Below, in pieces: positions 1 through 64,000 of a DNA stretch of 64,000 nt. A program made the translations under genes and the position numbers. Position 1 is the first letter of the stretch. Every line of letters starts with the position of its first letter. This DNA is from Nonomuraea angiospora (GTDB taxonomy: Bacteria > Actinomycetota > Actinomycetes > Streptosporangiales > Streptosporangiaceae), in assembly GCF_014873145.1 (NCBI RefSeq), contig NZ_JADBEK010000001.1, positions 1,736,001 through 1,800,000 on the forward strand, in the 5' to 3' direction. Under the pieces are notes generated by a model that worked only from the letters and a program-made list of their open reading frames with translations, searched no databases and was not told the origin of the DNA.

Positions 1-687
1 CTGGGGCCGACGACCCTGCCCCAGACCGGCTATCTCGGCAATCTCCTGCGCGGCTACGTGCCGCTGGGCGGGCTGAGCCCCCAGCATTTCCTCGGGCGCT
101 ACTGGGACTACGTCGTGAACAACTATCGTTTCCCGCCCGACGCCGGATTCGCCCGTTCCGGCGATTATCCCAACGGCAGGCTGCTGCTCAAGACGACGTT
201 TCTCCAGCCTGGCATGAGACTCGACCGTTTCGGCGGCTACACCGGGTCATTCTTGGCGCCCTTGGGCGACCTCTACACCAGACGCTCGCTGCCACCCCGG
301 AATCTCAACACCAACCCGCAGGATCCGGAGCACCTGTGCAACTATCATGCGTTCCGGGTGCTCAAGTCGTTCCGCGTCGACGTGGGCCCGGCGGCGCCCG
401 CCTTTGAGCAGCCAGGCGGCGGCACGCAATATCACGTGCTCAGCAAGTACATTCCCGAAGCTCCTCAGACCAGCGACGAAGTCCCGATCAGCTGGCTGCT
501 GCAGAACGGCTATCTGGAAGAGATCGAGCCGGTCACCGTAACCGACCTCGTTGCCGGCTATCCCATCACCAAAAGCGGCACAGTGAGCAACCAGAACACC
601 GCCGTCGGCCGCGTCACGACCCCGCGGACCATGAGCGTCAAGGCCGGCGGACACCAGCCGAGCCGGGCACTCGCCGGAAAGGTGTGA
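1..687 (+). CDS. TNT-type NAD+ glycohydrolase toxin domain protein, 5' end outside window
   Basis: The reading frame is open from base 1, so the N-terminus lies outside the window; a GTG at 58 is only an internal option. The visible 228 residues match the TNT domain (tuberculosis necrotizing toxin family, NAD+/NADP+ glycohydrolases). I see YRFPPDAGF, then PGMRLDRFGG with the family Arg and Tyr region, a RSLPP motif, a YHAFRVL strand and the glycine-rich QPGGGTQYHV motif holding the conserved Gln. The family normally hydrolyses NAD+ in target cells or phagocytes after export. About 50 residues of unrecognised basic tail follow the domain, which is unusual because TNT is normally C-terminal. 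No small immunity-type gene follows on the same strand; the next gene is convergent. The delivery domain cannot be judged here. Confidence 0.8.
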   Translation: MGPTTLPQTGYLGNLLRGYVPLGGLSPQHFLGRYWDYVVNNYRFPPDAGFARSGDYPNGRLLLKTTFLQPGMRLDRFGGYTGSFLAPLGDLYTRRSLPPRNLNTNPQDPEHLCNYHAFRVLKSFRVDVGPAAPAFEQPGGGTQYHVLSKYIPEAPQTSDEVPISWLLQNGYLEEIEPVTVTDLVAGYPITKSGTVSNQNTAVGRVTTPRTMSVKAGGHQPSRALAGKV

Positions 688-800
688 CGGGAAAGGCTCG
701 CCTGTCCGCTGAGGCGCGGCAGATCGGCCGGCAAGGGCGGCGCTCGCCTTCAGTGGCCTCCCACTGGAGGCGAGCGGCCGGGCCCGGCCCCGCCGCCGCG

Positions 801-1715
801 TCATCGGACACGTGCGCCTGGGGTGCGGCGGAGTGGCCGTCTCCTCGGCGCGCTGACCACGCTCACCGGGCAGTGCGCTCGTTGCAGCACCCCACGGCTG
901 ACGGAGCCCAGCATCGCGGAGGTGAACCCACCGAGCCCGCGCGAACCCACCACCACGAGATCGGCGACCCGGGAGGCGGCCGCCAGGGCCGGAACGGGGT
1001 GCTCGTCGACGATCGACTCGATCAGCTCGACATCCGGGTATTTCTCCCGCCGGAGCGCCAGACGCCGTCCGATCTCATCGGCCTCGCCGACCGGCAACGG
1101 CCCGTACCCGACGGGGTGCGGAGCCGTGTACGGATATCGCCTGCCGTACAGGACCCGAAGGCGCGCCCGCCGGGCGACCGCCTGCGCCAGCGCGTACTCC
1201 AGCGCCATGTCCGCGCACGGCGAGGCGTCGTAGCCCACCACGATCTCCCCGCTGCCGTCGCGCGGGGGCCTCCTGACGACCACCACGGGGCTCTCGGCGT
1301 ACCCGGCGAGGCCGAACCCGACCGAGCCGAGCACCAGCCCGGCGAAACCGCCCAGTCCCCGGCTGCCCACCACGACGGTGTCGGCCGTCTCCGACTCGCT
1401 CCTGAGCCGCTCGATCACCGCCCCGGTGACCAGGGCCGTCGAGGTTCGCGCGCCGGGGGCGAGCTCGTGCGCGCGATCGGCCGCAGCCGCGAGCAGCCTG
1501 TCGCACCGCTCGGTCAGGGTCTCCTGGTCGCTCGATGCGCTGAGCGGACGCTCGGCCAGCCAGGGCTCGCGTACGTGGACGATGCGCAGCGGCAGCTCTC
1601 GGCGTCCGGCGTCGCCGGCGGCCCAGGCGAGCGCCGCCCACGCGGTCCGCGAACCGTCGACTCCCACGACGACCGCTCCGTTCATCGCCGCCCTTTCGCC
1701 GGTCCTCGTACTCAT
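801..1715 (-). CDS. Universal stress protein, tandem UspA domains
   Basis: The 304-residue protein has two UspA folds. The first starts VVVGVDGSRTAWAALAWAA near residue 14 and ends with the ATP-binding signature GSRGLGGFAGLVLGS; the second starts at IVVGYDASPCADMALEYAL and carries GSRGLGGFTSAMLGSVS. Both signatures fit G-x2-G-x9-G-S, so nucleotide binding is likely. Tandem USPs of this kind are cytoplasmic proteins of the actinobacterial hypoxia/dormancy response. It is divergent from a tiny membrane peptide, and two copies of the locus dyad lie between them. The start at 1715 includes a few extra residues; the second methionine (MNGAVVVGVDG) could be the true start. A similar USP lies at 3388-4230. 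Confidence 0.92.
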   Translation of the reverse strand: MSTRTGERAAMNGAVVVGVDGSRTAWAALAWAAGDAGRRELPLRIVHVREPWLAERPLSASSDQETLTERCDRLLAAAADRAHELAPGARTSTALVTGAVIERLRSESETADTVVVGSRGLGGFAGLVLGSVGFGLAGYAESPVVVVRRPPRDGSGEIVVGYDASPCADMALEYALAQAVARRARLRVLYGRRYPYTAPHPVGYGPLPVGEADEIGRRLALRREKYPDVELIESIVDEHPVPALAAASRVADLVVVGSRGLGGFTSAMLGSVSRGVLQRAHCPVSVVSAPRRRPLRRTPGARVR

Positions 1716-1771
1716 ATCTCCAGCTCACGCCCGGCGAGGCCACGTCTCCAGGGGAGGAAGTCCTCTCCGCG

Positions 1772-1816
1772 AGGGACCATTGGGCTCCACGACCGATACC
1801 CGGGACCTTCGCCTCT
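1772..1816. promoter_or_regulatory. Two DosR/OsdR-like dyads between usp and small membrane peptide gene
   Basis: The sites are AGGGACCATTGGGCTC at 1772-1787 and CGGGACCTTCGCCTCT at 1801-1816, 29 bp apart. Against the locus consensus AGGGACCTTCGGCCCT they score 11/16 and 13/16 by eye. They lie in the divergent promoter region, 56 bp upstream of the usp start. Binding by a DosR-type response regulator is inference. Confidence 0.5.
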
Positions 1817-1878
1817 GGTGCGACCGGTGGCCGGTGGCGTGGGCTGGAAGTGCCAGGTCTCCTCGGGAAGGGGCCGTC

Positions 1879-1971
1879 ATGGATTGGCCGCCTGTCGCGA
1901 TCGTCATCGTCTCCGTGATCCTGGGTGTGGCGGTCGTCGTCACGACGTTCATCGCCCGTCCCAGGAAGTAG
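1879..1971 (+). CDS. 30-residue single-pass membrane peptide
   Basis: The ATG at 1879 follows a purine-rich GGGAAGGGG about 5 bases upstream. The product is 30 residues: MDWPP, an unbroken run of about 19 hydrophobic residues (AIVIVSVILGVAVVVTTF), then the basic tail IARPRK. This is the form of a small inner-membrane peptide with positive-inside tail. The stop is followed after 3 bases by a perfect 11-bp hairpin, so the transcription unit looks complete: dyad sites, ribosome site, small gene, terminator. I do not recognise a family. Its place in the stress island suggests a role in membrane or respiratory adaptation, but this is inference from context only. Confidence 0.5.
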   Translation: MDWPPVAIVIVSVILGVAVVVTTFIARPRK

Positions 1972-1974
1972 ACG

Positions 1975-2002
1975 ACGCCCACCCCTTCCGAGGGGTGGGC
2001 GT
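1975..2002. terminator. Bidirectional hairpin between convergent genes
   Basis: The arms ACGCCCACCCC (1975-1985) and GGGGTGGGCGT (1992-2002) are perfectly complementary over 11 bp with a 6-base loop. The hairpin sits between the stop of the small peptide gene and the stop of doxX (opposite strand), so it can serve both. There is no T-run, as is usual in actinomycetes. Confidence 0.75.
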
Positions 2003-2015
2003 GGGGATCGCCAGG

Positions 2016-2540
2016 CTACCTGAGGTAGGGGTTACGCCGGATGATCGGGAGGTTGCCGAGTCCGAGGGTGGTTCCCGCGTCGGCGAGGGCGAGGCCGGCC
2101 AGGACGACGGAGTAGACGATGTGCTCGTCCATGAACGGGTTGTTGGCCAGGGGCAGCTCGGCCGCCCACATGAGAACCAGCATCAGGCTGCCGGTGACCG
2201 CGGCGATCCTGATCCCGACGCCCAGGGCCAGCGCCAGGCCGATGCCCAGCAGGCCGGCCATGAACAGCCAGTCCACCCACGGCTGCCCGGCCAGCGAGCC
2301 GAAGAAGCCGCCCAGCGCGTTCTCGCCGGTGCCCTTGAGGAACCCGGTCGTCGGGCTGCCTCCGGAGATCCAGGCGCGTTCGGCCGGGGTGGCTAATCCC
2401 CAGCCGAAGGTCTTGTCCAGGAACGCCCACAGGAAGATCCAGCCGATCGAGATCCGGGCGATCGCCCAGACGTAGCCGACGGGACGGCGTGCGGTGGCGG
2501 CGCCGGTCTGCGTGACGGGCCTGTTGACAGTGGCGGCCAT
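2016..2540 (-). CDS. DoxX-family membrane protein
   Basis: I chose the ATG at 2540 (MAATVNRPV) because AAAGGGGGC lies just upstream; a longer frame to 2579 has no such site. The 174-residue product has four hydrophobic segments, roughly at residues 25-45, 90-110, 115-135 and 145-162, and the DoxX-like start of the first helix, ARISIGWIFLWAFLDKTFGWG. DoxX/DoxD relatives are membrane proteins linked to thiosulfate:quinone oxidoreductase or to oxidative-stress complexes. A 50-residue extracytoplasmic loop (AERAWISGGSPTTGFLKGT onward) follows helix 1, which is typical of the thiosulfate-type DoxD subgroup. It lies downstream of the CBS-BON gene on the same strand, 94 bp away, and may be read with it. 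Confidence 0.8.
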   Translation of the reverse strand: MAATVNRPVTQTGAATARRPVGYVWAIARISIGWIFLWAFLDKTFGWGLATPAERAWISGGSPTTGFLKGTGENALGGFFGSLAGQPWVDWLFMAGLLGIGLALALGVGIRIAAVTGSLMLVLMWAAELPLANNPFMDEHIVYSVVLAGLALADAGTTLGLGNLPIIRRNPYLR

Positions 2541-2634
2541 GACGGCCCCCTTTCCATGGGAATCGATCGTTCTTGTCACACCTCAAGCACACCGTCCGTT
2601 GCTCGTGCTTGGGGTGCGGTTGCCGGACGGCCCT

Positions 2635-3291
2635 CTACATCCCCGAGGGGAGGATGAGGAGGTCGTCCTTGTCGAAGGTGATCTCGGATCTCACGTCCAC
2701 GACCCCCTCGATCAGCCGGATCTGCTCCGTCAGCGCGAGGGCCTGAGATTTCCACTCGACCACGCCGCCGATCGTCACCACCCCCTGGTGGATGCCGACG
2801 GTGAACGCCGCGGGATCCGGCAGGACGGCTCTGATGTCCGCGGCCAGTTCCTCGGCCGGACGGATGAAGACGCGCAGCACATCGCGCTGGTGGAGGGTGC
2901 CGACGATGCGCCCGGTGTCCATGTCGATCACGGGCAGTTGCTTGACGCGCTTGGCGTGCATCAGCCGGGCCGCGTCCCGCACCGAGGTGCCCGGCGTGAC
3001 GGTGATCACCGGGGAGGTCATCAGCTGAGCCGCCGTCACGCCCGCCGCCTTCCGGTGCTCCTGCTGCCGCCGGCGGGACTCGAAGATCGGCACGCCGAGC
3101 CTGACCGTGTCGGCCTCCTTGAGGAGCAGATCGTCTTCGGAGACGACTCCCACGGGCCGTCGGTAAGCGTCGATCACGGTGACCGCGCCCACCGCGAACC
3201 GCTCCATGGCCTCCACGATCTCGGTGAAGGAGGCCTCCTTCAGCACGGCGATGGCCACCCGGCCCATGATGTCCTTGACTTCGAGTGACAT
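2635..3291 (-). CDS. CBS-pair and BON domain protein
   Basis: The start at 3291 (MSLEVKDIMG) is set by GGAGGTGG seven bases upstream; a longer frame to 3369 would read through the hairpin leader. The 218-residue product has two CBS motifs (about residues 4-60 with VTVIDAYRRPVGVVSEDDLL, and 75-132 with QLPVIDMDTGRIVGTLHQRDVL) followed by a BON domain (about 140-205, with VTIGGVVEWKSQALALTEQIRLIEGVVDV as its core pattern). CBS pairs bind adenosyl nucleotides, and BON domains bind membranes or hydrophobic ligands. A cytoplasmic sensor of energy state near the membrane is a reasonable guess. Such genes are common beside USPs, as with the hypoxic response proteins of mycobacteria. Confidence 0.9.
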   Translation of the reverse strand: MSLEVKDIMGRVAIAVLKEASFTEIVEAMERFAVGAVTVIDAYRRPVGVVSEDDLLLKEADTVRLGVPIFESRRRQQEHRKAAGVTAAQLMTSPVITVTPGTSVRDAARLMHAKRVKQLPVIDMDTGRIVGTLHQRDVLRVFIRPAEELAADIRAVLPDPAAFTVGIHQGVVTIGGVVEWKSQALALTEQIRLIEGVVDVRSEITFDKDDLLILPSGM

Positions 3292-3314
3292 GACTCCACC
3301 TCCGCTTTCACGAT

Positions 3315-3353
3315 CTGCCGGAGCGGCCTGCTCCGGCAGTGGCCAACGTCCCC
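3315..3353 (-). promoter_or_regulatory. Leader hairpin and weak DosR-like dyad upstream of the CBS-BON gene
   Basis: CTGCCGGAG (3315-3323) pairs perfectly with CTCCGGCAG (3331-3339) around a 7-base loop, 24 bases before the CBS start codon. It can end usp transcription from upstream or act as an attenuator. Overlapping its outer edge, the minus strand reads GGGGACGTTGGCCACT (3338-3353), which matches the locus dyad at about 11/16. Confidence 0.45.
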
Positions 3354-3387
3354 GATGCCGGGTGACCAAGGTCCTGACCGGCGCTGA

Positions 3388-4230
3388 TCAGGCCCGGACC
3401 ACCGCCACCGGGCAGTGCGCGTGGTGCAGGACACCCCGGCTGACCGAGCCGAGCAGCATCGAGCCCACGGCTCCGCGCCCGTGCGAGCCCACCACCAGCA
3501 GGTCCGCCCGCTCGGACGCGTCGGTGAGCGCTTCGACCGGATGGGCGGACTGGACGTCCTCGACCACCTTCACCTCCGGGTGGTCATCGCTGAAGATCTT
3601 CACCCGGTCGCGGACGAGCTGATGCTGCGCCGTACGGATCTCGTCCATGTCGTACGCGATCTCCGGCGCGAAGGCGTGCACCGGCAGCTGCCAGGCGTGC
3701 ACCACCCGCAGCGTGCTCCCGCGCAGCTTCGCCTGCCCGAAGGCGTAGGCCAGCGCGGGCTCGCACTGCGGCGAGTCGTCCACCCCGACCACGACCTCCT
3801 GGAACACCGGCCGCCGCTCCCCGCGCACCACCACGACGGGACAGGGCACGTGGCCGGCCACTTTCATGCTGACGGAGCCCAGCAGCGCGCCGGCGAACCC
3901 GCCCAGCCCCCGGCTGCCGACCACGACCTCGGTGGCGTCCTTGGCCTGCTCACGCAGGACCTCGGCGGGCGAGCCCTCGACGTCCTCGGTCGTGACCTCG
4001 ACGGCGAGCTGCCGCTCGTGTACGAGCACCTCCGCCTCGCACAGGATCCTGCGCCCCTCGCGCCGCAGCGCGTCCGGGAGAGCGTCGATGGAGTATTTGC
4101 GGATCTGGTACGGCGAGCGGTCCACCGCATGGACGATCCGCAGCGGCACTCGCATCCGGAACGCGTCGTCGGCCGCCCATTCCAGCGCGGCGCGCGAATT
4201 CTCCGAGCCGTCGGCTCCTACGATGATCAC
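3388..4230 (-). CDS. Universal stress protein, tandem UspA domains
   Basis: The 280-residue protein starts directly with the first UspA strand, MIIVGADGSENSRAALEWA. Two nucleotide-binding signatures are visible, GSRGLGGFAGALLGSVS near residue 115 and GSHGRGAVGSMLLGSVSRG near 255, both of the ATP-binding type. It is a paralogue of the usp at 801-1715 and reads toward the CBS-BON gene 96 bp away. Its promoter region, shared with the divergent HTH-PPOx gene, holds the two best dyad sites of the locus, so it is the most likely direct target of the proposed hypoxia or redox regulator. Confidence 0.93.
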   Translation of the reverse strand: MIIVGADGSENSRAALEWAADDAFRMRVPLRIVHAVDRSPYQIRKYSIDALPDALRREGRRILCEAEVLVHERQLAVEVTTEDVEGSPAEVLREQAKDATEVVVGSRGLGGFAGALLGSVSMKVAGHVPCPVVVVRGERRPVFQEVVVGVDDSPQCEPALAYAFGQAKLRGSTLRVVHAWQLPVHAFAPEIAYDMDEIRTAQHQLVRDRVKIFSDDHPEVKVVEDVQSAHPVEALTDASERADLLVVGSHGRGAVGSMLLGSVSRGVLHHAHCPVAVVRA

Positions 4231-4281
4231 GATACGCCTCCTTCGTCACCTCCATCCCACCCGCTCGCGCCCGCCCGCAGC

Positions 4282-4319
4282 AGGGCCGGAGGTCGGTCCG
4301 GCAAGGGCCGAAGGACCCT
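4282..4319. promoter_or_regulatory. Tandem DosR/OsdR-like dyads in a divergent promoter
   Basis: On the minus strand 4304-4319 reads AGGGTCCTTCGGCCCT, 15/16 to the locus consensus, and 4282-4297 reads ACCGACCTCCGGCCCT, 13/16. The two sites start 22 bp apart, close to two helical turns, which suits cooperative binding of dimers. They lie 52 bp upstream of usp and 57 bp upstream of the HTH-PPOx start. Confidence 0.6.
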
Positions 4320-4375
4320 GTCCGCCGAACGGGCGGCTGGCTAGCTTCGTGGACATGACGAGGGAGGACGCACTC

Positions 4376-5023
4376 ATGACCGGTACCGGCGACTTCGGGC
4401 GTCGCATCAGCTACCACCGTCACAGGCTCGGCCTCACCCCCGGACAGGTGGCCGACCGGGCGGACATGTCCGCCGGATACGTCCAGCACCTCGAAGGCCA
4501 TCTGGGCACTCCTGACACGGGCACGGTGACCCGCCTGGCCGCCGCCCTCGAGACGACGGTCGAGGACCTGCTGGGCGGCGGGCGCGACCGACCGCCCGGC
4601 CCCGGATCCGGCGCGGCCGACGCGGTCCTGGAGGTGCTCGACCCCGAGGAGTGCCTGCGGCTGGTCGCGCCGGGCGGGATCGGCCGGGTGGCGTTCAACG
4701 GCCCGGAGGGGCCCACGGTGCTGCCGGTGAACTACAAGGTCCACGACGGCGCCATCGTCTTCCGCACCGCCCACGGCGGCCCCATGGACCAGGACCTGCG
4801 CACCGGTGCGGAAGGGGTGGAGATCAAGATCGGCTTCCAGGTCGACCGGATCGACGAAGCCCGGCGGGAGGGCTGGAGCGTGCTCGTCCAGGGCCCCGCC
4901 CACCACGTGCCCGAGGACGAGGCCGTCCAGGCCGACGTCACCCCGTGGGCGGGGGGCGAGCGCCGGCTCTACATCCGGATCATCCCGCACCGCATCACGG
5001 GCCGCCGCATCCACGGCCTCTGA
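4376..5023 (+). CDS. HTH (XRE) and pyridoxamine 5'-phosphate oxidase-like flavin protein
   Basis: The ATG at 4376 has GGGAGG eight bases upstream; an ATG at 4355 lacks a ribosome site. The 215-residue protein has an N-terminal XRE helix-turn-helix (residues about 5-65, LGLTPGQVADRADMSAGYVQHLE) and a C-terminal split-barrel of the PPOx/FMN-binding type (about 85-210, GRVAFNGPEGPTVLPVNYKVHDGAIVFRT). The fold binds FMN, F420 or heme in relatives. Fusion with an HTH suggests a redox-sensing regulator. A PPOx-like gene next to a triacylglycerol synthase is also found in the DosR regulon of Mycobacterium tuberculosis. It converges with the WS/DGAT gene, 11 bp away. Confidence 0.88.
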   Translation: MTGTGDFGRRISYHRHRLGLTPGQVADRADMSAGYVQHLEGHLGTPDTGTVTRLAAALETTVEDLLGGGRDRPPGPGSGAADAVLEVLDPEECLRLVAPGGIGRVAFNGPEGPTVLPVNYKVHDGAIVFRTAHGGPMDQDLRTGAEGVEIKIGFQVDRIDEARREGWSVLVQGPAHHVPEDEAVQADVTPWAGGERRLYIRIIPHRITGRRIHGL

Positions 5024-5034
5024 GCAGCCCCGCC

Positions 5035-6429
5035 CTAGGTCCTCCTCCGGCTCGGGCTGAGCTCCTCCAGGGCCTCGCGCAGGTAGCCGGGAAAGGCCCA
5101 CACGTCGGGAACCAGCTCCCCGCAGGCGGTGAACCCGACGTCGAGGCGCCCGTCGTAGGAGAAGGCCGTGATGTTGACGGCGCCGCTCACGTCGGTGACC
5201 ACGGACACCGGGTAGTGCGCGAGCAGCCTGACCCCGGCGATCCGCAACGGGAACTGCGGGCCCGGAACGTTGGAGACGACCACGTTGACGGGCGGCCCCG
5301 TACGCCCCAGAAGATCAAGCGCGGCGCGGTCGGCCAGGCCGTTCAGGGCGGCGGGCATGCTCTCGCTCAGGTCACGCAGCAAGCGCGCGGGGGTCAGGGC
5401 GAACCGTTCCTTGAGCTGCCGCATCCCCTCGCTCACGAGTTCGAGCCGCCTGCGGGGATCGTCCACGTGCGTGGGCAACGGTGTGATCATCATGGTGACC
5501 TGGTTGCCCTCGTTCACGCCCTCCTGGCCGCGTACGGAGAACGGCACCCCCGCGACCAGGGGGATCTCCGGCAGCGCCGCGTGAGCCAGCAGCCAGCGCC
5601 GCAACGCGGAGGCCGCGAGCGCCATCACGACGTCGTTCACCGTGACGCCGAAGGCGTTCTTGACCCGTTTGATCTCCTTCAGCGACAGCTCGGCGAAGGC
5701 GTAACGGCGGCGGGAGGAGACCGGGCCGCTGAGCGGGGTGTGCGGGGCCTCCAGGTCCGGCAGTTCGGGCCGGGGTTCACGCCGGATCAGCCGCGCGACG
5801 CCGCTCGCGCCGGGCAGCCGGGAGATGACGGGGAGCTGGTCCAGCACCGGCAGGGCCTCCCCGGCGAACCGCAGCAGGTGCGCGGGATTCCCCGCGAGGT
5901 GCCAGGCGCTCCTGGCCAGCATGCGCCACAGCCCCGGAGGGGCTTCGAGCTCGTACGAGGCCGCTTCGGGCACGGGATCCATGAGCGCGGCCAGCACCTC
6001 CGCCCCCGTGAGCCCGTCGACGGCGGCGTGGTGGACCTTGGCGTAGATGCCGCAGCGGCCCCCGGCCAGGCCGTGGATCAGGTACATCTCCCACAGGGGA
6101 CGGCTCCGGTCCAGCCGGCGCTCGTGCAGGCGGGCCACCTGCTCGCCCAGCTGCTCATCGTCGCCCGGAGGGGGCAGGGTGAGCTCCCGGACGTGATGGT
6201 CCAGGTCCACCTCGCCCTCGTCGGCCCAGTACGGGTGGTCCAGGCCGAGGGGCACGTGGACCAGGCGCTGGCGTAGCTGCGGCACCCCGGCCATCCGCTC
6301 CGCCAGCCTGCGCTGGATCCTCTTCCTGGACAGGTCCTTGTACAGCACGGCCAGGCCGCCGACGTTCGCGACGTTGGTGGCGGTCTCGAAGTTGAGGAAC
6401 TGCGCGTCCAGCGCGCTGAGCTGCCGCAT
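5035..6429 (-). CDS. Wax ester synthase / diacylglycerol acyltransferase (WS/DGAT)
   Basis: I chose the ATG at 6429 (MRQLSALDAQFLNFET) after the purine-rich GGTGGGGGGAG. The 464-residue product is full length for bacterial WS/DGAT. The active-site motif HHxxxDG is present as KVHHAAVDGLTG near residue 133, and the C-terminal PLRIAGVRLLAHYPVS region is typical. The enzyme joins acyl-CoA to diacylglycerol or fatty alcohol at the membrane, giving storage triacylglycerol or wax. In actinobacteria this marks entry into hypoxic or non-growing states. It fits with the USP, CBS and PPOx neighbours. A weaker copy of the locus dyad lies 31 bases upstream of its start. Confidence 0.95.
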   Translation of the reverse strand: MRQLSALDAQFLNFETATNVANVGGLAVLYKDLSRKRIQRRLAERMAGVPQLRQRLVHVPLGLDHPYWADEGEVDLDHHVRELTLPPPGDDEQLGEQVARLHERRLDRSRPLWEMYLIHGLAGGRCGIYAKVHHAAVDGLTGAEVLAALMDPVPEAASYELEAPPGLWRMLARSAWHLAGNPAHLLRFAGEALPVLDQLPVISRLPGASGVARLIRREPRPELPDLEAPHTPLSGPVSSRRRYAFAELSLKEIKRVKNAFGVTVNDVVMALAASALRRWLLAHAALPEIPLVAGVPFSVRGQEGVNEGNQVTMMITPLPTHVDDPRRRLELVSEGMRQLKERFALTPARLLRDLSESMPAALNGLADRAALDLLGRTGPPVNVVVSNVPGPQFPLRIAGVRLLAHYPVSVVTDVSGAVNITAFSYDGRLDVGFTACGELVPDVWAFPGYLREALEELSPSRRRT

Positions 6430-6459
6430 GTCTCCCCCCACCTCAGGCGGGCTCGCTAC

Positions 6460-6475
6460 AGGGACCGCTACCCCT
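6460..6475 (-). promoter_or_regulatory. Weak DosR-like dyad upstream of the WS/DGAT gene
   Basis: AGGGACCGCTACCCCT matches the locus consensus at the outer positions (11/16). It lies 31 bases upstream of the WS/DGAT start. Its score alone is poor; the position and company make it worth listing. Confidence 0.35.
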
Positions 6476-6673
6476 CATCCCACCGTGCGTCACCGCGCCG
6501 CCCCGACGCAAACGGATCCGAGGGGCTGAGAGCGGGACGGAACGGGCCTGGCGCGAGCGACGCGCGACCTCCTATGGAGACGCCGGAGAGCAGTATCGCG
6601 CGGCCAGAGCCCACCCTGTCAGAACGGTGGGACGTCGCACGCACCTGACCCGCTTGCGCCAACCCTACATTAC

Positions 6674-6687
6674 TGTAAGTATTTACA
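6674..6687. promoter_or_regulatory. TGTAA-N4-TTACA operator-like palindrome upstream of the ABC operon
   Basis: TGTAA (6674-6678) and TTACA (6683-6687) form a perfect dyad, nested in a second pair TTAC (6670-6673) and GTAA (6690-6693). This is an A/T-rich island in GC-rich DNA, 110 bp before the first gene of the peptide-type ABC importer. No regulator gene is adjacent. The rest of 6476-6796 holds no gene that I can support. Confidence 0.5.
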
Positions 6688-6796
6688 AGGTAACCCATTG
6701 TGCATGATCCCTCCAGGAGGCGCCTCCGCCGGGCGGCGAGGTCCCGATCACCGGCCTCGGCGCGCTCGCCAATCCCCTCACGCCCAGGGAGGCCCC

Positions 6797-8344
6797 ATGA
6801 ACCGCCTGTCAGGCGCGCTGGCCGTCCTCGTCCTCGTGCTCGCCGCCGGCTGCTCCGGCCCGGCCGGCTCCCTCGCCCGGGACTCCTCGCACAACACGAT
6901 CAGCATCCACCTGTACCAGAAGCCGAAGCGCTTCTCCCCGCTGGATCCGCCCACCGGCCCCGACCAGCAGGTCATGACGTTGATCTTCGACAACCTGCTG
7001 ACGCTCGACGATTCCTACTCCTACGCGCCGCGCCTGGCCGAGCGCTGGGAGGTGCGCGCGGACCGGATCACCTTCCACCTGCGCCGGGGCCTGAAGTGGA
7101 GCGACGGCATGCCGTTCACCAGCAAAGACGTGCTGTTCACCTACAGATTGCTGGCCGACGCCAAGAGCGGCAGCGCGATGGCGGGCAAGCTGGCCGGGGC
7201 CGCCTTCGAGGCCCCGGACGACACCACGTTCGTGATCAGGCCGGCCAGGCCCAACGTCGGCTTCCTCAGCCTGATCGCCGGGCCGTTCGCCTTCATCCTG
7301 CCCGAGCACGTGCTCGGCATGGAGCCGGTGGACAGGATCGCGGGCAGCGTCTTCTTCAACCACCCGACGGTCGGCATGGGCCCGTACACCTTCGTGACCT
7401 ACAAGACCGACCAGTACGTGGAGCTGGCCGTCAACCCGCACTACCGCAAACCCATCGCGATCTCCAGGATCTTCCTCAAGCCCATCAGCTCGGACGTGGC
7501 GGCGGCGCAGCTCGGCACCGGCGAGATGGACCTCGTGCAGATCTCCCCCACCGACCTGCGGGCGGTGGAGTCGCTCAAGGGCGTCACCGTCTCGGCGAAG
7601 CCGAGCCCGGGCTTCATCAGGATCGCGGTCGACCAGAGCGACAGGCGCTTCGCCGATCCCCGGGTACGGCGGGCGATGCTCCACGCCATCGACCGCGAGG
7701 CGCTGGTCGCCAAGCTCCTGGCCGGCAGGGGCCGGGTGCAGAACTCCTCGTTCGTCACTTCCTGGGCGCTGCCCGGCACGCTGGAGGCGTACGCCTACGA
7801 CCCGGCCAGGGCCAGGTCGCTGCTGGCGCAGGCGGGCTGGAAGGCCGGCGAGAAGGTGACGCTGTCGTGGATCCCCGGCCAGCGCGACCGCGACGTGACG
7901 GCCACGGTGGTGCAGGGCGCGCTGAGCGCGGCGGGCATGACCGTCGAGCTCAAGCAGGTGCAGGCGGCCGAGCTGCTCGAATCCTATGAGAAGCGCACGT
8001 TCGACCTGGCGCTCTTCGGCGGCGGCAGCTACGCCGTGGACCCCTCCAGCAGCGTCACGATCATCAATTGCACCGCTTTCTACCCCAGCGGGGGAAATAT
8101 CAGTAACTTCTGCGACGAGTCGTTGGACACCCTCACCGCCCGGGCCGACGCCGGCACCGACCGCGGCCAGCGTGCCAAGCTCTACCAGGAGGCCGCGGGC
8201 AAGGACAACGCCCAGGTCCCGTACCTGTGGTTGTACAACCCTGACACCCTGTGGGCCACCGGCTCGCGGCTGCGCGGCTTCAAGCCCAGCGGCGACTTCG
8301 CCACCGGCTTCTGGAACGCCGACGAGTGGACCCTGGCCGGCTGA
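6797..8344 (+). CDS. ABC importer substrate-binding lipoprotein, family 5 (peptide/nickel type)
   Basis: The ATG at 6797 follows AGGGAGG. The 515-residue protein has a lipoprotein signal (MNRLSGALAVLVLVLAAGC, Cys at about 19) and an SBP family 5 body: YAPRLAERWEV, ITFHLRRGLKWSDGMPFTSKDV near residues 95-115, and the usual RRAMLHAIDRE region near 300. It should sit outside the membrane and deliver an oligopeptide, opine or metal-chelate ligand to the permeases encoded next. The stop overlaps the permease start (TGATG), so the five genes form one operon. The ligand cannot be read from sequence; the class is diverse. Confidence 0.92.
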   Translation: MNRLSGALAVLVLVLAAGCSGPAGSLARDSSHNTISIHLYQKPKRFSPLDPPTGPDQQVMTLIFDNLLTLDDSYSYAPRLAERWEVRADRITFHLRRGLKWSDGMPFTSKDVLFTYRLLADAKSGSAMAGKLAGAAFEAPDDTTFVIRPARPNVGFLSLIAGPFAFILPEHVLGMEPVDRIAGSVFFNHPTVGMGPYTFVTYKTDQYVELAVNPHYRKPIAISRIFLKPISSDVAAAQLGTGEMDLVQISPTDLRAVESLKGVTVSAKPSPGFIRIAVDQSDRRFADPRVRRAMLHAIDREALVAKLLAGRGRVQNSSFVTSWALPGTLEAYAYDPARARSLLAQAGWKAGEKVTLSWIPGQRDRDVTATVVQGALSAAGMTVELKQVQAAELLESYEKRTFDLALFGGGSYAVDPSSSVTIINCTAFYPSGGNISNFCDESLDTLTARADAGTDRGQRAKLYQEAAGKDNAQVPYLWLYNPDTLWATGSRLRGFKPSGDFATGFWNADEWTLAG

Positions 8345-9303
8345 TGCTCGCCTACCTCATGCGCCGGCTCCTGACCAGTGCCGCCGTCTTCCTGCTCATC
8401 AGCGCCGGCGTGTTCCTCCTGATCCGCGCCGCGCCCGGCGACCCGGTCCGGATGATGGTCGACCCCGAGCGGCTGGCCTCGGGCGGCCCGGCGTTCGTCG
8501 CCGCCAAACGCGCCGAACTCGGCCTGGACCGGCCGGTCCTGGTCACGTACGGCATCTGGCTGCGCGACGTGCTGGGCGGCGATCTCGGCCACTCCTTCGT
8601 CAGCCGCCGCCCGGTGGCCGAGGTGCTCGGCGAGCGGATGGGGCCCACCGTGCTGCTCATGGGCACCGCCCTGGCGATCGGCCTGGTACTGGCGGTGGCG
8701 GCGGGCACGCTGGCCGCGATCCGGCGCAACACCGCGATCGACTACGCCACCACCGTCGCCGGCCTCGGCACGATCTCGGTGCCCGGCTTCTTCCTGGGCA
8801 TCGCCGCGATCTACCTGTTCTCGCTGCGGCTCGGCTGGGTGCCGTCCTCCGGCATGTCCACGCCGGGCGACGGCGGCGCCGCCGACGTCCTGGCCCACCT
8901 GGTGCTGCCCGCGGCCGTCCTCGGGCTGTCCATCGCCGGGCCGTTCACCCGGTACGTGCGCGCCGGGCTGCTGGCGGAGCTCGGCGCCGACTACGTGCGC
9001 ACGGCCGAGGCCAAGGGCGCCGGTCCGGCCCGGGTGCTCGTGCGGCACGCGCTGCGCAACGCCCTGGTCCCGCTCATCACCGTCGTGATGATCTCCATCC
9101 CGCAGCTGCTGGCCGGGGCGGTCGCCGTGGAGCAGGTCTTCGCCTGGCCGGGCATGGGGCAGCTCGCCGTCAGCTCGACAGCCCAGCTCGACCACCCGGT
9201 GGTGATGGGGTTCGCGATGTTCGTGGCGGTGCTCGTCCTGGTCTGCAACCTCGCCGCCGACCTGCTCTACGCGGTGGCCGACCCGCGGATCAGCCTGTCA
9301 TGA
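8344..9303 (+). CDS. ABC importer permease, DppB type
   Basis: The ATG at 8344 shares a base with the previous stop. The 319-residue protein has the DppB/OppB/NikB form: one N-terminal helix (RRLLTSAAVFLLISAGVFLLI), an extracytoplasmic domain with APGDPVRMM, then a five-helix core. The EAA loop, ADYVRTAEAKGAGPARVLVRHALRNAL, appears near residue 218 and contacts the ATPases. Its last bases overlap the next permease by 4. Confidence 0.93.
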   Translation: MLAYLMRRLLTSAAVFLLISAGVFLLIRAAPGDPVRMMVDPERLASGGPAFVAAKRAELGLDRPVLVTYGIWLRDVLGGDLGHSFVSRRPVAEVLGERMGPTVLLMGTALAIGLVLAVAAGTLAAIRRNTAIDYATTVAGLGTISVPGFFLGIAAIYLFSLRLGWVPSSGMSTPGDGGAADVLAHLVLPAAVLGLSIAGPFTRYVRAGLLAELGADYVRTAEAKGAGPARVLVRHALRNALVPLITVVMISIPQLLAGAVAVEQVFAWPGMGQLAVSSTAQLDHPVVMGFAMFVAVLVLVCNLAADLLYAVADPRISLS

Positions 9304-10169
9304 CCGCGACCGCCGCCCCCGCCTCGCCCCGCTCGCTCGCCGCCCGGCGCTTCCGGCGCAACCGCATGGCGCTGGCCGGCGCCGTGTTCCTCACCACCGT
9401 CGGCGTGCTGGCGCTGGCCGCGCCGCTGGTGGCCGGGCACGACCCGAACGCGGTCGATCTGGCCGCCTTCCGCGAGCCGCCGTCCGCCGCGCACCTGCTC
9501 GGCACCGACTCCTCCGGGCGCGACGTGTTCGCCAGGCTCCTGCACGCCGGCCGGGTCTCGCTGCTGGTCGGCCTGCTGTCGTCGCTGGCGGCGGTCGTCC
9601 TCGGCACGCTGCTCGGCGCCCTGGCCGGCATGTTCGGCGGGACGGTCGACGCCGTCGTCATGCGCGCCGCCGACGTGGTGCTCTCCTTCCCGCCGCTGGT
9701 CGTCATCGTCGTGCTGGCGGGCGTGCTCGGGCCGGGCGCCGCGATGCTCGTGCTCGTCTTCGCCGCCTGCAACTGGCCGACCGCCTGCCGCGTGGTGCGC
9801 GGGCTGACGCTCTCGCTGCGCGAGCGCGAGTACGTCCAGGCGGCGCGCGCCTTCGGGGCCGGGCGGCTGACGGTGATCGGCCGGCACGTGCTGCCCGCCG
9901 TCCTGCCGCAGGTGGCGGTGGCCGGCACGCTGCTGGTGGCGCAGCTGATCCTGCTGGAGGCGGTGCTGTCCTTCCTCGGCCTCGGCGTACGCCCGCCGCG
10001 GGCCAGCTGGGGCAACATGCTGACCGACGCCCAGAACCTCACCCTCATCCAGACCATGCCGTGGTTGTGGCTGCCGCCCGGCCTGGCCATCGCGCTGACC
10101 GTCCTGGCCGTGAACTTCGTCGGCGACGGCCTGCGCGACGCCGTGGACCCGAAGGGAGGCCGCGGATGA
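9300..10169 (+). CDS. ABC importer permease, DppC type
   Basis: The ATG at 9300 overlaps the stop of the DppB-type gene. The 289-residue protein has the OppC N-terminal helix ([32 protein letters not shown]), the [23 protein letters not shown] signature (about residues 62-84), and an EAA loop [26 protein letters not shown]. It ends with the normal [11 protein letters not shown]-terminus. It pairs with the DppB-type subunit as the membrane channel. Confidence 0.93.
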
Positions 10170-11146
10170 CGCCGCTGCTCGCGGTCGACGACCTCACGGT
10201 CGAGTTCGCCACGCGGGAGGGCGTGCTGCGCGCCGTCGACGGAGTCAGCCTGGAGGTGGGGCCGGGCGAGATCCTCGGCGTGGTCGGCGAGTCCGGCTCG
10301 GGCAAGAGCGTGACCGCGATGTCGGTGCTCGGCCTGGTCCGGCCGCCGGGGCGGGTGGTGCGCGGCAGCGTCCGCTTCGACGGCGAGGACCTGCTGGCCC
10401 TGCCCGCGCGCCGGCTGCGCCGGATCCGGGGCCGCCGCATCGCGATGATCTTCCAGGACCCGATGACGGCGCTCAACCCGGTCGTCCCGGTCGGCGCCCA
10501 GATCGCCGAGGCCATCAGGCTGCACCAGCCGCGCCTCGGCCGCGCCGCCGTGCGGGCCCGCGTGCTGGACCTGCTGGCCTCCGTCGGCGTCGCCGACCCC
10601 GCCGGCCGGTACGGCCGCCACCCCCACGAGTACTCCGGCGGCATGCGCCAGCGGGCGATGATCGCGATGGCCCTGGCCAACGAGCCCGACCTGCTCATCG
10701 CCGACGAACCGACGACCGCGCTGGACGTCACCGTCCAGTCCCAGGTGCTCCGCCTGATCGACACGGCCAGGCGGGAGGCCGGCGCGGCGGCGGTGCTCAT
10801 CACCCACGACCTGGGCGTGATCGCCGAGCTGGCCGACCGGGTCGCGGTCATGTACGCCGGCCGCGTCGTCGAGCACGGCGACGTGCACCAGGTCTTCGCC
10901 ACGCCCCGCCACCCCTACACGCGCGGCCTGCTGTCCAGCCGTCCCCGCCTGGAGCCGGCGACGCGGGACCTGGTGCCGATCCCGGGCAGCCCGCCCGACC
11001 TGCTGGCGCCGCCGCCCGGCTGCGCCTTCGAGCCGCGCTGCGCGGTGGGCGCCGGCCGCGCCGCCTGCCGGTCGGAGCGTCCCGAGCCGGTCGCGGTGGC
11101 CGCCGGTCACCTGTCGGCCTGTCATTTCCACGAGGAGCAGGTGTGA
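10166..11146 (+). CDS. ABC importer ATPase, DppD type
   Basis: The ATG at 10166 overlaps the previous stop by 4 bases. The 326-residue protein has Walker [11 protein letters not shown] (about residue 40), the Q-loop [11 protein letters not shown], signature [12 protein letters not shown], Walker [15 protein letters not shown] and the H-loop ITHDLG. The C-terminal oligopeptide-transporter extension is present, with the cysteine pattern [16 protein letters not shown] that in relatives can hold an iron-sulfur cluster. Confidence 0.94.
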
Positions 11147-12174
11147 GCAAACCCGTGCTGGCCGTCGAGGGCCTGGTCAAGCACTTCCCGATCCGTACCG
11201 GTGCCCTGCGCGGGCGGACCGGCGCGGTCCGGGCCGTGGACGGCGTGGACCTGGCGCTGCACTCCGGCCGCACCCTCGGGCTGGTCGGCGAGTCCGGCTG
11301 CGGCAAGACCACGACGGGCCGGCTCGTCGTGCGCCTGGCCGAGCCCACCTCCGGCCGCATCCTGTACGGCGGGCGCGACCTGGCCGCCCTGTCGCCCGCC
11401 CGGCTCAGGCCGCTGCGCGGCGAGATCCAGATCGTCTTCCAGGACCCGTACGCGTCGCTGTCGCCGCGGCTGACCGTGCACGAGATCGTCGCCGAGCCGC
11501 TGCGCACCCAGGGCCGCTACCGCCGCGGCGGCCGGGCGCGGGTCGGCGAGCTGCTGGAGCTGGTGGGCCTGTCGCCCGAACACGCGGGCCGCTATCCGCA
11601 CGAGTTCTCCGGCGGCCAGCGCCAGCGCGTCGGCATCGCCAGGGCGCTGGCCCTGAACCCGCGCGTGCTGGTGCTGGACGAGCCCGTCTCGGCGCTGGAC
11701 GTCTCGATCCAGGCGCAGGTCGTCAACCAGCTCGCCCAGCTCCAGCGGGAGCTGGGCCTGGCCTACCTGTTCATCTCGCACGACCTGTCGGTCGTGCGGC
11801 ACCTGTGCGACAGAGTGGCGATCATGTATCTGGGCCGGATCGTGGAGGAGGGCGAGCGGGCGGAGATCTTCGCCCGGCCCGCCCACCCCTACACCAAGGC
11901 GCTCATCTCGGCCGTGCCGATCTCGTGCCCGTCGCAGCGGGGCGGGCGCAGGCGGATCGTGCTCGCCGGTGACGTGCCCAGCCCGGCGAACCCGCCGTCG
12001 GGTTGCCGCTTCCGTACCCGCTGCTGGAAGGCCCGGGAGCGGTGCGCCGTCGAGGAGCCGGAGCTGACCGGCGCGGGGCATCGCGTCGCCTGCCATTTCC
12101 CCGAGGAGAGCACCAGGCCCGGCGTAGGACCGGGAGGTGTCATTTGGGCTGGTCGTCGCTCCAGCCCGCCTTGA
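11143..12174 (+). CDS. ABC importer ATPase, DppF type, with altered C-terminal tail
   Basis: A GTG at 11143 overlaps the DppD-type stop. Walker [11 protein letters not shown], signature [12 protein letters not shown], Walker [14 protein letters not shown] and H-loop ISHDLS are intact, and the C-terminal [14 protein letters not shown] motif is present. After CHFPEES the last 20 or so residues ([18 protein letters not shown]) do not look like family sequence; they are read through DNA that is antisense to the end of a broken neighbouring gene. The normal 3' end was probably replaced when that neighbour was rearranged, but the enzyme core is whole. Confidence 0.92.
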
Positions 12175-12381
12175 TCATCGCGGTGGAGTTCCACATCGTG
12201 CCGGGCTCGAAGCCGGCAGCGCCGGCTCGGGCACGTCCTCCAACCGCCGCCAGGCGATCGCGAACGTCTCGCTCACCACCTCGTCCGCCACCTGGCGGCC
12301 CGCGCGGCTCACGACGTAGGCCCACACCCGTTGCCGGCATTCGTCGTACATGCCGGTGAACCGGTGCTCATCATCTGACAC
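12140..12381 (-). pseudogene. ECF sigma factor remnant fused to the tail of another gene
   Basis: From a GTG at 12381 the frame reads SDDEHRFTGMYDECRQRVWAYVVSRA then DEVVSETFAIAWRRLEDVPEPALP, clear sigma-70 region 2 of an ECF factor. After PALP homology stops in that frame. In another frame the DNA continues as [23 protein letters not shown] and stops at 12140, which looks like the C-terminus of a different protein, perhaps the partner gene of the sigma factor. Sigma region 4 is missing, so the gene is dead. The join lies near 12215. Its end overlaps the 3' end of the DppF-type gene. Confidence 0.7.
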
Positions 12382-12463
12382 CGCCCAGCCCCTTCGTTCG
12401 GGATGCGTTCTTCTGACACCACGAAGTGGCCGCAACCCTCCCGTTGTTACACCCCTTTCGGGA

Positions 12464-13405
12464 TCAGCTGATCGGGACGGTGAGGCGGCGTCTGGCGGGT
12501 GACGGCTCCCTGCGCTCGCCGAGGAGGGTCATGAGCTGGTCCATGGCCACCTCGCCGAGCTTCTCGCCGTCCACGTCGATCGCGGGGACGTCGCCCAGGC
12601 CGAGGCTCTCGACGATCATGCGCTCCGAGCTGACCACGACGTCGCGGATCCCGCGGTGGAGCAGGGCGAACATGAGGCCCAGGCCGATCGAGGTGGCGTA
12701 CGGGACCACGGCGGTGGCGCGGGCGGCCAGCACGGCCTCCGCCGTCTCCACCCCGGCGGCGAACGTCGAGGGGTAGGGGCCGAGCATGGTCAGCGTCGCG
12801 CCGCTCGCCCCGGCCGCGGCGCGGATGGCCGCCTGGCGCTGGCGGTCCTGCCAGGAGCCCGCCGGGCCGCCGATGTAGACGATGCGCTCGTGGCCCATCT
12901 CGACGAACCGGGACACGAGCGTGCCGAAGGCGGTGGCCGTGTCGGCGACCGCGGAGGTCATGCCCTCGATCTCGCGGTCGATGAGCACGGTCGGCTTGAA
13001 CGACGCGGCGGCGCGGACGATCTCGTCCGAGCCCCGCGGCGCGGTGAGCAGGAAGCCGTCGACCTGGTGCGCGAGCTGCTCGACCGCGGCGACGTGGGCG
13101 GCGTGCTCCAGGGAGTGCACCGCGATGGTCAGCTGCATGCCCGAGTCGGCCGCGCGCGCCTGGGCGCCGCCGATGATCGGGGTGAAGAAGGTGTTGTCGA
13201 GCGTGGGCACCACGACGGCGACCACCCCGGTCCGCCCGCGGGCGAGCTGCGTGGCCGCCCGGTTGGGGACGAATCCGAGCTGCTCGGCGGCTGCGCGGAC
13301 GCGGGCCACCGTCTCCGGGGCGGCCAGGTCCGGCCGGCCCAGGGCGCGGGAGGCCGTCGCCTTGGAAACCCCGGCCAGCGCGGCGACGTCCGCGAGTGTC
13401 GGCAC
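12464..13405 (-). CDS. LacI-family transcriptional repressor
   Basis: A GTG at 13405 follows AAGGAGG; the product is 313 residues. The N-terminus has the LacI helix-turn-helix PTLADVAALAGVSKATASRALGRP with hinge helix FVPNRAATQLARGRTG, then a periplasmic-binding-protein-like effector domain (VVAVVVPTLDNTFFTPIIGGA onward). It is divergent from the ABC and adenosine-deaminase operon, and two AACCGGTT palindromes lie at the start of that operon. It very likely represses the operon until a nucleoside, purine or amine ligand binds. The effector is unknown. Confidence 0.93.
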   Translation of the reverse strand: MPTLADVAALAGVSKATASRALGRPDLAAPETVARVRAAAEQLGFVPNRAATQLARGRTGVVAVVVPTLDNTFFTPIIGGAQARAADSGMQLTIAVHSLEHAAHVAAVEQLAHQVDGFLLTAPRGSDEIVRAAASFKPTVLIDREIEGMTSAVADTATAFGTLVSRFVEMGHERIVYIGGPAGSWQDRQRQAAIRAAAGASGATLTMLGPYPSTFAAGVETAEAVLAARATAVVPYATSIGLGLMFALLHRGIRDVVVSSERMIVESLGLGDVPAIDVDGEKLGEVAMDQLMTLLGERREPSPARRRLTVPIS

Positions 13406-13464
13406 TGATCCTCCTTGAGTCGTTACACGGATTTCACACAGGGGTTTGTGCGACAGGCCGCTCA

Positions 13465-13504
13465 TAATCTATGGTCAGGCTCATGCAACCGGTTCCGCAA
13501 CCGG
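13465..13504 (+). promoter_or_regulatory. Promoter -10 and tandem LacI-type operators overlapping the operon start
   Basis: A -10-like TAATCT lies at 13465-13470. Downstream are two direct copies of GCAACCGGTTCC, each centred on the palindrome AACCGGTT, at 13487-13494 and 13499-13506 (12 bp apart). If transcription starts near 13477, the operators cover +10 to +30, a normal blocking position for a LacI protein. They lie inside the apparent start of the first permease gene. Confidence 0.65.
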
Positions 13505-14361
13505 TTCCAGCCAAGCGTACGCCACGGAGAAAGGACGCCGACATCTCCCGCAAATCGGCCCTTCTGCTGGTGCCTGGTCTCGTCCTTCTCGTCGCGGGCT
13601 TCCTCATCCCCTCGGCGGCGATGCTCTTCGCGCCCCCGGACGTGCCGACCGGCGAGATCTTCACGCGCCTGGGCAGGATGCTGACGGATCCGTACGACCT
13701 GGAGGTGATCGGGCGCACGGTCGGGCTGGCCCTGGCTGTCACGATCATCTGCGTCGTCCTCGGCTTCCCCATCGCCTACTGGCTCGCCCGCTCGCCGTCA
13801 CGCTGGAGCGGGGTCTTCCTGGCAGTGGCGATCTTCCCATTGATGCTGAGCAACGTGGTAAGGACGTTCGGCTGGCTGGTGATCCTCGGCTCCAAGGGGG
13901 CGCTCGGCCGGCTGCTCGTCCAGCTCGGCATCGTGGACGTGGCGCCGCAGCTGCTCTACACCAAGCTGGCGATCGTCCTGGGCCTCACCCAGCTGTTCCT
14001 GCCGCTGGCGATCATCTCCTGCTACTCGGCCGTCGCCCAGGTCGATCCCGGCCTGGACGACGCCTCGCGCGGGCTCGGCGCGAGCCGCATCCGCACGATG
14101 TGGAACGTCGTCATCCCGCTGACCATGCCCGGCATCGTGGTGGCCGCCACCCTGGTCTTCGCCGGGTCCGTCACCGCCTACACCACGCCGTACCTGCTCG
14201 GCGGGTCCAGCCAGCGGATGCTGTCCACGCAGCTGTTCAACTACGCGAGCACCACGGTCGACTGGGCCTCCGCCTCGGCGACGGCGCTCATCATGACGGT
14301 CCTGGTCTTCCTGGTCTCCGGGCTGTCCTCGCTGATCGGGCGGAAGGGGGCCACCTCATGA
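13471..14361 (+). CDS. ABC importer permease, spermidine/putrescine (PotB) type; start uncertain
   Basis: The 296-residue frame from ATG 13471 has six hydrophobic helices beginning SALLLVPGLVLLVAGFLIPS and the PotB-type EAA loop VDPGLDDASRGLGASRIRTMWNVVIP near residue 195. The first 24 residues (QPVPQPVPAKRTPRRKDAD) are encoded by the operator region, and neither ATG 13471 nor 13483 has a ribosome site. The only good one, GGAGAAAGGA at 13526-13535, precedes an in-frame ATC at 13543 with 7-base spacing. The true start may be leaderless at 13483 or an unusual ATC. The gene overlaps the next permease by 4 bases. Confidence 0.9.
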   Translation: MVRLMQPVPQPVPAKRTPRRKDADISRKSALLLVPGLVLLVAGFLIPSAAMLFAPPDVPTGEIFTRLGRMLTDPYDLEVIGRTVGLALAVTIICVVLGFPIAYWLARSPSRWSGVFLAVAIFPLMLSNVVRTFGWLVILGSKGALGRLLVQLGIVDVAPQLLYTKLAIVLGLTQLFLPLAIISCYSAVAQVDPGLDDASRGLGASRIRTMWNVVIPLTMPGIVVAATLVFAGSVTAYTTPYLLGGSSQRMLSTQLFNYASTTVDWASASATALIMTVLVFLVSGLSSLIGRKGATS

Positions 14362-15145
14362 AGCGGCCGATCACGGCGGCGCTCGCGGTCATCGGCTACG
14401 TCATCATGATCGTGCCGATCATCTTCGTGGTCGCCACCGCCTTCACCGCCGGAAGCACCCTGAGGTTCCCGCCCGACGGGATCTCGCTGCGCTGGTTCGA
14501 CGAGGCGCTCGGCTACGAGCCGTTCATCGAGGCCGCGCTCTCCAGCCTGGAGCTCGCCGTGCTCGCCACCGCGCTCGCGCTGGTGCTCGGCGTGCCCGTC
14601 ACGCTCGCCGTCCACCGCGGCAAGCTGCCGGGCAAGGGCCTGGTCGAGGGGCTGTTCCTGTCGCCGCTCATCGTCCCCGAGCTGGTCGTCGGCCTCGCGT
14701 TGTTCCAGCAGCTGATGGTCGGCCTGGACCTGGACAACTTCAGCACCCTGCTGGTCGGGCACACCGCGCTGATGCTGCCGTACGCGGTGCGCGTGACCGG
14801 CGCCTCGCTCGCGCTGGCCGACCCCGCGCTGGAGGAGGCCGCCCGGGGTCTCGGCGCCTCGCCGCTGCGCGCGTTCCTCAACGTGACGTTGCCCGTCCTG
14901 CGTCCGGGCATCTTCTCCGCCGCGCTGCTCAGCATGGTGACGTCGTTCAACAACGTGCCGCTGTCGCTGCTGCTGCAGGGACGCGACTTCCGGACGCTGC
15001 CGGTGACGATGCTCGACTACGTGCAGCAGTCGTACGACCCGATGGTCGCCGCCGCGTCCACCCTCATCCTGGCCGCCACCGTGGTCATCGCGGTGATCGC
15101 CGAGCGCACGGTCGGATTCGCCAAGATCTTCGGAGGGATCAACCA

Positions 15146-15149
<4 letters not shown>
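14358..15149 (+). CDS. ABC importer permease, PotC type
   Basis: The ATG at 14358 overlaps the previous stop. The 263-residue protein has an N-terminal helix (AALAVIGYVIMIVPIIFVVATAF), the binding-protein-dependent permease core and the EAA loop LADPALEEAARGLGASPLRAFLNVTLP near residue 152. It is the second membrane subunit of the importer. The next gene starts four bases before its end. Confidence 0.93.
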
Positions 15150-16135
<986 letters not shown>

Positions 16136-16151
16136 AAGAAGGAACGACCTC

Positions 16152-17204
16152 ATGCCCACGCGCCGCGCCGTACTGGCCGCCGCTCTGACGGTGCTCGCCG
16201 CAGCCGGATGTTCCGGCTCCGGGTCCGCCGAGAAGCAGGCCGATCAGAACACCATCGTCGTCAGCACCTTCCCCTTCGGGGTGAAGGAGTTCGAGCAGGC
16301 GGTCGTCGCTCCGTTCAGCAAGCAGACGGGGATCAAGGTCGAGCTGGACACCGGGTCCAACTCCGACCGGCTGTCGAAGCTGAAGCTCGCCAAGGGCGAG
16401 CCGGAGGCGGACGTGGTGCTGATCTCCGACTACTTCGCCGCGCTCGGGCAGAAGGACGGCCTCTTCCAGAAGGTCGACGTGCCCAACATGAAGCAGCTCG
16501 CGCCGTTCGCGACCGAGGGCTCCTACGAGGGGCCGGCCTACACGCACCAGCTCAACGGGATCATCTACAACACCGGCAAGCTCAGCCAGAAGCAGGCGGC
16601 CGACTGGGAGCTGTTCGCCAACGCGGCGAACAAGGGAAAGGTCGCGCTTCCCGATATTTCGGTGACCGCCGGACAACTCATGATTTCGGGGGTGGGTGAG
16701 TCGTACGGCAAGGGCCCCTACGACATCGACGGCTCGCTGAAGACCCTGGCCGGCTGGGCGCCGAACGTCCTGCAGTTCTACACCTCCTCGACCGAGGTCA
16801 CGAACCTGCTGACCCAGGGCGAGATCGTCGCCGCCGACGCGCTGAGCGGCTTCGCCACCAAGCTCGTCACCTCGGGCGAGCCGATCGCCTGGACGGCTCC
16901 CGCCAAGGGCCGCTACATGGCCACCAACCGGGCGATGATCCCCAAGGGCGCGCGCAACGCGCAGGGAGCGGCGAAGTTCATCGACTACATGCTGTCGGCC
17001 GAGGCGCAGAGCGCCATGGCGAAGGCCGCCGGCGACCTGCCCACGAACCCGAAGGCCGAGATCCCGGCCGACATCGCCAAGGTGACCGGCGAGGCGGCGA
17101 AGGACCCGGTGGCCGCCGGGTTCAAGACCCTCGACCCAGCCCAGCTCGTCGACACCCGCGCCACCTGGGTCGACCGCTTCACCCGCGAGGTGGCCGGCAA
17201 GTGA
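16152..17204 (+). CDS. ABC importer substrate-binding lipoprotein, PotD/iron type
   Basis: The 350-residue protein follows the ATPase by 16 bases, with GAAAGAAGGA as ribosome site. The signal is a lipobox: VLAAAGCSGSGS with Cys near 20. The body matches the spermidine/putrescine or ferric-type family 1/6 binding fold (TIVVSTFPFGVKEFEQAVVAPF; NQLNG/YNTGKL-type hinge seen here as HQLNGIIYNTGKL; PKGARNAQGAAKFIDYMLS near the end). Because the operon ends with an adenosine-deaminase homologue and is headed by a LacI repressor, the ligand may be a purine derivative or another aminated compound rather than a polyamine. That is inference from context. Confidence 0.9.
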   Translation: MPTRRAVLAAALTVLAAAGCSGSGSAEKQADQNTIVVSTFPFGVKEFEQAVVAPFSKQTGIKVELDTGSNSDRLSKLKLAKGEPEADVVLISDYFAALGQKDGLFQKVDVPNMKQLAPFATEGSYEGPAYTHQLNGIIYNTGKLSQKQAADWELFANAANKGKVALPDISVTAGQLMISGVGESYGKGPYDIDGSLKTLAGWAPNVLQFYTSSTEVTNLLTQGEIVAADALSGFATKLVTSGEPIAWTAPAKGRYMATNRAMIPKGARNAQGAAKFIDYMLSAEAQSAMAKAAGDLPTNPKAEIPADIAKVTGEAAKDPVAAGFKTLDPAQLVDTRATWVDRFTREVAGK

Positions 17205-18274
17205 ACCTTGACCTGATGCCCAAGGTCGATCTGCACTGCCATCTCATCGGCACCGTACGCGCCTCGACCTTCGCCGAGCTGGCCCGGCGGGAGGGGCTCG
17301 ACCTGCCCGACACGCCCGAGCGCATCTACGCGGACGTGAACTCGCTCCCGCCGGACCCGGCGCTCTACCTGGACACCCGGATCCCGGTCCCGCAGGGCAG
17401 GAGCGCGGACGAGCCCGAGGTCTCCTACTCGCTGTTCCAGGTGTCCTCGTGGGTCCTGCAGCTCCTGCGCGACGCCGACGATCTCACCCGGATCACCTAC
17501 GAGGCGTTCGAGGACGCCCACCGGACCAGCGCGACCAGGCATCTCGAGGTCTCCTTCGACGCGCTGACCGAGCATCAGGAGAAGCTCGGCTACGCCACGG
17601 TGATCGAGGCGTACGCCGAGGGCATCAGGATGGCCGAACGCGACTTCGGCATGTCGGGCCGGCTCATCGCGGCCGTCGACCGGAGCAGGTCGGGAGACGA
17701 GGCGCTCTCCTGGGTGCGCACGGTCGTGGACAACCCGCACGACTACGTGGCGGGGATCGGGCTGGACAACCTGGAGACCGCCGGGCCGCCGGAGCGGTTC
17801 GAGGCCGCCTTCCGGCTCGCCGGTGAGGCCGGGCTGCGCCGTACCGCTCATTCCTCCGAGCACGCGCCCGTCGCCGTCAACACGGTCACCTGCCTCGACG
17901 TGCTCGGCTGCGACCGGATCGACCACGGCTACTTCGTGCTCGAGGACGACGAGGTCGTCGCCAGGGTGCGGGACGAGCAGATCCCGTTCACCGTCATCTC
18001 GACCACCTCGCGGCGCTCGTGGCGGCCGTGGCGGCGGGCGTCGATCGCGGCGATGCTCGAGGCCGGGCTCAACGTCATCCCCGCCTCCGACGACCCGGGG
18101 ATGTTCCCGACGTCGCTGGCGAACGAGTATCGGATCCTCTCCGAGCAGCTCGCCGTACCGGATGAGCGGTTGCGGGCGATGGCGCTGGCCGGCGTGGAGG
18201 CGTGCTGGTTGCCGGAGCCCGAGAAGGACGCGCTGCGCAGGCGCTTCGAGAGCGAACTCGCGAACGCGGAGTGA
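17201..18274 (+). CDS. Adenosine deaminase family amidohydrolase
   Basis: A GTG at 17201 overlaps the stop of the binding-protein gene, so it belongs to the ABC operon. The 357-residue protein keeps the metal ligands: HCH at residues 12-14 (VDLHCHLIG), His and Glu in TAHSSEH, His in DRIDHGYF, and the Asp pair in ASDDPGMF. The family deaminates adenosine, adenine or related 6-amino purines using zinc. The HSSE version of the usual HAGE motif and the tight link to a PotABCD-like importer argue for a non-standard amino-purine or a modified nucleoside substrate. It should act in the cytoplasm on the imported ligand. Confidence 0.9.
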   Translation: MNLDLMPKVDLHCHLIGTVRASTFAELARREGLDLPDTPERIYADVNSLPPDPALYLDTRIPVPQGRSADEPEVSYSLFQVSSWVLQLLRDADDLTRITYEAFEDAHRTSATRHLEVSFDALTEHQEKLGYATVIEAYAEGIRMAERDFGMSGRLIAAVDRSRSGDEALSWVRTVVDNPHDYVAGIGLDNLETAGPPERFEAAFRLAGEAGLRRTAHSSEHAPVAVNTVTCLDVLGCDRIDHGYFVLEDDEVVARVRDEQIPFTVISTTSRRSWRPWRRASIAAMLEAGLNVIPASDDPGMFPTSLANEYRILSEQLAVPDERLRAMALAGVEACWLPEPEKDALRRRFESELANAE

Positions 18275-18286
18275 TCGGGACGGGCG

Positions 18287-18664
18287 GCTTCACGCGGCCC
18301 TGAAGGCGCGGACCGGGTCCCGCTTCGGTGCTCACTTCGGTGATGCCAGGGGCTGGGGCCGGTCGCTTTCGCGATCACGACGAAGACGAGTGCCAGGCCG
18401 ACGCCGAGGGTGGCGAGCGTGAAGCCCAGGCTCTGGAAACCGAGCAGGTCGCCGAGGGCGGTCCCGGCGGCCGGCGCGAGGAACGCCGTGCGCAGGCCGC
18501 CGCCGAGCAGGGGGACGAGGGCCAGGACGGCGGCGGAGATGACCCGGTTGAGCACGAGGGTCGCGGCCGTCGTCCGGTCGACGTCGGGGGTGGCCGCGAT
18601 GGCCGCCGAACTCGCGGCGACCGCCACCCCGGCCCCCGCGCCGGTCGAACACCGCGAAGCCTGA
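18287..18664 (-). pseudogene. Remnant of a membrane protein
   Basis: On the minus strand this stretch encodes hydrophobic segments (GVAVAASSAAIAATPDVDR; LVLNRVISAAVLALVPLLGG; FTLATLGVGLALVFVVIAKA) suited to three membrane helices, but there is no ribosome site and the frame then runs on into the adenosine-deaminase gene without its own stop. I read it as a truncated transporter-like gene. The family is not recognised. The rest of 18275-18751 shows nothing else. Confidence 0.4.
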
Positions 18665-18751
18665 CCCGCCGAACGCCAGATCGCCACCATGCGGCAGTTC
18701 CTGGACCTCCTCGGCCTGTCTTCAGCGTGTGCGGCGACCGGGCGCCGGGGC

Positions 18752-19465
18752 TCAGTCGCTCAGCGGTGAAAGGCCCTGCCACCAGGCGTACAGCGGCTGT
18801 GGGGTCCAGGCCTCTGCGGTCATGGCCACGGACCGACCCGTGTACGTCCAGGACATGGCGTAGTACGGCCCGTTGATGGTGCAGAGCAGCTTGCCCCTGA
18901 CCCAGGTGCCTTTGTACTCGGCCCCGGTGGCGCAGTTGCCTCCCCGGCCGTCGTGCAGGGCCCACCAATACGACTCCACCCACGTCTCGGCGTCGGTGTC
19001 GCTGCGGAACAGCACGATCATCGGATCGTGAACCGGACCCGACCGGACGGCCGTGCAGTCGAGAGCGGCCACCGCACCGGCCGGAGGACGAGCGGCAGGC
19101 CGGCAGTTCCTCAAGTCCGCCGAGCCGAGCATCTTCTCCAGCCGGCACTCACCCGGCGCCATGACGCACGCCGGCCTCGTCGGCTCCGTCGGCTCGGGCG
19201 GCTCCGTCGGTTCCGTCGACGGGGCCTCCTCGGCCGTCGGCTTCGGTGTCCTGGAACGGGAGCGGGAAGACGGTGTCGCCGATTCGGTCACCGTCACCGT
19301 CGGCGTCGGTGGCGCCGGCGTGGTCGATGATCCGGGTTCTCCACCCGTCCGAAGCGCGGCAAGAGCGACGATCAATCCGCCGATGCCCGCCAGGGCGCCC
19401 ACCATCTCCCAGTGGACGCGTTCGCGCCAGGACGTACGGGCACCCTGGGCCGGCCTCCTGCTCAT
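18752..19465 (-). CDS. Membrane-anchored protein with Thr/Pro stalk and Cys-containing outer domain
   Basis: The 237-residue protein has one membrane helix (about residues 20-42, EMVGALAGIGGLIVALAAL), then a stalk of about 55 residues rich in Thr, Pro, Ser and Glu (TPAPPTPTVTVTES; TEPTEPPEPTEPTRP), then an outer domain of about 135 residues with six cysteines including CRLEKML, NCRPAAR, DCTAV, NCATG and LLCTING, likely in disulfides. The form resembles the sensor part of actinobacterial Ser/Thr kinase or serine-protease-linked proteins, without a kinase. No close family is recognised. It is transcribed alone, and a gap of about 100 bp separates it from the ArsR gene. Confidence 0.65.
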   Translation of the reverse strand: MSRRPAQGARTSWRERVHWEMVGALAGIGGLIVALAALRTGGEPGSSTTPAPPTPTVTVTESATPSSRSRSRTPKPTAEEAPSTEPTEPPEPTEPTRPACVMAPGECRLEKMLGSADLRNCRPAARPPAGAVAALDCTAVRSGPVHDPMIVLFRSDTDAETWVESYWWALHDGRGGNCATGAEYKGTWVRGKLLCTINGPYYAMSWTYTGRSVAMTAEAWTPQPLYAWWQGLSPLSD

Positions 19466-19566
19466 GAAGCAATGTTCCCCCGGACGCGAGCGCGTCGCCT
19501 GGGGAACGTGGAGAAGCCTTATCGGGTCCCGGCTACGCCCATCAAGGGCTTGGCCGGCTGGACGGC

Positions 19567-19950
19567 TCAGCGTGCGTGCGCGGCCGCTCGTTCACCCGGC
19601 GGCGCGTCCGGCCGAGCCTCGGCGTGGCCGGCCCGGTCGAGGTGGTCGGCGTGGAACAGCCCTTCGGCCAGCAGGCGCCGAACGTGCTCGTCGGCGGCGC
19701 TGTAGTACACGAACGTGCCCTCGCGGCGGCCTTTGACGAGTCCGGCCAGCCGGAGCTTGGCCAGGTGCTGGCTGACCGCCGTGGGGGCGGCGTCGGCGAG
19801 CTCGGCCAGGCAGGCGACATTGGACTCGCCCTGCAGCAGCGCCCAAAGGATCTTGATGCGGGTGGGATCGGACAACAGGCGGAACGACTCGGCGGCCAGA
19901 TGCACCTGTTCCTCGTTCGGCATGTCGAAGTCGGGCAGCGAGGTGTGCAT
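19567..19950 (-). CDS. ArsR/SmtB-family metal-sensing repressor
   Basis: The 127-residue protein is a winged helix of the ArsR family: FRLLSDPTRIKILWALLQGE, then the recognition region ELADAAPTAVSQHLAKLRLAGLV and the wing GRREGTFVYYSA. The tail holds several histidines (LFHADHLDRAGHAE and a final AAAHAR), a layout seen in Ni/Co sensors such as NmtR and KmtR. There is no CxC metal site in the DNA-binding helix, so it is not of the ArsR/CadC arsenic or cadmium type. It is divergent from a P1B-4 ATPase, 65 bp apart, and should repress that gene until cobalt, nickel or another divalent metal binds. Confidence 0.92.
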   Translation of the reverse strand: MHTSLPDFDMPNEEQVHLAAESFRLLSDPTRIKILWALLQGESNVACLAELADAAPTAVSQHLAKLRLAGLVKGRREGTFVYYSAADEHVRRLLAEGLFHADHLDRAGHAEARPDAPPGERAAAHAR

Positions 19951-19978
19951 ACGGCAAGCCTACCCTCAACCTCACTGC

Positions 19979-20007
19979 ATGCGTATCTGCGTGACTGCGC
20001 ATATAGG
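19979..20007. promoter_or_regulatory. Operator dyad and -10 of a leaderless P-type ATPase promoter
   Basis: ATGCG (19979-19983) and CGCAT (19998-20002) form a dyad with 14 bases between the arms. It overlaps the -10-like TATAGG at 20002-20007. The GTG start at 20016 is only 8 bases from that -10, so the mRNA should begin at or next to the start codon, without a ribosome site. A repressor bound here would cover the promoter. Confidence 0.55.
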
Positions 20008-20015
20008 ATGCTTCG

Positions 20016-22052
20016 GTGACTACCGATCTGACCACGCCCGAGGCCGCCGCCGTACGCCCGGCACCCGCATCCAGACCACTGCGCTGGTGGCGCTCGGGAG
20101 CAGGCTCGCTGCCGGAGGTGCGCTGGGCCCTGGCGGCCACCGCGCTGTTCGCCGCCGGCGGCCTGGCCCAGCTCGCCGGCGCGCCCGCCTGGCTGTGGTG
20201 GGCGCTGTATCTGGCCTGCTACGCCGCCGGCGGCTGGGAGCCGGGCCTGGCCGGGCTGAAGGCGCTGCGCGAGAAGACCCTGGACGTCGATCTGCTCATG
20301 GTCGCCGCCGCGATCGGCGCGGCGGCGATCGGTCAGGTCTTCGACGGCGCGCTGCTGATCGTCATCTTCGCCACTTCCGGCGCGCTGGAGGCGGTGGCCA
20401 CCAAACGCACCGAGGACTCGGTACGCGGCCTGCTGGACCTGACCCCCGACCAGGCCACCCGCGTCGACCCCAACGGCGAGGAGGAGGTCGTGGCGGCCGC
20501 CGACCTGCGCGTGGGCGACGTCATCGTGGTGCGGCCGGGCGAGCGCATCGGCGCCGACGGGCGCGTGGTGGACGGGGTCAGCGACGTCGACCAGGCCTCC
20601 ATCACCGGTGAGAGCCTCCCGGCCGACAAACAGAGCGGAGACGAGGTGTTCGCCGGCACGATGAACGGCACCGGCGCGCTGCGCGTCCAGGTCACCCGGC
20701 CCGCCGGCGAGACGGTCATCGCCCGGATCGTGGCCATGGTCGAGCAGGCCGGCGCCACCAAGGCCCGCACCCAGCTGTTCATCGAGAAGGTCGAGCAGCG
20801 CTACTCGATCGTCATGGTCGCCGCCACCCTCGCCCTGTTCGCGCTCCCCCTGCTGTGGGGCACCTCGGTGCAGGACAGCCTGCTGCGGGCGATGACGTTC
20901 ATGATCGTGGCCTCGCCGTGCGCGGTGGTGCTGGCCACCATGCCGCCGCTGCTGGCCGCGGTCGCCACCGCCGGCCGCAACGGCGTGCTGGTCAAGTCCG
21001 CGGTGGTGATGGAACGGCTGGCCGACGTCGACCGGGTCGCCTTCGACAAGACCGGAACCCTGACCGAGGGCCGGCCGCACCTGACCTGCCTGCGTGTCCT
21101 GCCCGGCACGGCGGCCATCGCGAGAGGCGGATCAGAGGGCGGGGCCGGGGCGCAGGCCGATCGGCTGCTCGCGCTGGCGGCCGCGGCCGAGCAGGGCTCG
21201 GAACATCCACTCGGCCGCGCCATCGTCGCCGCCGCCCATCACCAGCGCCTGCCGCTGCCCGCGGCGGCCGGCTTCGCCGCCCTGCCCGGGCGCGGCGTGC
21301 GCGCCCGCGTCGATGGACGCCTGGTCGAGCTCGGCAGTCCCGCTCACCTGCTGGACCAGAGCGCGGACGGCGCCACGTCCGGCGATGCCGAGCAGGCCCG
21401 CCAGGTCGTGGCCGAGATCGAGGAGGACGGGCACAGCGCCGTGCTGCTGCTCCTGGACGGTCGTCCCGTCGCGGTGCTCGGTCTGGCCGACCGCATGCGT
21501 GCCGGCGCGGCACAAGTAGTGGCGCAGCTGACCCGCCTGACCGGGGCGGCCCCCGTCCTGCTGACCGGTGACAACCCCCGCGCCGCGGCCCGTGTGGCCG
21601 CACAGGCCGGCATCACCGACGTACGGGCCGGGCTGCTGCCGCAGGACAAGGTCGAGGCCGTCCACGAACTGCGGCGGCAGGGCGCCCGGCCGGCCTTGGT
21701 CGGCGACGGCGTCAACGACGCCCCCGCTCTGGCCGGTGCGCACGCCGGCATCGCCATGGGCGGCTCCGGGGCCGACCTCACCCTGCAGGCCGCCGACGCC
21801 GTCATCACCCGCGACGACCTGACCACCGTCCCGGCGGTCCTCGCCCTGGCCCGCCGGGCCCGCCGCCTGGTGGTCGCCAACCTTGTCATCGCCGGCGCGT
21901 TCATCGCCGTGCTGGTGGCCTGGGATCTGTTCGGTGAGCTGCCGCTGCCGCTCGGGGTGGCCGGGCACGAGGGCTCCACCGTCATCGTCGGCCTCAACGG
22001 CCTGCGCCTGCTGCGCGATGCCGCGTGGAAGCGGGTACCGCTCGAACGTTGA
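20016..22052 (+). CDS. P1B-4-type heavy-metal exporting ATPase (CtpD/CoaT-like)
   Basis: The 678-residue protein has the P-type ATPase set: TGES in the actuator domain (SITGESLPADK), phosphorylation site FDKTGTLTEG, nucleotide-domain SEHPLGRA and hinge VGDGVNDAPALAGA. The membrane metal site is SPC (VASPCAVVLA), and the last helix carries HEGSTVIVGLNGLRLL, the marker pair of the P1B-4 subgroup, which exports Co2+, Fe2+, Ni2+ or Zn2+. There is no N-terminal metal-binding domain, which is normal for P1B-4. It starts with GTG and is probably leaderless. The adjacent ArsR regulator agrees with metal-induced expression. Confidence 0.95.
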   Translation: MTTDLTTPEAAAVRPAPASRPLRWWRSGAGSLPEVRWALAATALFAAGGLAQLAGAPAWLWWALYLACYAAGGWEPGLAGLKALREKTLDVDLLMVAAAIGAAAIGQVFDGALLIVIFATSGALEAVATKRTEDSVRGLLDLTPDQATRVDPNGEEEVVAAADLRVGDVIVVRPGERIGADGRVVDGVSDVDQASITGESLPADKQSGDEVFAGTMNGTGALRVQVTRPAGETVIARIVAMVEQAGATKARTQLFIEKVEQRYSIVMVAATLALFALPLLWGTSVQDSLLRAMTFMIVASPCAVVLATMPPLLAAVATAGRNGVLVKSAVVMERLADVDRVAFDKTGTLTEGRPHLTCLRVLPGTAAIARGGSEGGAGAQADRLLALAAAAEQGSEHPLGRAIVAAAHHQRLPLPAAAGFAALPGRGVRARVDGRLVELGSPAHLLDQSADGATSGDAEQARQVVAEIEEDGHSAVLLLLDGRPVAVLGLADRMRAGAAQVVAQLTRLTGAAPVLLTGDNPRAAARVAAQAGITDVRAGLLPQDKVEAVHELRRQGARPALVGDGVNDAPALAGAHAGIAMGGSGADLTLQAADAVITRDDLTTVPAVLALARRARRLVVANLVIAGAFIAVLVAWDLFGELPLPLGVAGHEGSTVIVGLNGLRLLRDAAWKRVPLER

Positions 22053-22092
22053 GCCTCGCCCGCGCCGGGCGGAATGCCGAATGTTCGAGTGA

Positions 22093-22122
22093 TTCACAGA
22101 ATGATCGTCTGCGCGCTACTCT
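22093..22122 (+). promoter_or_regulatory. Candidate promoter of the lipase gene
   Basis: TTCACA (22093-22098) and TACTCT (22117-22122) are separated by 18 bases and lie 32 bp before the lipase start at 22154. No operator is obvious. Confidence 0.4.
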
Positions 22123-22153
22123 GCCTCCGGCCCAACGGAAACGGAGACCGTGG

Positions 22154-23095
22154 ATGCACAAATTAGCCAGATCCGGTTTTGCCCTGCCCTTGGTCGGGGC
22201 CATAGTCGCGGCCACCCTGATCGCCACCGCACCGGCCGCCTCAGCCGCGCCCATGCGCGGCAACGGACACCGGGTCACCGTCATGGTCCACGGCTTCGAC
22301 CGCGAAGCCGACATCAGCTGCTCCGGCGCATGGAACAGCGCCGAGAATGTGCTGAACGCCAATGGCTGGGGCGACGTCGTCACCTTCGGCTACTACAACA
22401 AGGCCACCAACTGCGACCTCAGGCTCCAAGGGACCACCGACACGCGCATCCAGGAGGTCGGCCGCCAGTTCGCGTGGACCGTCTACTACCTGTACTCCAG
22501 CAAGGACGTGGCGATCGACGTCGTGACGCACTCCATGGGCGGCCTGGTCGCGAAGGCGGCCATCGAGGGCGTCAACAGGTACGGCGTGGGCAAGCCGCCG
22601 CCCGACCTGAGCGGGCTGACCGTCGATCCGAACGACCTCGGCGCGACCGTGTGGCCCAGAGCCTGGCCCCCCTTCCTGTACATCGAGGACATGGTCACGT
22701 TCGCCACGCCGCACCTGGGCATCGGCAGCGCGGTGGTGACCGCGTGCGCCATCACCCACGAGCAGTGCAGCGACATGCGTCCGGGCAGCGGCTTCATCAG
22801 CTGGCTGGGAAAGCAGCCGCAGTCCCAGATGGGTACGGACTACACCTTCCTCGCCTCGAAGCACGACGACACGGTCAGCTCCGACTCGGCGACCAACAAG
22901 CGCACTGCCCACCATTGGGCGCTCTACGGCTCGAACGCCGACGGCGGCACGCTGAGTCACACCTCCATCCGGAACACCTCGACCGGCGACTGGCAAGCGT
23001 CGTACGGGGGAGAGTTCAGCGACGAGGGTGAGGGCTCGTACCCCGCTCCGCTCCTGCGGATGATGGACGGCCTGTACGACCAGCAGGCCCAGTAG
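22154..23095 (+). CDS. Secreted alpha/beta-hydrolase, triacylglycerol lipase type
   Basis: The ATG at 22154 follows ACGGAGA. The 313-residue protein has a Sec signal of about 32 residues (MHKLARSGFALPLVGAIVAA ... ASA) and an alpha/beta-hydrolase body. The oxyanion start VTVMVHGFDRE, nucleophile elbow THSMGGLVAKAA (Ser in GHSxG-like context) and a C-terminal His in LSHTSI are visible. Four or more cysteines (SCSGAW, NCDLR, ACAITHEQC) suggest disulfides in the exported enzyme. Related proteins hydrolyse lipids or act as acyl esterases. It is transcribed alone, just before a zone of gene remnants. Confidence 0.85.
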   Translation: MHKLARSGFALPLVGAIVAATLIATAPAASAAPMRGNGHRVTVMVHGFDREADISCSGAWNSAENVLNANGWGDVVTFGYYNKATNCDLRLQGTTDTRIQEVGRQFAWTVYYLYSSKDVAIDVVTHSMGGLVAKAAIEGVNRYGVGKPPPDLSGLTVDPNDLGATVWPRAWPPFLYIEDMVTFATPHLGIGSAVVTACAITHEQCSDMRPGSGFISWLGKQPQSQMGTDYTFLASKHDDTVSSDSATNKRTAHHWALYGSNADGGTLSHTSIRNTSTGDWQASYGGEFSDEGEGSYPAPLLRMMDGLYDQQAQ

Positions 23096-23260
23096 CGCCG
23101 GCACGCACGCGACGACCCCCACCGGCGAACGAGACGCGCGAGCCGCGCGGCCCGACGTCAGGACCGGTGGGGGCTCCGAGGCGCGAAGGTGTCAGGTCCG
23201 GGTCCGGCGTTGTCCGGCGGATAGCCCGGGCCTGGTCGCCCCACTGCTGGGCGGTATTGA

Positions 23261-23350
23261 TCAGGTTTCCGCCGGAGCCGCCAGGAGGGCGCTCGCGGCG
23301 ACCAAGGCCAGGACGGCCGCCGCCGGCATGGCTCTGAGCCTTCGCGCCAC
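23261..23350 (-). pseudogene. Orphan signal peptide of a lost secreted protein
   Basis: A GTG at 23350 with AAAGGACA upstream opens a 29-residue frame: basic start ARRLRAM, hydrophobic core PAAAVLALVAASALL and AAPAET, then a stop. This is a signal sequence without a mature protein. The DNA on both sides is not coding, so the gene body was deleted. Confidence 0.5.
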
Positions 23351-23373
23351 GCTGTGTCCTTTCGTCGTACGAA

Positions 23374-23493
23374 GGCCATGGCACGACCACGCTGTGGTCG
23401 AACCCCTACACCGTCACCGGCGCGAGCCTCACCGTCCCGGTCGCGAACCAGAACGCCAACGGCGCCTACCGCCTGACGATCACCCCGAGGTGA
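23374..23493 (+). pseudogene. C-terminal remnant of a secreted glycosidase-like protein
   Basis: The frame reads GHGTTTLWSNPYTVTGASLT, then VPVANQNANGAYRLTITPR and stops at 23493. The pattern is that of the last beta-strands of a CAZyme C-terminal domain. No start or body is left. Its plus-strand orientation is opposite to the neighbouring remnants. Confidence 0.45.
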
Positions 23494-23536
23494 CAGGCGC
23501 CGCCCTTGAGACGGGCAGGCGGCTCGCAGATGAGCG

Positions 23537-23850
23537 TCAGGCCGGCGGCGGGCCGCTGCTCTCCCGCACGATGAGCTCCGGCTCGTTCCAGGACGGGAGG
23601 GACAGCGCGGCCGCCGGCTGCAGCAGACCGAAGCACGCGCGGCCGAGGCTTGCCGCACAGGATGGCGGTCACCGAGCGGTCCGCCAGCAGGGAACGCACC
23701 GCGAGGTATCCGGAGCGGGGAGTCCAGCCGCCGCGCAGACGTCGTTGAGCGCGGTGATGCCGGGCCAGACGGCGCCCGCCTGCGCGACGGCCTTCTGATG
23801 GCGTTCCGAGGCCGGCCACTCCCCCGGTTCCCATGCCTCCTTCGGGTGTT
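23537..23850 (-). pseudogene. LacI-family regulator remnant, frameshifted
   Basis: Three overlapping frames on the minus strand join into the end of a LacI effector domain: ITALNDVCAAAGLPAPDTS, then (shifted) SGYLAVRSLLADRSVTAILCG, then (shifted) LGRACFGLLQPAAALSLPSW and NEPELIVRESSGPPPA with a stop at 23537. The DNA-binding half is missing. The rest of 23096-23952 is remnant or non-coding. An operator of the local GTTAnCGnTAAC type lies just upstream at 23925, so this may be the decayed local regulator of the polysaccharide island. Confidence 0.65.
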
Positions 23851-23924
23851 TCGTGCCGGCGTGGATACGGAGGGAGCCGCCGGAGGGATGCTCCGGCGGC
23901 GATCATTACCTGATGGTGAGTGGA

Positions 23925-23936
23925 GTTACCGATAAC
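23925..23936. promoter_or_regulatory. GTTAnCGnTAAC operator (class A)
   Basis: GTTACCGATAAC is a full match to the repeated class A dyad of this island. It lies between the GH10 stop at 23953 and the LacI remnant, in the former promoter of the latter. Confidence 0.6.
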
Positions 23937-23952
23937 ACCGCGGCCGTCGAGG

Positions 23953-25673
<1,721 letters not shown>

Positions 25674-25828
25674 AACGCCGGCCCCGTGTACGGCGACCGG
25701 CCCGGGGAGTCATGTCCCAGCGCTCCGCACCATTCGAGCCTTCCTGGCCGCGGTCCTTTCGCGCGGCTCCATCAGCAGCCAGTACGGCCGATCCTTGACG
25801 TGCTCCGAGGAAGCATTTAGACGCTTGT

Positions 25829-25840
25829 GTTAGCGATAAC
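25829..25840. promoter_or_regulatory. GTTAGCGATAAC operator (class A) upstream of GH29
   Basis: A full match to GTTAnCGnTAAC, 63 bp before the GH29 start. The context TGTGTTAGCGATAACGCAG resembles the copy at 28210. Confidence 0.65.
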
Positions 25841-25903
25841 GCAGCATTCGTCCCAGCCACAGCCCACCGCGTGCCGTCTCCCCGTCCCGAGAGGCTCCCG
25901 CCC

Positions 25904-27883
25904 ATGTCCTCGTCGTCGTACCCGTTCAGCCGCCGCAGGCTGCTCAGCACGGCCGCGTTCGCCACCGCCGGCGGCCTGCTGGGCGTCGGGCCCGCACGAG
26001 CGGCCAGTGCTCCGACCAGCTACACCCCGAGCTGGTCCTCGGTCGACCAGCACCCACCGGCTCCGGAGTGGTTCCAGGACGCCAAGTTCGGCATCTACTA
26101 CCACTGGGGCGTGTTCAGCGTTCCCGCCTTCGCCAACGAGTGGTACCCGCGCAACATGTACAACAACGGCTCAAACGAGAACAACCACCATAAAAGCGTC
26201 TACGGTGATCCCTCGGCGTGGCCGTACCACAACTTCATCAACGGCGCCCGGGACAAGGCAGGCAACTGGGTGCAGTTCGCGCCGAAGTTGAAGTCCGCCG
26301 GCGGCAACTTCGACCCCAGCGAGTGGGCCCAGTTGTTCGCCGACGCCGGCGCCAAATTCGCCGGACCGGTGGCCGAGCACCACGACGGTTATTCGATGTG
26401 GAACAGCCGGGTGAACGAGTGGAACTCGGTCGCCACCGGCCCCAGGCTCGACCTGCTGCGGTTACACGCCGACGCCGTCCGGGCCAAGGGCCTGAAGTTG
26501 CTGGTGTCCCTCCACCACGCGTACAACTTCACCGGCTTCTACCAGTGGGCGCCGTCGCAGTCCACCACCACCCTCAGGAAGCTGTACGGCCAGCTCGACA
26601 GGGCCACGGAGAACCAGCTCTGGTACGACAAGCTCAAGGAGGTCATCGACGGCTACCAGCCCGACATCATCTGGCAGGACTTCAACCTGAGCCAGATCCC
26701 CGAGTCCCAGCGCCTGAACTTCCTCGCCTCCTACTACAACCAGGCCATCGCCTGGAACAAGGACGTGGTCGCCACCTACAAGGACGGGTTCAACACCAAG
26801 GGCGAGGTCTTCGACTACGAGCGCGGCGGGCCGGCGGACATCCAGAATCCCTACTGGCTGACCGACGACAGCATCTCCAGCTCCAGCTGGTGCTACACCG
26901 TGGGCATCGGCTACTACTCCCTCAACGCCATGCTGCACGCACTGATCGACCGGGTCAGCAAGAACGGCAACATGCTGCTGAACATCGCCCCCATGGCCGA
27001 CGGCACCATCCCGTCCGGGCAGCGGTCGATCCTGCTGGGCATCGGGGACTATCTGCGGCGTTTCGGCGAATCCATCTACGCCACCCGGGCCTGGGCGAGC
27101 TACGGCGAGGGCCCGACCAAGATGGGCGGCGGCTCCTTCGTCGAGCCACGCCCCGGAACCAACCGGGACATCCGCTTCACCCGCAGCAAGGACGGCACCG
27201 TGCTGTACGCCACCGTGCTGGGCTGGCCGGGCGGCACCCTGGACGTCACGACCCTGAACTCGAACCGGATCAACCTCGGCAACCTGGCCTCGGCGCAGCT
27301 CCTGGGCTCCGCGGCCGGCTCGTACATCAACCTGCCCAACCGCACCCAGGACGGTGCCGCCCTGCACCTGTCCATGCCCTCGTCCACCGCACCGTTCAGC
27401 GCCCCGGCGTACGTGGTCAAGCTGACCTTCAACGGCCAGATCCCCGCCCTCGGCTCGGGCCCGCTCCCGACCACCTGGGTGCGGATCACCAACGTCACCA
27501 CCAACCTCGCGCTGGACAGCGGCGGGAACGTCGCCTCCGGCTCGGCGCTCAAGCAGTGGAACTACGACGGCAGCACCAACCTGCAGTGGCAGCTGGTGGA
27601 CCTGGGCAACGGGTATCACCGGCTCGTCAACCGCACCAACGGCATGGCCGCCGACAGCTGGGGCAACACCGCCAACGGCGCCTACTGCATGCAAGCCGCC
27701 TGGAACGGCGGCAACAACCAGCAATGGAGACTCAACAGCCTCGGCAACGGCCGCTACCAGATCATCAACCGCGCCACCGGCACCGCGCTGGACAGCGGCG
27801 GCAACACCACCGCCGGCTCCAACGTGAAGCTGTGGAGCCCCGACTCCAGCACCAACCTCCAATGGACCATCACCGCCGTCTGA
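25904..27883 (+). CDS. Tat-exported GH29 alpha-L-fucosidase with ricin-type domain
   Basis: The ATG at 25904 follows GAGAGG. The 659-residue protein opens with a Tat signal (FSRRRLLSTAAFATAGGLL). The GH29 catalytic domain (about 40-400) has WFQDAKFGIYYHWGVFSVPAF, KFAGPVAEHHDGYSMWNS and the nucleophile region DIIWQDFNLSQ. After a beta-sandwich, residues about 525-659 form a ricin-like trefoil with LQWQLVDLGNGYHRLVNR and NQQWRLNSLGNGRYQIINR. It removes fucose from glycans outside the cell. The trefoil is closely similar to that of the GH95 remnant at 35575. A class A operator lies upstream. Confidence 0.93.
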   Translation: MSSSSYPFSRRRLLSTAAFATAGGLLGVGPARAASAPTSYTPSWSSVDQHPPAPEWFQDAKFGIYYHWGVFSVPAFANEWYPRNMYNNGSNENNHHKSVYGDPSAWPYHNFINGARDKAGNWVQFAPKLKSAGGNFDPSEWAQLFADAGAKFAGPVAEHHDGYSMWNSRVNEWNSVATGPRLDLLRLHADAVRAKGLKLLVSLHHAYNFTGFYQWAPSQSTTTLRKLYGQLDRATENQLWYDKLKEVIDGYQPDIIWQDFNLSQIPESQRLNFLASYYNQAIAWNKDVVATYKDGFNTKGEVFDYERGGPADIQNPYWLTDDSISSSSWCYTVGIGYYSLNAMLHALIDRVSKNGNMLLNIAPMADGTIPSGQRSILLGIGDYLRRFGESIYATRAWASYGEGPTKMGGGSFVEPRPGTNRDIRFTRSKDGTVLYATVLGWPGGTLDVTTLNSNRINLGNLASAQLLGSAAGSYINLPNRTQDGAALHLSMPSSTAPFSAPAYVVKLTFNGQIPALGSGPLPTTWVRITNVTTNLALDSGGNVASGSALKQWNYDGSTNLQWQLVDLGNGYHRLVNRTNGMAADSWGNTANGAYCMQAAWNGGNNQQWRLNSLGNGRYQIINRATGTALDSGGNTTAGSNVKLWSPDSSTNLQWTITAV

Positions 27884-27931
27884 TCGGCTTGCCGCACTTC
27901 GACCTGCTCGGGGCCGGCGCCGGTGGCGCGG

Positions 27932-28058
27932 TCAGGCGAGCGCGGTCAGCCGCGCCACCTCGTCGTCCGACAGGGTGAGCCTGGCCGCCTGCAGGTTCTC
28001 GGTGAGGTGCTCCAGAGACGTGGAGCCGGGAATCGGCAGCACGACGGGCGCGGGAAGT
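27932..28058 (-). pseudogene. Aldo-keto reductase C-terminal remnant
   Basis: The minus strand reads LPAPVVLPIPGSTSLEHLTE followed by NLQAARLTLSDDEVARLTALA and a stop at 27932, the standard last 40 residues of an aldo-keto reductase. The rest of the gene is missing. The gap 27884-28287 otherwise holds only the promoter sites of the next gene. Confidence 0.75.
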
Positions 28059-28156
28059 CAGTCATGCTGCGGCTCTTGCCGTTGCTCTGACTCGCATCGG
28101 TGCCGTCCCATTTTCCGACCAGGAAATGACGGCGATGGCCGCCGACGAGCCACGAA

Positions 28157-28221
28157 GAAACTTTCACCGAGCCTTGACCTGCGGCAGGCGCACCCTTACA
28201 TCGTGGTGTGTTATCGATAAC
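28157..28221. promoter_or_regulatory. Class B and class A operators upstream of the CE1 esterase
   Basis: GAAACTTTC (class B) lies at 28157-28165 and the perfect palindrome GTTATCGATAAC (class A) at 28210-28221. The class A site ends 66 bp before the esterase start. Having both classes in one promoter suggests control by two regulators. Confidence 0.65.
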
Positions 28222-28287
28222 GCACTCCATGCGGCTGCCCCTCCCATCGACGTACGCCGGCATCGGATCGGCAGAGAGAGTCCCACG

Positions 28288-29562
28288 ATGTCAAGACGTA
28301 GACCCTTGTTGACCGCCTTAGCGGTCGTGGTACTTGCCGTCCTGGTGACCACCGGTGGCCCGGCGTTGAGCGCCAGCCTCGGCACCACCACCACGCGCAC
28401 GGTCAGCGCCCTGGCCGCATCCGCGGGATGCGGCCAGGCGCCAGGGCTGGCGAGCGGCACGCGTTCGATCCAGACCAGCGGCAAGAACCGCAGCTACATC
28501 CTCAAGATCCCCGACAACTACGACATGAACCACCCCTACCGGCTGATCTTCGGGCTCCACTGGCTGGGCGGCACGGCCACCGATGTCGCCACCGGTCAGA
28601 CCGTGCAACGGGACGTCTGGGCCTACTACGGCCTGCAGCGCCTGGCGAACAACAGCACGATCTTCGTCGCGCCCCAGGGCTTCAACAACGGCTGGGGCAA
28701 TTCCAACGGCGAAGACCTGACCTTCGTCGACGACCTGGTCAGGCAGATCGAGGGAGCTCTCTGCGTCGACACCACGCAGCTGTTCGCCACGGGTTTCAGC
28801 TACGGGGGCGCCATGTCGTACGCGATCGCGTGCGCCCGGGCGAACGTCTTCCGCGCGGTCGCCGTCCAGTCCGGCGGCCAGCTCAGCGGGTGCAGCGGCG
28901 GCACCCAGCCCATCGCCTACATGGGGATCCACGGCATCAGAGACGGCGTGCTCAACATCTCCGGCGGACGATCCCTTCGTGACCGGTTCGTCAGGAACAA
29001 CGGCTGCACCGCCCAGAACCCGCCCGAGCCGGCGCAGGGCAGCCTGACGCACAGGGTCACCACCTACTCCGGGTGCTCGGCCGGGCATCCGGTCGTCTGG
29101 GCCGCGTTCGACGAAGGCCACATCGCCGCGCCACAGGACGGGGCCGGCGGCGACAGCGGCTCACGGACCTGGGTGCCGGCAGAGGTGTGGAAGTTCTTCA
29201 CCCAGTTCCAGAGCGGCCAGGACCCGACGCCGACTCCCACACCGACACCCACGCCGACGCCCGTTCCGGGAGCGTGTTCGGCCACGATCGAGACGGTCAA
29301 CAGCTGGGACGGCGGGTTCCAGTCGACGGTGACGGTCCGGGCGGGCAGCGCGCCGGTCGACGGCTGGACCGTGAAGTGGACCTGGCCGGGCGGGCAGAGC
29401 ATCAGCAGCCTCTGGAACGGCACGCAGAGCGGCTCCGGCTCCGCCGTGACGGTCCGCAACGCCTCCTACAACGGCTCCGTCGCCGCGGGCGCCTCCACCA
29501 CCTTCGGCTTCACCGCCAACGGCACCGCGGCCACGCCCACCGCCACCTGCACCAGCCCCTGA
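28288..29562 (+). CDS. Secreted CE1-type esterase (feruloyl/acetylxylan) with C-terminal CBM2
   Basis: The ATG at 28288 follows GAGAGAG. The 424-residue protein has a signal peptide (RRRPLLTALAVVVLAVLVTT), an alpha/beta-hydrolase of the LpqC/PHB depolymerase and feruloyl esterase type (about 50-310), a TPTPTPTP linker and a CBM2 (about 325-424). The nucleophile Ser is in FATGFSYGGAMS, the His in DEGHIAAP, and IFGLHWLGG is the oxyanion strand. CBM2 begins GACSATIETVNSWDGGFQS. It should release ferulate or acetate from arabinoxylan bound by the module. A GH27 gene follows 75 bp downstream and may be co-transcribed. Confidence 0.9.
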   Translation: MSRRRPLLTALAVVVLAVLVTTGGPALSASLGTTTTRTVSALAASAGCGQAPGLASGTRSIQTSGKNRSYILKIPDNYDMNHPYRLIFGLHWLGGTATDVATGQTVQRDVWAYYGLQRLANNSTIFVAPQGFNNGWGNSNGEDLTFVDDLVRQIEGALCVDTTQLFATGFSYGGAMSYAIACARANVFRAVAVQSGGQLSGCSGGTQPIAYMGIHGIRDGVLNISGGRSLRDRFVRNNGCTAQNPPEPAQGSLTHRVTTYSGCSAGHPVVWAAFDEGHIAAPQDGAGGDSGSRTWVPAEVWKFFTQFQSGQDPTPTPTPTPTPTPVPGACSATIETVNSWDGGFQSTVTVRAGSAPVDGWTVKWTWPGGQSISSLWNGTQSGSGSAVTVRNASYNGSVAAGASTTFGFTANGTAATPTATCTSP

Positions 29563-29636
29563 TCCCGTGTTCATCCGGGGTGGCCGATGCCACGTCACCG
29601 AGGCCGGCCACCCCGATGCGGCCTTGAGGAGGGCCC

Positions 29637-31205
29637 TTGCGCAAGGTGAGAACGCTTCTCGCCGCCGGCATTCTCGTCGGCGGTCTGATCGTCCTGCAGG
29701 ACCAGGCCGGCGCCCTGGACAACGGGGTCGCCCGCACGCCCCCCATGGGCTGGAACAGCTGGAACACCTTCGGCTGCAACATCAACGAGACACTGATCAA
29801 GCAGATGGCCGACGCCATCGTCAACTCCGGCCTGCGCGACCTCGGCTACAAGTACGTCGTGGTCGACGACTGCTGGTTCGACCCCACCCGCGACTCCGCG
29901 GGGAACCTGCGGGGCAACCCGTCGCGCTTCCCCGGCGGGATGAAGGCCCTCGGCGACTACCTGCACGCCAAGGGGCTGAAGTTCGGCATCTACCAGGTGC
30001 CCGTGGACAAGACCTGCGCCCAGTACTTCGGCGGCTACCCGGGCGCGACCGGAAGCCAGGGCCACGAGGTCCAGGACGCCAAGCAGTTCGCCGCCTGGGG
30101 CGTGGACTACCTGAAGTACGACTGGTGCTCGCCCAGCGGCACCATCGACGACCAGGTCCGCACGTTCGCGAAGATGCGCGACGCGCTGGCGGCGACCGGG
30201 CGGCCGATCGTCTACAGCATCAACCCGAACAGCATCCACGCGAAGACCGGGCCGCAGCGCAACTGGGGCGACGTCGCCAACCTGTGGCGGACGACCGAGG
30301 ACATCACCAACAAGTGGAACACCGGCCAGACGAACGGATACCCGATGGGCATCCAGAACATCGTCGACGTCACCGTCCCGCTCGCCTCGTACGCCAGGCC
30401 CGGCGCGTTCAACGACCCCGACATGATGGAGATCGGCCGGGGCGGCATGACCGACACCGAGATGCGCAGCCACTTCGCCCTCTGGGCGATCATGGCCTCG
30501 CCCCTCATCGCCGGGAACGACCTGCGCAGCATGGACCCGGCGACGACGACCATCCTGAAGAACCAGAACCTCATCGCCATCAACCAGGACCCGCTTGGCC
30601 TGCAGGCAGGCCAGGTCAGCAACGACGGAACCCGGCGCGTGCTGGCCAAGAAGCTCGGCAACGGCGACGTCGCGGTCGCCCTGTTCAACCAGGGCGACAG
30701 CACGACCACGATCAGCACCACCGCGTCCGCGATCGGTCTGGCGGGCGATTCGTTCACCCTTCGCGACGCGTGGACGAACGCCGTCAGCGCTAGCACCGGC
30801 ACCATCTCGGCCGCCGTGCCGTCGCACGGCACCGTCGTCTACCGGGTCAGCGGCGGCACCTCCTCGACGCCGACGCCGACGCCCACGCCGAGCGGCCCGG
30901 CGGACGGTTGCACGGCGGCGTACCGGCTGGTCAACGACTGGGGCACCGGCTTCCAGAGCGAGGTGACCGTCAGCAACCCCGGGCCGTCCGCGATCGACGG
31001 CTGGACCGTGAAGCTGACGCTGGCCGGCGGCCAGACCATCTCCAGCCTGTGGAACGGCGTGAACACCGGCACCAGCGGCACGGTCACCGTCAAGAACACC
31101 GCCTACAACGGCACCGTCGCCGCCAACGGGACGACCACGTTCGGCTTCACCGCCGGCGGCAACGGCTCGGCCGCCCCCACCGCCGTCACCTGCACGACCC
31201 CGTAG
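29637..31205 (+). CDS. Secreted GH27 alpha-galactosidase with C-terminal CBM2
   Basis: A TTG start at 29637 is supported by GAGGAGGG just upstream, since no ATG or GTG nearby has a site. The 522-residue protein has a signal peptide to about residue 28, a GH27 barrel (NGVARTPPMGWNSWNTFGC; VVVDDCWFDP), nucleophile Asp in YLKYDWCSPSG and acid/base Asp in FNDPDMMEIG. A beta-sandwich follows, then a TPTPTPTPSG linker and CBM2 (about 420-522, ending PTAVTCTTP). GH27 includes alpha-galactosidases and beta-L-arabinopyranosidases, so either activity is possible; arabinopyranosidase would suit the neighbours. Confidence 0.92.
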   Translation: MRKVRTLLAAGILVGGLIVLQDQAGALDNGVARTPPMGWNSWNTFGCNINETLIKQMADAIVNSGLRDLGYKYVVVDDCWFDPTRDSAGNLRGNPSRFPGGMKALGDYLHAKGLKFGIYQVPVDKTCAQYFGGYPGATGSQGHEVQDAKQFAAWGVDYLKYDWCSPSGTIDDQVRTFAKMRDALAATGRPIVYSINPNSIHAKTGPQRNWGDVANLWRTTEDITNKWNTGQTNGYPMGIQNIVDVTVPLASYARPGAFNDPDMMEIGRGGMTDTEMRSHFALWAIMASPLIAGNDLRSMDPATTTILKNQNLIAINQDPLGLQAGQVSNDGTRRVLAKKLGNGDVAVALFNQGDSTTTISTTASAIGLAGDSFTLRDAWTNAVSASTGTISAAVPSHGTVVYRVSGGTSSTPTPTPTPSGPADGCTAAYRLVNDWGTGFQSEVTVSNPGPSAIDGWTVKLTLAGGQTISSLWNGVNTGTSGTVTVKNTAYNGTVAANGTTTFGFTAGGNGSAAPTAVTCTTP

Positions 31206-31238
31206 TGGAGCGTCACGTCTCAAGGAAGGTAAGCACCC

Positions 31239-32666
31239 ATGCGACAGCTCAGCCATTCGCACCGGCGGATGGCACTCTCGGCCGCCTCCGTCGTCGCGCT
31301 GTCGACAGCCGGGGTCGGCATGGCCGCGGCGCACGTGGCATCAGCGGCCGCGGCGGGATGCCAGGTCACGTACACGGTGACCAACCAGTGGTCCGGAGGC
31401 TTCGGCGCGAATGTTAACGTTACCAACCTCGGCGATCCCATCAACGGCTGGAAACTGACCTGGGCCTTCCCCGCCGGGCAGGCCATCACCCAGCTGTGGA
31501 ACGGCTCCTACACCCAGTCCGGCGCCCAGGTCACCGTCGCCAACGTGGACTACAACGGCAGCATCCCCGGCGGCGGCACCGCCGGCTTCGGCTTCAACGG
31601 GAGCTGGAACGGCTCCAACCCGGTGCCGTCGAGCTTCGCCCTGAACGGCGTCCCCTGCACCGGCAACGTCTCCACCCCCACGCCCACCGTCACGCCACCT
31701 CCGCCGCCGTCGAGGCAGCCGTGCGACATCTACGCCGCCGGCGGCACGCCGTGCGTGGCGGCGCACAGCACGACCCGCGCCCTGTACGCCTCGTACAACG
31801 GCCCGCTCTACCAGGTACGCCGCTCCTCGGACAACGCCACCCGGGACATCGGCGTCCTGAGCGCGGGCGGGGGCGCCGACGCCGCGGCGCAGGATTCGTT
31901 CTGCGCCGGCACGACCTGCCTCATCACCATCATTTACGACCAGTCAGGCCGTAACAACCGCCTCACCCAGGCGCCCCCCGGCGGGTTCCCCGGCCCGGCT
32001 CCGGGCGGATACGACAACCTCGCGAACGCCACCAAGGCACCGACCACCGTCTACGGCCGCAAAGCCTACGGAGTCTACGTGGATCCCGGCGTCGGCTACC
32101 GCAACAACACCACCAACGGCATCGCGAAGGGGGACCAGCCCGAGGGCATGTACGCCATCTTCGACGGCACGCACTACAACGGCGGCTGCTGCTTCGACTA
32201 CGGCAACGCCGAGACCAACAGCCGCGACAACGGCAACGGCACCATGGAGGCCATCTACTTCGGCAACATCAAGGTCTGGGGCTACGGAGCCGGCAACGGC
32301 CCGTGGATCATGGCCGACCTCGAGAACGGCCTGTTCTCCGGGGTGGACCAGAAGTACAACGCCAACGACCCGACCATCAGCCACCGGTATCTGACGGCCA
32401 TCGTGAAGGGCGAGCCGAACCACTGGTCGATCCGGGGCGGCAACGCGCAGTCGGGCGGCGTGTCGACCTTCTACAACGGGCCACGGCCCAACGTTGCGGG
32501 CTACAACCCGATGAAGAAGGAAGGAGCCATCATTCTCGGCATCGGCGGCGACAACAGCCACGGCGCGGCCGGCACCTTCTACGAGGGCGTGATGACGTCC
32601 GGCTATCCGTCGGACGCCACCGAGAACGCCGTCCAGGCCAACATCGTCGCCGCCGGCTACCGATGA
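31239..32666 (+). CDS. Secreted CBM2-GH54 alpha-L-arabinofuranosidase
   Basis: The ATG at 31239 follows AAGGAAGG. The 475-residue protein has a signal peptide ending near residue 37, an N-terminal CBM2 (about 38-140, GCQVTYTVTNQWSGGFGANV), a Thr/Pro linker and a GH54 catalytic domain (about 158-475, PCDIYAAGGTPCVAAHSTTRAL). The nucleophile Glu is expected in NGTMEAIYFGN and the acid/base Asp in GIGGDNSHG. Fungal GH54 enzymes end in a CBM42; this one lacks it and uses CBM2 in front. It removes arabinose side chains. A near-perfect class A operator lies inside the CBM2 coding sequence. It follows the GH27 gene by 33 bp. Confidence 0.93.
   Translation: MRQLSHSHRRMALSAASVVALSTAGVGMAAAHVASAAAAGCQVTYTVTNQWSGGFGANVNVTNLGDPINGWKLTWAFPAGQAITQLWNGSYTQSGAQVTVANVDYNGSIPGGGTAGFGFNGSWNGSNPVPSSFALNGVPCTGNVSTPTPTVTPPPPPSRQPCDIYAAGGTPCVAAHSTTRALYASYNGPLYQVRRSSDNATRDIGVLSAGGGADAAAQDSFCAGTTCLITIIYDQSGRNNRLTQAPPGGFPGPAPGGYDNLANATKAPTTVYGRKAYGVYVDPGVGYRNNTTNGIAKGDQPEGMYAIFDGTHYNGGCCFDYGNAETNSRDNGNGTMEAIYFGNIKVWGYGAGNGPWIMADLENGLFSGVDQKYNANDPTISHRYLTAIVKGEPNHWSIRGGNAQSGGVSTFYNGPRPNVAGYNPMKKEGAIILGIGGDNSHGAAGTFYEGVMTSGYPSDATENAVQANIVAAGYR
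31413..31424. promoter_or_regulatory. Class A operator-like site inside the CBM2-GH54 gene
   Basis: GTTAACGTTACC matches GTTAnCGnTAAC at 9 of the 10 fixed positions. It is encoded by codons AAT GTT AAC GTT ACC, using T-ending codons that are rare in this gene, which suggests the site itself may be selected. Confidence 0.4.
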
Positions 32667-32750
32667 ATCCGGCCAGCTAGACCAGCCATTGGGATGACCG
32701 AGCCCCGCAGCCGGGCCATGCGTCGATCCACCTTTTCCAAGGAGATCTCC

Positions 32751-33096
32751 GTGCGCTTCAGCCGACCTCGGCGCTGGATCGCGGCCGCGATGGCTGCGGC
32801 GCTCGGCGCCCATCGCCGGCACCGACACCGGCAAGGCCGTGCGAGACGCCGGCATCGTCTGCTGCGTCACCACCTCCACTGCGCCGCTGTTCACCCTCGA
32901 CCAGGCGGCTGAGCACGCTCACGTCAACGCCGTGGGCGCGTTCCGCCCGGCCATCGGGGACCACCTGATCGGGCTGGGCGCCGCACTCGCAGGCGGCGTG
33001 CCGCCGAGCGGGGGGCGCACGGTCTTCAAGACGGTCGGCGTCGCCCTCCAGGACTGGGCGATCGCTCAGCTGCTGGCTCAGCGCTGCCTTCAGTGA
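32751..33096 (+). pseudogene. Signal peptide joined to an internally deleted ornithine cyclodeaminase
   Basis: A GTG at 32751 with AAGGAG upstream begins a signal-like sequence RFSRPRRWIAAAMAAALGA. In shifted frame the DNA then reads VRDAGIVCCVTTSTAPLFTL, AHVNAVGAFRP and, after a further deletion, TVFKTVGVALQDWAIAQLLAQ with a stop at 33096. These are conserved pieces of ornithine cyclodeaminase/mu-crystallin. Two deletions have fused a lost secreted protein to a lost cytoplasmic enzyme. Nothing else is seen in 32667-33136. Confidence 0.7.
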
Positions 33097-33136
33097 TCGC
33101 CCGGTCCCCTGTAGCCCGGGCGAATGAGACGATGTC

Positions 33137-33868
33137 CTAACCGGCGGCTTGCAGCCGGAATTGCAGGTCGGAGGCGCCTGGCGTCTCCAGGACCGACACC
33201 GCGATCAGGCCGGCGGCCGCGGCAAGGCTCTCGAATCCTGAGCGGGTGTACCAGTGCAGTACCCAGGGGCGGTCCACGATGGTGCTCTCGCCAGCGCGGT
33301 ACCGCTCGTAACGCAACACCGTCGTCTGCGTCCGCGCGGAATCGCTACGCTCCTCGGACAACACCGAGACACGCAACTCAGCACCGTCGTCCGCAATAGC
33401 GGTGCGTGCTCGGCCGATCCGTTCGGCAGGCGTGGGCGACGGGACGAACAGCGGCACCAGGGCGGTGCCGCCCACGGCGAGGTGGTTACGGATGCGGTGG
33501 AGTGCAGCCAGAGCGATGGAGTCGTCGGGGAGCAGGTTGAAGGTCGGCCCGGCAAGAAAGATCGCACGGTAGCGGCGCGGCAGATCGAGCGCCTCCATGC
33601 GCTGGTGGTGGACGACGACATCGACGCCTTGCGTCCGCGCCCGGCTACGGCACCGCTGCAGCATGTCTGCCGAGGAGTCGACACCCTCGACGTCCAGGCC
33701 GCGCCGGCGCAGGTCGAGCAATGGATCGCCGTCCCCACACCCCAGCTCCAGCGCCGGGGACCCAGCCTCTTGGACAAACGTCGCATAGGGCTCTGGGTCT
33801 TGGGCGACGGACTTCAGCGGCCCATACAACTCGGCGACGATGCCCGTGTAGAAATCAGCAGGAAGCAC
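33137..33868 (-). CDS. SAM-dependent methyltransferase, class I
   Basis: A GTG at 33868 follows AAGGTG. The 243-residue protein has the class I motif I ALELGCGDGDPLLDLRRRG near residue 40, the acidic loop EGVDSSADML, motif II-like YRAIFLAGPTFNLL and a substrate cap with FVPSPTPAERIG. The substrate is unknown; related proteins act on small molecules. It is divergent from the MarR gene at 33955 with an 86-bp shared promoter region, so MarR may regulate it. Confidence 0.85.
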   Translation of the reverse strand: MLPADFYTGIVAELYGPLKSVAQDPEPYATFVQEAGSPALELGCGDGDPLLDLRRRGLDVEGVDSSADMLQRCRSRARTQGVDVVVHHQRMEALDLPRRYRAIFLAGPTFNLLPDDSIALAALHRIRNHLAVGGTALVPLFVPSPTPAERIGRARTAIADDGAELRVSVLSEERSDSARTQTTVLRYERYRAGESTIVDRPWVLHWYTRSGFESLAAAAGLIAVSVLETPGASDLQFRLQAAG

Positions 33869-33927
33869 GCCCGCACCTTACGCTCCAGCCGAAGGCTCGG
33901 CGACAGCATTTCCAGCAACTTGCTTTT

Positions 33928-33949
33928 CTAAGTTAGCATGTTAAGTTAG
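33928..33949. promoter_or_regulatory. MarR-type operator overlapping the marR promoter
   Basis: The segment CTAAGTTAGCATGTTAAGTTAG contains the dyad TTAnCATGnTAA (33933-33944) inside a direct repeat of TAAGTTAG (33929 and 33942). It ends 5 bases before the GTG of the MarR gene and is an A/T-rich island. Confidence 0.65.
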
Positions 33950-33954
33950 AGGGC

Positions 33955-34392
33955 GTGGAACGGAACCTGAGCCTCGACCTGCATGTGCTGACCGCCCGCC
34001 TGGACCGGGCGGCCGACCGGCTGCTGCGCGCCAGTCACGGCATCTCCTACAGCCGCTTCCTCGCCCTCACCCTGGTGGGCGAGCTGGGCGCGACCACGCA
34101 GCGCACGCTGGCGGAATACCTGGGGGTGACCGAGGCGTCGGTGAGCCGCATGACGGGGGTCCTGGCCGCCGACGGGCTGCTCGACGTGCGGCCCGACCCG
34201 GGCGGCGGGCGGCGGCACCGCCTCAGCCTGACCAAGGCGGGCGAGGAACTCGTCGCCTCGGTGCGGCGCGGCTTCGAGGACAAGCTGGCGGTGCTGGTGG
34301 AGCAGAGCGGCATCGCCTACGAGGAGTACGCCGAGCAGACCGCCCGGCTGCTGAGCACGTTCGACCGGCTAGAGAAGGAAGCAGGACGTTGA
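33955..34392 (+). CDS. MarR-family transcriptional regulator
   Basis: A GTG at 33955 opens a 145-residue winged helix protein. The recognition region is RTLAEYLGVTEASVSRMTGVLAADGLL, followed by the wing DPGGGRRHRLSLTKAGEEL and a C-terminal dimer helix. The start codon is a few bases from an operator, in keeping with autorepression. An alpha/beta-hydrolase gene follows on the same strand; the two were probably one operon before a TnpB-type element inserted between them. Confidence 0.9.
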   Translation: MERNLSLDLHVLTARLDRAADRLLRASHGISYSRFLALTLVGELGATTQRTLAEYLGVTEASVSRMTGVLAADGLLDVRPDPGGGRRHRLSLTKAGEELVASVRRGFEDKLAVLVEQSGIAYEEYAEQTARLLSTFDRLEKEAGR

Positions 34393-34393
34393 C

Positions 34394-34709
34394 CTCCTCC
34401 CCCTCGTAAACGAGGGGGATGCCAACCGCCGCCGGTTGGCCTTCCTGCTTCACCGCCGGTCGCCCGCCCGAGAGGACTCTCGTTGAGGTCTTACACCAGC
34501 TCCCTGCTCGGGGGTCGGGTAGAAGCGGTACTTGTAGGCCCGCTTCACCAACTGCGCCACACCTCACATTTTCGCAGGAAGACCAGCCAAGTACTGCCCG
34601 CTTGTCGTAGACAGCGGTCCGCCTGACGGCGAATCGCCTGCTCCTGCCCTGCTTCGCAGGAGCCCAATTCCTTCCCCGCCTGAGGGCGGGGGTCTCCTCG
34701 GAGGTATCA
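34394..34709. mobile_element. Internally deleted IS200/IS605-family (TnpB) element
   Basis: Both ends keep GC-rich hairpins typical of IS200/IS605 elements: CCCCCTCG-taaa-CGAGGGGG near 34399-34418 and CCCCGCC-tgag-GGCGGGG at 34675-34692, with a further 8-bp hairpin GCTCCTGC/GCAGGAGC at about 34641-34664. Only the first codons of tnpB remain on the minus strand. The element lies exactly between marR and the hydrolase gene. The left hairpin may now end marR transcription. The exact ends are uncertain by some bases. Confidence 0.65.
34450..34560 (-). pseudogene. tnpB N-terminal remnant
   Basis: From a GTG at 34560 the frame reads AQLVKRAYKYRFYPTPEQ, the conserved start of TnpB proteins (RNA-guided nuclease of IS200/IS605), then leaves homology and stops at 34450 after about 36 residues. 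The RuvC and zinc-finger parts are gone. Confidence 0.8.
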
Positions 34710-34710
34710 G

Positions 34711-35532
34711 ATGAACGACACCATTGTGACCTCAGCCGACGGCACGGCGATCGCCTTCCGCACCATGGGCAGGGGACCGGCCATGATCCTGTTCGGCGGG
34801 ACGTTCCGCACCGCCGACGACTACCTGCCGCTGGCCTCGGCGCTGGCCGGCTCGTTCACGGTGCACCTGGTGCAGCGGCGGGGGCGGGACGGCAGCGGGC
34901 CCTTGGGGCCGGACTACTCCTTACGCAAGGAGGTCGAGGACCTGCTCGCCGTACGGGCCGGGACGGGGGCGCGGCTGGCGTTCGGGCACAGCTACGGTGG
35001 GCTCGTCCTCCTGGAGGCGGCGCGCACGTCCGGCGTTTTCGACCGGATCGCCGTCTACGAGCCCGGCGTGCCGGTCGCGCCCGTGCCCACCGACTGGATG
35101 GCGCCCTACCGGGAACGGCTGGCGGCGGGCGACCCTTATGGGGCGTTCGTGCACTTCATCCGAGGGTCGGGCGGGGCACCGCCGTTCATGGAGAAGCTGC
35201 CGCACTGGTACCTGCGTACGGTGATGCGGCTGTTCTACCGGGGGGCGGGCTGGCGACGGATGCGGCCGCTGCTGGCGGCGAACCTCGCCGAACACGGGCA
35301 GATCGCCGCCCAGCAGGGCCGCCTGGCCGAGTTCGCGGCGGTCAAGGCGGCGGTGCTGGTGTTGTGCGGGGGGCGTTCGAAGGCGGCGCACCGGGAGGAG
35401 TTCGCGGCCCTGCGCGACATGCTGCCGGACGCGGCCCTGGAGACCCTCGACCGGCTCGACCACTTCGGCCCGGAAGGCAGGACGGCCGCGGTGGTGGCCG
35501 AGCGGGTGCGGCCCTTCCTTGACCTCCGTTGA
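34711..35532 (+). CDS. Alpha/beta-hydrolase, cytoplasmic
   Basis: The ATG at 34711 has GGAGGT upstream, supplied by the last bases of the TnpB-type element. The 273-residue protein has the alpha/beta-hydrolase order: oxyanion strand AMILFGGTFRTADDY, nucleophile elbow AFGHSYGGLVLLEAA near residue 94, and catalytic His in RLDHFGPEGR near the end. There is no signal peptide. MarR-linked hydrolases of this kind often detoxify esters or lactones, but the substrate cannot be read here. Confidence 0.88.
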   Translation: MNDTIVTSADGTAIAFRTMGRGPAMILFGGTFRTADDYLPLASALAGSFTVHLVQRRGRDGSGPLGPDYSLRKEVEDLLAVRAGTGARLAFGHSYGGLVLLEAARTSGVFDRIAVYEPGVPVAPVPTDWMAPYRERLAAGDPYGAFVHFIRGSGGAPPFMEKLPHWYLRTVMRLFYRGAGWRRMRPLLAANLAEHGQIAAQQGRLAEFAAVKAAVLVLCGGRSKAAHREEFAALRDMLPDAALETLDRLDHFGPEGRTAAVVAERVRPFLDLR

Positions 35533-35574
35533 ATCATGTGGCGGCCCGGTCCTTTGTGATGGCTTCTGGGGCCG

Positions 35575-36039
35575 TCACACGCCCGTGATGGTCCATTGGT
35601 TGTTGGTGGTGTTGTTCGGTGTCCACATGGCCACGGTGGAGCCGGCGGTGTTGTTGCCCATTCCGTCCAGGGCGGTATCGGTGCCTCGGTTGATGATCTG
35701 GTAGCGGCCGCTCCCCATGCTGTTGAGGCGCCACTGCTGGTTGTCGCCGCCGTTCCAGGCGGACTGCCGCGCGCCGGCGCCGTTGGCGCCGTCGCCCCCG
35801 CTGTCGATGACCATGCCGTTGGTGCGGTTCACGATGCGGTACCAGCCGCCGCCCAGGTCCAGGAGCTGCCACCGCAGGTTGGTGCTGCCGTTGTAGCTCC
35901 ACTGTTTGAGCACCGAGCCGGAGGCGACGTTGCCGGACACCATGGCGCCCAGGCGGCCGTTGCCGATCGGAAGCGCTCTCAGCCAGTCCGTGCCGGCGCT
36001 CTCGTCGTACCAGAGGGCCAGATCGTTCGCGGCGCTCAC
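35575..36039 (-). pseudogene. GH95 fucosidase remnant fused to a ricin-type domain
   Basis: The 154-residue frame begins with the exact N-terminal pattern of GH95 (NDLALWYDESAGTDWL, ALPIGNGRLGAMVSG), and after 33 residues jumps into a ricin-like trefoil (NVASGSVLKQWSYNGS; LRWQLLDLGGGWYRIVNR; NQQWRLNSMGSGRYQIINR) that runs to the end. A complete GH95 needs some 700 more residues. There is no signal peptide and a weak ribosome site. The join lies in the stretch for GNVASGS, which is also present at the domain border of the GH29 gene, so recombination there could have made the chimera. A lectin-only product may still be made in frame. Confidence 0.75.
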
Positions 36040-36185
36040 CTCGGGATGCCGAATCTCAACACTTGCCTTCGCGAAAAATCAGACATCTCCCTTCTCATTT
36101 TCTGCGGGGATGTGGTCGGCTACCCACTCGGCACCTACGCGACAGGAGCCGACCGGCGGCGCGGCGATGGCGGGAGGAGGCTGGG

Positions 36186-37493
36186 TCACGCGGTCACGAA
36201 GGTCGTCACGCTTCGGGCGGGTAGCGTGACGGTGAAGGAACCGTTCGACACGCCGGTCCCGCTCTGGGGTGCGACGTTCCTGCTCGCGTCGGTCAGCCAG
36301 GACGAGACCCTGGACGCCGCGCTGTTCCTCAAGGTGAACTGCTGGCTCACCGCGGAGGTCCCCTTGTTGATGGCGACGATGACGACCGTCGAGCCACCCC
36401 GGTACGCCGACACGTAGACGTTCGACGCCGGGCTCGCCGTCGCCTCGATGCGCACGTATCCGGGGCGGACGAACCTGGCGAAGTGCGCCATGTTGGCGCC
36501 CCGCTTGCTGATCTGGCCGTCCTCACGCATGGGGCCGTAGCCGCGCCGGATGTACCACCAGATGTACGCCTGGAACTCCGCCTCCACCATCGCGCGGTGG
36601 ATGTGCTCCCCCACATCCAGCGCCTGGGGCCACAGGTCCGCCGAATCGCTGCTGTTGGGGTAGTAGACCTCGGTCATCCAGAGCTCCTTGCCCGCGCCCT
36701 TCTGCTTGAAGAGGGGGTAGGGGAAGTTCGCGAACGAGGTGCCGTAGAGGTGGGCCCCGATGATGTCCACGTTGGCGAGCGCCGCGGGGTCGTTGAGGAT
36801 CGGGTCCGACATGTTCTTCAGGTACTGGAAGGACTCGGGCGCGATGACCCTGGTGCCGATCGAGCCGGCGTTCTCCCGCAGGAACCGCACCATCTCGGCG
36901 GGAGTCCACCACGTCCAGTCATGGGCGTAATCGGGCTCGTTCTGCACCGAGATGCCGTACAGGTTCACCCCGTTGTTGCGCAGGTAGGTGGTGAAGTCGT
37001 TCAGGTGCTGGGCGTAGGCGCCGTACATGTCGTAACTGAGGCGTCTGGCGTTGGTCTGGCTGCCCCGGACGAAGGTCTCGACCATGCGGGCGGGGGGATT
37101 CCACGGCGAGGCGATGACGGTCGCCCCGAGCTCGATCGCTCGCCTGGCCGTCGCCACGTCACGGCCCCAGTCCGCCTGGTTCTCGGGGACGGGCATCCTC
37201 AGCACGGAGAACCCCAGCCGGCCCTCGCCGGTGCCGAACGCCGTCTCCCGCTGGGCGGCCGTCAGGTCGCCGATCCAGGCCGTGTGGGTCATGCCGCCGA
37301 AGCCTCGTATCGTCTGCCGCTGCACCGACGCATCGACGACCGCGGCGGCGGCCGACACGGTTGCGGCGCGCGAGGCCGCCGCGGCCGGCGTCGCGGCCGC
37401 GAGGACCGGCAGTGCCCCCATCGTCGCCAGGACGCTTCTCCGGCTCAGCGCCCCTCGCTCGCCGCCGACGGGCTCATTCCGACCTTGCGCCAT
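36186..37493 (-). CDS. Tat-exported GH30 (glucurono)xylanase/glucosidase
   Basis: The ATG at 37493 follows GAGGAGGAG. The 435-residue protein has a Tat signal (LSRRSVLATMGALPVLAA) and a GH30 domain: QTIRGFGGMTHTAW near residue 60, acid/base Glu in ISVQNEPDYAH and nucleophile Glu in LWMTEVYYP, then the side beta-domain to the C-terminus. The size and the WWTPAEM region suit subfamily 8-like xylanases of bacteria, which cut glucuronoxylan or arabinoxylan. No CBM is attached, unlike its neighbours. The upstream region holds a class A-like operator (one mismatch) at 37596. The 146 bp between its stop and the GH95 remnant show nothing. Confidence 0.92.
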   Translation of the reverse strand: MAQGRNEPVGGERGALSRRSVLATMGALPVLAAATPAAAASRAATVSAAAAVVDASVQRQTIRGFGGMTHTAWIGDLTAAQRETAFGTGEGRLGFSVLRMPVPENQADWGRDVATARRAIELGATVIASPWNPPARMVETFVRGSQTNARRLSYDMYGAYAQHLNDFTTYLRNNGVNLYGISVQNEPDYAHDWTWWTPAEMVRFLRENAGSIGTRVIAPESFQYLKNMSDPILNDPAALANVDIIGAHLYGTSFANFPYPLFKQKGAGKELWMTEVYYPNSSDSADLWPQALDVGEHIHRAMVEAEFQAYIWWYIRRGYGPMREDGQISKRGANMAHFARFVRPGYVRIEATASPASNVYVSAYRGGSTVVIVAINKGTSAVSQQFTLRNSAASRVSSWLTDASRNVAPQSGTGVSNGSFTVTLPARSVTTFVTA

Positions 37494-37595
37494 GTCTCCT
37501 CCTCTTGACTGTTGGAACGACCACACGCTTGTCTTCTCGAGCGGCTCGGATGACTTCGACGAGGCTCAAACAGGGACCATCTCGGAGCGCCGATT

Positions 37596-37607
37596 GTTCG
37601 CGCTAAC
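37596..37607. promoter_or_regulatory. Class A operator, one mismatch, upstream of GH30
   Basis: GTTCGCGCTAAC (GTTAGCGCGAAC on the minus strand) matches the class A dyad with one change. It lies 103 bp before the GH30 start. Confidence 0.5.
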
Positions 37608-37844
37608 ATCCCCAGGAAAGTAAAGCCCCTACTGCGGCCCGTCAACCGTTCACAGGGAAGAAACTTAACCAAGATCAAGACCGCTCCCGCAGCCATGTTG
37701 CTCTCCTCACGCGGGGACCGATGGAGAGCGGTGGGCCCTGTCGACGAGCACGAACGCAGACGGCCCACCGGCACGGCCACTCCAGAGGCCGCAAGTTAAC
37801 GCCCTGCGCGTCGCAAATTAGCCTGTTGCCAACCGGTAACTTCT

Positions 37845-37857
37845 GTGAAACTTTCAC
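37845..37857. promoter_or_regulatory. GTGAAACTTTCAC palindrome (class B)
   Basis: A perfect 13-bp palindrome with the class B core. It lies in the 583-bp gap 37494-38076 between divergent units; no gene in this gap can be supported. Confidence 0.55.
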
Positions 37858-38034
37858 TTGCACGGGCCGTACAGCGCGATCTCGTTGGAGGCGAAACTCC
37901 AGACGGGAAGGTATTCCGATGGCAACGCCCAGGTCGTCACGGGTGGCCCCTCGTTGACGACAGGTCGGACCCTCGGATGTACTCCGTGTCAACGCACTCA
38001 TCGGAGTAGACCACACAGCTCCGCAGGACCGAAT

Positions 38035-38046
38035 GTTAACGCTCAC
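38035..38046. promoter_or_regulatory. Class A operator, one mismatch, upstream of the CAZyme remnant
   Basis: GTTAACGCTCAC matches GTTAnCGnTAAC except for one base. It lies 31 bp before the GTG start at 38077. Confidence 0.45.
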
Positions 38047-38076
38047 AGCTCCGCATCCCCTGCTGAAAGGAAGCCG

Positions 38077-38768
38077 GTGTCCCTGAGCCGCAGGCAGTTC
38101 GGAAAGGCCGCCCTGACATCGGCCGCGCCGGCGCCCACCGGTGTGGCCGGCTTTGCCCGTGCGGCGTGGGCCGTCAGCCGGGACGGCCTGAACTGGACGC
38201 CCCTCAACCAGAACAACCCGGTCGTCACTCCGACCGCCGGGCAACAGGGCCCGCGCGATCCCCAGGTCTACCGCAACCCGCTCAGTTCCTCGTCGAGCGT
38301 CGCCGACCGCCAGGACGGGACCTTCCGGGTGACCTCATGAGCGGAATGTTATCGATAACGCACGGCGCCTTCCGGCCGTTGGCTGGACGACCAGAACCGC
38401 ACCCTGAGCTACCCGCGCTTCGTCGATGCCGACCGGCTGCCGTACGTCTTCCGGGCCAACCATCGCCTCTCCACCAGCGGCGCAATCCACCACTGGCGGT
38501 CCGTGCCAGACGGCGGGCGGCGTATCCAGAGCGTGGGCACCGGGATGGTGCTCGGTGTCACCGGCATGTCCACGGCCGATGGCGCGCTCGTCATCCGATG
38601 GGGCGATGCCGACCCCGCCGGCGGCTGCGCCGCGGGGTGGGCACCGCCTTCCGCATCCAGTGCGCCAACGGCGGCCGGGTCCTGGGCCTCGGTGGGACGG
38701 CCCAAGGCGCGCAGGTCGTGCTCGCCGACGACAACGGCCCGAACAACAACCTCTGGAGGTTCCTGTGA
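38077..38768 (+). pseudogene. Broken Tat-exported glycosidase-CBM13 gene
   Basis: A GTG at 38077 with GAAAGGAAG opens an 87-residue frame with a Tat-like start (SLSRRQFGKAALTSAAP) and a GH43/GH32-like entry (SRDGLNWTPLNQNNPVV; RDPQVYR), stopped at 38340. After an operator copy, other frames hold NRTLSYPRFVDADRLPYVFR, then RIQSVGTGMVLGVTGMSTAD and TAFRIQCANGGRVLGLGG to a stop at 38768: the end of a glycosidase with a ricin domain. At least one deletion and two frame changes are needed. Its last bases overlap the start of the next GH43 gene. Confidence 0.65.
38348..38359. promoter_or_regulatory. Perfect class A operator inside the broken gene
   Basis: GTTATCGATAAC is identical to the site at 28210, with shared flanks (TGTTATCGATAACGCAC). 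It lies in the middle of the remnant, so this piece was a promoter before the rearrangement. It may still serve the GH43 gene 406 bp downstream. Confidence 0.6.
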
Positions 38769-40786
38769 GGCGCGTGCTCGCGATGCTCTCGTCTCTGCTT
38801 CTCGTGGGCGTGTTCCTCACGGCCCCGGCGTCAGCAGCGACGGTCGACACCAACGCGTGGTACGTCCTGGTCAACCGCAACAGCGGCAAGGCCCTGGACG
38901 TCTACAACGCATCCACCGCCGACGGCGGCCGGATCACGCAGTGGACCCGTAACAACCAGAACCAGCAGCAATGGCAGTTCGTCGATTCCGGCGGCGGCTA
39001 CTACCGCCTCAAGTCCCGTAACAGCGGCAAGGTCCTGGACGTCAGCGGCTCCTCCACCGCCAACGGCGGCTCCGTCGTCCAGTGGGCCGACCACAACGGC
39101 ACCAACCAGCAGTGGCGCCTCGCCGACTCGGCAGGCGGCTACGTACGGCTGATCAACCGCAACAGCAGCAAGGCCCTGGAGGTCCAGGGCGCCTCCACCG
39201 CCGACGGCGCCAACATCGTCCAGTACGACGACTGGGGCGGCGACAACCAGCAGTGGCAGCTCGTCCCGGTCGGCAACGACCCGGCTCCGGGCGGCGACTA
39301 CACCAACCCGGTCGTCTGGCAGGACTTCGCCGACGGCGACATCATCCGGGTCGGCGACACCTACTACTACTCGGCCTCGACGATGCACTACTCGCCGGGC
39401 GCGCCGATCCTGCGCTCCTACAACCTGGTCGACTGGGAGTACGCCGGACATTCGGTCCCGAGGCTCGACTTCGACTCGGGCGCCTACGACCTCAACGGCG
39501 GCCGGGCGTACGTGAAGGGCATCTGGGCCTCGAGCCTCAACTACCGGCCCAGCAACAGCACCTACTACTGGATCGGCTGCGTCGAGTTCAACCGGACCTA
39601 CGTCTACACCGCCTCGGCCGTCGACGGCACGTGGACCAAGCGCTCGCAGATCAACAACTGCTACTACGACGCCGGCCTGCTGGTCGACACCAACGACACC
39701 ATGTACGTCGCCTACGGCAACAGCACCATCAGCGTCGCCCAGCTCTCGGCCGACGGGCTCAGCCAGGTGCGCGCCCAGCAGGTGTTCCAGACCCCGAGCG
39801 ACGTCGGCACCCTGGAAGGCTCCCGCTTCTACAAGCGCAACGGCTACTACTACATCTGGCTGACCCGGCCCGCCAACGGCCAGTACGTGCTCCGCTCCAC
39901 GTCGCCGTGGGGCCCGTACGAGATGCGGCAGGTCCTGCTCAACATGCCCGGCCCCATCTCCGGCGGCGGCGTCCCCCACCAGGGCGGGCTCGTCCAGACC
40001 CAGAACGGCGCCTGGTACTACATGTCGTTCGTCGACGCCTACCCCGGCGGCCGGGTCCCGGCGCTCGCGCCGATCACCTGGACCAACGACTGGCCGACCG
40101 TGCAGACCGTCAACGGCGGCTGGGGCGTCAACTACCCGAAGCCGAACATCCAGACCAGCCGGACCGTGGCGTCCATGATCGGCCCCGACACCTTCACCTC
40201 AGGCAGCCTCGGCCACCGCTGGGAGTGGAACCACAACCCCGACACCAGCCGCTTCTCTACCGGCGACGGCCTGCGCCTGCAGACCGCGACCGTCACCAAC
40301 GACCTCTACAACGCCCGTAACACTCTCACCCACCGCATCCAGGGACCGTCCTCGACGGCGACGATCGAGCTCGACTACTCGCAGATGGCCAACGGCGACC
40401 GCGCCGGGCTGGCCATGCTGCGCGACCAGTCGGCCTGGATCGGCGTCAAACGCGACAACGGCGTCAACCGGGTGGTGATGGCCAACGGGCTGACCATGAA
40501 CAGTTCGTGGCAGACCACCGGCACCGGCACCGAGGCGGCGAGCGCGAACATCTCGGGTGGCCGGCTCTGGTTGCGGGTCAACGCGGACATCCGGCCCGGC
40601 TCCGGCAGGCAGGCCCGCTTCTCCTACAGCACCGACGGCAGCACCTTCGTGAGCCTCGGCCCGGCCTTCACGTTGAACAACGCCTGGCAGTTCTTCATGG
40701 GCTACCGCTTCGGGATCTTCAACTACGCCACCCAGTCCCTCGGCGGAGCGGTGACCGTGCGCCGCTTCGACCTCACCACCCCCTGA
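38765..40786 (+). CDS. Secreted CBM13-GH43 beta-xylosidase/arabinofuranosidase
   Basis: The GTG at 38765 overlaps the upstream stop and follows TGGAGG. The 673-residue protein has a signal peptide ([23 protein letters not shown]), an N-terminal ricin trefoil (about 27-170, with repeats ending QQQWQFV, NQQWRLA and NQQWQLV), a GH43 five-blade propeller (about 180-480; [25 protein letters not shown] with the general-base Asp region, and [20 protein letters not shown] with the acid Glu) and a C-terminal beta-sandwich (about 485-673, [10 protein letters not shown]). This is the layout of GH43 enzymes with a xylosidase C2-type domain. Its trefoil is nearly identical to that of the next gene. Exo-action on xylan or arabinan oligomers is likely. 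Confidence 0.92.
38838..39272 (+). repeat. CBM13 module, copy 1 of a recent duplication
   Basis: This segment codes for about 143 residues that differ from those coded at 40918-41350 at about 17 positions by my count. The flanking catalytic domains are unrelated (GH43 and GH62), so the module, probably with its signal region, was duplicated or homogenised by gene conversion. Confidence 0.8.
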
Positions 40787-40833
40787 CCGTCAGCAGTGGC
40801 AACTCGCCCGAGTCGGATGAATCGGAGCACATC

Positions 40834-42282
40834 GTGAAACACAGATCACTGGCCGTCCTCGCGACGCTGGCCGCCTTACTGGTGAGCCTGTTCGTCGCCA
40901 ACCAGCCCGCCAACGCCGCAACCGTCGACACCAACGCCTGGTACGTCCTGGTCAACCGCAACAGCGGCAAGGCCCTGGACGTCTACAACCTCTCGACCGC
41001 CGACGGCGGCCGCATCACCCAGTGGACCAGGAACAACCAGAACCAGCAGCAGTGGCAGTTCGTCGACTCCGGCGGCGGCTACTACCGCATCAAGTCCCGC
41101 CACTCCGGCAAGGTGCTCGACGTCTACAACCTGTCGACCGCCAACGGCGGCGCGATCGTGCAGTGGGCCGACGGCAACGGCACCAACCAGCAGTGGCGGC
41201 TGGCCGACAGCTCGGACGGCTACGTGAGGTTCATCTCGCGCCACAGCAACAAGGCCCTGGAGGTCCAGGGCGCCTCCACCGCCGACGGCGCGAACATCGT
41301 CCAGTACGACGACTGGGGCGGCAACAACCAGCAGTGGCAGCTCGTCCGGGTGGACGGCGGCGGCAACCCCGGTCAGTGCGATCTTCCGTCGACGTACCGC
41401 TGGACCTCGACGGGCCCGCTGGCGACCCCGAAGTCGGGTTGGGTCTCGCTCAAGGACTTCACCGTCGCCCCGTACAACGGCAAGCATCTCGTCTACGCCA
41501 CGACGCACGACACGGGCACGAGGTGGGGTTCGATGAACTTCAGCCCCTTCACCAACTGGTCCGACATGGCCTCGGCCAGCCAGAACACGATGTCCTCCTC
41601 CACCGTCGCGCCCACGCTCTTCTACTTCGCCCCGAAGAACATCTGGGTGCTCGCCTACCAGTGGGGCGGCACCGCCTTCTCCTACAGGACCTCCACCGAC
41701 CCCACCAACCCGAACGGCTGGTCATCACAGCAAGTGCTCTTCTCCGGAAGCATCTCCGGCTCCGGAACAGGCCCCATCGACCAGACGCTCATCGGTGACG
41801 ACACGAACATGTACCTGTTCTTCGCCGGCGACAACGGCAAGATCTACCGGGCCAGCATGCCCATCGGGAACTTCCCAGGCAGTTTCGGCAGCACCTCGAC
41901 GGTGATCATGAGCGACTCGACGAACAACCTGTTCGAAGCCGTCCAGGTCTACAAGCTCCAGGGCCAGAACAAGTACCTCATGCTCGTCGAGGCGATCGGC
42001 GCGCAGGGCCGCTACTTCCGCTCGTTCACGGCCACCAGCCTGAACGGTTCGTGGACGCCCCAGGCCGCCACCGAGAGCAACCCCTTCGCCGGCAAGGCCA
42101 ACAGCGGCGCCACCTGGACCAACGACATCAGCCACGGCGAACTGATCCGCGCCGGCGCCGATCAGACCATGACCGTCGACCCCTGCAACCTGCAACTGCT
42201 CTACCAGGGACGCAACCCCAGCTCCGGCGGAGACTACGGGCTCCTGCCCTACCGGCCGGGCCTGCTGACCCTGCAGCGCTGA
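40834..42282 (+). CDS. Secreted CBM13-GH62 alpha-L-arabinofuranosidase
   Basis: The GTG at 40834 follows CGGAG, 47 bp after the GH43 gene; co-transcription is likely. The 482-residue protein has a signal peptide to about residue 29, a ricin trefoil (30-172) and a GH62 domain (about 180-482): [40 protein letters not shown], with the family Asp in these strands, [47 protein letters not shown] and [13 protein letters not shown] with the acid Glu. GH62 removes single arabinofuranosyl groups from arabinoxylan. A strong hairpin follows the stop. Confidence 0.95.
40918..41350 (+). repeat. CBM13 module, copy 2 of a recent duplication
   Basis: Partner of the copy at 38838-39272, about 88% identical at protein level. 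The three-fold internal repeat of the trefoil (each about 45 residues with a QxW end) is also visible. Confidence 0.8.
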
Positions 42283-42307
42283 TGACGTGACACGGATCCT
42301 GTGAACC

Positions 42308-42353
42308 GGGTCCTGGACGCGGCGGCTGGGAGTGTGCGCCGTGTCCAGGACCC
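42308..42353 (+). terminator. Long-stem hairpin after the GH62 gene
   Basis: GGGTCCTGGAC (42308-42318) and GTCCAGGACCC (42343-42353) pair perfectly over 11 bp, and the 24-base loop can pair further (GCGGC with GCGCC partly). It lies 26 bases past the GH62 stop and 42 bases before the next start. Confidence 0.75.
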
Positions 42354-42394
42354 ACGAACACCGCCGTCACCTACCTGCCCGAGGGAGACAACAG

Positions 42395-43759
42395 GTGAGA
42401 CCCGCCCTGCGCACGGTCCTGTGCACCGTGGGCCTGCTTCTGACGACCGTGCTGTTCCCGTCGGCGGCCAGGGCCGACAACCCGATCGTGCAGACCATCT
42501 ACACGGCCGACCCCGCACCGCTCGTCCACAACGGCCGCGTCTACGTCTACACCGGCCACGACGAGGACGGCTCCACGTACTTCACCATGCGGGACTGGCA
42601 CGTCTACTCCTCCTCGGACATGGCCAACTGGACCGACCACGGCTCTCCCATGAGCCTGGCCACCTTCGCCTGGGCCGACGCCAACGCCTGGGCCGGCCAC
42701 GTCACCCCGCGCAACGGCCGCTTCTACTGGTACGTGCCGGTCCGCGACCGCGCCACCGGTTCGATGGCCATCGGCGTCGCGGTCGCCGACAGCCCGACCG
42801 GGCCCTTCCGGGACGCCATCGGACGCCCGCTGGTCAACAACGGCGAGATCGACCCCAACGTCCTCATCGACGACAACGGCCAGGCCTACCTGTACTGGGG
42901 CAACCCTCGGCTCTGGTACGTCCGGCTGAACACCGACATGATCTCCTACTCCGGCAGCCCGACCCAGATCCCCCTCACCACCGCCGGCTACGGCACCCGC
43001 ACCGGCAACGCCAGCCGCCCGACCCTGTTCGAGGAAGCCCCCTGGGTCTTCAAGCGCAACGGCCTGTACTACAACGTGTTCGCCGCCGAATGCTGCTCGG
43101 AATTCATCGCCTACTCGACGGCCCCCAGCGCCACCGGGCCGTGGACGTACCGAGGGGCGATCATGCCCCGACAGGGAGGCAGCTTCACCAACCACGCCGG
43201 GATCGTGGACTTCAACGGCGGGTCGTACTTCTTCTACCACAACGGCGCCCTCCCCGGCGGAGGCGGTTTCACCAGGTCAGTGGCTGTGGAGAAGTTCACC
43301 TACAACGCCGACGGCACCATTCCCACCATCAACATGACCACCGCCGGACCGCCCCAGGTCGGCACGCTCAATCCGTTCGTCCGCCAGGAGGCCGAGACCA
43401 GCGCCTGGGCATCCGGGGTCGAGACCGAAGCCTCCGGCGAGGGCGGCATGAACGTGGGCTTCATCGAGAACGGCGACTACATCAAGGTCAAGGGCGTGGC
43501 CTTCGGCAACGGAGCCTCCTCCTTCACCGCCCGCGTCGCCTCGGGCACCGGCGGCGGCCGGATCGAGCTGCGGCTCGGCAGCGCCACCGGCACCCTCGTG
43601 GGCACCTGCACCGTCGCCGGCACCGGCGGCTGGCAGAACTGGACCTCGGTCACCTGCCCGGTGTCCGGCGCGACCGGCACCCGTGACCTCTACCTCCGCT
43701 TCGCCGGCGGCAGCGGCTACCTGCTCAACCTCAACTGGTGGCAGTTCACCAGCGGCTGA
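42395..43759 (+). CDS. Secreted GH43 glycosidase with CBM6
   Basis: The GTG at 42395 follows GAGGGAG. The 454-residue protein has a signal peptide (RPALRTVLCTVGLLLTTVLF ... ARA), a GH43 propeller (about 28-330) and a CBM6 (about 333-454). GH43 features: ADPAPLVHNGRVYVYTGHDEDG with the general-base Asp, NNGEIDPNVLIDDNGQAYLYWG with the middle Asp, and TLFEEAPWVFKRNGLYYNVF with the acid Glu. CBM6 starts FVRQEAETSAWASGV and ends LLNLNWWQFTSG. It resembles beta-xylosidase or arabinoxylan arabinofuranohydrolase forms. It is behind a terminator, so it needs its own promoter. Confidence 0.93.
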   Translation: MRPALRTVLCTVGLLLTTVLFPSAARADNPIVQTIYTADPAPLVHNGRVYVYTGHDEDGSTYFTMRDWHVYSSSDMANWTDHGSPMSLATFAWADANAWAGHVTPRNGRFYWYVPVRDRATGSMAIGVAVADSPTGPFRDAIGRPLVNNGEIDPNVLIDDNGQAYLYWGNPRLWYVRLNTDMISYSGSPTQIPLTTAGYGTRTGNASRPTLFEEAPWVFKRNGLYYNVFAAECCSEFIAYSTAPSATGPWTYRGAIMPRQGGSFTNHAGIVDFNGGSYFFYHNGALPGGGGFTRSVAVEKFTYNADGTIPTINMTTAGPPQVGTLNPFVRQEAETSAWASGVETEASGEGGMNVGFIENGDYIKVKGVAFGNGASSFTARVASGTGGGRIELRLGSATGTLVGTCTVAGTGGWQNWTSVTCPVSGATGTRDLYLRFAGGSGYLLNLNWWQFTSG

Positions 43760-43876
43760 CCAGGCGGAGATTTTACTCAACGGGCGGCGTTTCGATCGGC
43801 AACGCGGCGTCACGTTCCGTTACCCTCCCCACCGCGACCCTGCCCACCGCGGACCCCCACAGGAGAAGACCCGACG

Positions 43877-44716
43877 ATGCTGACCGACCCGTTGATGTCA
43901 GAACGGTTCCCGCGGACCTCGCGCTACAACCCGGACTGGATCCGCTCCAGCGTCAGCGGCGGGGCCAACTCGCTGTGGCTGGCCGAGTGGCTCACCGAGG
44001 CGATGTCGCTGGGCCCGGGCATGCGGGTGCTGGATCTGGGTTGCGGCCGGGGCGCCTCGTCGATCTTCCTGTACCGCGAGTTCGACGTGCAGGTATGGGC
44101 GGCCGACCTGTGGTTCAGCCCCGACGACCGGATGGAGCGCATCCGCGACGCCGGCGCCGAGCACGCGGCGTTCCCCATCCACGCCGACGCCCGGTCCCTG
44201 CCGTTCGCCGCGGGCTTCTTCGACGCGGTCGTCAGCATCGACTCGTTCGTCTACTACGGCACCGACGATCTGTACCTGAACTATCTGGCCAGGTTCGTCC
44301 GGCCGGGCGGCCAGATCGGCATCGCCGGTGCCGGCCTGACGCGGGAGATCGACGGGCCGACGCCCGAGCACCTGGCGGCGTGGTGGGAGCCGAGCATGGC
44401 CAACCTGCACTCGGCCGAGTGGTGGCGCCGCCACTGGGATCGCAGCGGCGTCGCCCACGTGGACGTGGCCGACACGATGAGCGACGGGTGGAAGTACTGG
44501 CTGGAATGGCAGCGGGCGATCGCGCCGGACAACCAGGTGGAGATCGACGCCCTGACCGCTGACGGCGGCCGCCACCTCGGCTATGTGCGCGCGGTCGCCC
44601 GTCGCCGGCCGGACGTCGCGCTCGACGAGCCCATCTCCTCCGTCCCCGTCACGTATGTCAAGCGGCCCCTGCACCGCCCCCGGAGGAGGGCCCAGAGGTT
44701 CGACGCCGGCATGTGA
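43877..44716 (+). CDS. SAM-dependent methyltransferase
   Basis: The ATG at 43877 follows AGGAGAAG. The 279-residue protein has motif I VLDLGCGRGASSIFL near residue 52, DLWFSPDD in the acidic-loop place, DAVVSIDSFVYYG in motif II and PGGQIGIAGAGLT in motif III. The C-terminal half (EHLAAWWEPSMANLHSAEWW) matches a subgroup of actinobacterial methyltransferases that resemble cyclopropane fatty-acid or small-molecule enzymes. The substrate is unknown. The 117 bp upstream has an A/T-rich promoter-like stretch (GTTACCCT near 43818). Confidence 0.85.
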   Translation: MLTDPLMSERFPRTSRYNPDWIRSSVSGGANSLWLAEWLTEAMSLGPGMRVLDLGCGRGASSIFLYREFDVQVWAADLWFSPDDRMERIRDAGAEHAAFPIHADARSLPFAAGFFDAVVSIDSFVYYGTDDLYLNYLARFVRPGGQIGIAGAGLTREIDGPTPEHLAAWWEPSMANLHSAEWWRRHWDRSGVAHVDVADTMSDGWKYWLEWQRAIAPDNQVEIDALTADGGRHLGYVRAVARRRPDVALDEPISSVPVTYVKRPLHRPRRRAQRFDAGM

Positions 44717-44870
44717 GGGATGCCCGCGCGCCCGGGTTGGCACCTCGCCGTTTCAGCACGTCGCGGTGCCGGCCCGAGGGCCTTCCCGCCGGCAACGCGG
44801 GGCCGGGCACGCCACGGAATGGACATATGATCTTTTCTGCTGGTGTTTGCCCGATTGTCGGAAGGCCTCC

Positions 44871-47159
44871 ATGACCCACCCCCTCAGTCGGCGGTCCGCC
44901 CTGCTGGGCGCCGCGGCCCTGGCCGGCCTCGCCGCGTGGGAGAGACCTGCCGAGGCGGCGGGCGCCGCCGCGTTCGACGCCGCGCGCGAGCGGTGGGTGA
45001 GCCTGCTGGCCGGCGGGTCGTACGACTCCGCGTATGCCGACAAGACGCAGGCGGTCGAGGGCTCGGCCAACGCGGTGCTGCGCAAGCTGAAGCCCGTCCC
45101 CGGCGGCCCGAGCCTGTGGCCGGACCTGCCGCTCGCGGACCCCCGGACGGGCAACTTCAACCGCGCCTACAACCGCATGCGCACGCTGGCGCTGGGCTGG
45201 GCCACGCCGGGCACCGCCATGCACCGGAACGCGGAGGTCGCCGAGACCGCGGTCAGCGCGCTGGACTTCCTGTACGAGCACGCCTACCGCGAGGGGCTCG
45301 ACCGGCAGGGCAGCAACTGGTACTGGTGGGAGATCGGCGTGCCGCGCGCGCTGACCGACACCTGCGCCCTGATGTACGACGGCCTGCCCAGGGACCGCAT
45401 CGAGCGCTGGCTGCGCCCGTTACGCCGCTGGTGCCCCGACCCCGAGCGCCGCGTCAGCCACCCCGGCGTCGTCGAGACCGGCGCCAACCGGGCGGGCAAG
45501 GCCATGGCGGTGGCGATGCGCGGCCTGCTCACCCACGACGCGCGCCTGGTCAAGCGGGCCAGGGACGCGGTCTCCGACCTGCTGCGGCGGACCAAGGGCC
45601 CGGGCGACGGGTTCTACCGCGACGGGTCGTTCATCCAGCACGACGTGTTCCCCTACACCGGCAGCTACGGCGTGGACTACCTGGACAGCGTGGCCAAGCT
45701 GATCGCCATGCTCGCGAGGTCGCCGTGGGAGATCGGCGGGATCGGGAACGTCTACGAGATCGTGGACCGCTCGTTCGCGCCGTTCATCTTCGACGGGCTG
45801 ATGATGGACTGCGTACGCGGCCGGCAGATCTCGGTGCAGGGCCACCGCGACTACCACTCCGGGCAGAAGGCGGTCGAGGCCATCCTCACCTTGCTGGAGG
45901 CCGCGCCCGAACGCTATGCCCAGCGCTGGCGGCCGCTGGTCAAGGGCTGGCTCACCCGCAACCAGGCCATCCCGTACGACACGCTCGCGCCGCTGCCGAG
46001 CATCGCGGGGGCCAAGGCCCTGCTGGAGGACCCGTCGGTGCCGGTGGGTCCGCGCATGACGGGCACGTACGTCTTCGCCGACATGGACCGCGTCGTGCAC
46101 CGCCGCCCCACCTGGGCGTACGCGATCGCGATGAGCTCGGAGCGCATCGGCGCGGCCGAGGCCATGAACCTGGAGAACCTGCACGGCTGGTACACCGGCG
46201 ACGGCATGACCTACCTCTACACCGGCGACCTCACCCACTGGAACGACGACCTGTGGCCCACGATCGACCCGTACCGGCTGCCGGGCACGACGGTCGACAC
46301 CCGCGGACGCGCCGATCTCCGGCACGGCAAGCGTCGCCTGCCGCCCACCCCGTGGGCGGGCGGCGTGGCGCTCGACGGGGAGTACGGCGTGGCGGCCATG
46401 AGGCTGATCGCCGACGGCTCCTCGCTGCGGGCCAGGAAGGCGTGGTTCCTCCTCGATGACGCGGTGATCGCCCTCGGCGCCGGCATCACCGCCTCCGACG
46501 GCCGCCGTATCGAGACCATCGTGGAGAACCGCAACACCCACGACACCCACCCGCCGCTGACCCAGGGCGACGGCTGGTTCCACCTGTGCGGGGTGGCCGG
46601 TTACGCGCTGCTCGACGGCGTCAAGGCGAAGGTGATCCGCGGCAAGCGCACCGGCCGCTGGCGGGACATCGACAAGGGCGCCACCACGGGAGGTGACGAC
46701 ACCCCCGTCACCAGGCACTACACGACGATCGTGGTCGACCACGGCGTGGATCCGCGCAGGGCGCGCTACGCCTATGCCGTGCTGCCCGACGCCTCCGCCG
46801 CCCAGACGGCGGCGTACCGCGGGCGGGTCGAGATCCTCGCCAACTCCCGTACGGTGCAGGCCATCGCCCGCGACGACGTGCTCGCCGCCGTCTTCTGGCG
46901 CGCGGGCACCGTCGAGACCGCGGACGGCCCGCTCGCCGCCGACGGCCCCTGCACGCTGCTGATCCGCCGCGACCACCAGCGGGTGCGGCTCGCGGTCTCC
47001 GACCCGTCCAGGACCGCCGACGAGGTGCGGATCAGGCTGCCCTGGCCGGTGAAATCGGTCAAGGAGAGCGACCGCAGCGTGCGCAAGTCCAAGAAGGCGG
47101 TCAAGGTGGAGGTCGGCGGCAGCCGCGGGCACGCCCACACCGCGGTGGTGCGCGTCTGA
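44871..47159 (+). CDS. Tat-exported PL8 polysaccharide lyase (hyaluronate/xanthan lyase type)
   Basis: The ATG at 44871 follows GGAAGG. The 762-residue protein has a Tat signal (PLSRRSALLGAAALAGLAAW), an N-terminal alpha/alpha toroid (about 35-380) and the beta-sandwich lyase domains (about 390-760). The catalytic Asn is in VETGANRAGKAMA, His and Tyr in SFIQHDVFPYTGSYGVDYL. The aromatic patch NWYWWEIGVPRALTDT is standard for PL8. The family cleaves hyaluronan, chondroitin or xanthan by beta-elimination. It is transcribed alone; there is no associated hydrolase or importer here. Confidence 0.94.
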   Translation: MTHPLSRRSALLGAAALAGLAAWERPAEAAGAAAFDAARERWVSLLAGGSYDSAYADKTQAVEGSANAVLRKLKPVPGGPSLWPDLPLADPRTGNFNRAYNRMRTLALGWATPGTAMHRNAEVAETAVSALDFLYEHAYREGLDRQGSNWYWWEIGVPRALTDTCALMYDGLPRDRIERWLRPLRRWCPDPERRVSHPGVVETGANRAGKAMAVAMRGLLTHDARLVKRARDAVSDLLRRTKGPGDGFYRDGSFIQHDVFPYTGSYGVDYLDSVAKLIAMLARSPWEIGGIGNVYEIVDRSFAPFIFDGLMMDCVRGRQISVQGHRDYHSGQKAVEAILTLLEAAPERYAQRWRPLVKGWLTRNQAIPYDTLAPLPSIAGAKALLEDPSVPVGPRMTGTYVFADMDRVVHRRPTWAYAIAMSSERIGAAEAMNLENLHGWYTGDGMTYLYTGDLTHWNDDLWPTIDPYRLPGTTVDTRGRADLRHGKRRLPPTPWAGGVALDGEYGVAAMRLIADGSSLRARKAWFLLDDAVIALGAGITASDGRRIETIVENRNTHDTHPPLTQGDGWFHLCGVAGYALLDGVKAKVIRGKRTGRWRDIDKGATTGGDDTPVTRHYTTIVVDHGVDPRRARYAYAVLPDASAAQTAAYRGRVEILANSRTVQAIARDDVLAAVFWRAGTVETADGPLAADGPCTLLIRRDHQRVRLAVSDPSRTADEVRIRLPWPVKSVKESDRSVRKSKKAVKVEVGGSRGHAHTAVVRV

Positions 47160-47263
47160 GACCTCCCGGGCGAGCCCGTCGGCCGATCACCGTGGCCGGG
47201 GCGCCGCCGGTGTGGCACCATGCGAATGTCCCAGCGTGGTCACCCTAGCCGGGCGGAGCCGCC

Positions 47264-49069
47264 ATGAAGGCCCCGGAACGGATCTACGCCGGTGCGGCGG
47301 TGGCCGCCGGCGTGGTCGTGCTGGTCGTCGTGCTCCGGTTCGGGGGCGCGATCCAGCCGGAGCTCCCGGGACTGCCCACCGCGGGGCCTGTCACCGTGTG
47401 GGGGCTGCCGCTGGTCCGCTTCTGCTACGACGTGTGCGCGCTCGCCTGCGTCGGAACGCTCACGGCGGCCGCCCTCGCCCCGGCCGGTGCGAAAGAGACC
47501 GAGACGTGCCTGCGCGCGGCCGGCTGGTGGGCGCTCGGCTGGACCTTCGCCGCGCTGCTGAGCTACGTCCTGACCCTGTCCAACCTCATCCCCCTGCCCG
47601 TCGCGGACCTGCTCGCGGCCCCTGACCTGCTGCGGTTCGGCACGGCGCTGCCGCAGACCCGGGCCCTGCTGTGGATCCCGGCCGTGGCGGCGCTCGCGGC
47701 CGTCTCCACGCGGCTGCGGACGCTGCCCGCCTGGTTACGGCCGTTGATCGCCGCCTTCGGCCTGCTGCCGCCCGCGTACGTGGGGCATGCCGCCTCCGCC
47801 GCCGACCACGACATCGCCGTGTCCGCGTTGATGTCGCACCTGGTCTCGGTCTCCGTCTGGGTCGGCGGCCTGGCCGCGGTGCTCGTCCACTTCCGCCGCT
47901 CTTCAGACCTGCCGGTGGTGCTGCCCCGCTTCAGCACGCTCGCCCTGTGCTGCTTCGCCGCCGTCGCCGTCTCCGGCGTGGCCGGCGCCTGGGTACGGCT
48001 CGGCACCCCGTCCGACCTGTGGCAGAGCACGTATGGGCAGCTCCTGGTGGCCAAGACCGTGGCGCTCGTGACCCTGGGCCTGTTCGGCTGGACGCACCGC
48101 CGCCGCACCGTCGCGGGCGTCGCCGACCGGACCGTACGCCACACCTTCGTACGGCTGGCGACCGGCGAGCTGACCGTGATGGGGGCCGTCGTCGGGCTGG
48201 CCGTCGGCCTGTCCCGCACCCCGCCACCCCCTGGCAGCGGCGGCGGCCACGACCACCTCGTCCTGGAGTACCCGCTCGCCCCCTTCACCCCGGGCGCGCT
48301 GGTCACCGAGGTCCGCCTGGACCCGACCGTCCTGCTGCTCCTGGCGCTGCCGGCCGTCGCGTACCTGGCCGGCGTGCGCCGGGCCGCGTCGTGGCCGGCC
48401 GGACGTACGGTCGCCTGGTGCGCGGGGGTGGCGCTCATGGCGGTGGTGCTGCTCGGCGGCGTGGGCGGGTACGCGCGGGCGATGCTGTCGGCGCAGGTCC
48501 TGCAGCACGTCGTGCTCACCGCCGTCGCCCCGCTCCTGCTCTGCCTGGGCGCGCCGCTCACCCTGGCCGCGTCCTTACGCCAGGACCTCGGACTCCCCGC
48601 CCGCCGCCTGACCCACCCGACCTTCCTGCTGGCCGCCTACCCCGTGGCGTTCCTGCTGCTGTACGCCACCCCGTGGCTCCCGTGGTCCCTGTCCGGCTAC
48701 GCCCAGCACCTGCTCACCCAGGTGCTGTTCTTCCTCCTCGGCCTGCTGACCTTCTGGGTGCCGGCAGGCGTCGACCCGCTCCCCCGCCCGATTCCCTGGG
48801 GCGTCCGCGCCCGGCTGCTGGCCGCCGTCGCCCTGACCCATCTGGCCCTGGGCGCGTTCCTGCTGCTCGGGCCGCCGGTCGCGAACGACTGGTTCTCCCT
48901 CGCGGCCCCGCCCGGCGTCCCGGACCTCCTCGCCGACCAGCGGCTCGCCGGAGCGGTGGCCCTGCTCCTCCCGCTGCCCGGGTTCGCCCTGCTGGCCGTG
49001 CGCATGGCCTGGCTCAGGCAGGCGGCGCTCGACCGCGTGCGGACGAGCCCGCCCGCTCAGCGGCGGTGA
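47264..49069 (+). CDS. CopD-CtaG fusion membrane protein
   Basis: The 601-residue protein has about 14 membrane helices. The first half (to about 315) matches the CopD copper-resistance domain, with PPAYVGHAASAADHDIAVSA and VSVWVGGLAAVLVHFRR carrying conserved His. The second half (about 320-590) matches caa3-type cytochrome oxidase assembly factor CtaG: ARAMLSAQVLQHVVLTAVAPLLLCLGAP, HLLTQVLFFLLGLLTFW and THLALGAFLLLG. Fusions of this form in actinobacteria handle copper for oxidase assembly. The ATG start is preceded by a GGCGGAG site. It is transcribed alone. Confidence 0.93.
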   Translation: MKAPERIYAGAAVAAGVVVLVVVLRFGGAIQPELPGLPTAGPVTVWGLPLVRFCYDVCALACVGTLTAAALAPAGAKETETCLRAAGWWALGWTFAALLSYVLTLSNLIPLPVADLLAAPDLLRFGTALPQTRALLWIPAVAALAAVSTRLRTLPAWLRPLIAAFGLLPPAYVGHAASAADHDIAVSALMSHLVSVSVWVGGLAAVLVHFRRSSDLPVVLPRFSTLALCCFAAVAVSGVAGAWVRLGTPSDLWQSTYGQLLVAKTVALVTLGLFGWTHRRRTVAGVADRTVRHTFVRLATGELTVMGAVVGLAVGLSRTPPPPGSGGGHDHLVLEYPLAPFTPGALVTEVRLDPTVLLLLALPAVAYLAGVRRAASWPAGRTVAWCAGVALMAVVLLGGVGGYARAMLSAQVLQHVVLTAVAPLLLCLGAPLTLAASLRQDLGLPARRLTHPTFLLAAYPVAFLLLYATPWLPWSLSGYAQHLLTQVLFFLLGLLTFWVPAGVDPLPRPIPWGVRARLLAAVALTHLALGAFLLLGPPVANDWFSLAAPPGVPDLLADQRLAGAVALLLPLPGFALLAVRMAWLRQAALDRVRTSPPAQRR

Positions 49070-49121
49070 AGTGGCGGAGGTAGACGGCCTGGCGCGACTC
49101 CGCGGCCGCGGCGCGTGACCC

Positions 49122-49769
49122 TCAGCTCACGGATGTCCGGCCACGAGCCGGAGCGAGCCGACGAACTCGGGCTGCTCGCGCAGCCGGCCGAAGCGGTCGT
49201 CCCAGGCGTCGCTGTCGAGGTCGCGCCGCAGCCTGTCGACGGCCCGCGCCTCGGCGTCGTCGTCCACGAACCCCCGGGCCGACTGGGACGCGCGGACCCG
49301 CGGGTCGAGGAAGCGTTCCGGGCGGGCGTAGTACGCCTCGGTGAAGCAGGTCGAGGGCGTCGCCGTCGAAGGTGAGGATGACGACCGGGCCGTGGGAGAC
49401 CCGGCGCAGCTCGCGCAGGCCCTGTTCGGTGTCGCTCCCCTGGTGGACGGTGACGGTCGCCATGGCGGCGTCGAAGCTGTCGTCGTCGAAGGGCAGGCGT
49501 TCGGCGACGGCGTCGAGGGCGGGGGCCAGGTGGCGGGGGCGCTGGGCGCGCATCGCCGCCGAGGGTTCGACCGCCACGACGTGGCGGTCCTCGGGCTCGT
49601 ACGAGCCCGCGCCGGCGCCGACGTTGATGACGGTGCGGGCCTGGCCGAGCGCGGCGTGGACGCGGGCGGCGTGGACGCGGGCGGCGATGCGCGGGTCGGT
49701 ACGGCGCTGGCGGGCGTAGCCCTGGCCGTGACGGTCGTAGTCGAAGTCACCGGCGAGCGTGGCGGTCAA
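49122..49769 (-). pseudogene. SAM-dependent methyltransferase broken by an internal deletion
   Basis: From ATG 49769 the frame encodes FDYDRHGQGYARQRRTDPRI, motif I VINVGAGAGSYEPEDRHVV and PVVILTFDGDALD, then goes out of frame. The other frame continues FTEAYYARPERFLDPRVRAS and DDRFGRLREQPEFVGSLRLV to a stop at 49127. About 35 residues expected between these parts are missing, near 49345. There is also a perfect tandem repeat of 15 bp (49658-49687), giving RVHAA twice. The protein cannot be whole. Confidence 0.8.
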
Positions 49770-49787
49770 ACGGGTCTCCGATCGGTT

Positions 49788-50115
49788 TCAGCGGTGTGCA
49801 ACGAGCGTGTCCACGCCCCAGCCGCGCAGCAACTCCTCCAACCGCGTGCGGTAGAAGGCGCCCAGCGCGGCTTGGACAGGGCGACCTCGCGCTCTCCCAG
49901 GGGCTGCGGCTCGCCGGACAGCGGCAGGCCGGCCTTCAGCGGCGGCGCGTCCGGCGGGAGCAGTTCGGGGGCGAGGTCGCTGCCGGGGCTGCCGGGCACC
50001 ACGATGGCGGCGCCGGACGCGAGCAGCGTGCGCCGTACGAGGTCGGCGTCGTGGCCGTCAGGGTCGTACAGGCGCACGACGTGGACGATCGGCCGTCCGG
50101 CGGCGCGGTCCGGGG
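49788..50115 (-). pseudogene. Isochorismatase-family hydrolase remnant
   Basis: The minus strand reads DRAAGRPIVHVVRLYDPDGH, then DLVRRTLLASGAAIVVPGSP and LGEREVALSKPRW, and in a shifted frame ALGAFYRTRLEELLRGWGVDTLV with a stop at 49788. These are consecutive parts of an isochorismatase-like hydrolase; the N-terminus and the catalytic Cys region (AGCNFPNC in relatives) are gone. Its end abuts the broken methyltransferase and its start abuts the PadR-type gene. Confidence 0.75.
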
Positions 50116-50634
50116 TCAGTGCCGGGCCGTGTGCATCAGGCGCAGCGCCGCCTCGGCCGTCTCACACCGCCAGGCGGCCACGACGTGGTCGAAGCCATGC
50201 GCCCGGTCCCGCTGCCTGCGCAGGCTGAGGATGATCGGCTCGATGCGCCGCGCCTGCGCGTCCAGCAGCGGGCGCGGGTCCGCGCCGGACCGCTGGAGCA
50301 GGGCGAACTTGATCAGGAACTCCGTACGGATGTCGCGGATGTGCTCGACCGGGCGTATCAGCCATCCGTCCACGGCCGACGTCCCGGCCGCCGTGGCGGT
50401 GAACACCGTACGCTGTGGACCGCCCTGTCCCCGCTCCCTGCCGCACGGCTCGATGAGGGACAGGTCGGCGAGCCGATCGAGCGCGCGGTAGACCCGCGGC
50501 CGCGGCACCTGCCAGATCGCGCCGACGGCACCGGTGGCGGCGGTGAGCCTCGCGACGGCGAAGCCGTGCGTGGGCCCCTCCGTCACGAGCGCGAGCACGA
50601 TCCACTCGGTGAGCGACAGGGCGCGAGGATTCAC
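50116..50634 (-). CDS. PadR-type winged-helix regulator
   Basis: I chose the GTG at 50634 (NPRALSLTEWIVLALVTEGP), because homology starts there; no ribosome site is clear and the mRNA may be leaderless. The 172-residue protein has a PadR-like winged helix: THGFAVARLTAATGAVGAIWQVPRPRVYRALDRLADLSLIEPC, the wing with QRTVFTATAAG, then a C-terminal helical dimer domain (HIRDIRTEFLIKFALLQRSG). Targets are unknown. The adjacent isochorismatase-like gene, now broken, may have been its target. Confidence 0.8.
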   Translation of the reverse strand: MNPRALSLTEWIVLALVTEGPTHGFAVARLTAATGAVGAIWQVPRPRVYRALDRLADLSLIEPCGRERGQGGPQRTVFTATAAGTSAVDGWLIRPVEHIRDIRTEFLIKFALLQRSGADPRPLLDAQARRIEPIILSLRRQRDRAHGFDHVVAAWRCETAEAALRLMHTARH

Positions 50635-50761
50635 AGGCTCAAGGGTAGGGCCAGTCGCGGGCGTCAGAAGGTCGCCAAGTAGTCTCGCATTGACTAGCCA
50701 CGGCTGCGGAGGACTGCTCTGTGAGGGAGAACGAGGCCGGCACCTTAGGGCGTCGCCAGGG

Positions 50762-50983
50762 ATGAAACCCGCCCCGAACGCCATCTGCGTCGGCGGCCCC
50801 CACGACGGCATGCTGACCCGCATCGACCAGGAGGTCGGCGTCGTGGAGGTCTTCGCGTTCGAGGCGGACGGCTCGACGCGCGGGGCCCCCTATCGGGTCA
50901 CGGCGGGTCGCGTCCACCATCCTTCGTGCGCCGCTCCGTTCGTCGTGCTCAGCTGGGTCGAGCCCGCCCACGATCAGCCCTGA
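50762..50983 (+). CDS. Small conserved protein, paralogue of 51090-51347
   Basis: The ATG at 50762 gives 73 residues: NAICVGGPHDGMLTRIDQEVGVVEV, a variable turn, YRVTAGRVHHPS and FVVLSWVEPAH. The same pattern (NAIC-GGP--G-LT--DQ--G---V, YR-T--RV, -LHW or -LSW) is found in the convergent gene 51090-51347. No known domain is recognised. There are no membrane segments or signal. The upstream site CAGGG is weak. Confidence 0.6.
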   Translation: MKPAPNAICVGGPHDGMLTRIDQEVGVVEVFAFEADGSTRGAPYRVTAGRVHHPSCAAPFVVLSWVEPAHDQP

Positions 50984-51089
50984 GGCCGCGGACCGAAGGC
51001 GGCAGGCGCTCACCCGCGGCCTGGCTCGTAGTCCCTGTGAGACTATCGACCGGGTGCTGCTCCACCTCGCGGTGCGCGCGGACGACCGG

Positions 51090-51347
51090 TCATGCGTCCA
51101 GGCCACAGGAGCAGGGCGGGTCGGCCCAGTGCAGGGCGATGTACGGTTCGGCCTGGCCGAAGTAGCGCACCCGCTCGCGGGTGATGCGGTAGCGGGCGCA
51201 CGTCTCGGGCTCGTCCGGCGACAGGCGCGGCACGGGGACGGTCAGGATGCCGATGTCCTGGTCGACGTGGGTGAGCACACCGTGGCAGGGCCCGCCGAGA
51301 CAGATGGCGTTGCAGTCGTGGCGGCCGTCCGGCGGGAGCTCGTTCAT
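51090..51347 (-). CDS. Small conserved protein, paralogue of 50762-50983
   Basis: The 85-residue product reads CNAICLGGPCHGVLTHVDQDIGILTV, then YRITRERVRYFGQ and YIALHWADPPCSCG. It has five cysteines (three more than its paralogue would need for structure), with a CSCG end. The two copies share the same motif order and about half of the aligned core residues. They face each other end to end, 106 bp apart. Function unknown. Confidence 0.6.
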   Translation of the reverse strand: MNELPPDGRHDCNAICLGGPCHGVLTHVDQDIGILTVPVPRLSPDEPETCARYRITRERVRYFGQAEPYIALHWADPPCSCGLDA

Positions 51348-51460
51348 GCGGGGTAGGCGTGGGTCTCGGCCGCCTTCACTGAGGCCCAGATCTGCCTGGC
51401 GGGCCCGCCGTGCGGACCCGCCGGGTCGAGTTGCTCCGGCGCCGAAGAGCTCATCCTCGA

Positions 51461-52282
51461 TCAGGGAGCCTCGAAGCCGGCCTTGGTCAGCACGTCCTTG
51501 CCCTGCTGCGATAGCACCAGGTCCACGAACTGCCTGGCCAGGTCACCCGCGGGCGCCTTGGCCAGCGTCGCGATCGGGTAGTCGTTGATCGCCTTGTCGG
51601 CCTCGGGGAACTCGATGCCCTGGACCTTGCCCGCCGACGCGATCACGTCCGTCTTGTAGACCAGCGCCGCGTCCACCTCGCCCAGCTCGACCTTGGTCAG
51701 CGTGGCCTTGACGTCCTGCTCCAGCGTCACCGGCTTGACCTTGAGCCCGGCCGCGTCCAGCGCCTTGATCGCCGCCGCCCCGCACGGCACCTGCTCGGCG
51801 CACAACGCCACCTTCACCTTGCTGTCGGTCAGATCCTTCAGCTCGTCCACCTTGGCCGGATTGTCCTTCGGCACGGCGATCTCCAGCTTGTTGCGCACGA
51901 ACGTGGTCGGCGAGCTCGCCAGCGACGCGTCGGTCACCGTCTTCATCGTGGCCGGGCTCGCCGCGGCGAACACGTCCGCCGGAGCCCCTTGGATGATCTG
52001 CTGGGCCAGCGTCGCGCTGGAGCCGAAGTTGAACTTCACCGTCGTGCCCGGGTGCGCGGCCTCGAAAGTCTTGCCGAGGTCGGTGAACGTCCCGGTCAGC
52101 GACGCCGCCGCGAACACCGTCACCTCCTTGGCCCCGCCACCGGCGGCCGGGGCCGACGAGGCCCCGGCTGTGGACGCGGTCGTGGACGTGGCCGGTCCGC
52201 CGGAGCCGCAACCGGCCAGGCCCGCCAGCGCGAATGCGACGGGCAGGGCGATCGCCCATCGGGAATGACGCCTGAACACCAC
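51461..52282 (-). CDS. modA: Molybdate ABC transporter substrate-binding lipoprotein
   Basis: The 273-residue protein has a lipobox (FALAGLAGCGSG), a Thr/Ser/Ala linker and the ModA fold: VTVFAAASLTGTFTDLGKTFEAAHPG, FNFGSSATLAQQIIQGAPADVFAAAS with the oxyanion-binding Ser residues, and EVDAALVYKTDVIAS. It binds molybdate or tungstate outside the membrane. The Mop-domain gene lies 10 bp upstream in the same direction. No modB or modC follows: the next 113 bp are non-coding and the next gene is the unrelated small protein. The importer must use permease genes elsewhere or has been lost. Confidence 0.95.
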   Translation of the reverse strand: MVFRRHSRWAIALPVAFALAGLAGCGSGGPATSTTASTAGASSAPAAGGGAKEVTVFAAASLTGTFTDLGKTFEAAHPGTTVKFNFGSSATLAQQIIQGAPADVFAAASPATMKTVTDASLASSPTTFVRNKLEIAVPKDNPAKVDELKDLTDSKVKVALCAEQVPCGAAAIKALDAAGLKVKPVTLEQDVKATLTKVELGEVDAALVYKTDVIASAGKVQGIEFPEADKAINDYPIATLAKAPAGDLARQFVDLVLSQQGKDVLTKAGFEAP

Positions 52283-52292
52283 AGGGGGCTCC

Positions 52293-52586
52293 TCACAAGT
52301 AACCGGCCACGCGCTCGTGACCGGGGATCTCGACGACGACGTTGGTGGACTTGATCACGGCGACCGCCACCACCCCCGCCTCCAGGCCCAGCTCGTCCGC
52401 GGCCTTGCCGTCGCCGCTCCCCTCGATCTGCGAGCGTGCGAAAGCGGCCAGGTCGGCGCCGTTCACCTGCCGGTGGCCGTGCTCGTCCCGCTCGGCCCCC
52501 GGCCGGCCCGCGTCCACCCACCGGCGGACCGTGTCGGAGCTGACCCCGAGCAGCGTCGCGGCCTCGCTGATCCGAAACGTCGTCAC
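52293..52586 (-). CDS. MerR-like HTH protein with shortened Mop (molybdate-binding) domain
   Basis: The 97-residue protein has an excisionase-like HTH (FRISEAATLLGVSSDTVRRWVDAGRP) and the second half of a Mop/TOBE domain (ADELGLEAGVVAVAVIKSTNVVVEIP). Relatives are about 130 residues and have a first Mop strand set (pattern RNRFPG-V--V) between them; here FARSQIEGSGDGK leads straight into the second half, so about 33 residues are missing in frame. Molybdate binding is doubtful. It is directly upstream of modA and would normally regulate molybdate uptake. Confidence 0.85.
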   Translation of the reverse strand: MTTFRISEAATLLGVSSDTVRRWVDAGRPGAERDEHGHRQVNGADLAAFARSQIEGSGDGKAADELGLEAGVVAVAVIKSTNVVVEIPGHERVAGYL

Positions 52587-52697
52587 AAGCTCTCACGATA
52601 CCGTCCGCACATTCGAGCCTGAATACCTGACTTCCGCCGCATCAGCGGCATGATCTAACGTTCTGGCATGGCATCCACGAGATCGGAGAGCATCGCC

Positions 52698-53165
52698 GTG
52701 AGCCTCGGTTCCCCCCGACGCCGGGCGGTCGCGTCCGCACTCGCCACCGCCCTGCTGGCCACGCTCACGCCCGCCGCCCCAGCCACGGCCACGGCCACGA
52801 CCACGGCCGAGACCGCGACCGGCTTGTCCTCCGCCGGGCAGACCGCCGCGCGCCCCTTCTCCGCGCAGCAGGCCACTGGCGGGACGGTCAAGGTGCCGCG
52901 CATCGATCCCGACGTCAAGAACGCGCAGCTACGCCTGGTCGTCACCGCCACCGGCTCCGACGACTACCGCGCCACCCTCGCCTGGGCCGAGCTCGACCCG
53001 GCCTTCTCCGGCAAGAAGGTGCTGCTCGCCGTCACCCAGGACAGCGCGAAACTGGACAGGGAAGGCCCGCGCCTGGTCGTGCCCGGCGACGTCAAGGGCG
53101 GCCGCTACGTCAGCGGCGTCGTACGCCTCCACGTCGGCGACACCGACGCCCTCGACCCCTCCTGA
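52698..53165 (+). CDS. Small secreted sulfite-oxidase-like (molybdopterin oxidoreductase) protein
   Basis: I chose the GTG at 52698 because GGAGAG lies seven bases upstream; an ATG at 52668 has no site. The 155-residue protein has a signal peptide (SPRRRAVASALATALLATLTPAAPATA) and one domain matching the end of oxidoreductases with a molybdopterin-binding fold: YRATLAWAELDPAFSGKKVLLAVTQD, GPRLVVPGDVKGGRYVSGVV. The cofactor Cys of full enzymes is not present. It is divergent from the Mop-domain gene, which keeps a molybdenum theme, but the protein is too short to be a complete enzyme. Confidence 0.6.
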   Translation: MSLGSPRRRAVASALATALLATLTPAAPATATATTTAETATGLSSAGQTAARPFSAQQATGGTVKVPRIDPDVKNAQLRLVVTATGSDDYRATLAWAELDPAFSGKKVLLAVTQDSAKLDREGPRLVVPGDVKGGRYVSGVVRLHVGDTDALDPS

Positions 53166-53320
53166 CCGGAGGGCGGGGCGGAACGCCCATGTCACGACGT
53201 CTGCTGCGGCGGGCCGGTGCGCTGCTCGCCACCGGCGCCCGCCCCGATCGGCGCGACGGCTTCGTGAACGGCGCGGCCCCGCGCCTGCGGACTGCCGCAC
53301 GCTGATGCGAAGGCCGCCGG

Positions 53321-54094
53321 TCAGGCGCCGCCCGGCTCGGCGGTCCGCTCCCACAGCGACTTCATCTCGGCGAACCCCTGCTCCATGATCCCCACCATGG
53401 CCCGCCTGGCCCGCTCGCCGTCGCGCCGCTGGATCGCCTGGGCCACGTCGGTGTGCAGCCGCAGCGCCTCCTCGTCCGGGTAGTGCGGCATCAGGTGGTA
53501 GTGGTGCCGGCCGGCCAGCACCTCGGCGACGATCAGCTGCAGCTTCGCGAACATCTCGTTGCCGGAGGCGGCCAGCACCCGCCGGTGGAAGTCGATGTCC
53601 AGGTCGAGGAAGCGGGCCTCGTCGCCGGCCTTCCCGGCGGCCCACATCCTGGCCGCGAGCCCGACCAGCTCGCTCGCCTCGTCGTCGTCCACCCGCTCGG
53701 CGGCCAGCCAGGCGGCGTGCGGCTCGATCGCGGTCCGCAGCTCGGTGATCGAGCGCAGCTGCGCCATCCGTCCCTCCGAGGCGAGCCGCCAGCGGATCAC
53801 CTGCGGATCGAAGACGCTCCACATTCCGGGCGGCTGGATCATGATCCCGACCCGGCGCCGGGTCTCGACGAGCCCCATGGAGGCGAGCACCCGCAGCACC
53901 TCGCGGATCACCGAGCGGGAGACCTGGTAGCGATCGACCAGGTCTTCGATGCTCAGGACCGAGCCGGCGGCCACGTCGCCGCTGCAGATGGCGGTGCCGA
54001 GGTGGTCGAGGACCCGCGCGTGCAGCCCAGCCTCCGCAGGGGCGGGCCGGGTGGGGGCGGCCCCCGGGGAGGACTGATTCACGGCATAGAACAT
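53321..54094 (-). CDS. GntR/FadR-family repressor of the sugar-acid locus
   Basis: The 257-residue protein has an N-terminal winged helix (VLSIEDLVDRYQVSRSVIREVLRVLASMGLVETRRRVG) and a FadR-type FCD domain (about 95-240) with the metal-binding pattern ELRTAIEPHAAWLAAER, DIDFHRRVLAASGNEMF, HHYHLMP and LHTDVAQAIQRRDGERARRAM. FCD regulators of sugar acids bind gluconate, galactonate or KDG-type ligands. It is divergent from the ABC and dehydratase operon, with a 22-bp palindrome over the -35 site. Induction by an aldonate or hexuronate product is likely. Confidence 0.92.
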   Translation of the reverse strand: MFYAVNQSSPGAAPTRPAPAEAGLHARVLDHLGTAICSGDVAAGSVLSIEDLVDRYQVSRSVIREVLRVLASMGLVETRRRVGIMIQPPGMWSVFDPQVIRWRLASEGRMAQLRSITELRTAIEPHAAWLAAERVDDDEASELVGLAARMWAAGKAGDEARFLDLDIDFHRRVLAASGNEMFAKLQLIVAEVLAGRHHYHLMPHYPDEEALRLHTDVAQAIQRRDGERARRAMVGIMEQGFAEMKSLWERTAEPGGA

Positions 54095-54105
54095 ATCAGT
54101 TGGAG

Positions 54106-54143
54106 GCTGACTCTTGAATAAGTCAGCTTTTTTGTCCTAGCAT
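54106..54143. promoter_or_regulatory. GntR operator palindrome over the sugar-acid operon promoter
   Basis: GCTGACT (54106-54112) and AGTCAGC (54121-54127) are perfect arms around 8 A/T-rich bases. The -35-like TTGAAT (54114-54119) is inside the dyad, and TAGCAT (54138-54143) fits a -10 with an 18-base spacer, for the plus-strand operon. The dyad also lies 12 bp before the repressor's own start codon. Confidence 0.7.
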
Positions 54144-54220
54144 CCCGGCATTAAGCAGATGTTACGAGCAGATGGCACTCTTCCGCGGGGGCGGCGGCCA
54201 TGACAGAAAGGTGGGATGAC

Positions 54221-55513
54221 GTGCGACGTCGAGCGATATTCGGTACATCTCTGGCCGTGGTGGCCGCCATGGGCCTGTCCGCCTGCGGCGGTGGCGGCGA
54301 CGGTGGCGACGGCGGGTCCAAGACGGTCCGGATCACCCTGGCCAACCACGTGTGGACCGACAACATCAAGAAGGCCCTGCCCGAGTTCGAGAAGCAGACC
54401 GGGCTCAAGGCCGAGATCACCCAGCTCGGCGAGGACCAGCTCTCCGACCAGTACAACGTCAAGCTGAACGCCGGCTCGTCCGACATCGACGTGATGATGT
54501 ACCGCCCCCTGCAGGAGGGCAGGCTCTTCGCCAAGAACAAGTACCTGGCCGACCTGTCGGAGCAGGTGAAGGCGAACAAGGACTGGGACTTCGGCGACTT
54601 CCAGTCCGGCCCGGTCGAGGCCACCACGTACGAGGGCAAGCCGGTCGGCGTGCCGATCATCACCGAGCAGGAGGTCCTCTACTACCGCAAGGACCTGCTC
54701 GCCAAGGCCGGCCTGAGCGCCCCGCCGAAGACCCTCGACGAGCTCAAGGCCGCCGCCGCCAAGATCAAGGCGTCCGAGCCGGACGTCGCCGGCTTCGTCG
54801 CCCGCACCGGCAAGTCGCCGGCGGTCACCCAGTTCTCCAGCTTCCTGTACAGCTTCGGCGGCGACTTCGTCGACGGCAGCGGCAAGGCCGCGGTCAACAG
54901 CGACGCGGCCAAGCAGGCGTACGCCTTCTACGGCGGGCTGATCAAGGACTCCGGCCCGGCGAACGTCAGCACCGACATGGGCTGGCCCGAGGCGATGGCC
55001 ATCTTCACCCAGGGCAAGGCCGCCTTCTACACCGAGGCCAACTCGCTCTACAAGAACGCCACCGACCCGGCCAAGTCGAAGGTCTCGGACAACGTCGGCT
55101 TCGCGCCGTTCCCGGCCGGCCCGGGCGGTTCCAAGCCGTACAACATCCCGTCGTGGGCGCTGGGCGTCAACTCCAGCTCGGAGAACACGGCCAACGCCTG
55201 GAAGTTCATCGAGTGGGCCACCGGCAAGGCGCAGACGCTCGCCCAGCAGAAGTCCGGCGTGCCGGGCGCCCGCACCTCCGTCTGGGCCGACCCGGAGGGC
55301 ACCTCGACCTTCCCGAAGGACCTGGTGGAGGCCATCGCGGCCAGCACCAAGGACGGGGTGGGGCATGACCGGCCGCTGGTCGTGAAGGTCGCCGAGTCGC
55401 GCGAGATCGTCGGCCAGCCGATCGTCGACGCGATCACCGGCAAGGACGCCGCGGCGGCCGCCGACACGGCCAACGCCGCGTTCCAGAAGTTCCTGGACGA
55501 CGAGGCCAAGTAA
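54221..55513 (+). CDS. Sugar ABC importer substrate-binding lipoprotein (family 1)
   Basis: I chose the GTG at 54221 (RRRAIFGTSLAVVAAMGLSAC), since AAAGGTGGG is about 7 bases upstream; the ATG at 54200 has no site. The 430-residue protein has a lipobox (GLSACGGGG) and the family 1 fold: LPEFEKQTGLKAEITQLGED, GVPIITEQEVLYYRKDLLAKAGL, MGWPEAMAIFTQGKAAFYTEA. It begins a six-gene plus-strand unit for uptake and dehydration of a sugar acid. The ligand is probably an aldonate or hexuronate, from the genes that follow. Confidence 0.92.
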   Translation: MRRRAIFGTSLAVVAAMGLSACGGGGDGGDGGSKTVRITLANHVWTDNIKKALPEFEKQTGLKAEITQLGEDQLSDQYNVKLNAGSSDIDVMMYRPLQEGRLFAKNKYLADLSEQVKANKDWDFGDFQSGPVEATTYEGKPVGVPIITEQEVLYYRKDLLAKAGLSAPPKTLDELKAAAAKIKASEPDVAGFVARTGKSPAVTQFSSFLYSFGGDFVDGSGKAAVNSDAAKQAYAFYGGLIKDSGPANVSTDMGWPEAMAIFTQGKAAFYTEANSLYKNATDPAKSKVSDNVGFAPFPAGPGGSKPYNIPSWALGVNSSSENTANAWKFIEWATGKAQTLAQQKSGVPGARTSVWADPEGTSTFPKDLVEAIAASTKDGVGHDRPLVVKVAESREIVGQPIVDAITGKDAAAAADTANAAFQKFLDDEAK

Positions 55514-55542
55514 GCGGCACCCGCCGACCCCTGGAGTCCCCC

Positions 55543-56493
55543 ATGGCAACGATCACCACCCCCACCACCGAGGCGCCGCGCGGCGCCCCCGCCGCCCCCG
55601 GCACGCCCGGCTGGCTGCGCTGGGTGGACGAGCACCGCAAATGGCTCTTCGCCGCGCCCGCGATGGCCTTCGTCGCCGCGCTGCTCGTGTTCCCCCTGGC
55701 CTGGACCGGCTACCTCAGCCTGACCGACGCCGAGGGATCCGTCCGCGCGGAGAGCGAGTTCGTGGGCCTGCGGAACTATCTCGACGTCCTGTCGGACACC
55801 GAGCGGTTCTGGCCCGCGGTCGGGCGGACCGCCACGTTCACCGTCGTCGCGCTGCTGTTCGAGGTGGTCCTCGGGATGGCGATCGCGCTGCTGCTCTGGC
55901 GGCCGTTCAAGGGGCAGCGGTGGGTCCGGGTCGCCATCCTCATGCCGCTCGTGGCCACTCCGGTCGCGGTCGGCATGATGTGGCGGCTCATCTTCGACCC
56001 GAACATCGGCATGGCCAACCAGCTCCTCGGCTGGTTCGGCATCGGGCCGCAGCCGTGGCTGGCCGGCCAGCATTCGGCGCTGCCCACCACGATCTTCATC
56101 GACGTGTGGCAGTGGACGCCGATGGTGGTGCTGATCCTGCTCGCCGGGCTCACCTCGCTGTCGGAGGAGCCGCAGGAGGCGGCGCGCATCGACGGCGCCA
56201 GCACCTGGCAGCGGTTCCGGCACGTCACCCTGCCGCTGCTGATGCCCACGCTGACGGTGGCGGTGCTGCTGCGCGGCATCGACGCGCTGAAGACCTTCGA
56301 CATCCTGTACGCCACGAAGGGCCGCGGCGGCGGTTCGTTCCACGAGGTCGAGACGCTGAACGTGTACGCCTACGGCCTCAGCTTCGACTACAACGAGTAC
56401 GGCGTCTCCTCCACCGTCCTCATCCTCTTCTTCCTTATCATCATCGGGGCCATGTGGGCCCTGACCGCCCGGCGCAAGGAGGCGCAGCGATGA
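55543..56493 (+). CDS. Sugar ABC importer permease, MalF/UgpA type
   Basis: The 316-residue protein starts 29 bp after the binding-protein gene with a GGAG site. Six helices are visible, beginning KWLFAAPAMAFVAALLVFPLAWTGYLSL, with the EAA loop LSEEPQEAARIDGASTWQRFRHVTLP near residue 205. It overlaps the next gene by 4 bases (ATGA). Confidence 0.93.
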   Translation: MATITTPTTEAPRGAPAAPGTPGWLRWVDEHRKWLFAAPAMAFVAALLVFPLAWTGYLSLTDAEGSVRAESEFVGLRNYLDVLSDTERFWPAVGRTATFTVVALLFEVVLGMAIALLLWRPFKGQRWVRVAILMPLVATPVAVGMMWRLIFDPNIGMANQLLGWFGIGPQPWLAGQHSALPTTIFIDVWQWTPMVVLILLAGLTSLSEEPQEAARIDGASTWQRFRHVTLPLLMPTLTVAVLLRGIDALKTFDILYATKGRGGGSFHEVETLNVYAYGLSFDYNEYGVSSTVLILFFLIIIGAMWALTARRKEAQR

Positions 56494-57305
56494 AGGCCCG
56501 GCCCGCGTACCAGGTGTTCCGGGTGGTGGCGCTCACCGTCGTGGTGCTCACGCTGGTCGCGCCGCTGCTCTGGATGATCTCAGCGTCGTTCAAGACCAAC
56601 GTCGACATCTACGACCCGGGCAAGGCGCTGGCCTTCTCGCCCACCATGGACAACTACGCCAAGGTGCTCCAGCAGGCGAACTACGTCGAGTTCATCGTCA
56701 ACAGCCTCTGGGTGGCGTTCGCCGCCACGGTGGCCTCGCTGTTCCTCGGCGTGCCGGCCGCGTACTCGATGAGCCGGTTCAACATGAAGAAGTCCGCGCT
56801 CGTGGTGCTGATGGCCCGGGTCATCCCCGGCGTCTCGCTGCTGGTGCCCTGGTACTACGTCTTCTCCAACCTGAAGATGGTCGGCGGCTTCGGGGTGCTG
56901 ATCATCAGCCACATGTTCGTCTCGCTGCCGCTGGTGGTCTACATCATGATGGGCTACTTCGACAGCCTGCCCGAGGAGCTGGAGGAGGCGGCGCTGGTGG
57001 ACGGGCTGACGCACGTCGGCGCGTTCCGGCGCATCACGCTGCCGCTGTCCGTGCCGGGCATCGCCACCGCCGGGATCCTGTCCTTCATCTTCTCCTGGAA
57101 CAACTTCATGTTCGCGCTGGTGCTCTCCGACGCCGACACCAAGACGCTGCCCGTGGCGATCTTCGACTTCGTCGGCTACGCCAGCATCGACTGGGGCGGC
57201 CTGATGGCCGCGGCCACCGTGGTCACCGTGCCGATCATGGTGATCGCCCTGTTCGTGCAGAAGTACGTGGTCTCCGGCCTCACCGCCGGCGCGACGAAGG
57301 GCTGA
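56490..57305 (+). CDS. Sugar ABC importer permease, MalG/UgpE type
   Basis: The 271-residue protein has six helices, starting FRVVALTVVVLTLVAPLLWMISASFK, and the MalG EAA loop LPEELEEAALVDGLTHVGAFRRITLPLSVPG. Like many actinomycete sugar importers, no ATPase gene is in the operon; a shared MsiK-type ATPase elsewhere is expected. Confidence 0.93.
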   Translation: MKARPAYQVFRVVALTVVVLTLVAPLLWMISASFKTNVDIYDPGKALAFSPTMDNYAKVLQQANYVEFIVNSLWVAFAATVASLFLGVPAAYSMSRFNMKKSALVVLMARVIPGVSLLVPWYYVFSNLKMVGGFGVLIISHMFVSLPLVVYIMMGYFDSLPEELEEAALVDGLTHVGAFRRITLPLSVPGIATAGILSFIFSWNNFMFALVLSDADTKTLPVAIFDFVGYASIDWGGLMAAATVVTVPIMVIALFVQKYVVSGLTAGATKG

Positions 57306-57309
57306 CCGC

Positions 57310-58458
57310 ATGACGACCATCGCGCGCGTGGAGACCTTCCTCGTCGCCCCCCGCTGGCTCTTCGTCCGGGTGGAGACCGACTCGGGGATCGTCGGCTGGG
57401 GCGAGGCCACCTGCGAGGGGCGCTCCGAGACCGTCCGCGCCGCCGTCGAACAGCTCGCGGAGCTGCTGATCGGCCGCGACGCGCTGCGCATCGAGGACCA
57501 CTGGCAGGTGCTGACCAAGGGCTCGTTCTACCGGGGCGGCCCGATCCTGGCCAGTGCCGTGGCGGGCCTCGACCAGGCCCTCTGGGACATCGCGGGCAAG
57601 CACTTCGGCGCTCCCGTTCACCAGCTGCTCGGCGGTCCGGTCCGGGACCGGATCCGGGTGTACGGCTGGGTCGGCGGCGACGAGCCCGCCGAGGTCCGCG
57701 AGCACATCGCCGCCCAGGTCGAGGCCGGGCTCACCGCGGTGAAGATGAACGCCTCCGGCGCGATGAGCCCGGTCGCGTCGGTCGCCGAGCTGGACGGCGT
57801 GGTCGCGCGGGTCGCGGCCGCCCGCGAGGTGCTCGGCGACCACCGCGACGTGGCCGTCGACTTCCACGGGCGCTTCACCCTGGCCAACGCCCGCCGGGTG
57901 GCGCCGCTGCTGGAGCCGTACCGGCCGCTGTTCCTGGAGGAGCCGGTCGTCCCGGAGAACTCCCACCTCATCGGCGAGTTCGTCCGCTCGACGACCACCC
58001 CGGTCTCGACCGGGGAGCGGCTCTACAGCCGGCAGGAGTTCCTGCCGGTCTTCCAGGCCGGCATCGCGGTCGCCCAGCCGGACCTCTCGCACGCCGGCGG
58101 CATCACCGAGGTGCGCAAGATCGCCACGCTCGCCGAGGTGTACGACGTGCAGCTCGCCCCGCACTGCCCGCTCGGCCCGATCGCCCTCGCGGCCTGCCTG
58201 CAGGTCGGCTTCGCCACCCCCAACTACCTGATCCAGGAGCAGAGCATCGGCATCCACTACAACCGTGGCGCCGAGGTGCTCGACTACTGCCTCGACAAGA
58301 CCCCGCTGGCCTTCGTGGACGGACACGTCGAGCGGCTGACCGCGCCCGGCCTGGGCATCGAGGTCGACGACCAGGCGGTCCGCGCCGCCGACAAGAAGGG
58401 ACACGCCTGGCGCAGCCCCATCTGGCGGCACCGGGACGGTTCGTACGCGGAATGGTGA
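57310..58458 (+). CDS. dgoD: Galactonate dehydratase (enolase superfamily)
   Basis: The 382-residue protein starts 4 bases after the permease stop. It shows the mandelate-racemase/enolase fold with DgoD-type sites: metal ligands Asp in VAVDFHGRF, Glu in [10 protein letters not shown] and Glu in [12 protein letters not shown], and the catalytic His in [18 protein letters not shown]-galactonate dehydratase makes 2-keto-3-deoxygalactonate. Related enzymes take other aldonates, so the exact sugar is not sure. It works with the importer and repressor beside it. Confidence 0.88.
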
Positions 58459-58489
58459 CCATGACCCCCGAAGTGAGAAAGGTACCCGC

Positions 58490-59719
58490 GTGAAGATCAT
58501 CGCAGCGGACGTCATCGTCGCCAGCCCCGACCGCAACTTCGTCACCCTCAAGATCACGACGGATGAGGGGATCACCGGGCTGGGCGACGGCACCCTCAAC
58601 GGGCGCGAGCTGGCGGTCGCGTCGTACCTGGCCGACCACGTCGTCCCGCTGCTGATCGGGCGCGACCCGCATCGCATCGAGGACACCTGGCAGTTCCTCT
58701 ACCGCTCGGCGTACTGGCGGCGCGGGCCCGTCACCATGGCCGCCATCGCGGCCGTGGACGTGGCGCTCTGGGACATCAAGGCCAAGGCCGCCGGAATGCC
58801 GCTCTACCAGCTGCTCGGCGGCGCCTCCCGGACCGGGATCATGGCGTACGGGCACGCGTCGGGCCGGGACCTGCCGGAGCTGTTCGACTCCATTCGCCGG
58901 CACCTGGAGATGGGGTACCGGTCGATACGGGTGCAGACGTCCGTGCCGGGCATCAACGCCGTGTACGGCGTGGCCGCCCAGCCCAGCGTCGACGGCAAGC
59001 GGTACGACTACGAGCCGGCCCAGCGCACCGCGCTGCCCGCCGAAGAGGACTGGGACACCCGCGCCTACCTGCGCCACCTGCCCGGCGTCTTCGAGGCGGT
59101 GCGGGGCGAGTTCGGCCCCGACCTGCCGCTGCTGCACGACGGGCACCACCGGATGACCCCCATCCAGGCCGCCAGGCTCGGCAAGGCCCTCGAGCCGTAC
59201 GACCTGTTCTGGCTGGAGGACTGCACCCCGGCCGAGAACCAGGAGGCGCTGCGCCTGGTCCGCCAGCACACGACCACCCCGCTGGCCATCGGCGAGGTCT
59301 TCAACACCGTGTGGGACTACCAGACGCTGATCCGCGAGCAGCTCATCGACTACGTCCGCTCCGCCGTCACCCACACCGGCGGGATCACGGCCATGCGCAA
59401 GCTGCTCGACTACGCCGCCCAGTACCAGATCAAGTCCGGCATCCACGGCCCGACCGACATCTCGCCGGTCGGCATGGCCGCCGCCCTGCACCTGGACCTG
59501 GCGATCCACAACTTCGGCATCCAGGAGTACATGCAGCACGGGCCGGCGACCAACGAGGTGTTCCGGCAGTCGTTCACCTTCAGCGACGGCTACCTGCACC
59601 CCGGTGAGCTGCCGGGGATCGGCGTGGACCTCGATGAGGAGGCCGCGGCGAAGTTCCCGTACCAGCCGGCGTACCTGCCGTTCAACCGGCTCAAGGACGG
59701 CACCGTCCATGACTGGTGA
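58490..59719 (+). CDS. manD: D-mannonate dehydratase-type enolase superfamily enzyme
   Basis: A GTG at 58490 follows GAGAAAGG. The 409-residue protein matches the ManD/RspA branch: [20 protein letters not shown], the loop [39 protein letters not shown] (metal Asp and His), [33 protein letters not shown] and [20 protein letters not shown]. High-activity members dehydrate D-mannonate, low-activity ones take D-gluconate too. Both give 2-keto-3-deoxygluconate. This supports breakdown of glucuronate-derived acids, as released from glucuronoxylan. Confidence 0.9.
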
Positions 59720-60254
59720 GCGGCGGCGCACCCGGCACATCGTGGTCATGGGGGTGTCGGGCGCGGGCAAGACGACGGTGGCCCGCAGGATCAGCGAGCT
59801 GACCGGGCTGCGCTTCGCCGAGGCGGACGAGTTCCACCCGGAGGCGAACGTGGAGCGGATGCGCGCCGGCATCCCGCTGGACGACGCGGACCGCTGGCCG
59901 TGGCTGCGCGACCTGGCCGCCTGGATGGCCGCCCGGCACGCCGAGGGCGTCTCCACGGTGCTGGCCTGCTCGGCGCTCAAGCGCTCCTACCGGGACGTGC
60001 TGCGGCAGGGCCCGCCGGAGGTGGAGTTCGTCCTGCTGGACGGGCCCGCGACGCTGATCCGGGACCGGTTGACCCGCCGCACCGATCACTACATGTCGCC
60101 CGGCCTGTTCGACTCGCAGCGGGCGATCCTGGAGCACCTCGGCCCGGAGGAGTCCGGGATGGTGCTGGAGGTGGGGCCGCCGCCGGACGAGCTGGCGGCG
60201 GCGGTGACGGCCCGGCTCGGCCTGCCGCCGGCCACCCGCCCGGCGATCCCCTGA
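59709..60254 (+). CDS. Gluconokinase, GntK type
   Basis: The ATG at 59709 overlaps the previous stop by 11 bases. The 181-residue protein has the P-loop [16 protein letters not shown] at residues about 13-28, [28 protein letters not shown], and [15 protein letters not shown] with the lid [18 protein letters not shown]. These are standard for small GntK gluconokinases, which make 6-phosphogluconate. No KDG kinase or aldolase is in the operon, so this enzyme either handles gluconate or, less likely, the keto-deoxy product. Confidence 0.93.
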
Positions 60255-60289
60255 TCAGGGGCCCAGTCACGTCGGAGCGCTGAACGGCC

Positions 60290-60408
60290 CGCGCGCTCGA
60301 GACGGCCGTGCGCAGCGGAAACCTGCCCGCCGCCGCGGACGCGGTGGACGGCCTGGCCGGGGCCGCGGGCTGACCGCCGAGGAGGTGCTCGACCTGGCCG
60401 GTGAGTGA
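60290..60408 (+). pseudogene. Short remnant of an unrecognised gene
   Basis: One frame reads ALETAVRSGNLPAAADAVDG and LAGAAG, then stops; a second frame continues LTAEEVLDLAGE and stops at 60408. The pieces fit as the C-terminus of one helical protein with a frameshift. The family is not recognised. Confidence 0.35.
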
Positions 60409-60459
60409 CGGTGAGCGCGCGGTGAGCGGCCGGCGAGCGGGACCGGCGACGCTGTGGCC

Positions 60460-61668
60460 ATGACACAGCACCTCGTGAACAAGACGGTCCTCATCTCCGG
60501 CGCCAGCGTGGCCGGTCCCGCCCTGGCGTACTGGTTGCGGCGCCACGGGTTCGCCCCGACCGTCGTGGAGCTGGCCCCCGCGCTGCGGGAAGGCGGCTAC
60601 AAGGTCGACCTGCGCGGCGTGGCGATGGACGTCGTCGACCGCATGGGCCTGACCCCGGCCGTCAAGCGGTACAGCACGCAGATGCGCGGCGGCGCCTGGG
60701 TGAACGCGGCCGGCAAGCCGCTCGCCACCCTGGGCCCCGACCTCATCGGCCTGCGGGCCCCCGGCGACGACGAGGTGCTGCGCGGCGACCTGGCCCGCAT
60801 CATGTACGACGCGACCAAGCAGGGCGTGGAGTACCTGTTCGGCGACCGCGTCACGGGCCTCGACCAGGGCCACGACGGCGTCATGGTGACCTTCGAGCGC
60901 TCCGCGCCGCGCGTGTTCGACCTGGTGATCGGCGCCGACGGGCTGCACTCGAGCCTGCGGGCCCAGGTCTTCGGCGAAGAGGCGGAGTTCGTGCGCCAGC
61001 TCGGCATGCACGCGTGCGTGTTCACCGTGCCCAACCACCTCGGCCTCGACCGCTGGGAGCTGATCTACCCGACGCCGGGCAAGGTCGTGAACCTCTACAG
61101 CACCCGGCAGTCCGCCGCCAAGGCCCAGTTCATCTTCCCCACGCCGGCCGTGCTGCCCGGCCGCCGCGACGTGGCGGCACAGCAGCGCCTGGTCGCCGAG
61201 ACGTTCGCCGGCGCCGGTTGGGAGAGCGCCACGCTGCTGGCCGCCATGCCGCACTCCCCCGACTTCTACTTCGACTCCGCCAGCCAGGTCCGGCTGGAGC
61301 GCTGGTCGTCCGGGCGGGTCGCGCTGGTCGGCGACGCCGCGCACAGCCCGTCGCCGCTGTCGGGGCAGGGCACCAGCCTCGCCCTCGTGGGGGCGTACGT
61401 GCTGGCCGGCGAGCTGAAGGCCGCCGGCGGCGACCACCGGGTGGCGTTCGCCCGCTACCAGGAGGAGATGCGCGGGTACGTCGAGGTGAACCTCAGCCTC
61501 GGCGAGAGCAACGCCAAGCAGATGGTGGCCGGCAGCGCCCGCCAGATCCGCACGCAGACCACCATGATGCGGATGGTCAGCCACCTGCCCTGGAAGGACC
61601 TGGCCCTGCGCCCGATCCTGAAGCCGCTCAACGCCGCCGCGAACGCCATCACCCTCAAGGACTACTGA
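60460..61668 (+). CDS. FAD-dependent monooxygenase, PHBH/TetX type
   Basis: I chose the ATG at 60460 (TQHLVNKTVLISGASVAGPAL); a GTG at 60454 is also possible, and no clear ribosome site is seen. The 402-residue protein has the dinucleotide site SGASVAGPALAYWLRRHG, the DG motif VIGADGLHSSLR and the GD motif VALVGDAAHSPSPLSGQGTSLAL. These flavoprotein hydroxylases act on aromatic or polyketide compounds with NAD(P)H and oxygen. The C-terminus (ATTMMRM region, KDLALRPILKPL) is as in TetX-like members. It converges with the NmrA-type gene, overlapping by 7 bases. Confidence 0.92.
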   Translation: MTQHLVNKTVLISGASVAGPALAYWLRRHGFAPTVVELAPALREGGYKVDLRGVAMDVVDRMGLTPAVKRYSTQMRGGAWVNAAGKPLATLGPDLIGLRAPGDDEVLRGDLARIMYDATKQGVEYLFGDRVTGLDQGHDGVMVTFERSAPRVFDLVIGADGLHSSLRAQVFGEEAEFVRQLGMHACVFTVPNHLGLDRWELIYPTPGKVVNLYSTRQSAAKAQFIFPTPAVLPGRRDVAAQQRLVAETFAGAGWESATLLAAMPHSPDFYFDSASQVRLERWSSGRVALVGDAAHSPSPLSGQGTSLALVGAYVLAGELKAAGGDHRVAFARYQEEMRGYVEVNLSLGESNAKQMVAGSARQIRTQTTMMRMVSHLPWKDLALRPILKPLNAAANAITLKDY

Positions 61669-62588
61669 GCGGCCCGCAGGTGCTCGTGCGCCCATTCCTC
61701 GAAGGTCGTGAGCGGGAGGCCGAGCGCCCGCGCGTACTCCGGGCGGGCGGGTTGCCCGACCACGTTGAGGAACTCGTGTGAATCGACGGCATAGCCGGGC
61801 ATGCCCGCGGCGACCGCCTCCTCGACGGTCATGTCGGGCGCGGTCAGCTCGGTGCCCAGAGCGCGGGAGAGCACCTTGGCGATGTCCGTCATCGTCAGGT
61901 AGTCGCTCGCCAGCTCCAGCTCGACCCCGTCGAACCGCCCCGGCGCGGCGATGGCCGCGGCGGCCGCCGTGCCGATGTCCTCGACCGCGACGAGGGAGAG
62001 CCGGGTGCCGGGCCTCAGCACGGTCGCCAGGCCGCCCTCGACGCCGCGCGGGAGCAGGTACGCCACGGACGGGAGGAAGTTCTCCATGAAGAAGCCCGGC
62101 TTGATGATCGTCCAGTGCGGGAAGCCCGCCTCGCGTACCCGGTCCTGGGCGCCGACCTTGGCGCCGAGGACGGGCTCCATCGACGCCCAGCGGCCTTCGG
62201 CCCAGCCGGGGGCCTCGGTGTGCTGCCCGGCGCCGGAGACGGAGGTGTGCACGAACTGCGGCACGCCCGCGGCGAGCGCGCCTTCGACCAGGTTGACGGC
62301 CTGGGTCACCTCGCCCGCGAAGTCGAAGGCTCCTGCCTTCAACGCGGGCATCTGCACCGAGAAGACGGCTCGGGCCCCTCGCGCGGCCCTGATCACGGAG
62401 TCGCGGTCGTGGAGGTCGCCGGTGACCAGCTCGGCGCCGAGCGCCTCGACGGCCTTGGCCCGGTCGGTCGCGGGGTCGCGGACCAGCGCCCGTACGGGGA
62501 CGCCCGCCGCGAGCAGGGCGCGGGCGGTGGCTCCGCCCTGCTGTCCGGTGGCTCCGGTGACCAGGACGGGTGCGGGATCGGTGGACAT
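61662..62588 (-). CDS. NmrA-type NAD(P)-binding reductase/regulator
   Basis: The ATG at 62588 follows GGGAGGAG. The 308-residue protein is an atypical short-chain dehydrogenase of the NmrA/azoreductase-like class: VLVTGATGQQGGATARALLAAG for NADP binding, VRALVRDP, LVTGDLHDRDSV, VHTSVSGAG in place of the usual YxxxK motif, and TIIKPGFFMENFLP. Loss of the Tyr/Lys pair suggests a sensor or a quinone reductase role. A TetR gene is divergent and a strong operator lies between them. Confidence 0.9.
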   Translation of the reverse strand: MSTDPAPVLVTGATGQQGGATARALLAAGVPVRALVRDPATDRAKAVEALGAELVTGDLHDRDSVIRAARGARAVFSVQMPALKAGAFDFAGEVTQAVNLVEGALAAGVPQFVHTSVSGAGQHTEAPGWAEGRWASMEPVLGAKVGAQDRVREAGFPHWTIIKPGFFMENFLPSVAYLLPRGVEGGLATVLRPGTRLSLVAVEDIGTAAAAAIAAPGRFDGVELELASDYLTMTDIAKVLSRALGTELTAPDMTVEEAVAAGMPGYAVDSHEFLNVVGQPARPEYARALGLPLTTFEEWAHEHLRAAQ

Positions 62589-62609
62589 GTGGCTCCTCCC
62601 ATGGAGACT

Positions 62610-62661
62610 AAACGGCGGCCTCCGCCGTTTATCTTCCGGTAAGATACGGCGGACCCCGCCA
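62610..62661. promoter_or_regulatory. TetR operators between the NmrA-type and tetR genes
   Basis: AAACGGCGG-CCT-CCGCCGTTT (62610-62630) is a perfect 21-bp palindrome 22 bases from the NmrA-type start. A second, weaker copy, ACGGCGGACCCCGCC, lies at about 62645-62659, 26 bases before tetR. Repression of both genes by the TetR protein is the simple reading. Confidence 0.8.
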
Positions 62662-62684
62662 CTTAGCAAATGTGAGGTGACGCC

Positions 62685-63287
62685 ATGCCGGTCCAGCGCG
62701 CGGACGCCCGCCGCAACTACGCGCTCCTGCTCGCCGTGGCCGAGGAGGCGATCGCCACGTACGGCGCCGACGCGTCCCTGGAGCAGATCGCCCGCACCGC
62801 GGGAGTCGGCTCCGGCACCGTGCGCAGGCACTTCCCCACCCGCCAGGCACTGCTGGAGGCGGTCTTCCGCGAACGGGTCGAGACCCTGTGCGCCCACGCC
62901 CGCGACCTGACCGGCCGGCCCGACACCCGGGAAGCGCTGCTGGAGTGGCTGGGCGCCGTCACCGCTCAGGCCGCGACCATCCGGGGGCTGGCCATCGCGC
63001 TGACCCGCGACCGCGCGACCGGTCCCGGCGAGACGCACGAGCACTGCGCCTCGGCGCAGCTCACCGAGGCGGGCGAGCCGCTGGCGCGCCGCGCCGCGGA
63101 CGACGGCGCGCTGGCGCCGGGCGTGACCATCGACGATCTGCTCACCCTGATCACCGGCATCGCCCTGGCCACCGAACACCACCCCGACCCCGCCGCCGAG
63201 TCGGCCCGGCTGCTCGGCCTGGCCGTGGCGGGGCTCAGCCCCGTCAGGGGTGAGCCGTGGCGGGGCTCAGCACCCGGTCAGGGGTGA
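62685..63287 (+). CDS. TetR-family repressor
   Basis: The 200-residue protein begins with a TetR helix-turn-helix: RRNYALLLAVAEEAIATYGADASLEQIARTAGVGSGTVRRHFPTRQALLEAVF. The ligand domain (about 75-190) is helical and matches the C-terminal class with LTRDRATGPGETHEHC. A GTGAGGTGACG site precedes the ATG. The last 10 residues come from a tandem duplication of about 32 bp that moved the stop codon. It should control the NmrA-type gene and itself. Confidence 0.92.
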   Translation: MPVQRADARRNYALLLAVAEEAIATYGADASLEQIARTAGVGSGTVRRHFPTRQALLEAVFRERVETLCAHARDLTGRPDTREALLEWLGAVTAQAATIRGLAIALTRDRATGPGETHEHCASAQLTEAGEPLARRAADDGALAPGVTIDDLLTLITGIALATEHHPDPAAESARLLGLAVAGLSPVRGEPWRGSAPGQG

Positions 63288-63290
63288 GCC
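63225..63290. repeat. Tandem duplication at the 3' end of tetR
   Basis: Copy 1 (63225-63256) and copy 2 (63257-63290) both contain GTGGCGGGGCTCAG and GTCAGGGGTGAGCC, differing by a 2-base insertion. The duplication spans the end of tetR and the end of the convergent condensation-domain gene, extending tetR by about 10 codons. Confidence 0.75.
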
Positions 63291-64000
63291 GCACCGGTCA
63301 CGAAGCGCTCCAGCCGGTGCAGGAGGGCGGCCATCTCGCCTTCGGGCAGGCGGGCGGTGTCGGCGCTCAGTTCCACACCGAGCGTGCCCTTCCAGCGCAT
63401 CAGGGCCACGCAGAAGTCGCAGCTGCGCCGGTCCATGCCGGGCAGCCACTCCAGCTCGGACTCCCCGTCCGCACGGTCGGCGCCACCCGGATCCGCGCCG
63501 GGGCGCAGGTCGTTGAAGCAGCACAACGGGAACATGGGGATGCCCCGGTCGGCGCTCATCCGGTCGACCATCGCGTGCAGGGCCAGCGAGTCGAAGCGGG
63601 CACGCCGGTAGGACGCGAGCACCGCCGGATAGGCGCTCACGAGGGTCTCCGCAAGGCTTCCGCACGGGCCCAGGGTGAACAGCCCCAGCTGATTCAGGCT
63701 GGTGACCAGGCCCCGGGTCCGGCTGTCGAAGCGGTTGTGCACGATCGGGGTGATCGCGCACACCTCGTGCCCGGTCAGCTCTCGCAGCAGCATGGCGACC
63801 GCCACCAGCAGGACCGTGGCGGTGCTGACGCCGGTACGGCGGGCGAGCACCTGTGCGGCGTGGTCGAGCCGGGGCGACGACAGCACGGCCCGCGCGAACC
63901 TCGGCGTCGCGCCCCTCCTGACGACGGTAGGGAACATGGCGGACGGTACGGTCCGCAGCAGCGCCTCCCACTGCGCGATCGACCGGTCCGAACGGGCCGA
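63278..64000 (-). CDS. NRPS-type condensation domain protein, 5' end outside window
   Basis: The frame stays open to the window edge (SIAQWEALLRTVPSAMFPTV), so ATG 63937 is internal. The visible 240 residues are the C-terminal half of a condensation domain: ARRTGVSTATVLLVAVAMLL, VCAITPIVHNRFDSRTRGLVTSLNQLGLF, SLAETLVSAYPAVLASYRRARF, MFPLCCFNDLRP and SCDFCVALMRWKGTLGVELSADTARL. It ends right after this domain with no carrier or adenylation domain, so it is a stand-alone or terminal condensation enzyme of a peptide or acyl-transfer pathway lying outside the window. It converges with tetR, overlapping by 10 bases. Confidence 0.85.
   Translation of the reverse strand, partial: SARSDRSIAQWEALLRTVPSAMFPTVVRRGATPRFARAVLSSPRLDHAAQVLARRTGVSTATVLLVAVAMLLRELTGHEVCAITPIVHNRFDSRTRGLVTSLNQLGLFTLGPCGSLAETLVSAYPAVLASYRRARFDSLALHAMVDRMSADRGIPMFPLCCFNDLRPGADPGGADRADGESELEWLPGMDRRSCDFCVALMRWKGTLGVELSADTARLPEGEMAALLHRLERFVTGAAHP

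Follow-up and report, generated by a model that had tools for sequence, protein, structure and literature searches.

Gene content of the island

The window analysed here is a 64-kb stretch of the genome of Nonomuraea angiospora, a soil actinomycete, and an island of genes lies near its left end. The leftmost of these encodes a double-domain universal stress protein, USPa (801..1715, minus strand; Pfam Usp in two stretches, 1e-45), whose start is either 1715 or about 1683. By eye, both USPa domains carry the G-2x-G-9x-G-S signature, which is linked to ATP binding in universal stress proteins (USPs). A 30-codon hydrophobic membrane micropeptide, MDWPPVAIVIVSVILGVAVVVTTFIARPRK, is encoded at 1879..1971 on the plus strand. 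It is followed on the minus strand by genes for a DoxX-like membrane protein (2016..2579, with 2540 as an alternative start to 2579; Pfam DoxX 22.7 bits, slightly under the cut-off of 23.6), a CBS-BON protein (2635..3291; Pfam CBS 5.7e-24 and BON 1.4e-6) and a second double-domain universal stress protein, USPb (3388..4230; Pfam Usp 6.9e-59). Among solved chains, USPb is nearest to Mycobacterium tuberculosis TB31.7 (2jax) and to 3cis, at 120.6 bits, the next reaching 50.9. Farther right lie a plus-strand gene, HTH-PPOx, in which HTH_31 is fused to Pyridox_ox_2 (4355..5023; Pfam 2.8e-9 and 5.4e-25), and a minus-strand gene for a WS/DGAT-family acyltransferase (5035..6441; TIGR02946, 428 bits against a cut-off of 310). 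An earlier note on this DNA had listed the larger genes; Pfam bore out the two USPs, CBS with BON, HTH_31 with Pyridox_ox_2 and WS/DGAT, with only DoxX falling slightly short.

Regulators and kinases encoded near the island

The same note held that the island contains no regulator gene. This is true of the window, because the window begins 1.05 kb beyond such a gene. The gene in question, dosR1 (genome 1734307-1734948), lies immediately to the left, encodes a DosR/OsdR-type regulator and is adjoined by a gene for a DosS/DosT-like heme-GAF kinase (DosS1, genome 1731833-1733533) and by a PPOx gene. A second kinase/regulator pair, DosS2/DosR2 (genome 1959711-1962119), is found 0.23 Mb off, the two regulators being 92% identical; the DosR-type response regulator that the note had proposed looking for is thus present twice. 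The regulator has a receiver and a NarL-type HTH at full length, and its best solved relative is M. tuberculosis DevR (3c3w, 264.8 bits over residues 1-212), with VraR next at 154.2 bits. In the alignment, its DNA-binding region is almost identical to that of DevR. Among the matches listed (150 of 259 candidates scored), the remaining full-length matches to DosR are at most 45% identical, and matches confined to the HTH go up to 54% over 59 residues. NCBIfam gave no family above cut-off for the regulator among the matches listed (25 of 93 families), and none for the kinase among all 10 families checked. At E<=1e-60, DosR was not found in 10 of 39 same-genus genomes.

The kinase has tandem GAF domains within an architecture of Pfam GAF_2, GAF_3, HisKA_3 and HATPase_c. 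Its first GAF domain scored 179-182 bits against DevS chains and 172 bits against 2vzw (database name: probable histidine kinase), which we take to be DosT. Equivalents of the proximal heme His149 and the distal Tyr171 are present, forming a predicted heme site. The position of Glu87 in M. tuberculosis DosS is Gly in both kinases here, the same as in DosT.

Predicted dyads upstream of island genes

The 16-bp palindrome given for Streptomyces coelicolor OsdR by Urem et al. 2016 is AGGGCCGATCGGCCCT (PMC5069765). The earlier note had likened its dyad to OsdR/DevR motifs, and this holds: it agrees with the consensus published for OsdR, and the 16-mer itself, AGGGACCTTCGGCCC, occurs in Table 1 at SCO0167 and SCO0216 (PMC5069765). 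Two matrices were used for scoring. The Table-1 matrix rests on 26 OsdR sites published for S. coelicolor. The leave-out matrix came from other Nonomuraea genomes, with the surroundings of DosR genes as training DNA, minus promoters related to the island protein genes above micropeptide size. We relied on the leave-out matrix because orthologues of the island promoters were part of the training DNA of a first genus matrix. The micropeptide promoters L119 and L123 were kept in the training set, and caution therefore applies to site 1801 only.

The four best leave-out matches of the window, at 4304, 3361, 3338 and 1801, all fall in intergenic DNA of the island, a placing achieved by 0 of 2000 scrambled (permuted) dyads. 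With the Table-1 matrix, 4304 was the sole outstanding site, and the other three of the top four lay outside the island.

Predicted OsdR/DevR-type dyads thus precede island genes at 3338/3361, 4282/4304 and 1801. The strong dyad at 4304..4319 (leave-out 14.8, rank 1; Table-1 13.2, rank 1) lies at -89 to USPb and -51 to HTH-PPOx. It shares this divergent promoter with a weak dyad at 4282..4297 (-67 to USPb; leave-out 7.0, rank 27; Table-1 rank 21), which another Nonomuraea, L249, shares without a mismatch over all 16 bases, and whose position, at -66 to -72, holds a site of at least 7 in all 11 USPb-type promoters examined. The CBS-BON gene is preceded by dyads at 3338..3353 (-62; leave-out 13.6, rank 3; Table-1 6.6, rank 26) and 3361..3376 (-85; leave-out 14.2, rank 2; Table-1 1.2, rank 321), and the micropeptide start by one at 1801..1816 (-78; leave-out 12.0, rank 4; Table-1 3.7, rank 113). 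Upstream of dosR1 itself, the first genus matrix gave sites at genome 1734150 (17.0) and 1734256 (15.1), and a Table-1-matrix site of at least 9 is present in 23 of 37 DosR1-type promoters. A weak site may exist before doxX at 2619..2634 (leave-out 7.3, rank 25); sites of at least 11 are found in 8 of 10 DoxX promoters, this doxX being among those without. USPa has no proven dyad of its own in the window; a Table-1 site of at least 9 occurs in 6 of 10 USPa-type promoters, and that of the window is among the other four.

Six sites had been claimed earlier. On recount, 15 (4304), 13 (4282 and 1801) or 11 (3338, 1772 and 6460) of their 16 positions match the 16-mer, and the claimed tandem of 15/16 and 13/16 at 4282-4319 is exact. 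Sites 4304, 3338 and 1801 stand by score and 4282 by position and conservation. Site 1772..1787, unsupported alone (leave-out 5.5, rank 55 in the window; Table-1 5.8, rank 38), and site 6460..6475 (leave-out -0.9, rank 539; Table-1 1.8, rank 249) were rejected. The strong site 3361 had been overlooked. The earlier observation as a whole is therefore confirmed in part, for its genes and four of its sites.

In 719 kb of the same genome taken as control, 13 leave-out matches of at least 12 were counted; the DosR1/island stretch has 6 over 12 kb, the DosR2 stretch 7 over 9 kb and a USP stretch 7 over 29 kb. In the DosR loci of 38 relatives, the Table-1 matrix gave 44 non-coding matches of at least 12, against a mean of 2.4 and a maximum of 10 for permuted dyads (n=60); the 43 coding matches there were inside the permuted-dyad range. 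Crude patterns were without genome-wide enrichment, GGGACNNNNGNCCC matching 195 times against 443 for its reversed control and GGGMCNAANGKCCC 8 times against 16. Such IUPAC patterns, informative only on where matches fall, were dropped as a genome test; 4 of the 8 matches of GGGMCNAANGKCCC fall in the three loci (DosR1/island, DosR2 and USP). The idea that a matrix would hit the rest of the genome at random is thus contradicted by the density in the three loci relative to the control, for the stretches sampled with the matrix, but not by the crude patterns.

Tandem pairs and the question of background

Sites 3338 and 3361 form a pair 23 bp apart. Nine pairs at 22-23 bp were found in the genome (184 kb searched), all in three loci, namely those of dosR1 and dosR2 and another USP locus. 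An equal criterion gave no tandem pairs in a 720-kb control; a looser one gave two control pairs, at 21 and 24 bp. In the DosR loci of relatives, 62 of 122 spacings are 22 or 23 bp, and paired sites lie upstream of CBS-BON in 8 of 8 promoters, USPb in 8 of 11 and DoxX in 6 of 10.

These results bear on whether the island reflects chance or a loosely shared stress neighbourhood, its dyads being the background of GC-rich intergenic DNA. Two of the six claimed sites are indeed background, and the simple patterns are unenriched across the genome. However, the permuted-dyad and own-genome controls, the identity of 4282 in L249 and the retention in relatives of site pairs whose distance to the gene start is fixed all speak against this explanation, which we consider extremely unlikely.

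DosR or another regulator as the reader of the dyads

The dyads could also be real and be read by another NarL/LuxR-type response regulator, with DosR a mere neighbour. A DosR query gave 151 matches in the genome, mostly other receiver or LuxR-type HTH proteins, and a relative of HTH-PPOx, present in all 29 same-genus genomes where DosR was found, is retained in 5 of 10 without. Against such a reader stand the match of the dyad to the published OsdR consensus, a DNA-binding region that is almost DevR's and the location of all nine tandem pairs at the two dosR genes and the one further USP locus. Counting the best copy listed per genome, a site of at least 11 precedes the best-matching HTH-PPOx in 10 of 26 DosR-bearing genomes and in 0 of 4 without DosR; the genomes are few, and the site is also absent in 16 of the 26. 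We regard reading by another regulator as very unlikely. In at least one genome, L097, a second HTH-PPOx copy carries sites.

The WS/DGAT gene, previously counted with the regulon, did not hold that place. The genus matrix gave no site of at least 6 before the gene in the window, and the best Table-1 match there was only 8.6, at 6534. Without a credible site upstream here, in which it differs from the M. tuberculosis DosR regulon, it was rejected as a demonstrated DosR target and is classed as an island neighbour. Its orthologue in L249 (83%), in a similar neighbourhood, has an upstream site of 17.8.

A probable DosR/OsdR-type low-oxygen regulon in Nonomuraea

Judged from sequence, the island very probably (roughly 90%) belongs to a DosR/OsdR-type low-oxygen regulon, the most likely mechanism running from kinase through DosR to dyad. 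The dormancy-type reading proposed earlier is supported by the presence of DosR-type regulators and the concentration of dyads in three loci. From the computed genes, regulators, dyads, pairing and conservation we infer a low-oxygen response of the island and, with it, binding and activation, a gas as the signal, what the proteins do, and cross-talk between the two copies. The heme-type GAF kinase would be kept inactive with O2 bound; a drop in O2, or binding of NO or CO, would lead it to phosphorylate the neighbouring DosR. Dimers of DosR-phosphate would then occupy a strong dyad and, through cooperative binding, also the dyad that lies 22-23 bp (two helical turns) from it. The genes activated would be those for USPb, CBS-BON, HTH-PPOx and the micropeptide, and probably doxX as well. 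DosS2/DosR2 presumably reads the same sites.

The island adds a further case to a known system, together with one conserved tiny membrane protein. According to the account of S. coelicolor OsdR/OsdK (SCO0204/SCO0203), that pair, like the one here, combines a DevR-type regulator with a DosS/DosT-type kinase, and USP, nitroreductase and PPOx genes surround the regulator (PMC5069765). Nonomuraea differs in its two regulator/kinase copies, in a genus matrix that favours A at position 5 (0.53 vs 0.32 C) and in putative targets that include CBS-BON, the HTH-PPOx fusion, DoxX and the micropeptide. A pairing rule of 22-23 bp was not noticed in the excerpts on OsdR (PMC5069765). The regulator and heme-GAF kinase are related to DosR/DevR with DosS and DosT of M. 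tuberculosis, whose divergent tgs1-Rv3131 promoter has paired strong and weak sites resembling 4304/4282 (PMC4082495, PMC3029386), and whose TB31.7 is the solved chain nearest to USPb; the gene order differs here. A literature search (best matches, few subscription journals) found no account of a DosR regulon in Nonomuraea or Streptosporangiaceae, or of the micropeptide.

The dormancy regulon, known from mycobacteria and Streptomyces, would thereby be extended to Nonomuraea, a genus known for antibiotic producers, with enough promoters for a testable site-pairing rule of 22-23 bp. The HTH-PPOx fusion, CBS-BON and the conserved micropeptide without a Pfam family are candidate targets, and the natural regulator/kinase duplicate is a setting for measuring cross-talk.

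A conserved membrane micropeptide

Matches to the micropeptide at E<1e-4 were found in 12 of 200 family genomes, its own included, a count reached from 17 rows minus the 5 weakest, judged chance on inspection. There was no Pfam match at E<=1. Micropeptide and DosR occur together in 12 of 12 genomes tested, which is uninformative because 182 of the 200 family genomes carry DosR. We offer tentatively, at somewhat less than even odds, a joint proposal for Nonomuraea and related Streptosporangiaceae: that the DosR regulon induces a family of single-helix membrane micropeptides of 27-42 residues, by which some membrane complex is tuned when oxygen is low, and that two duplicated regulator/kinase pairs read the regulon via tandem dyads set strictly two turns apart. 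The micropeptide copies L228, L229 and L234 likewise have a dyad at -75 to -78, and in all 15 pairs formed by six copies pS is greater than pN.

A DosR-type regulator adjoins the island

The earlier note had read the start of the window as a dormancy-type regulon island, and this biological reading was borne out: the island is a predicted DosR/OsdR-type regulon whose regulator gene lies next door. Our analysis adds both copies of the regulator, one overlooked site, a pairing rule and a micropeptide; it takes away two sites and the WS/DGAT gene as a demonstrated member. The genome is a single contig of 13.09 Mb, with the window at 1736001-1800000. Gene calls to the left of the window gave a histidine kinase (DosS1, 1731833-1733533, minus strand), a PPOx gene (1733675-1734193, minus strand) and a response regulator (dosR1, 1734307-1734948, plus strand), leaving 1.05 kb between dosR1 and the window and 1.85 kb between dosR1 and the end of the first USP gene (USPa). 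The closest solved structure to its product is DevR (264.8 bits), with VraR second (154.2), and a copy 92% identical to it is found at 1961478-1962116, so that the DosR-type response regulator whose absence would have counted against the island is present twice. Among the matches listed (150 of 259 candidates scored), the remaining full-length ones are at most 45% identical, and HTH-only matches reach 54% over 59 residues.

The first GAF domain of DosS1 matches the heme domains of DevS at 179-182 bits. DosS1 retains counterparts of His149 and Tyr171 and, like DosT, has Gly at the Glu87 position; the alignment shows Gly in the second kinase as well. A review (PMC4082495) relays the idea that the redox sensitivity of DosS stems from Glu87 and that Gly makes a stable oxy complex possible in DosT, and calls the evidence unsettled. 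The second DosR/DosS locus (1957126-1964810; loci L060 and L061) also holds nitroreductase-like, PPOx-like, CBS and USP genes, partly named by eye. A DosR match at E<=1e-60 was absent from 10 of 39 same-genus genomes (one only 63% complete) versus 18 of the 200 in a family sample, so the system may have been lost repeatedly within the genus.

Gene content of the island

Pfam searches confirmed the USP, DoxX, CBS-BON, HTH-PPOx and WS/DGAT calls, DoxX falling slightly below the cut-off. DosS, PPOx, nitroreductase, USP, CBS-BON and DoxX relatives recur, in variable order, around the 38 DosR genes of relatives. HTH-PPOx relatives were found in all 29 same-genus genomes with DosR versus 5 of 10 without (one of the five a partial match); among the 30 best copies examined, a site scoring at least 11 lay within 300 bp upstream in 10/26 with DosR and 0/4 without. 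A TNT-domain gene (58-687, plus strand; PF14021, E 9.4e-30) is located between dosR1 and the island, with no site of at least 10 on the genus-matrix list in its preceding 470 bases.

Putative operator sites in the window

For one matrix, the Streptomyces matrix, we took 26 OsdR sites of S. coelicolor from Urem et al. (PMC5069765, Table 1). The training set of the other, the genus matrix, comprised sites close to 38 DosR genes in 28 other Nonomuraea genomes; this matrix was retrained after removing the 400 bp before USP, DoxX, CBS-BON, HTH-PPOx and WS/DGAT relatives (leave-out matrix, 102 distinct sites). The micropeptide promoters of two Nonomuraea loci (L119 and L123) stayed in the leave-out training set, making site 1801 less independent than the others.

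The six dyads proposed earlier proved unequal, with 15, 13, 13, 11, 11 and 11 matches of 16. With the leave-out matrix the four best hits of the window were 4304 (14.8), 3361 (14.2), which had been missed, 3338 (13.6) and 1801 (12.0), the fifth scoring 10.6; site 4282 ranked 27, and sites 1772 (rank 55) and 6460 (rank 539) were rejected. None of 2000 column-permuted dyads placed all four top hits in the island's intergenic DNA, and one placed three there. The Streptomyces matrix ranked 4304 first in the 64 kb and the other five proposed sites 21-249, with one of its top four in island intergenic DNA.

Leave-out hits of at least 12 are not scattered at random: the DosR1/island stretch (12 kb) had 6, the DosR2 locus (9 kb) 7 and a third USP locus (29 kb) 7, versus 13 in 36 control stretches of 20 kb from the same genome. 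Corresponding Streptomyces-matrix counts were 3, 3, 2 and 7, and simple consensus patterns gave no genome-wide enrichment. In non-coding DNA near the 38 DosR genes of relatives, Streptomyces-matrix hits of at least 12 numbered 44 (60 permuted dyads: mean 2.4, maximum 10); coding hits numbered 43, a count that permuted dyads also reached (mean 21, maximum 71). The third USP locus (7775000-7804000; L063-L065) carries CBS-BON, Hsp20-like, A/V-type ATPase-like and P-type ATPase-like genes, named by eye.

Tandem pairing of the dyads

In the relatives' DosR loci, 62 of 122 site spacings of 10-80 bp were 22 or 23 bp. Defining a pair as two sites 20-24 bp apart, both scoring at least 7 and one at least 11, we found nine in 184 kb of this genome, all spaced 22-23 bp and all in the three loci, and none in the 720-kb control, where a looser definition gave one pair each at 21, 24 and 37 bp. 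Two lie in the window (3338/3361 and 4282/4304), three in the second DosR/DosS locus and three in the third USP locus. Counting the window's own genes, pairs precede CBS-BON in 8/8 cases, the second USP gene (USPb) in 8/11 and DoxX in 6/10, the window's doxX being among the four without one. All 16 bases of site 4282 are identical in a second Nonomuraea (L249), where the spacer is partly changed. Published work (PMC3029386) describes cooperative binding of DevR to adjacent strong and weak sites in the divergent tgs1-Rv3131 promoter, and the layout of 4304/4282 between USPb and HTH-PPOx resembles it.

The WS/DGAT gene

Membership of WS/DGAT in the regulon, as claimed earlier, was not sustained. 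Its upstream region in the window holds no genus-matrix site of at least 6, and we rejected it as a demonstrated target; it should be called a neighbour of the island. A relative (33%) occurs in one of the 38 relatives' DosR loci. The 83% orthologue in L249, in a similar neighbourhood, has a site of 17.8 at 221 bp upstream of its start.

A micropeptide and further observations

Site 1801 lies 78 bp upstream of a 30-codon ORF (1879-1968) with a hydrophobic core, for which a Pfam search gave no match. Searching 200 family genomes gave 17 matches at E<=0.05; the 12 below 1e-4, the window's own included, were judged to be peptides of one kind, and one more was found in L123. Synonymous differences per site exceeded non-synonymous ones in 15/15 pairs of six copies (~22 synonymous sites). 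A site of at least 11 stands at -75 to -78 in 4 of 13 copies (the window, L228, L229 and L234). L123 has one of 8.6 at -75, L233 has 15.7 at -146 and 10.9 at -90, L235, L236, L237 and L239 have 8.2-9.4 at -91 to -94, and L231 has only one of 9.8 at -177; L232 and L238 have none of at least 8 upstream. Our guess is that the peptide belongs to a membrane complex as a small subunit.

In L123, pyruvate-formate-lyase-like and activase-like genes (10396-13382, named by eye) adjoin DosR, with sites at 10334 and 13409. By eye, an imperfect A/T-rich dyad at ~6663-6690 of the window, upstream of a solute-binding-protein-like gene also named by eye, is a candidate further operator.
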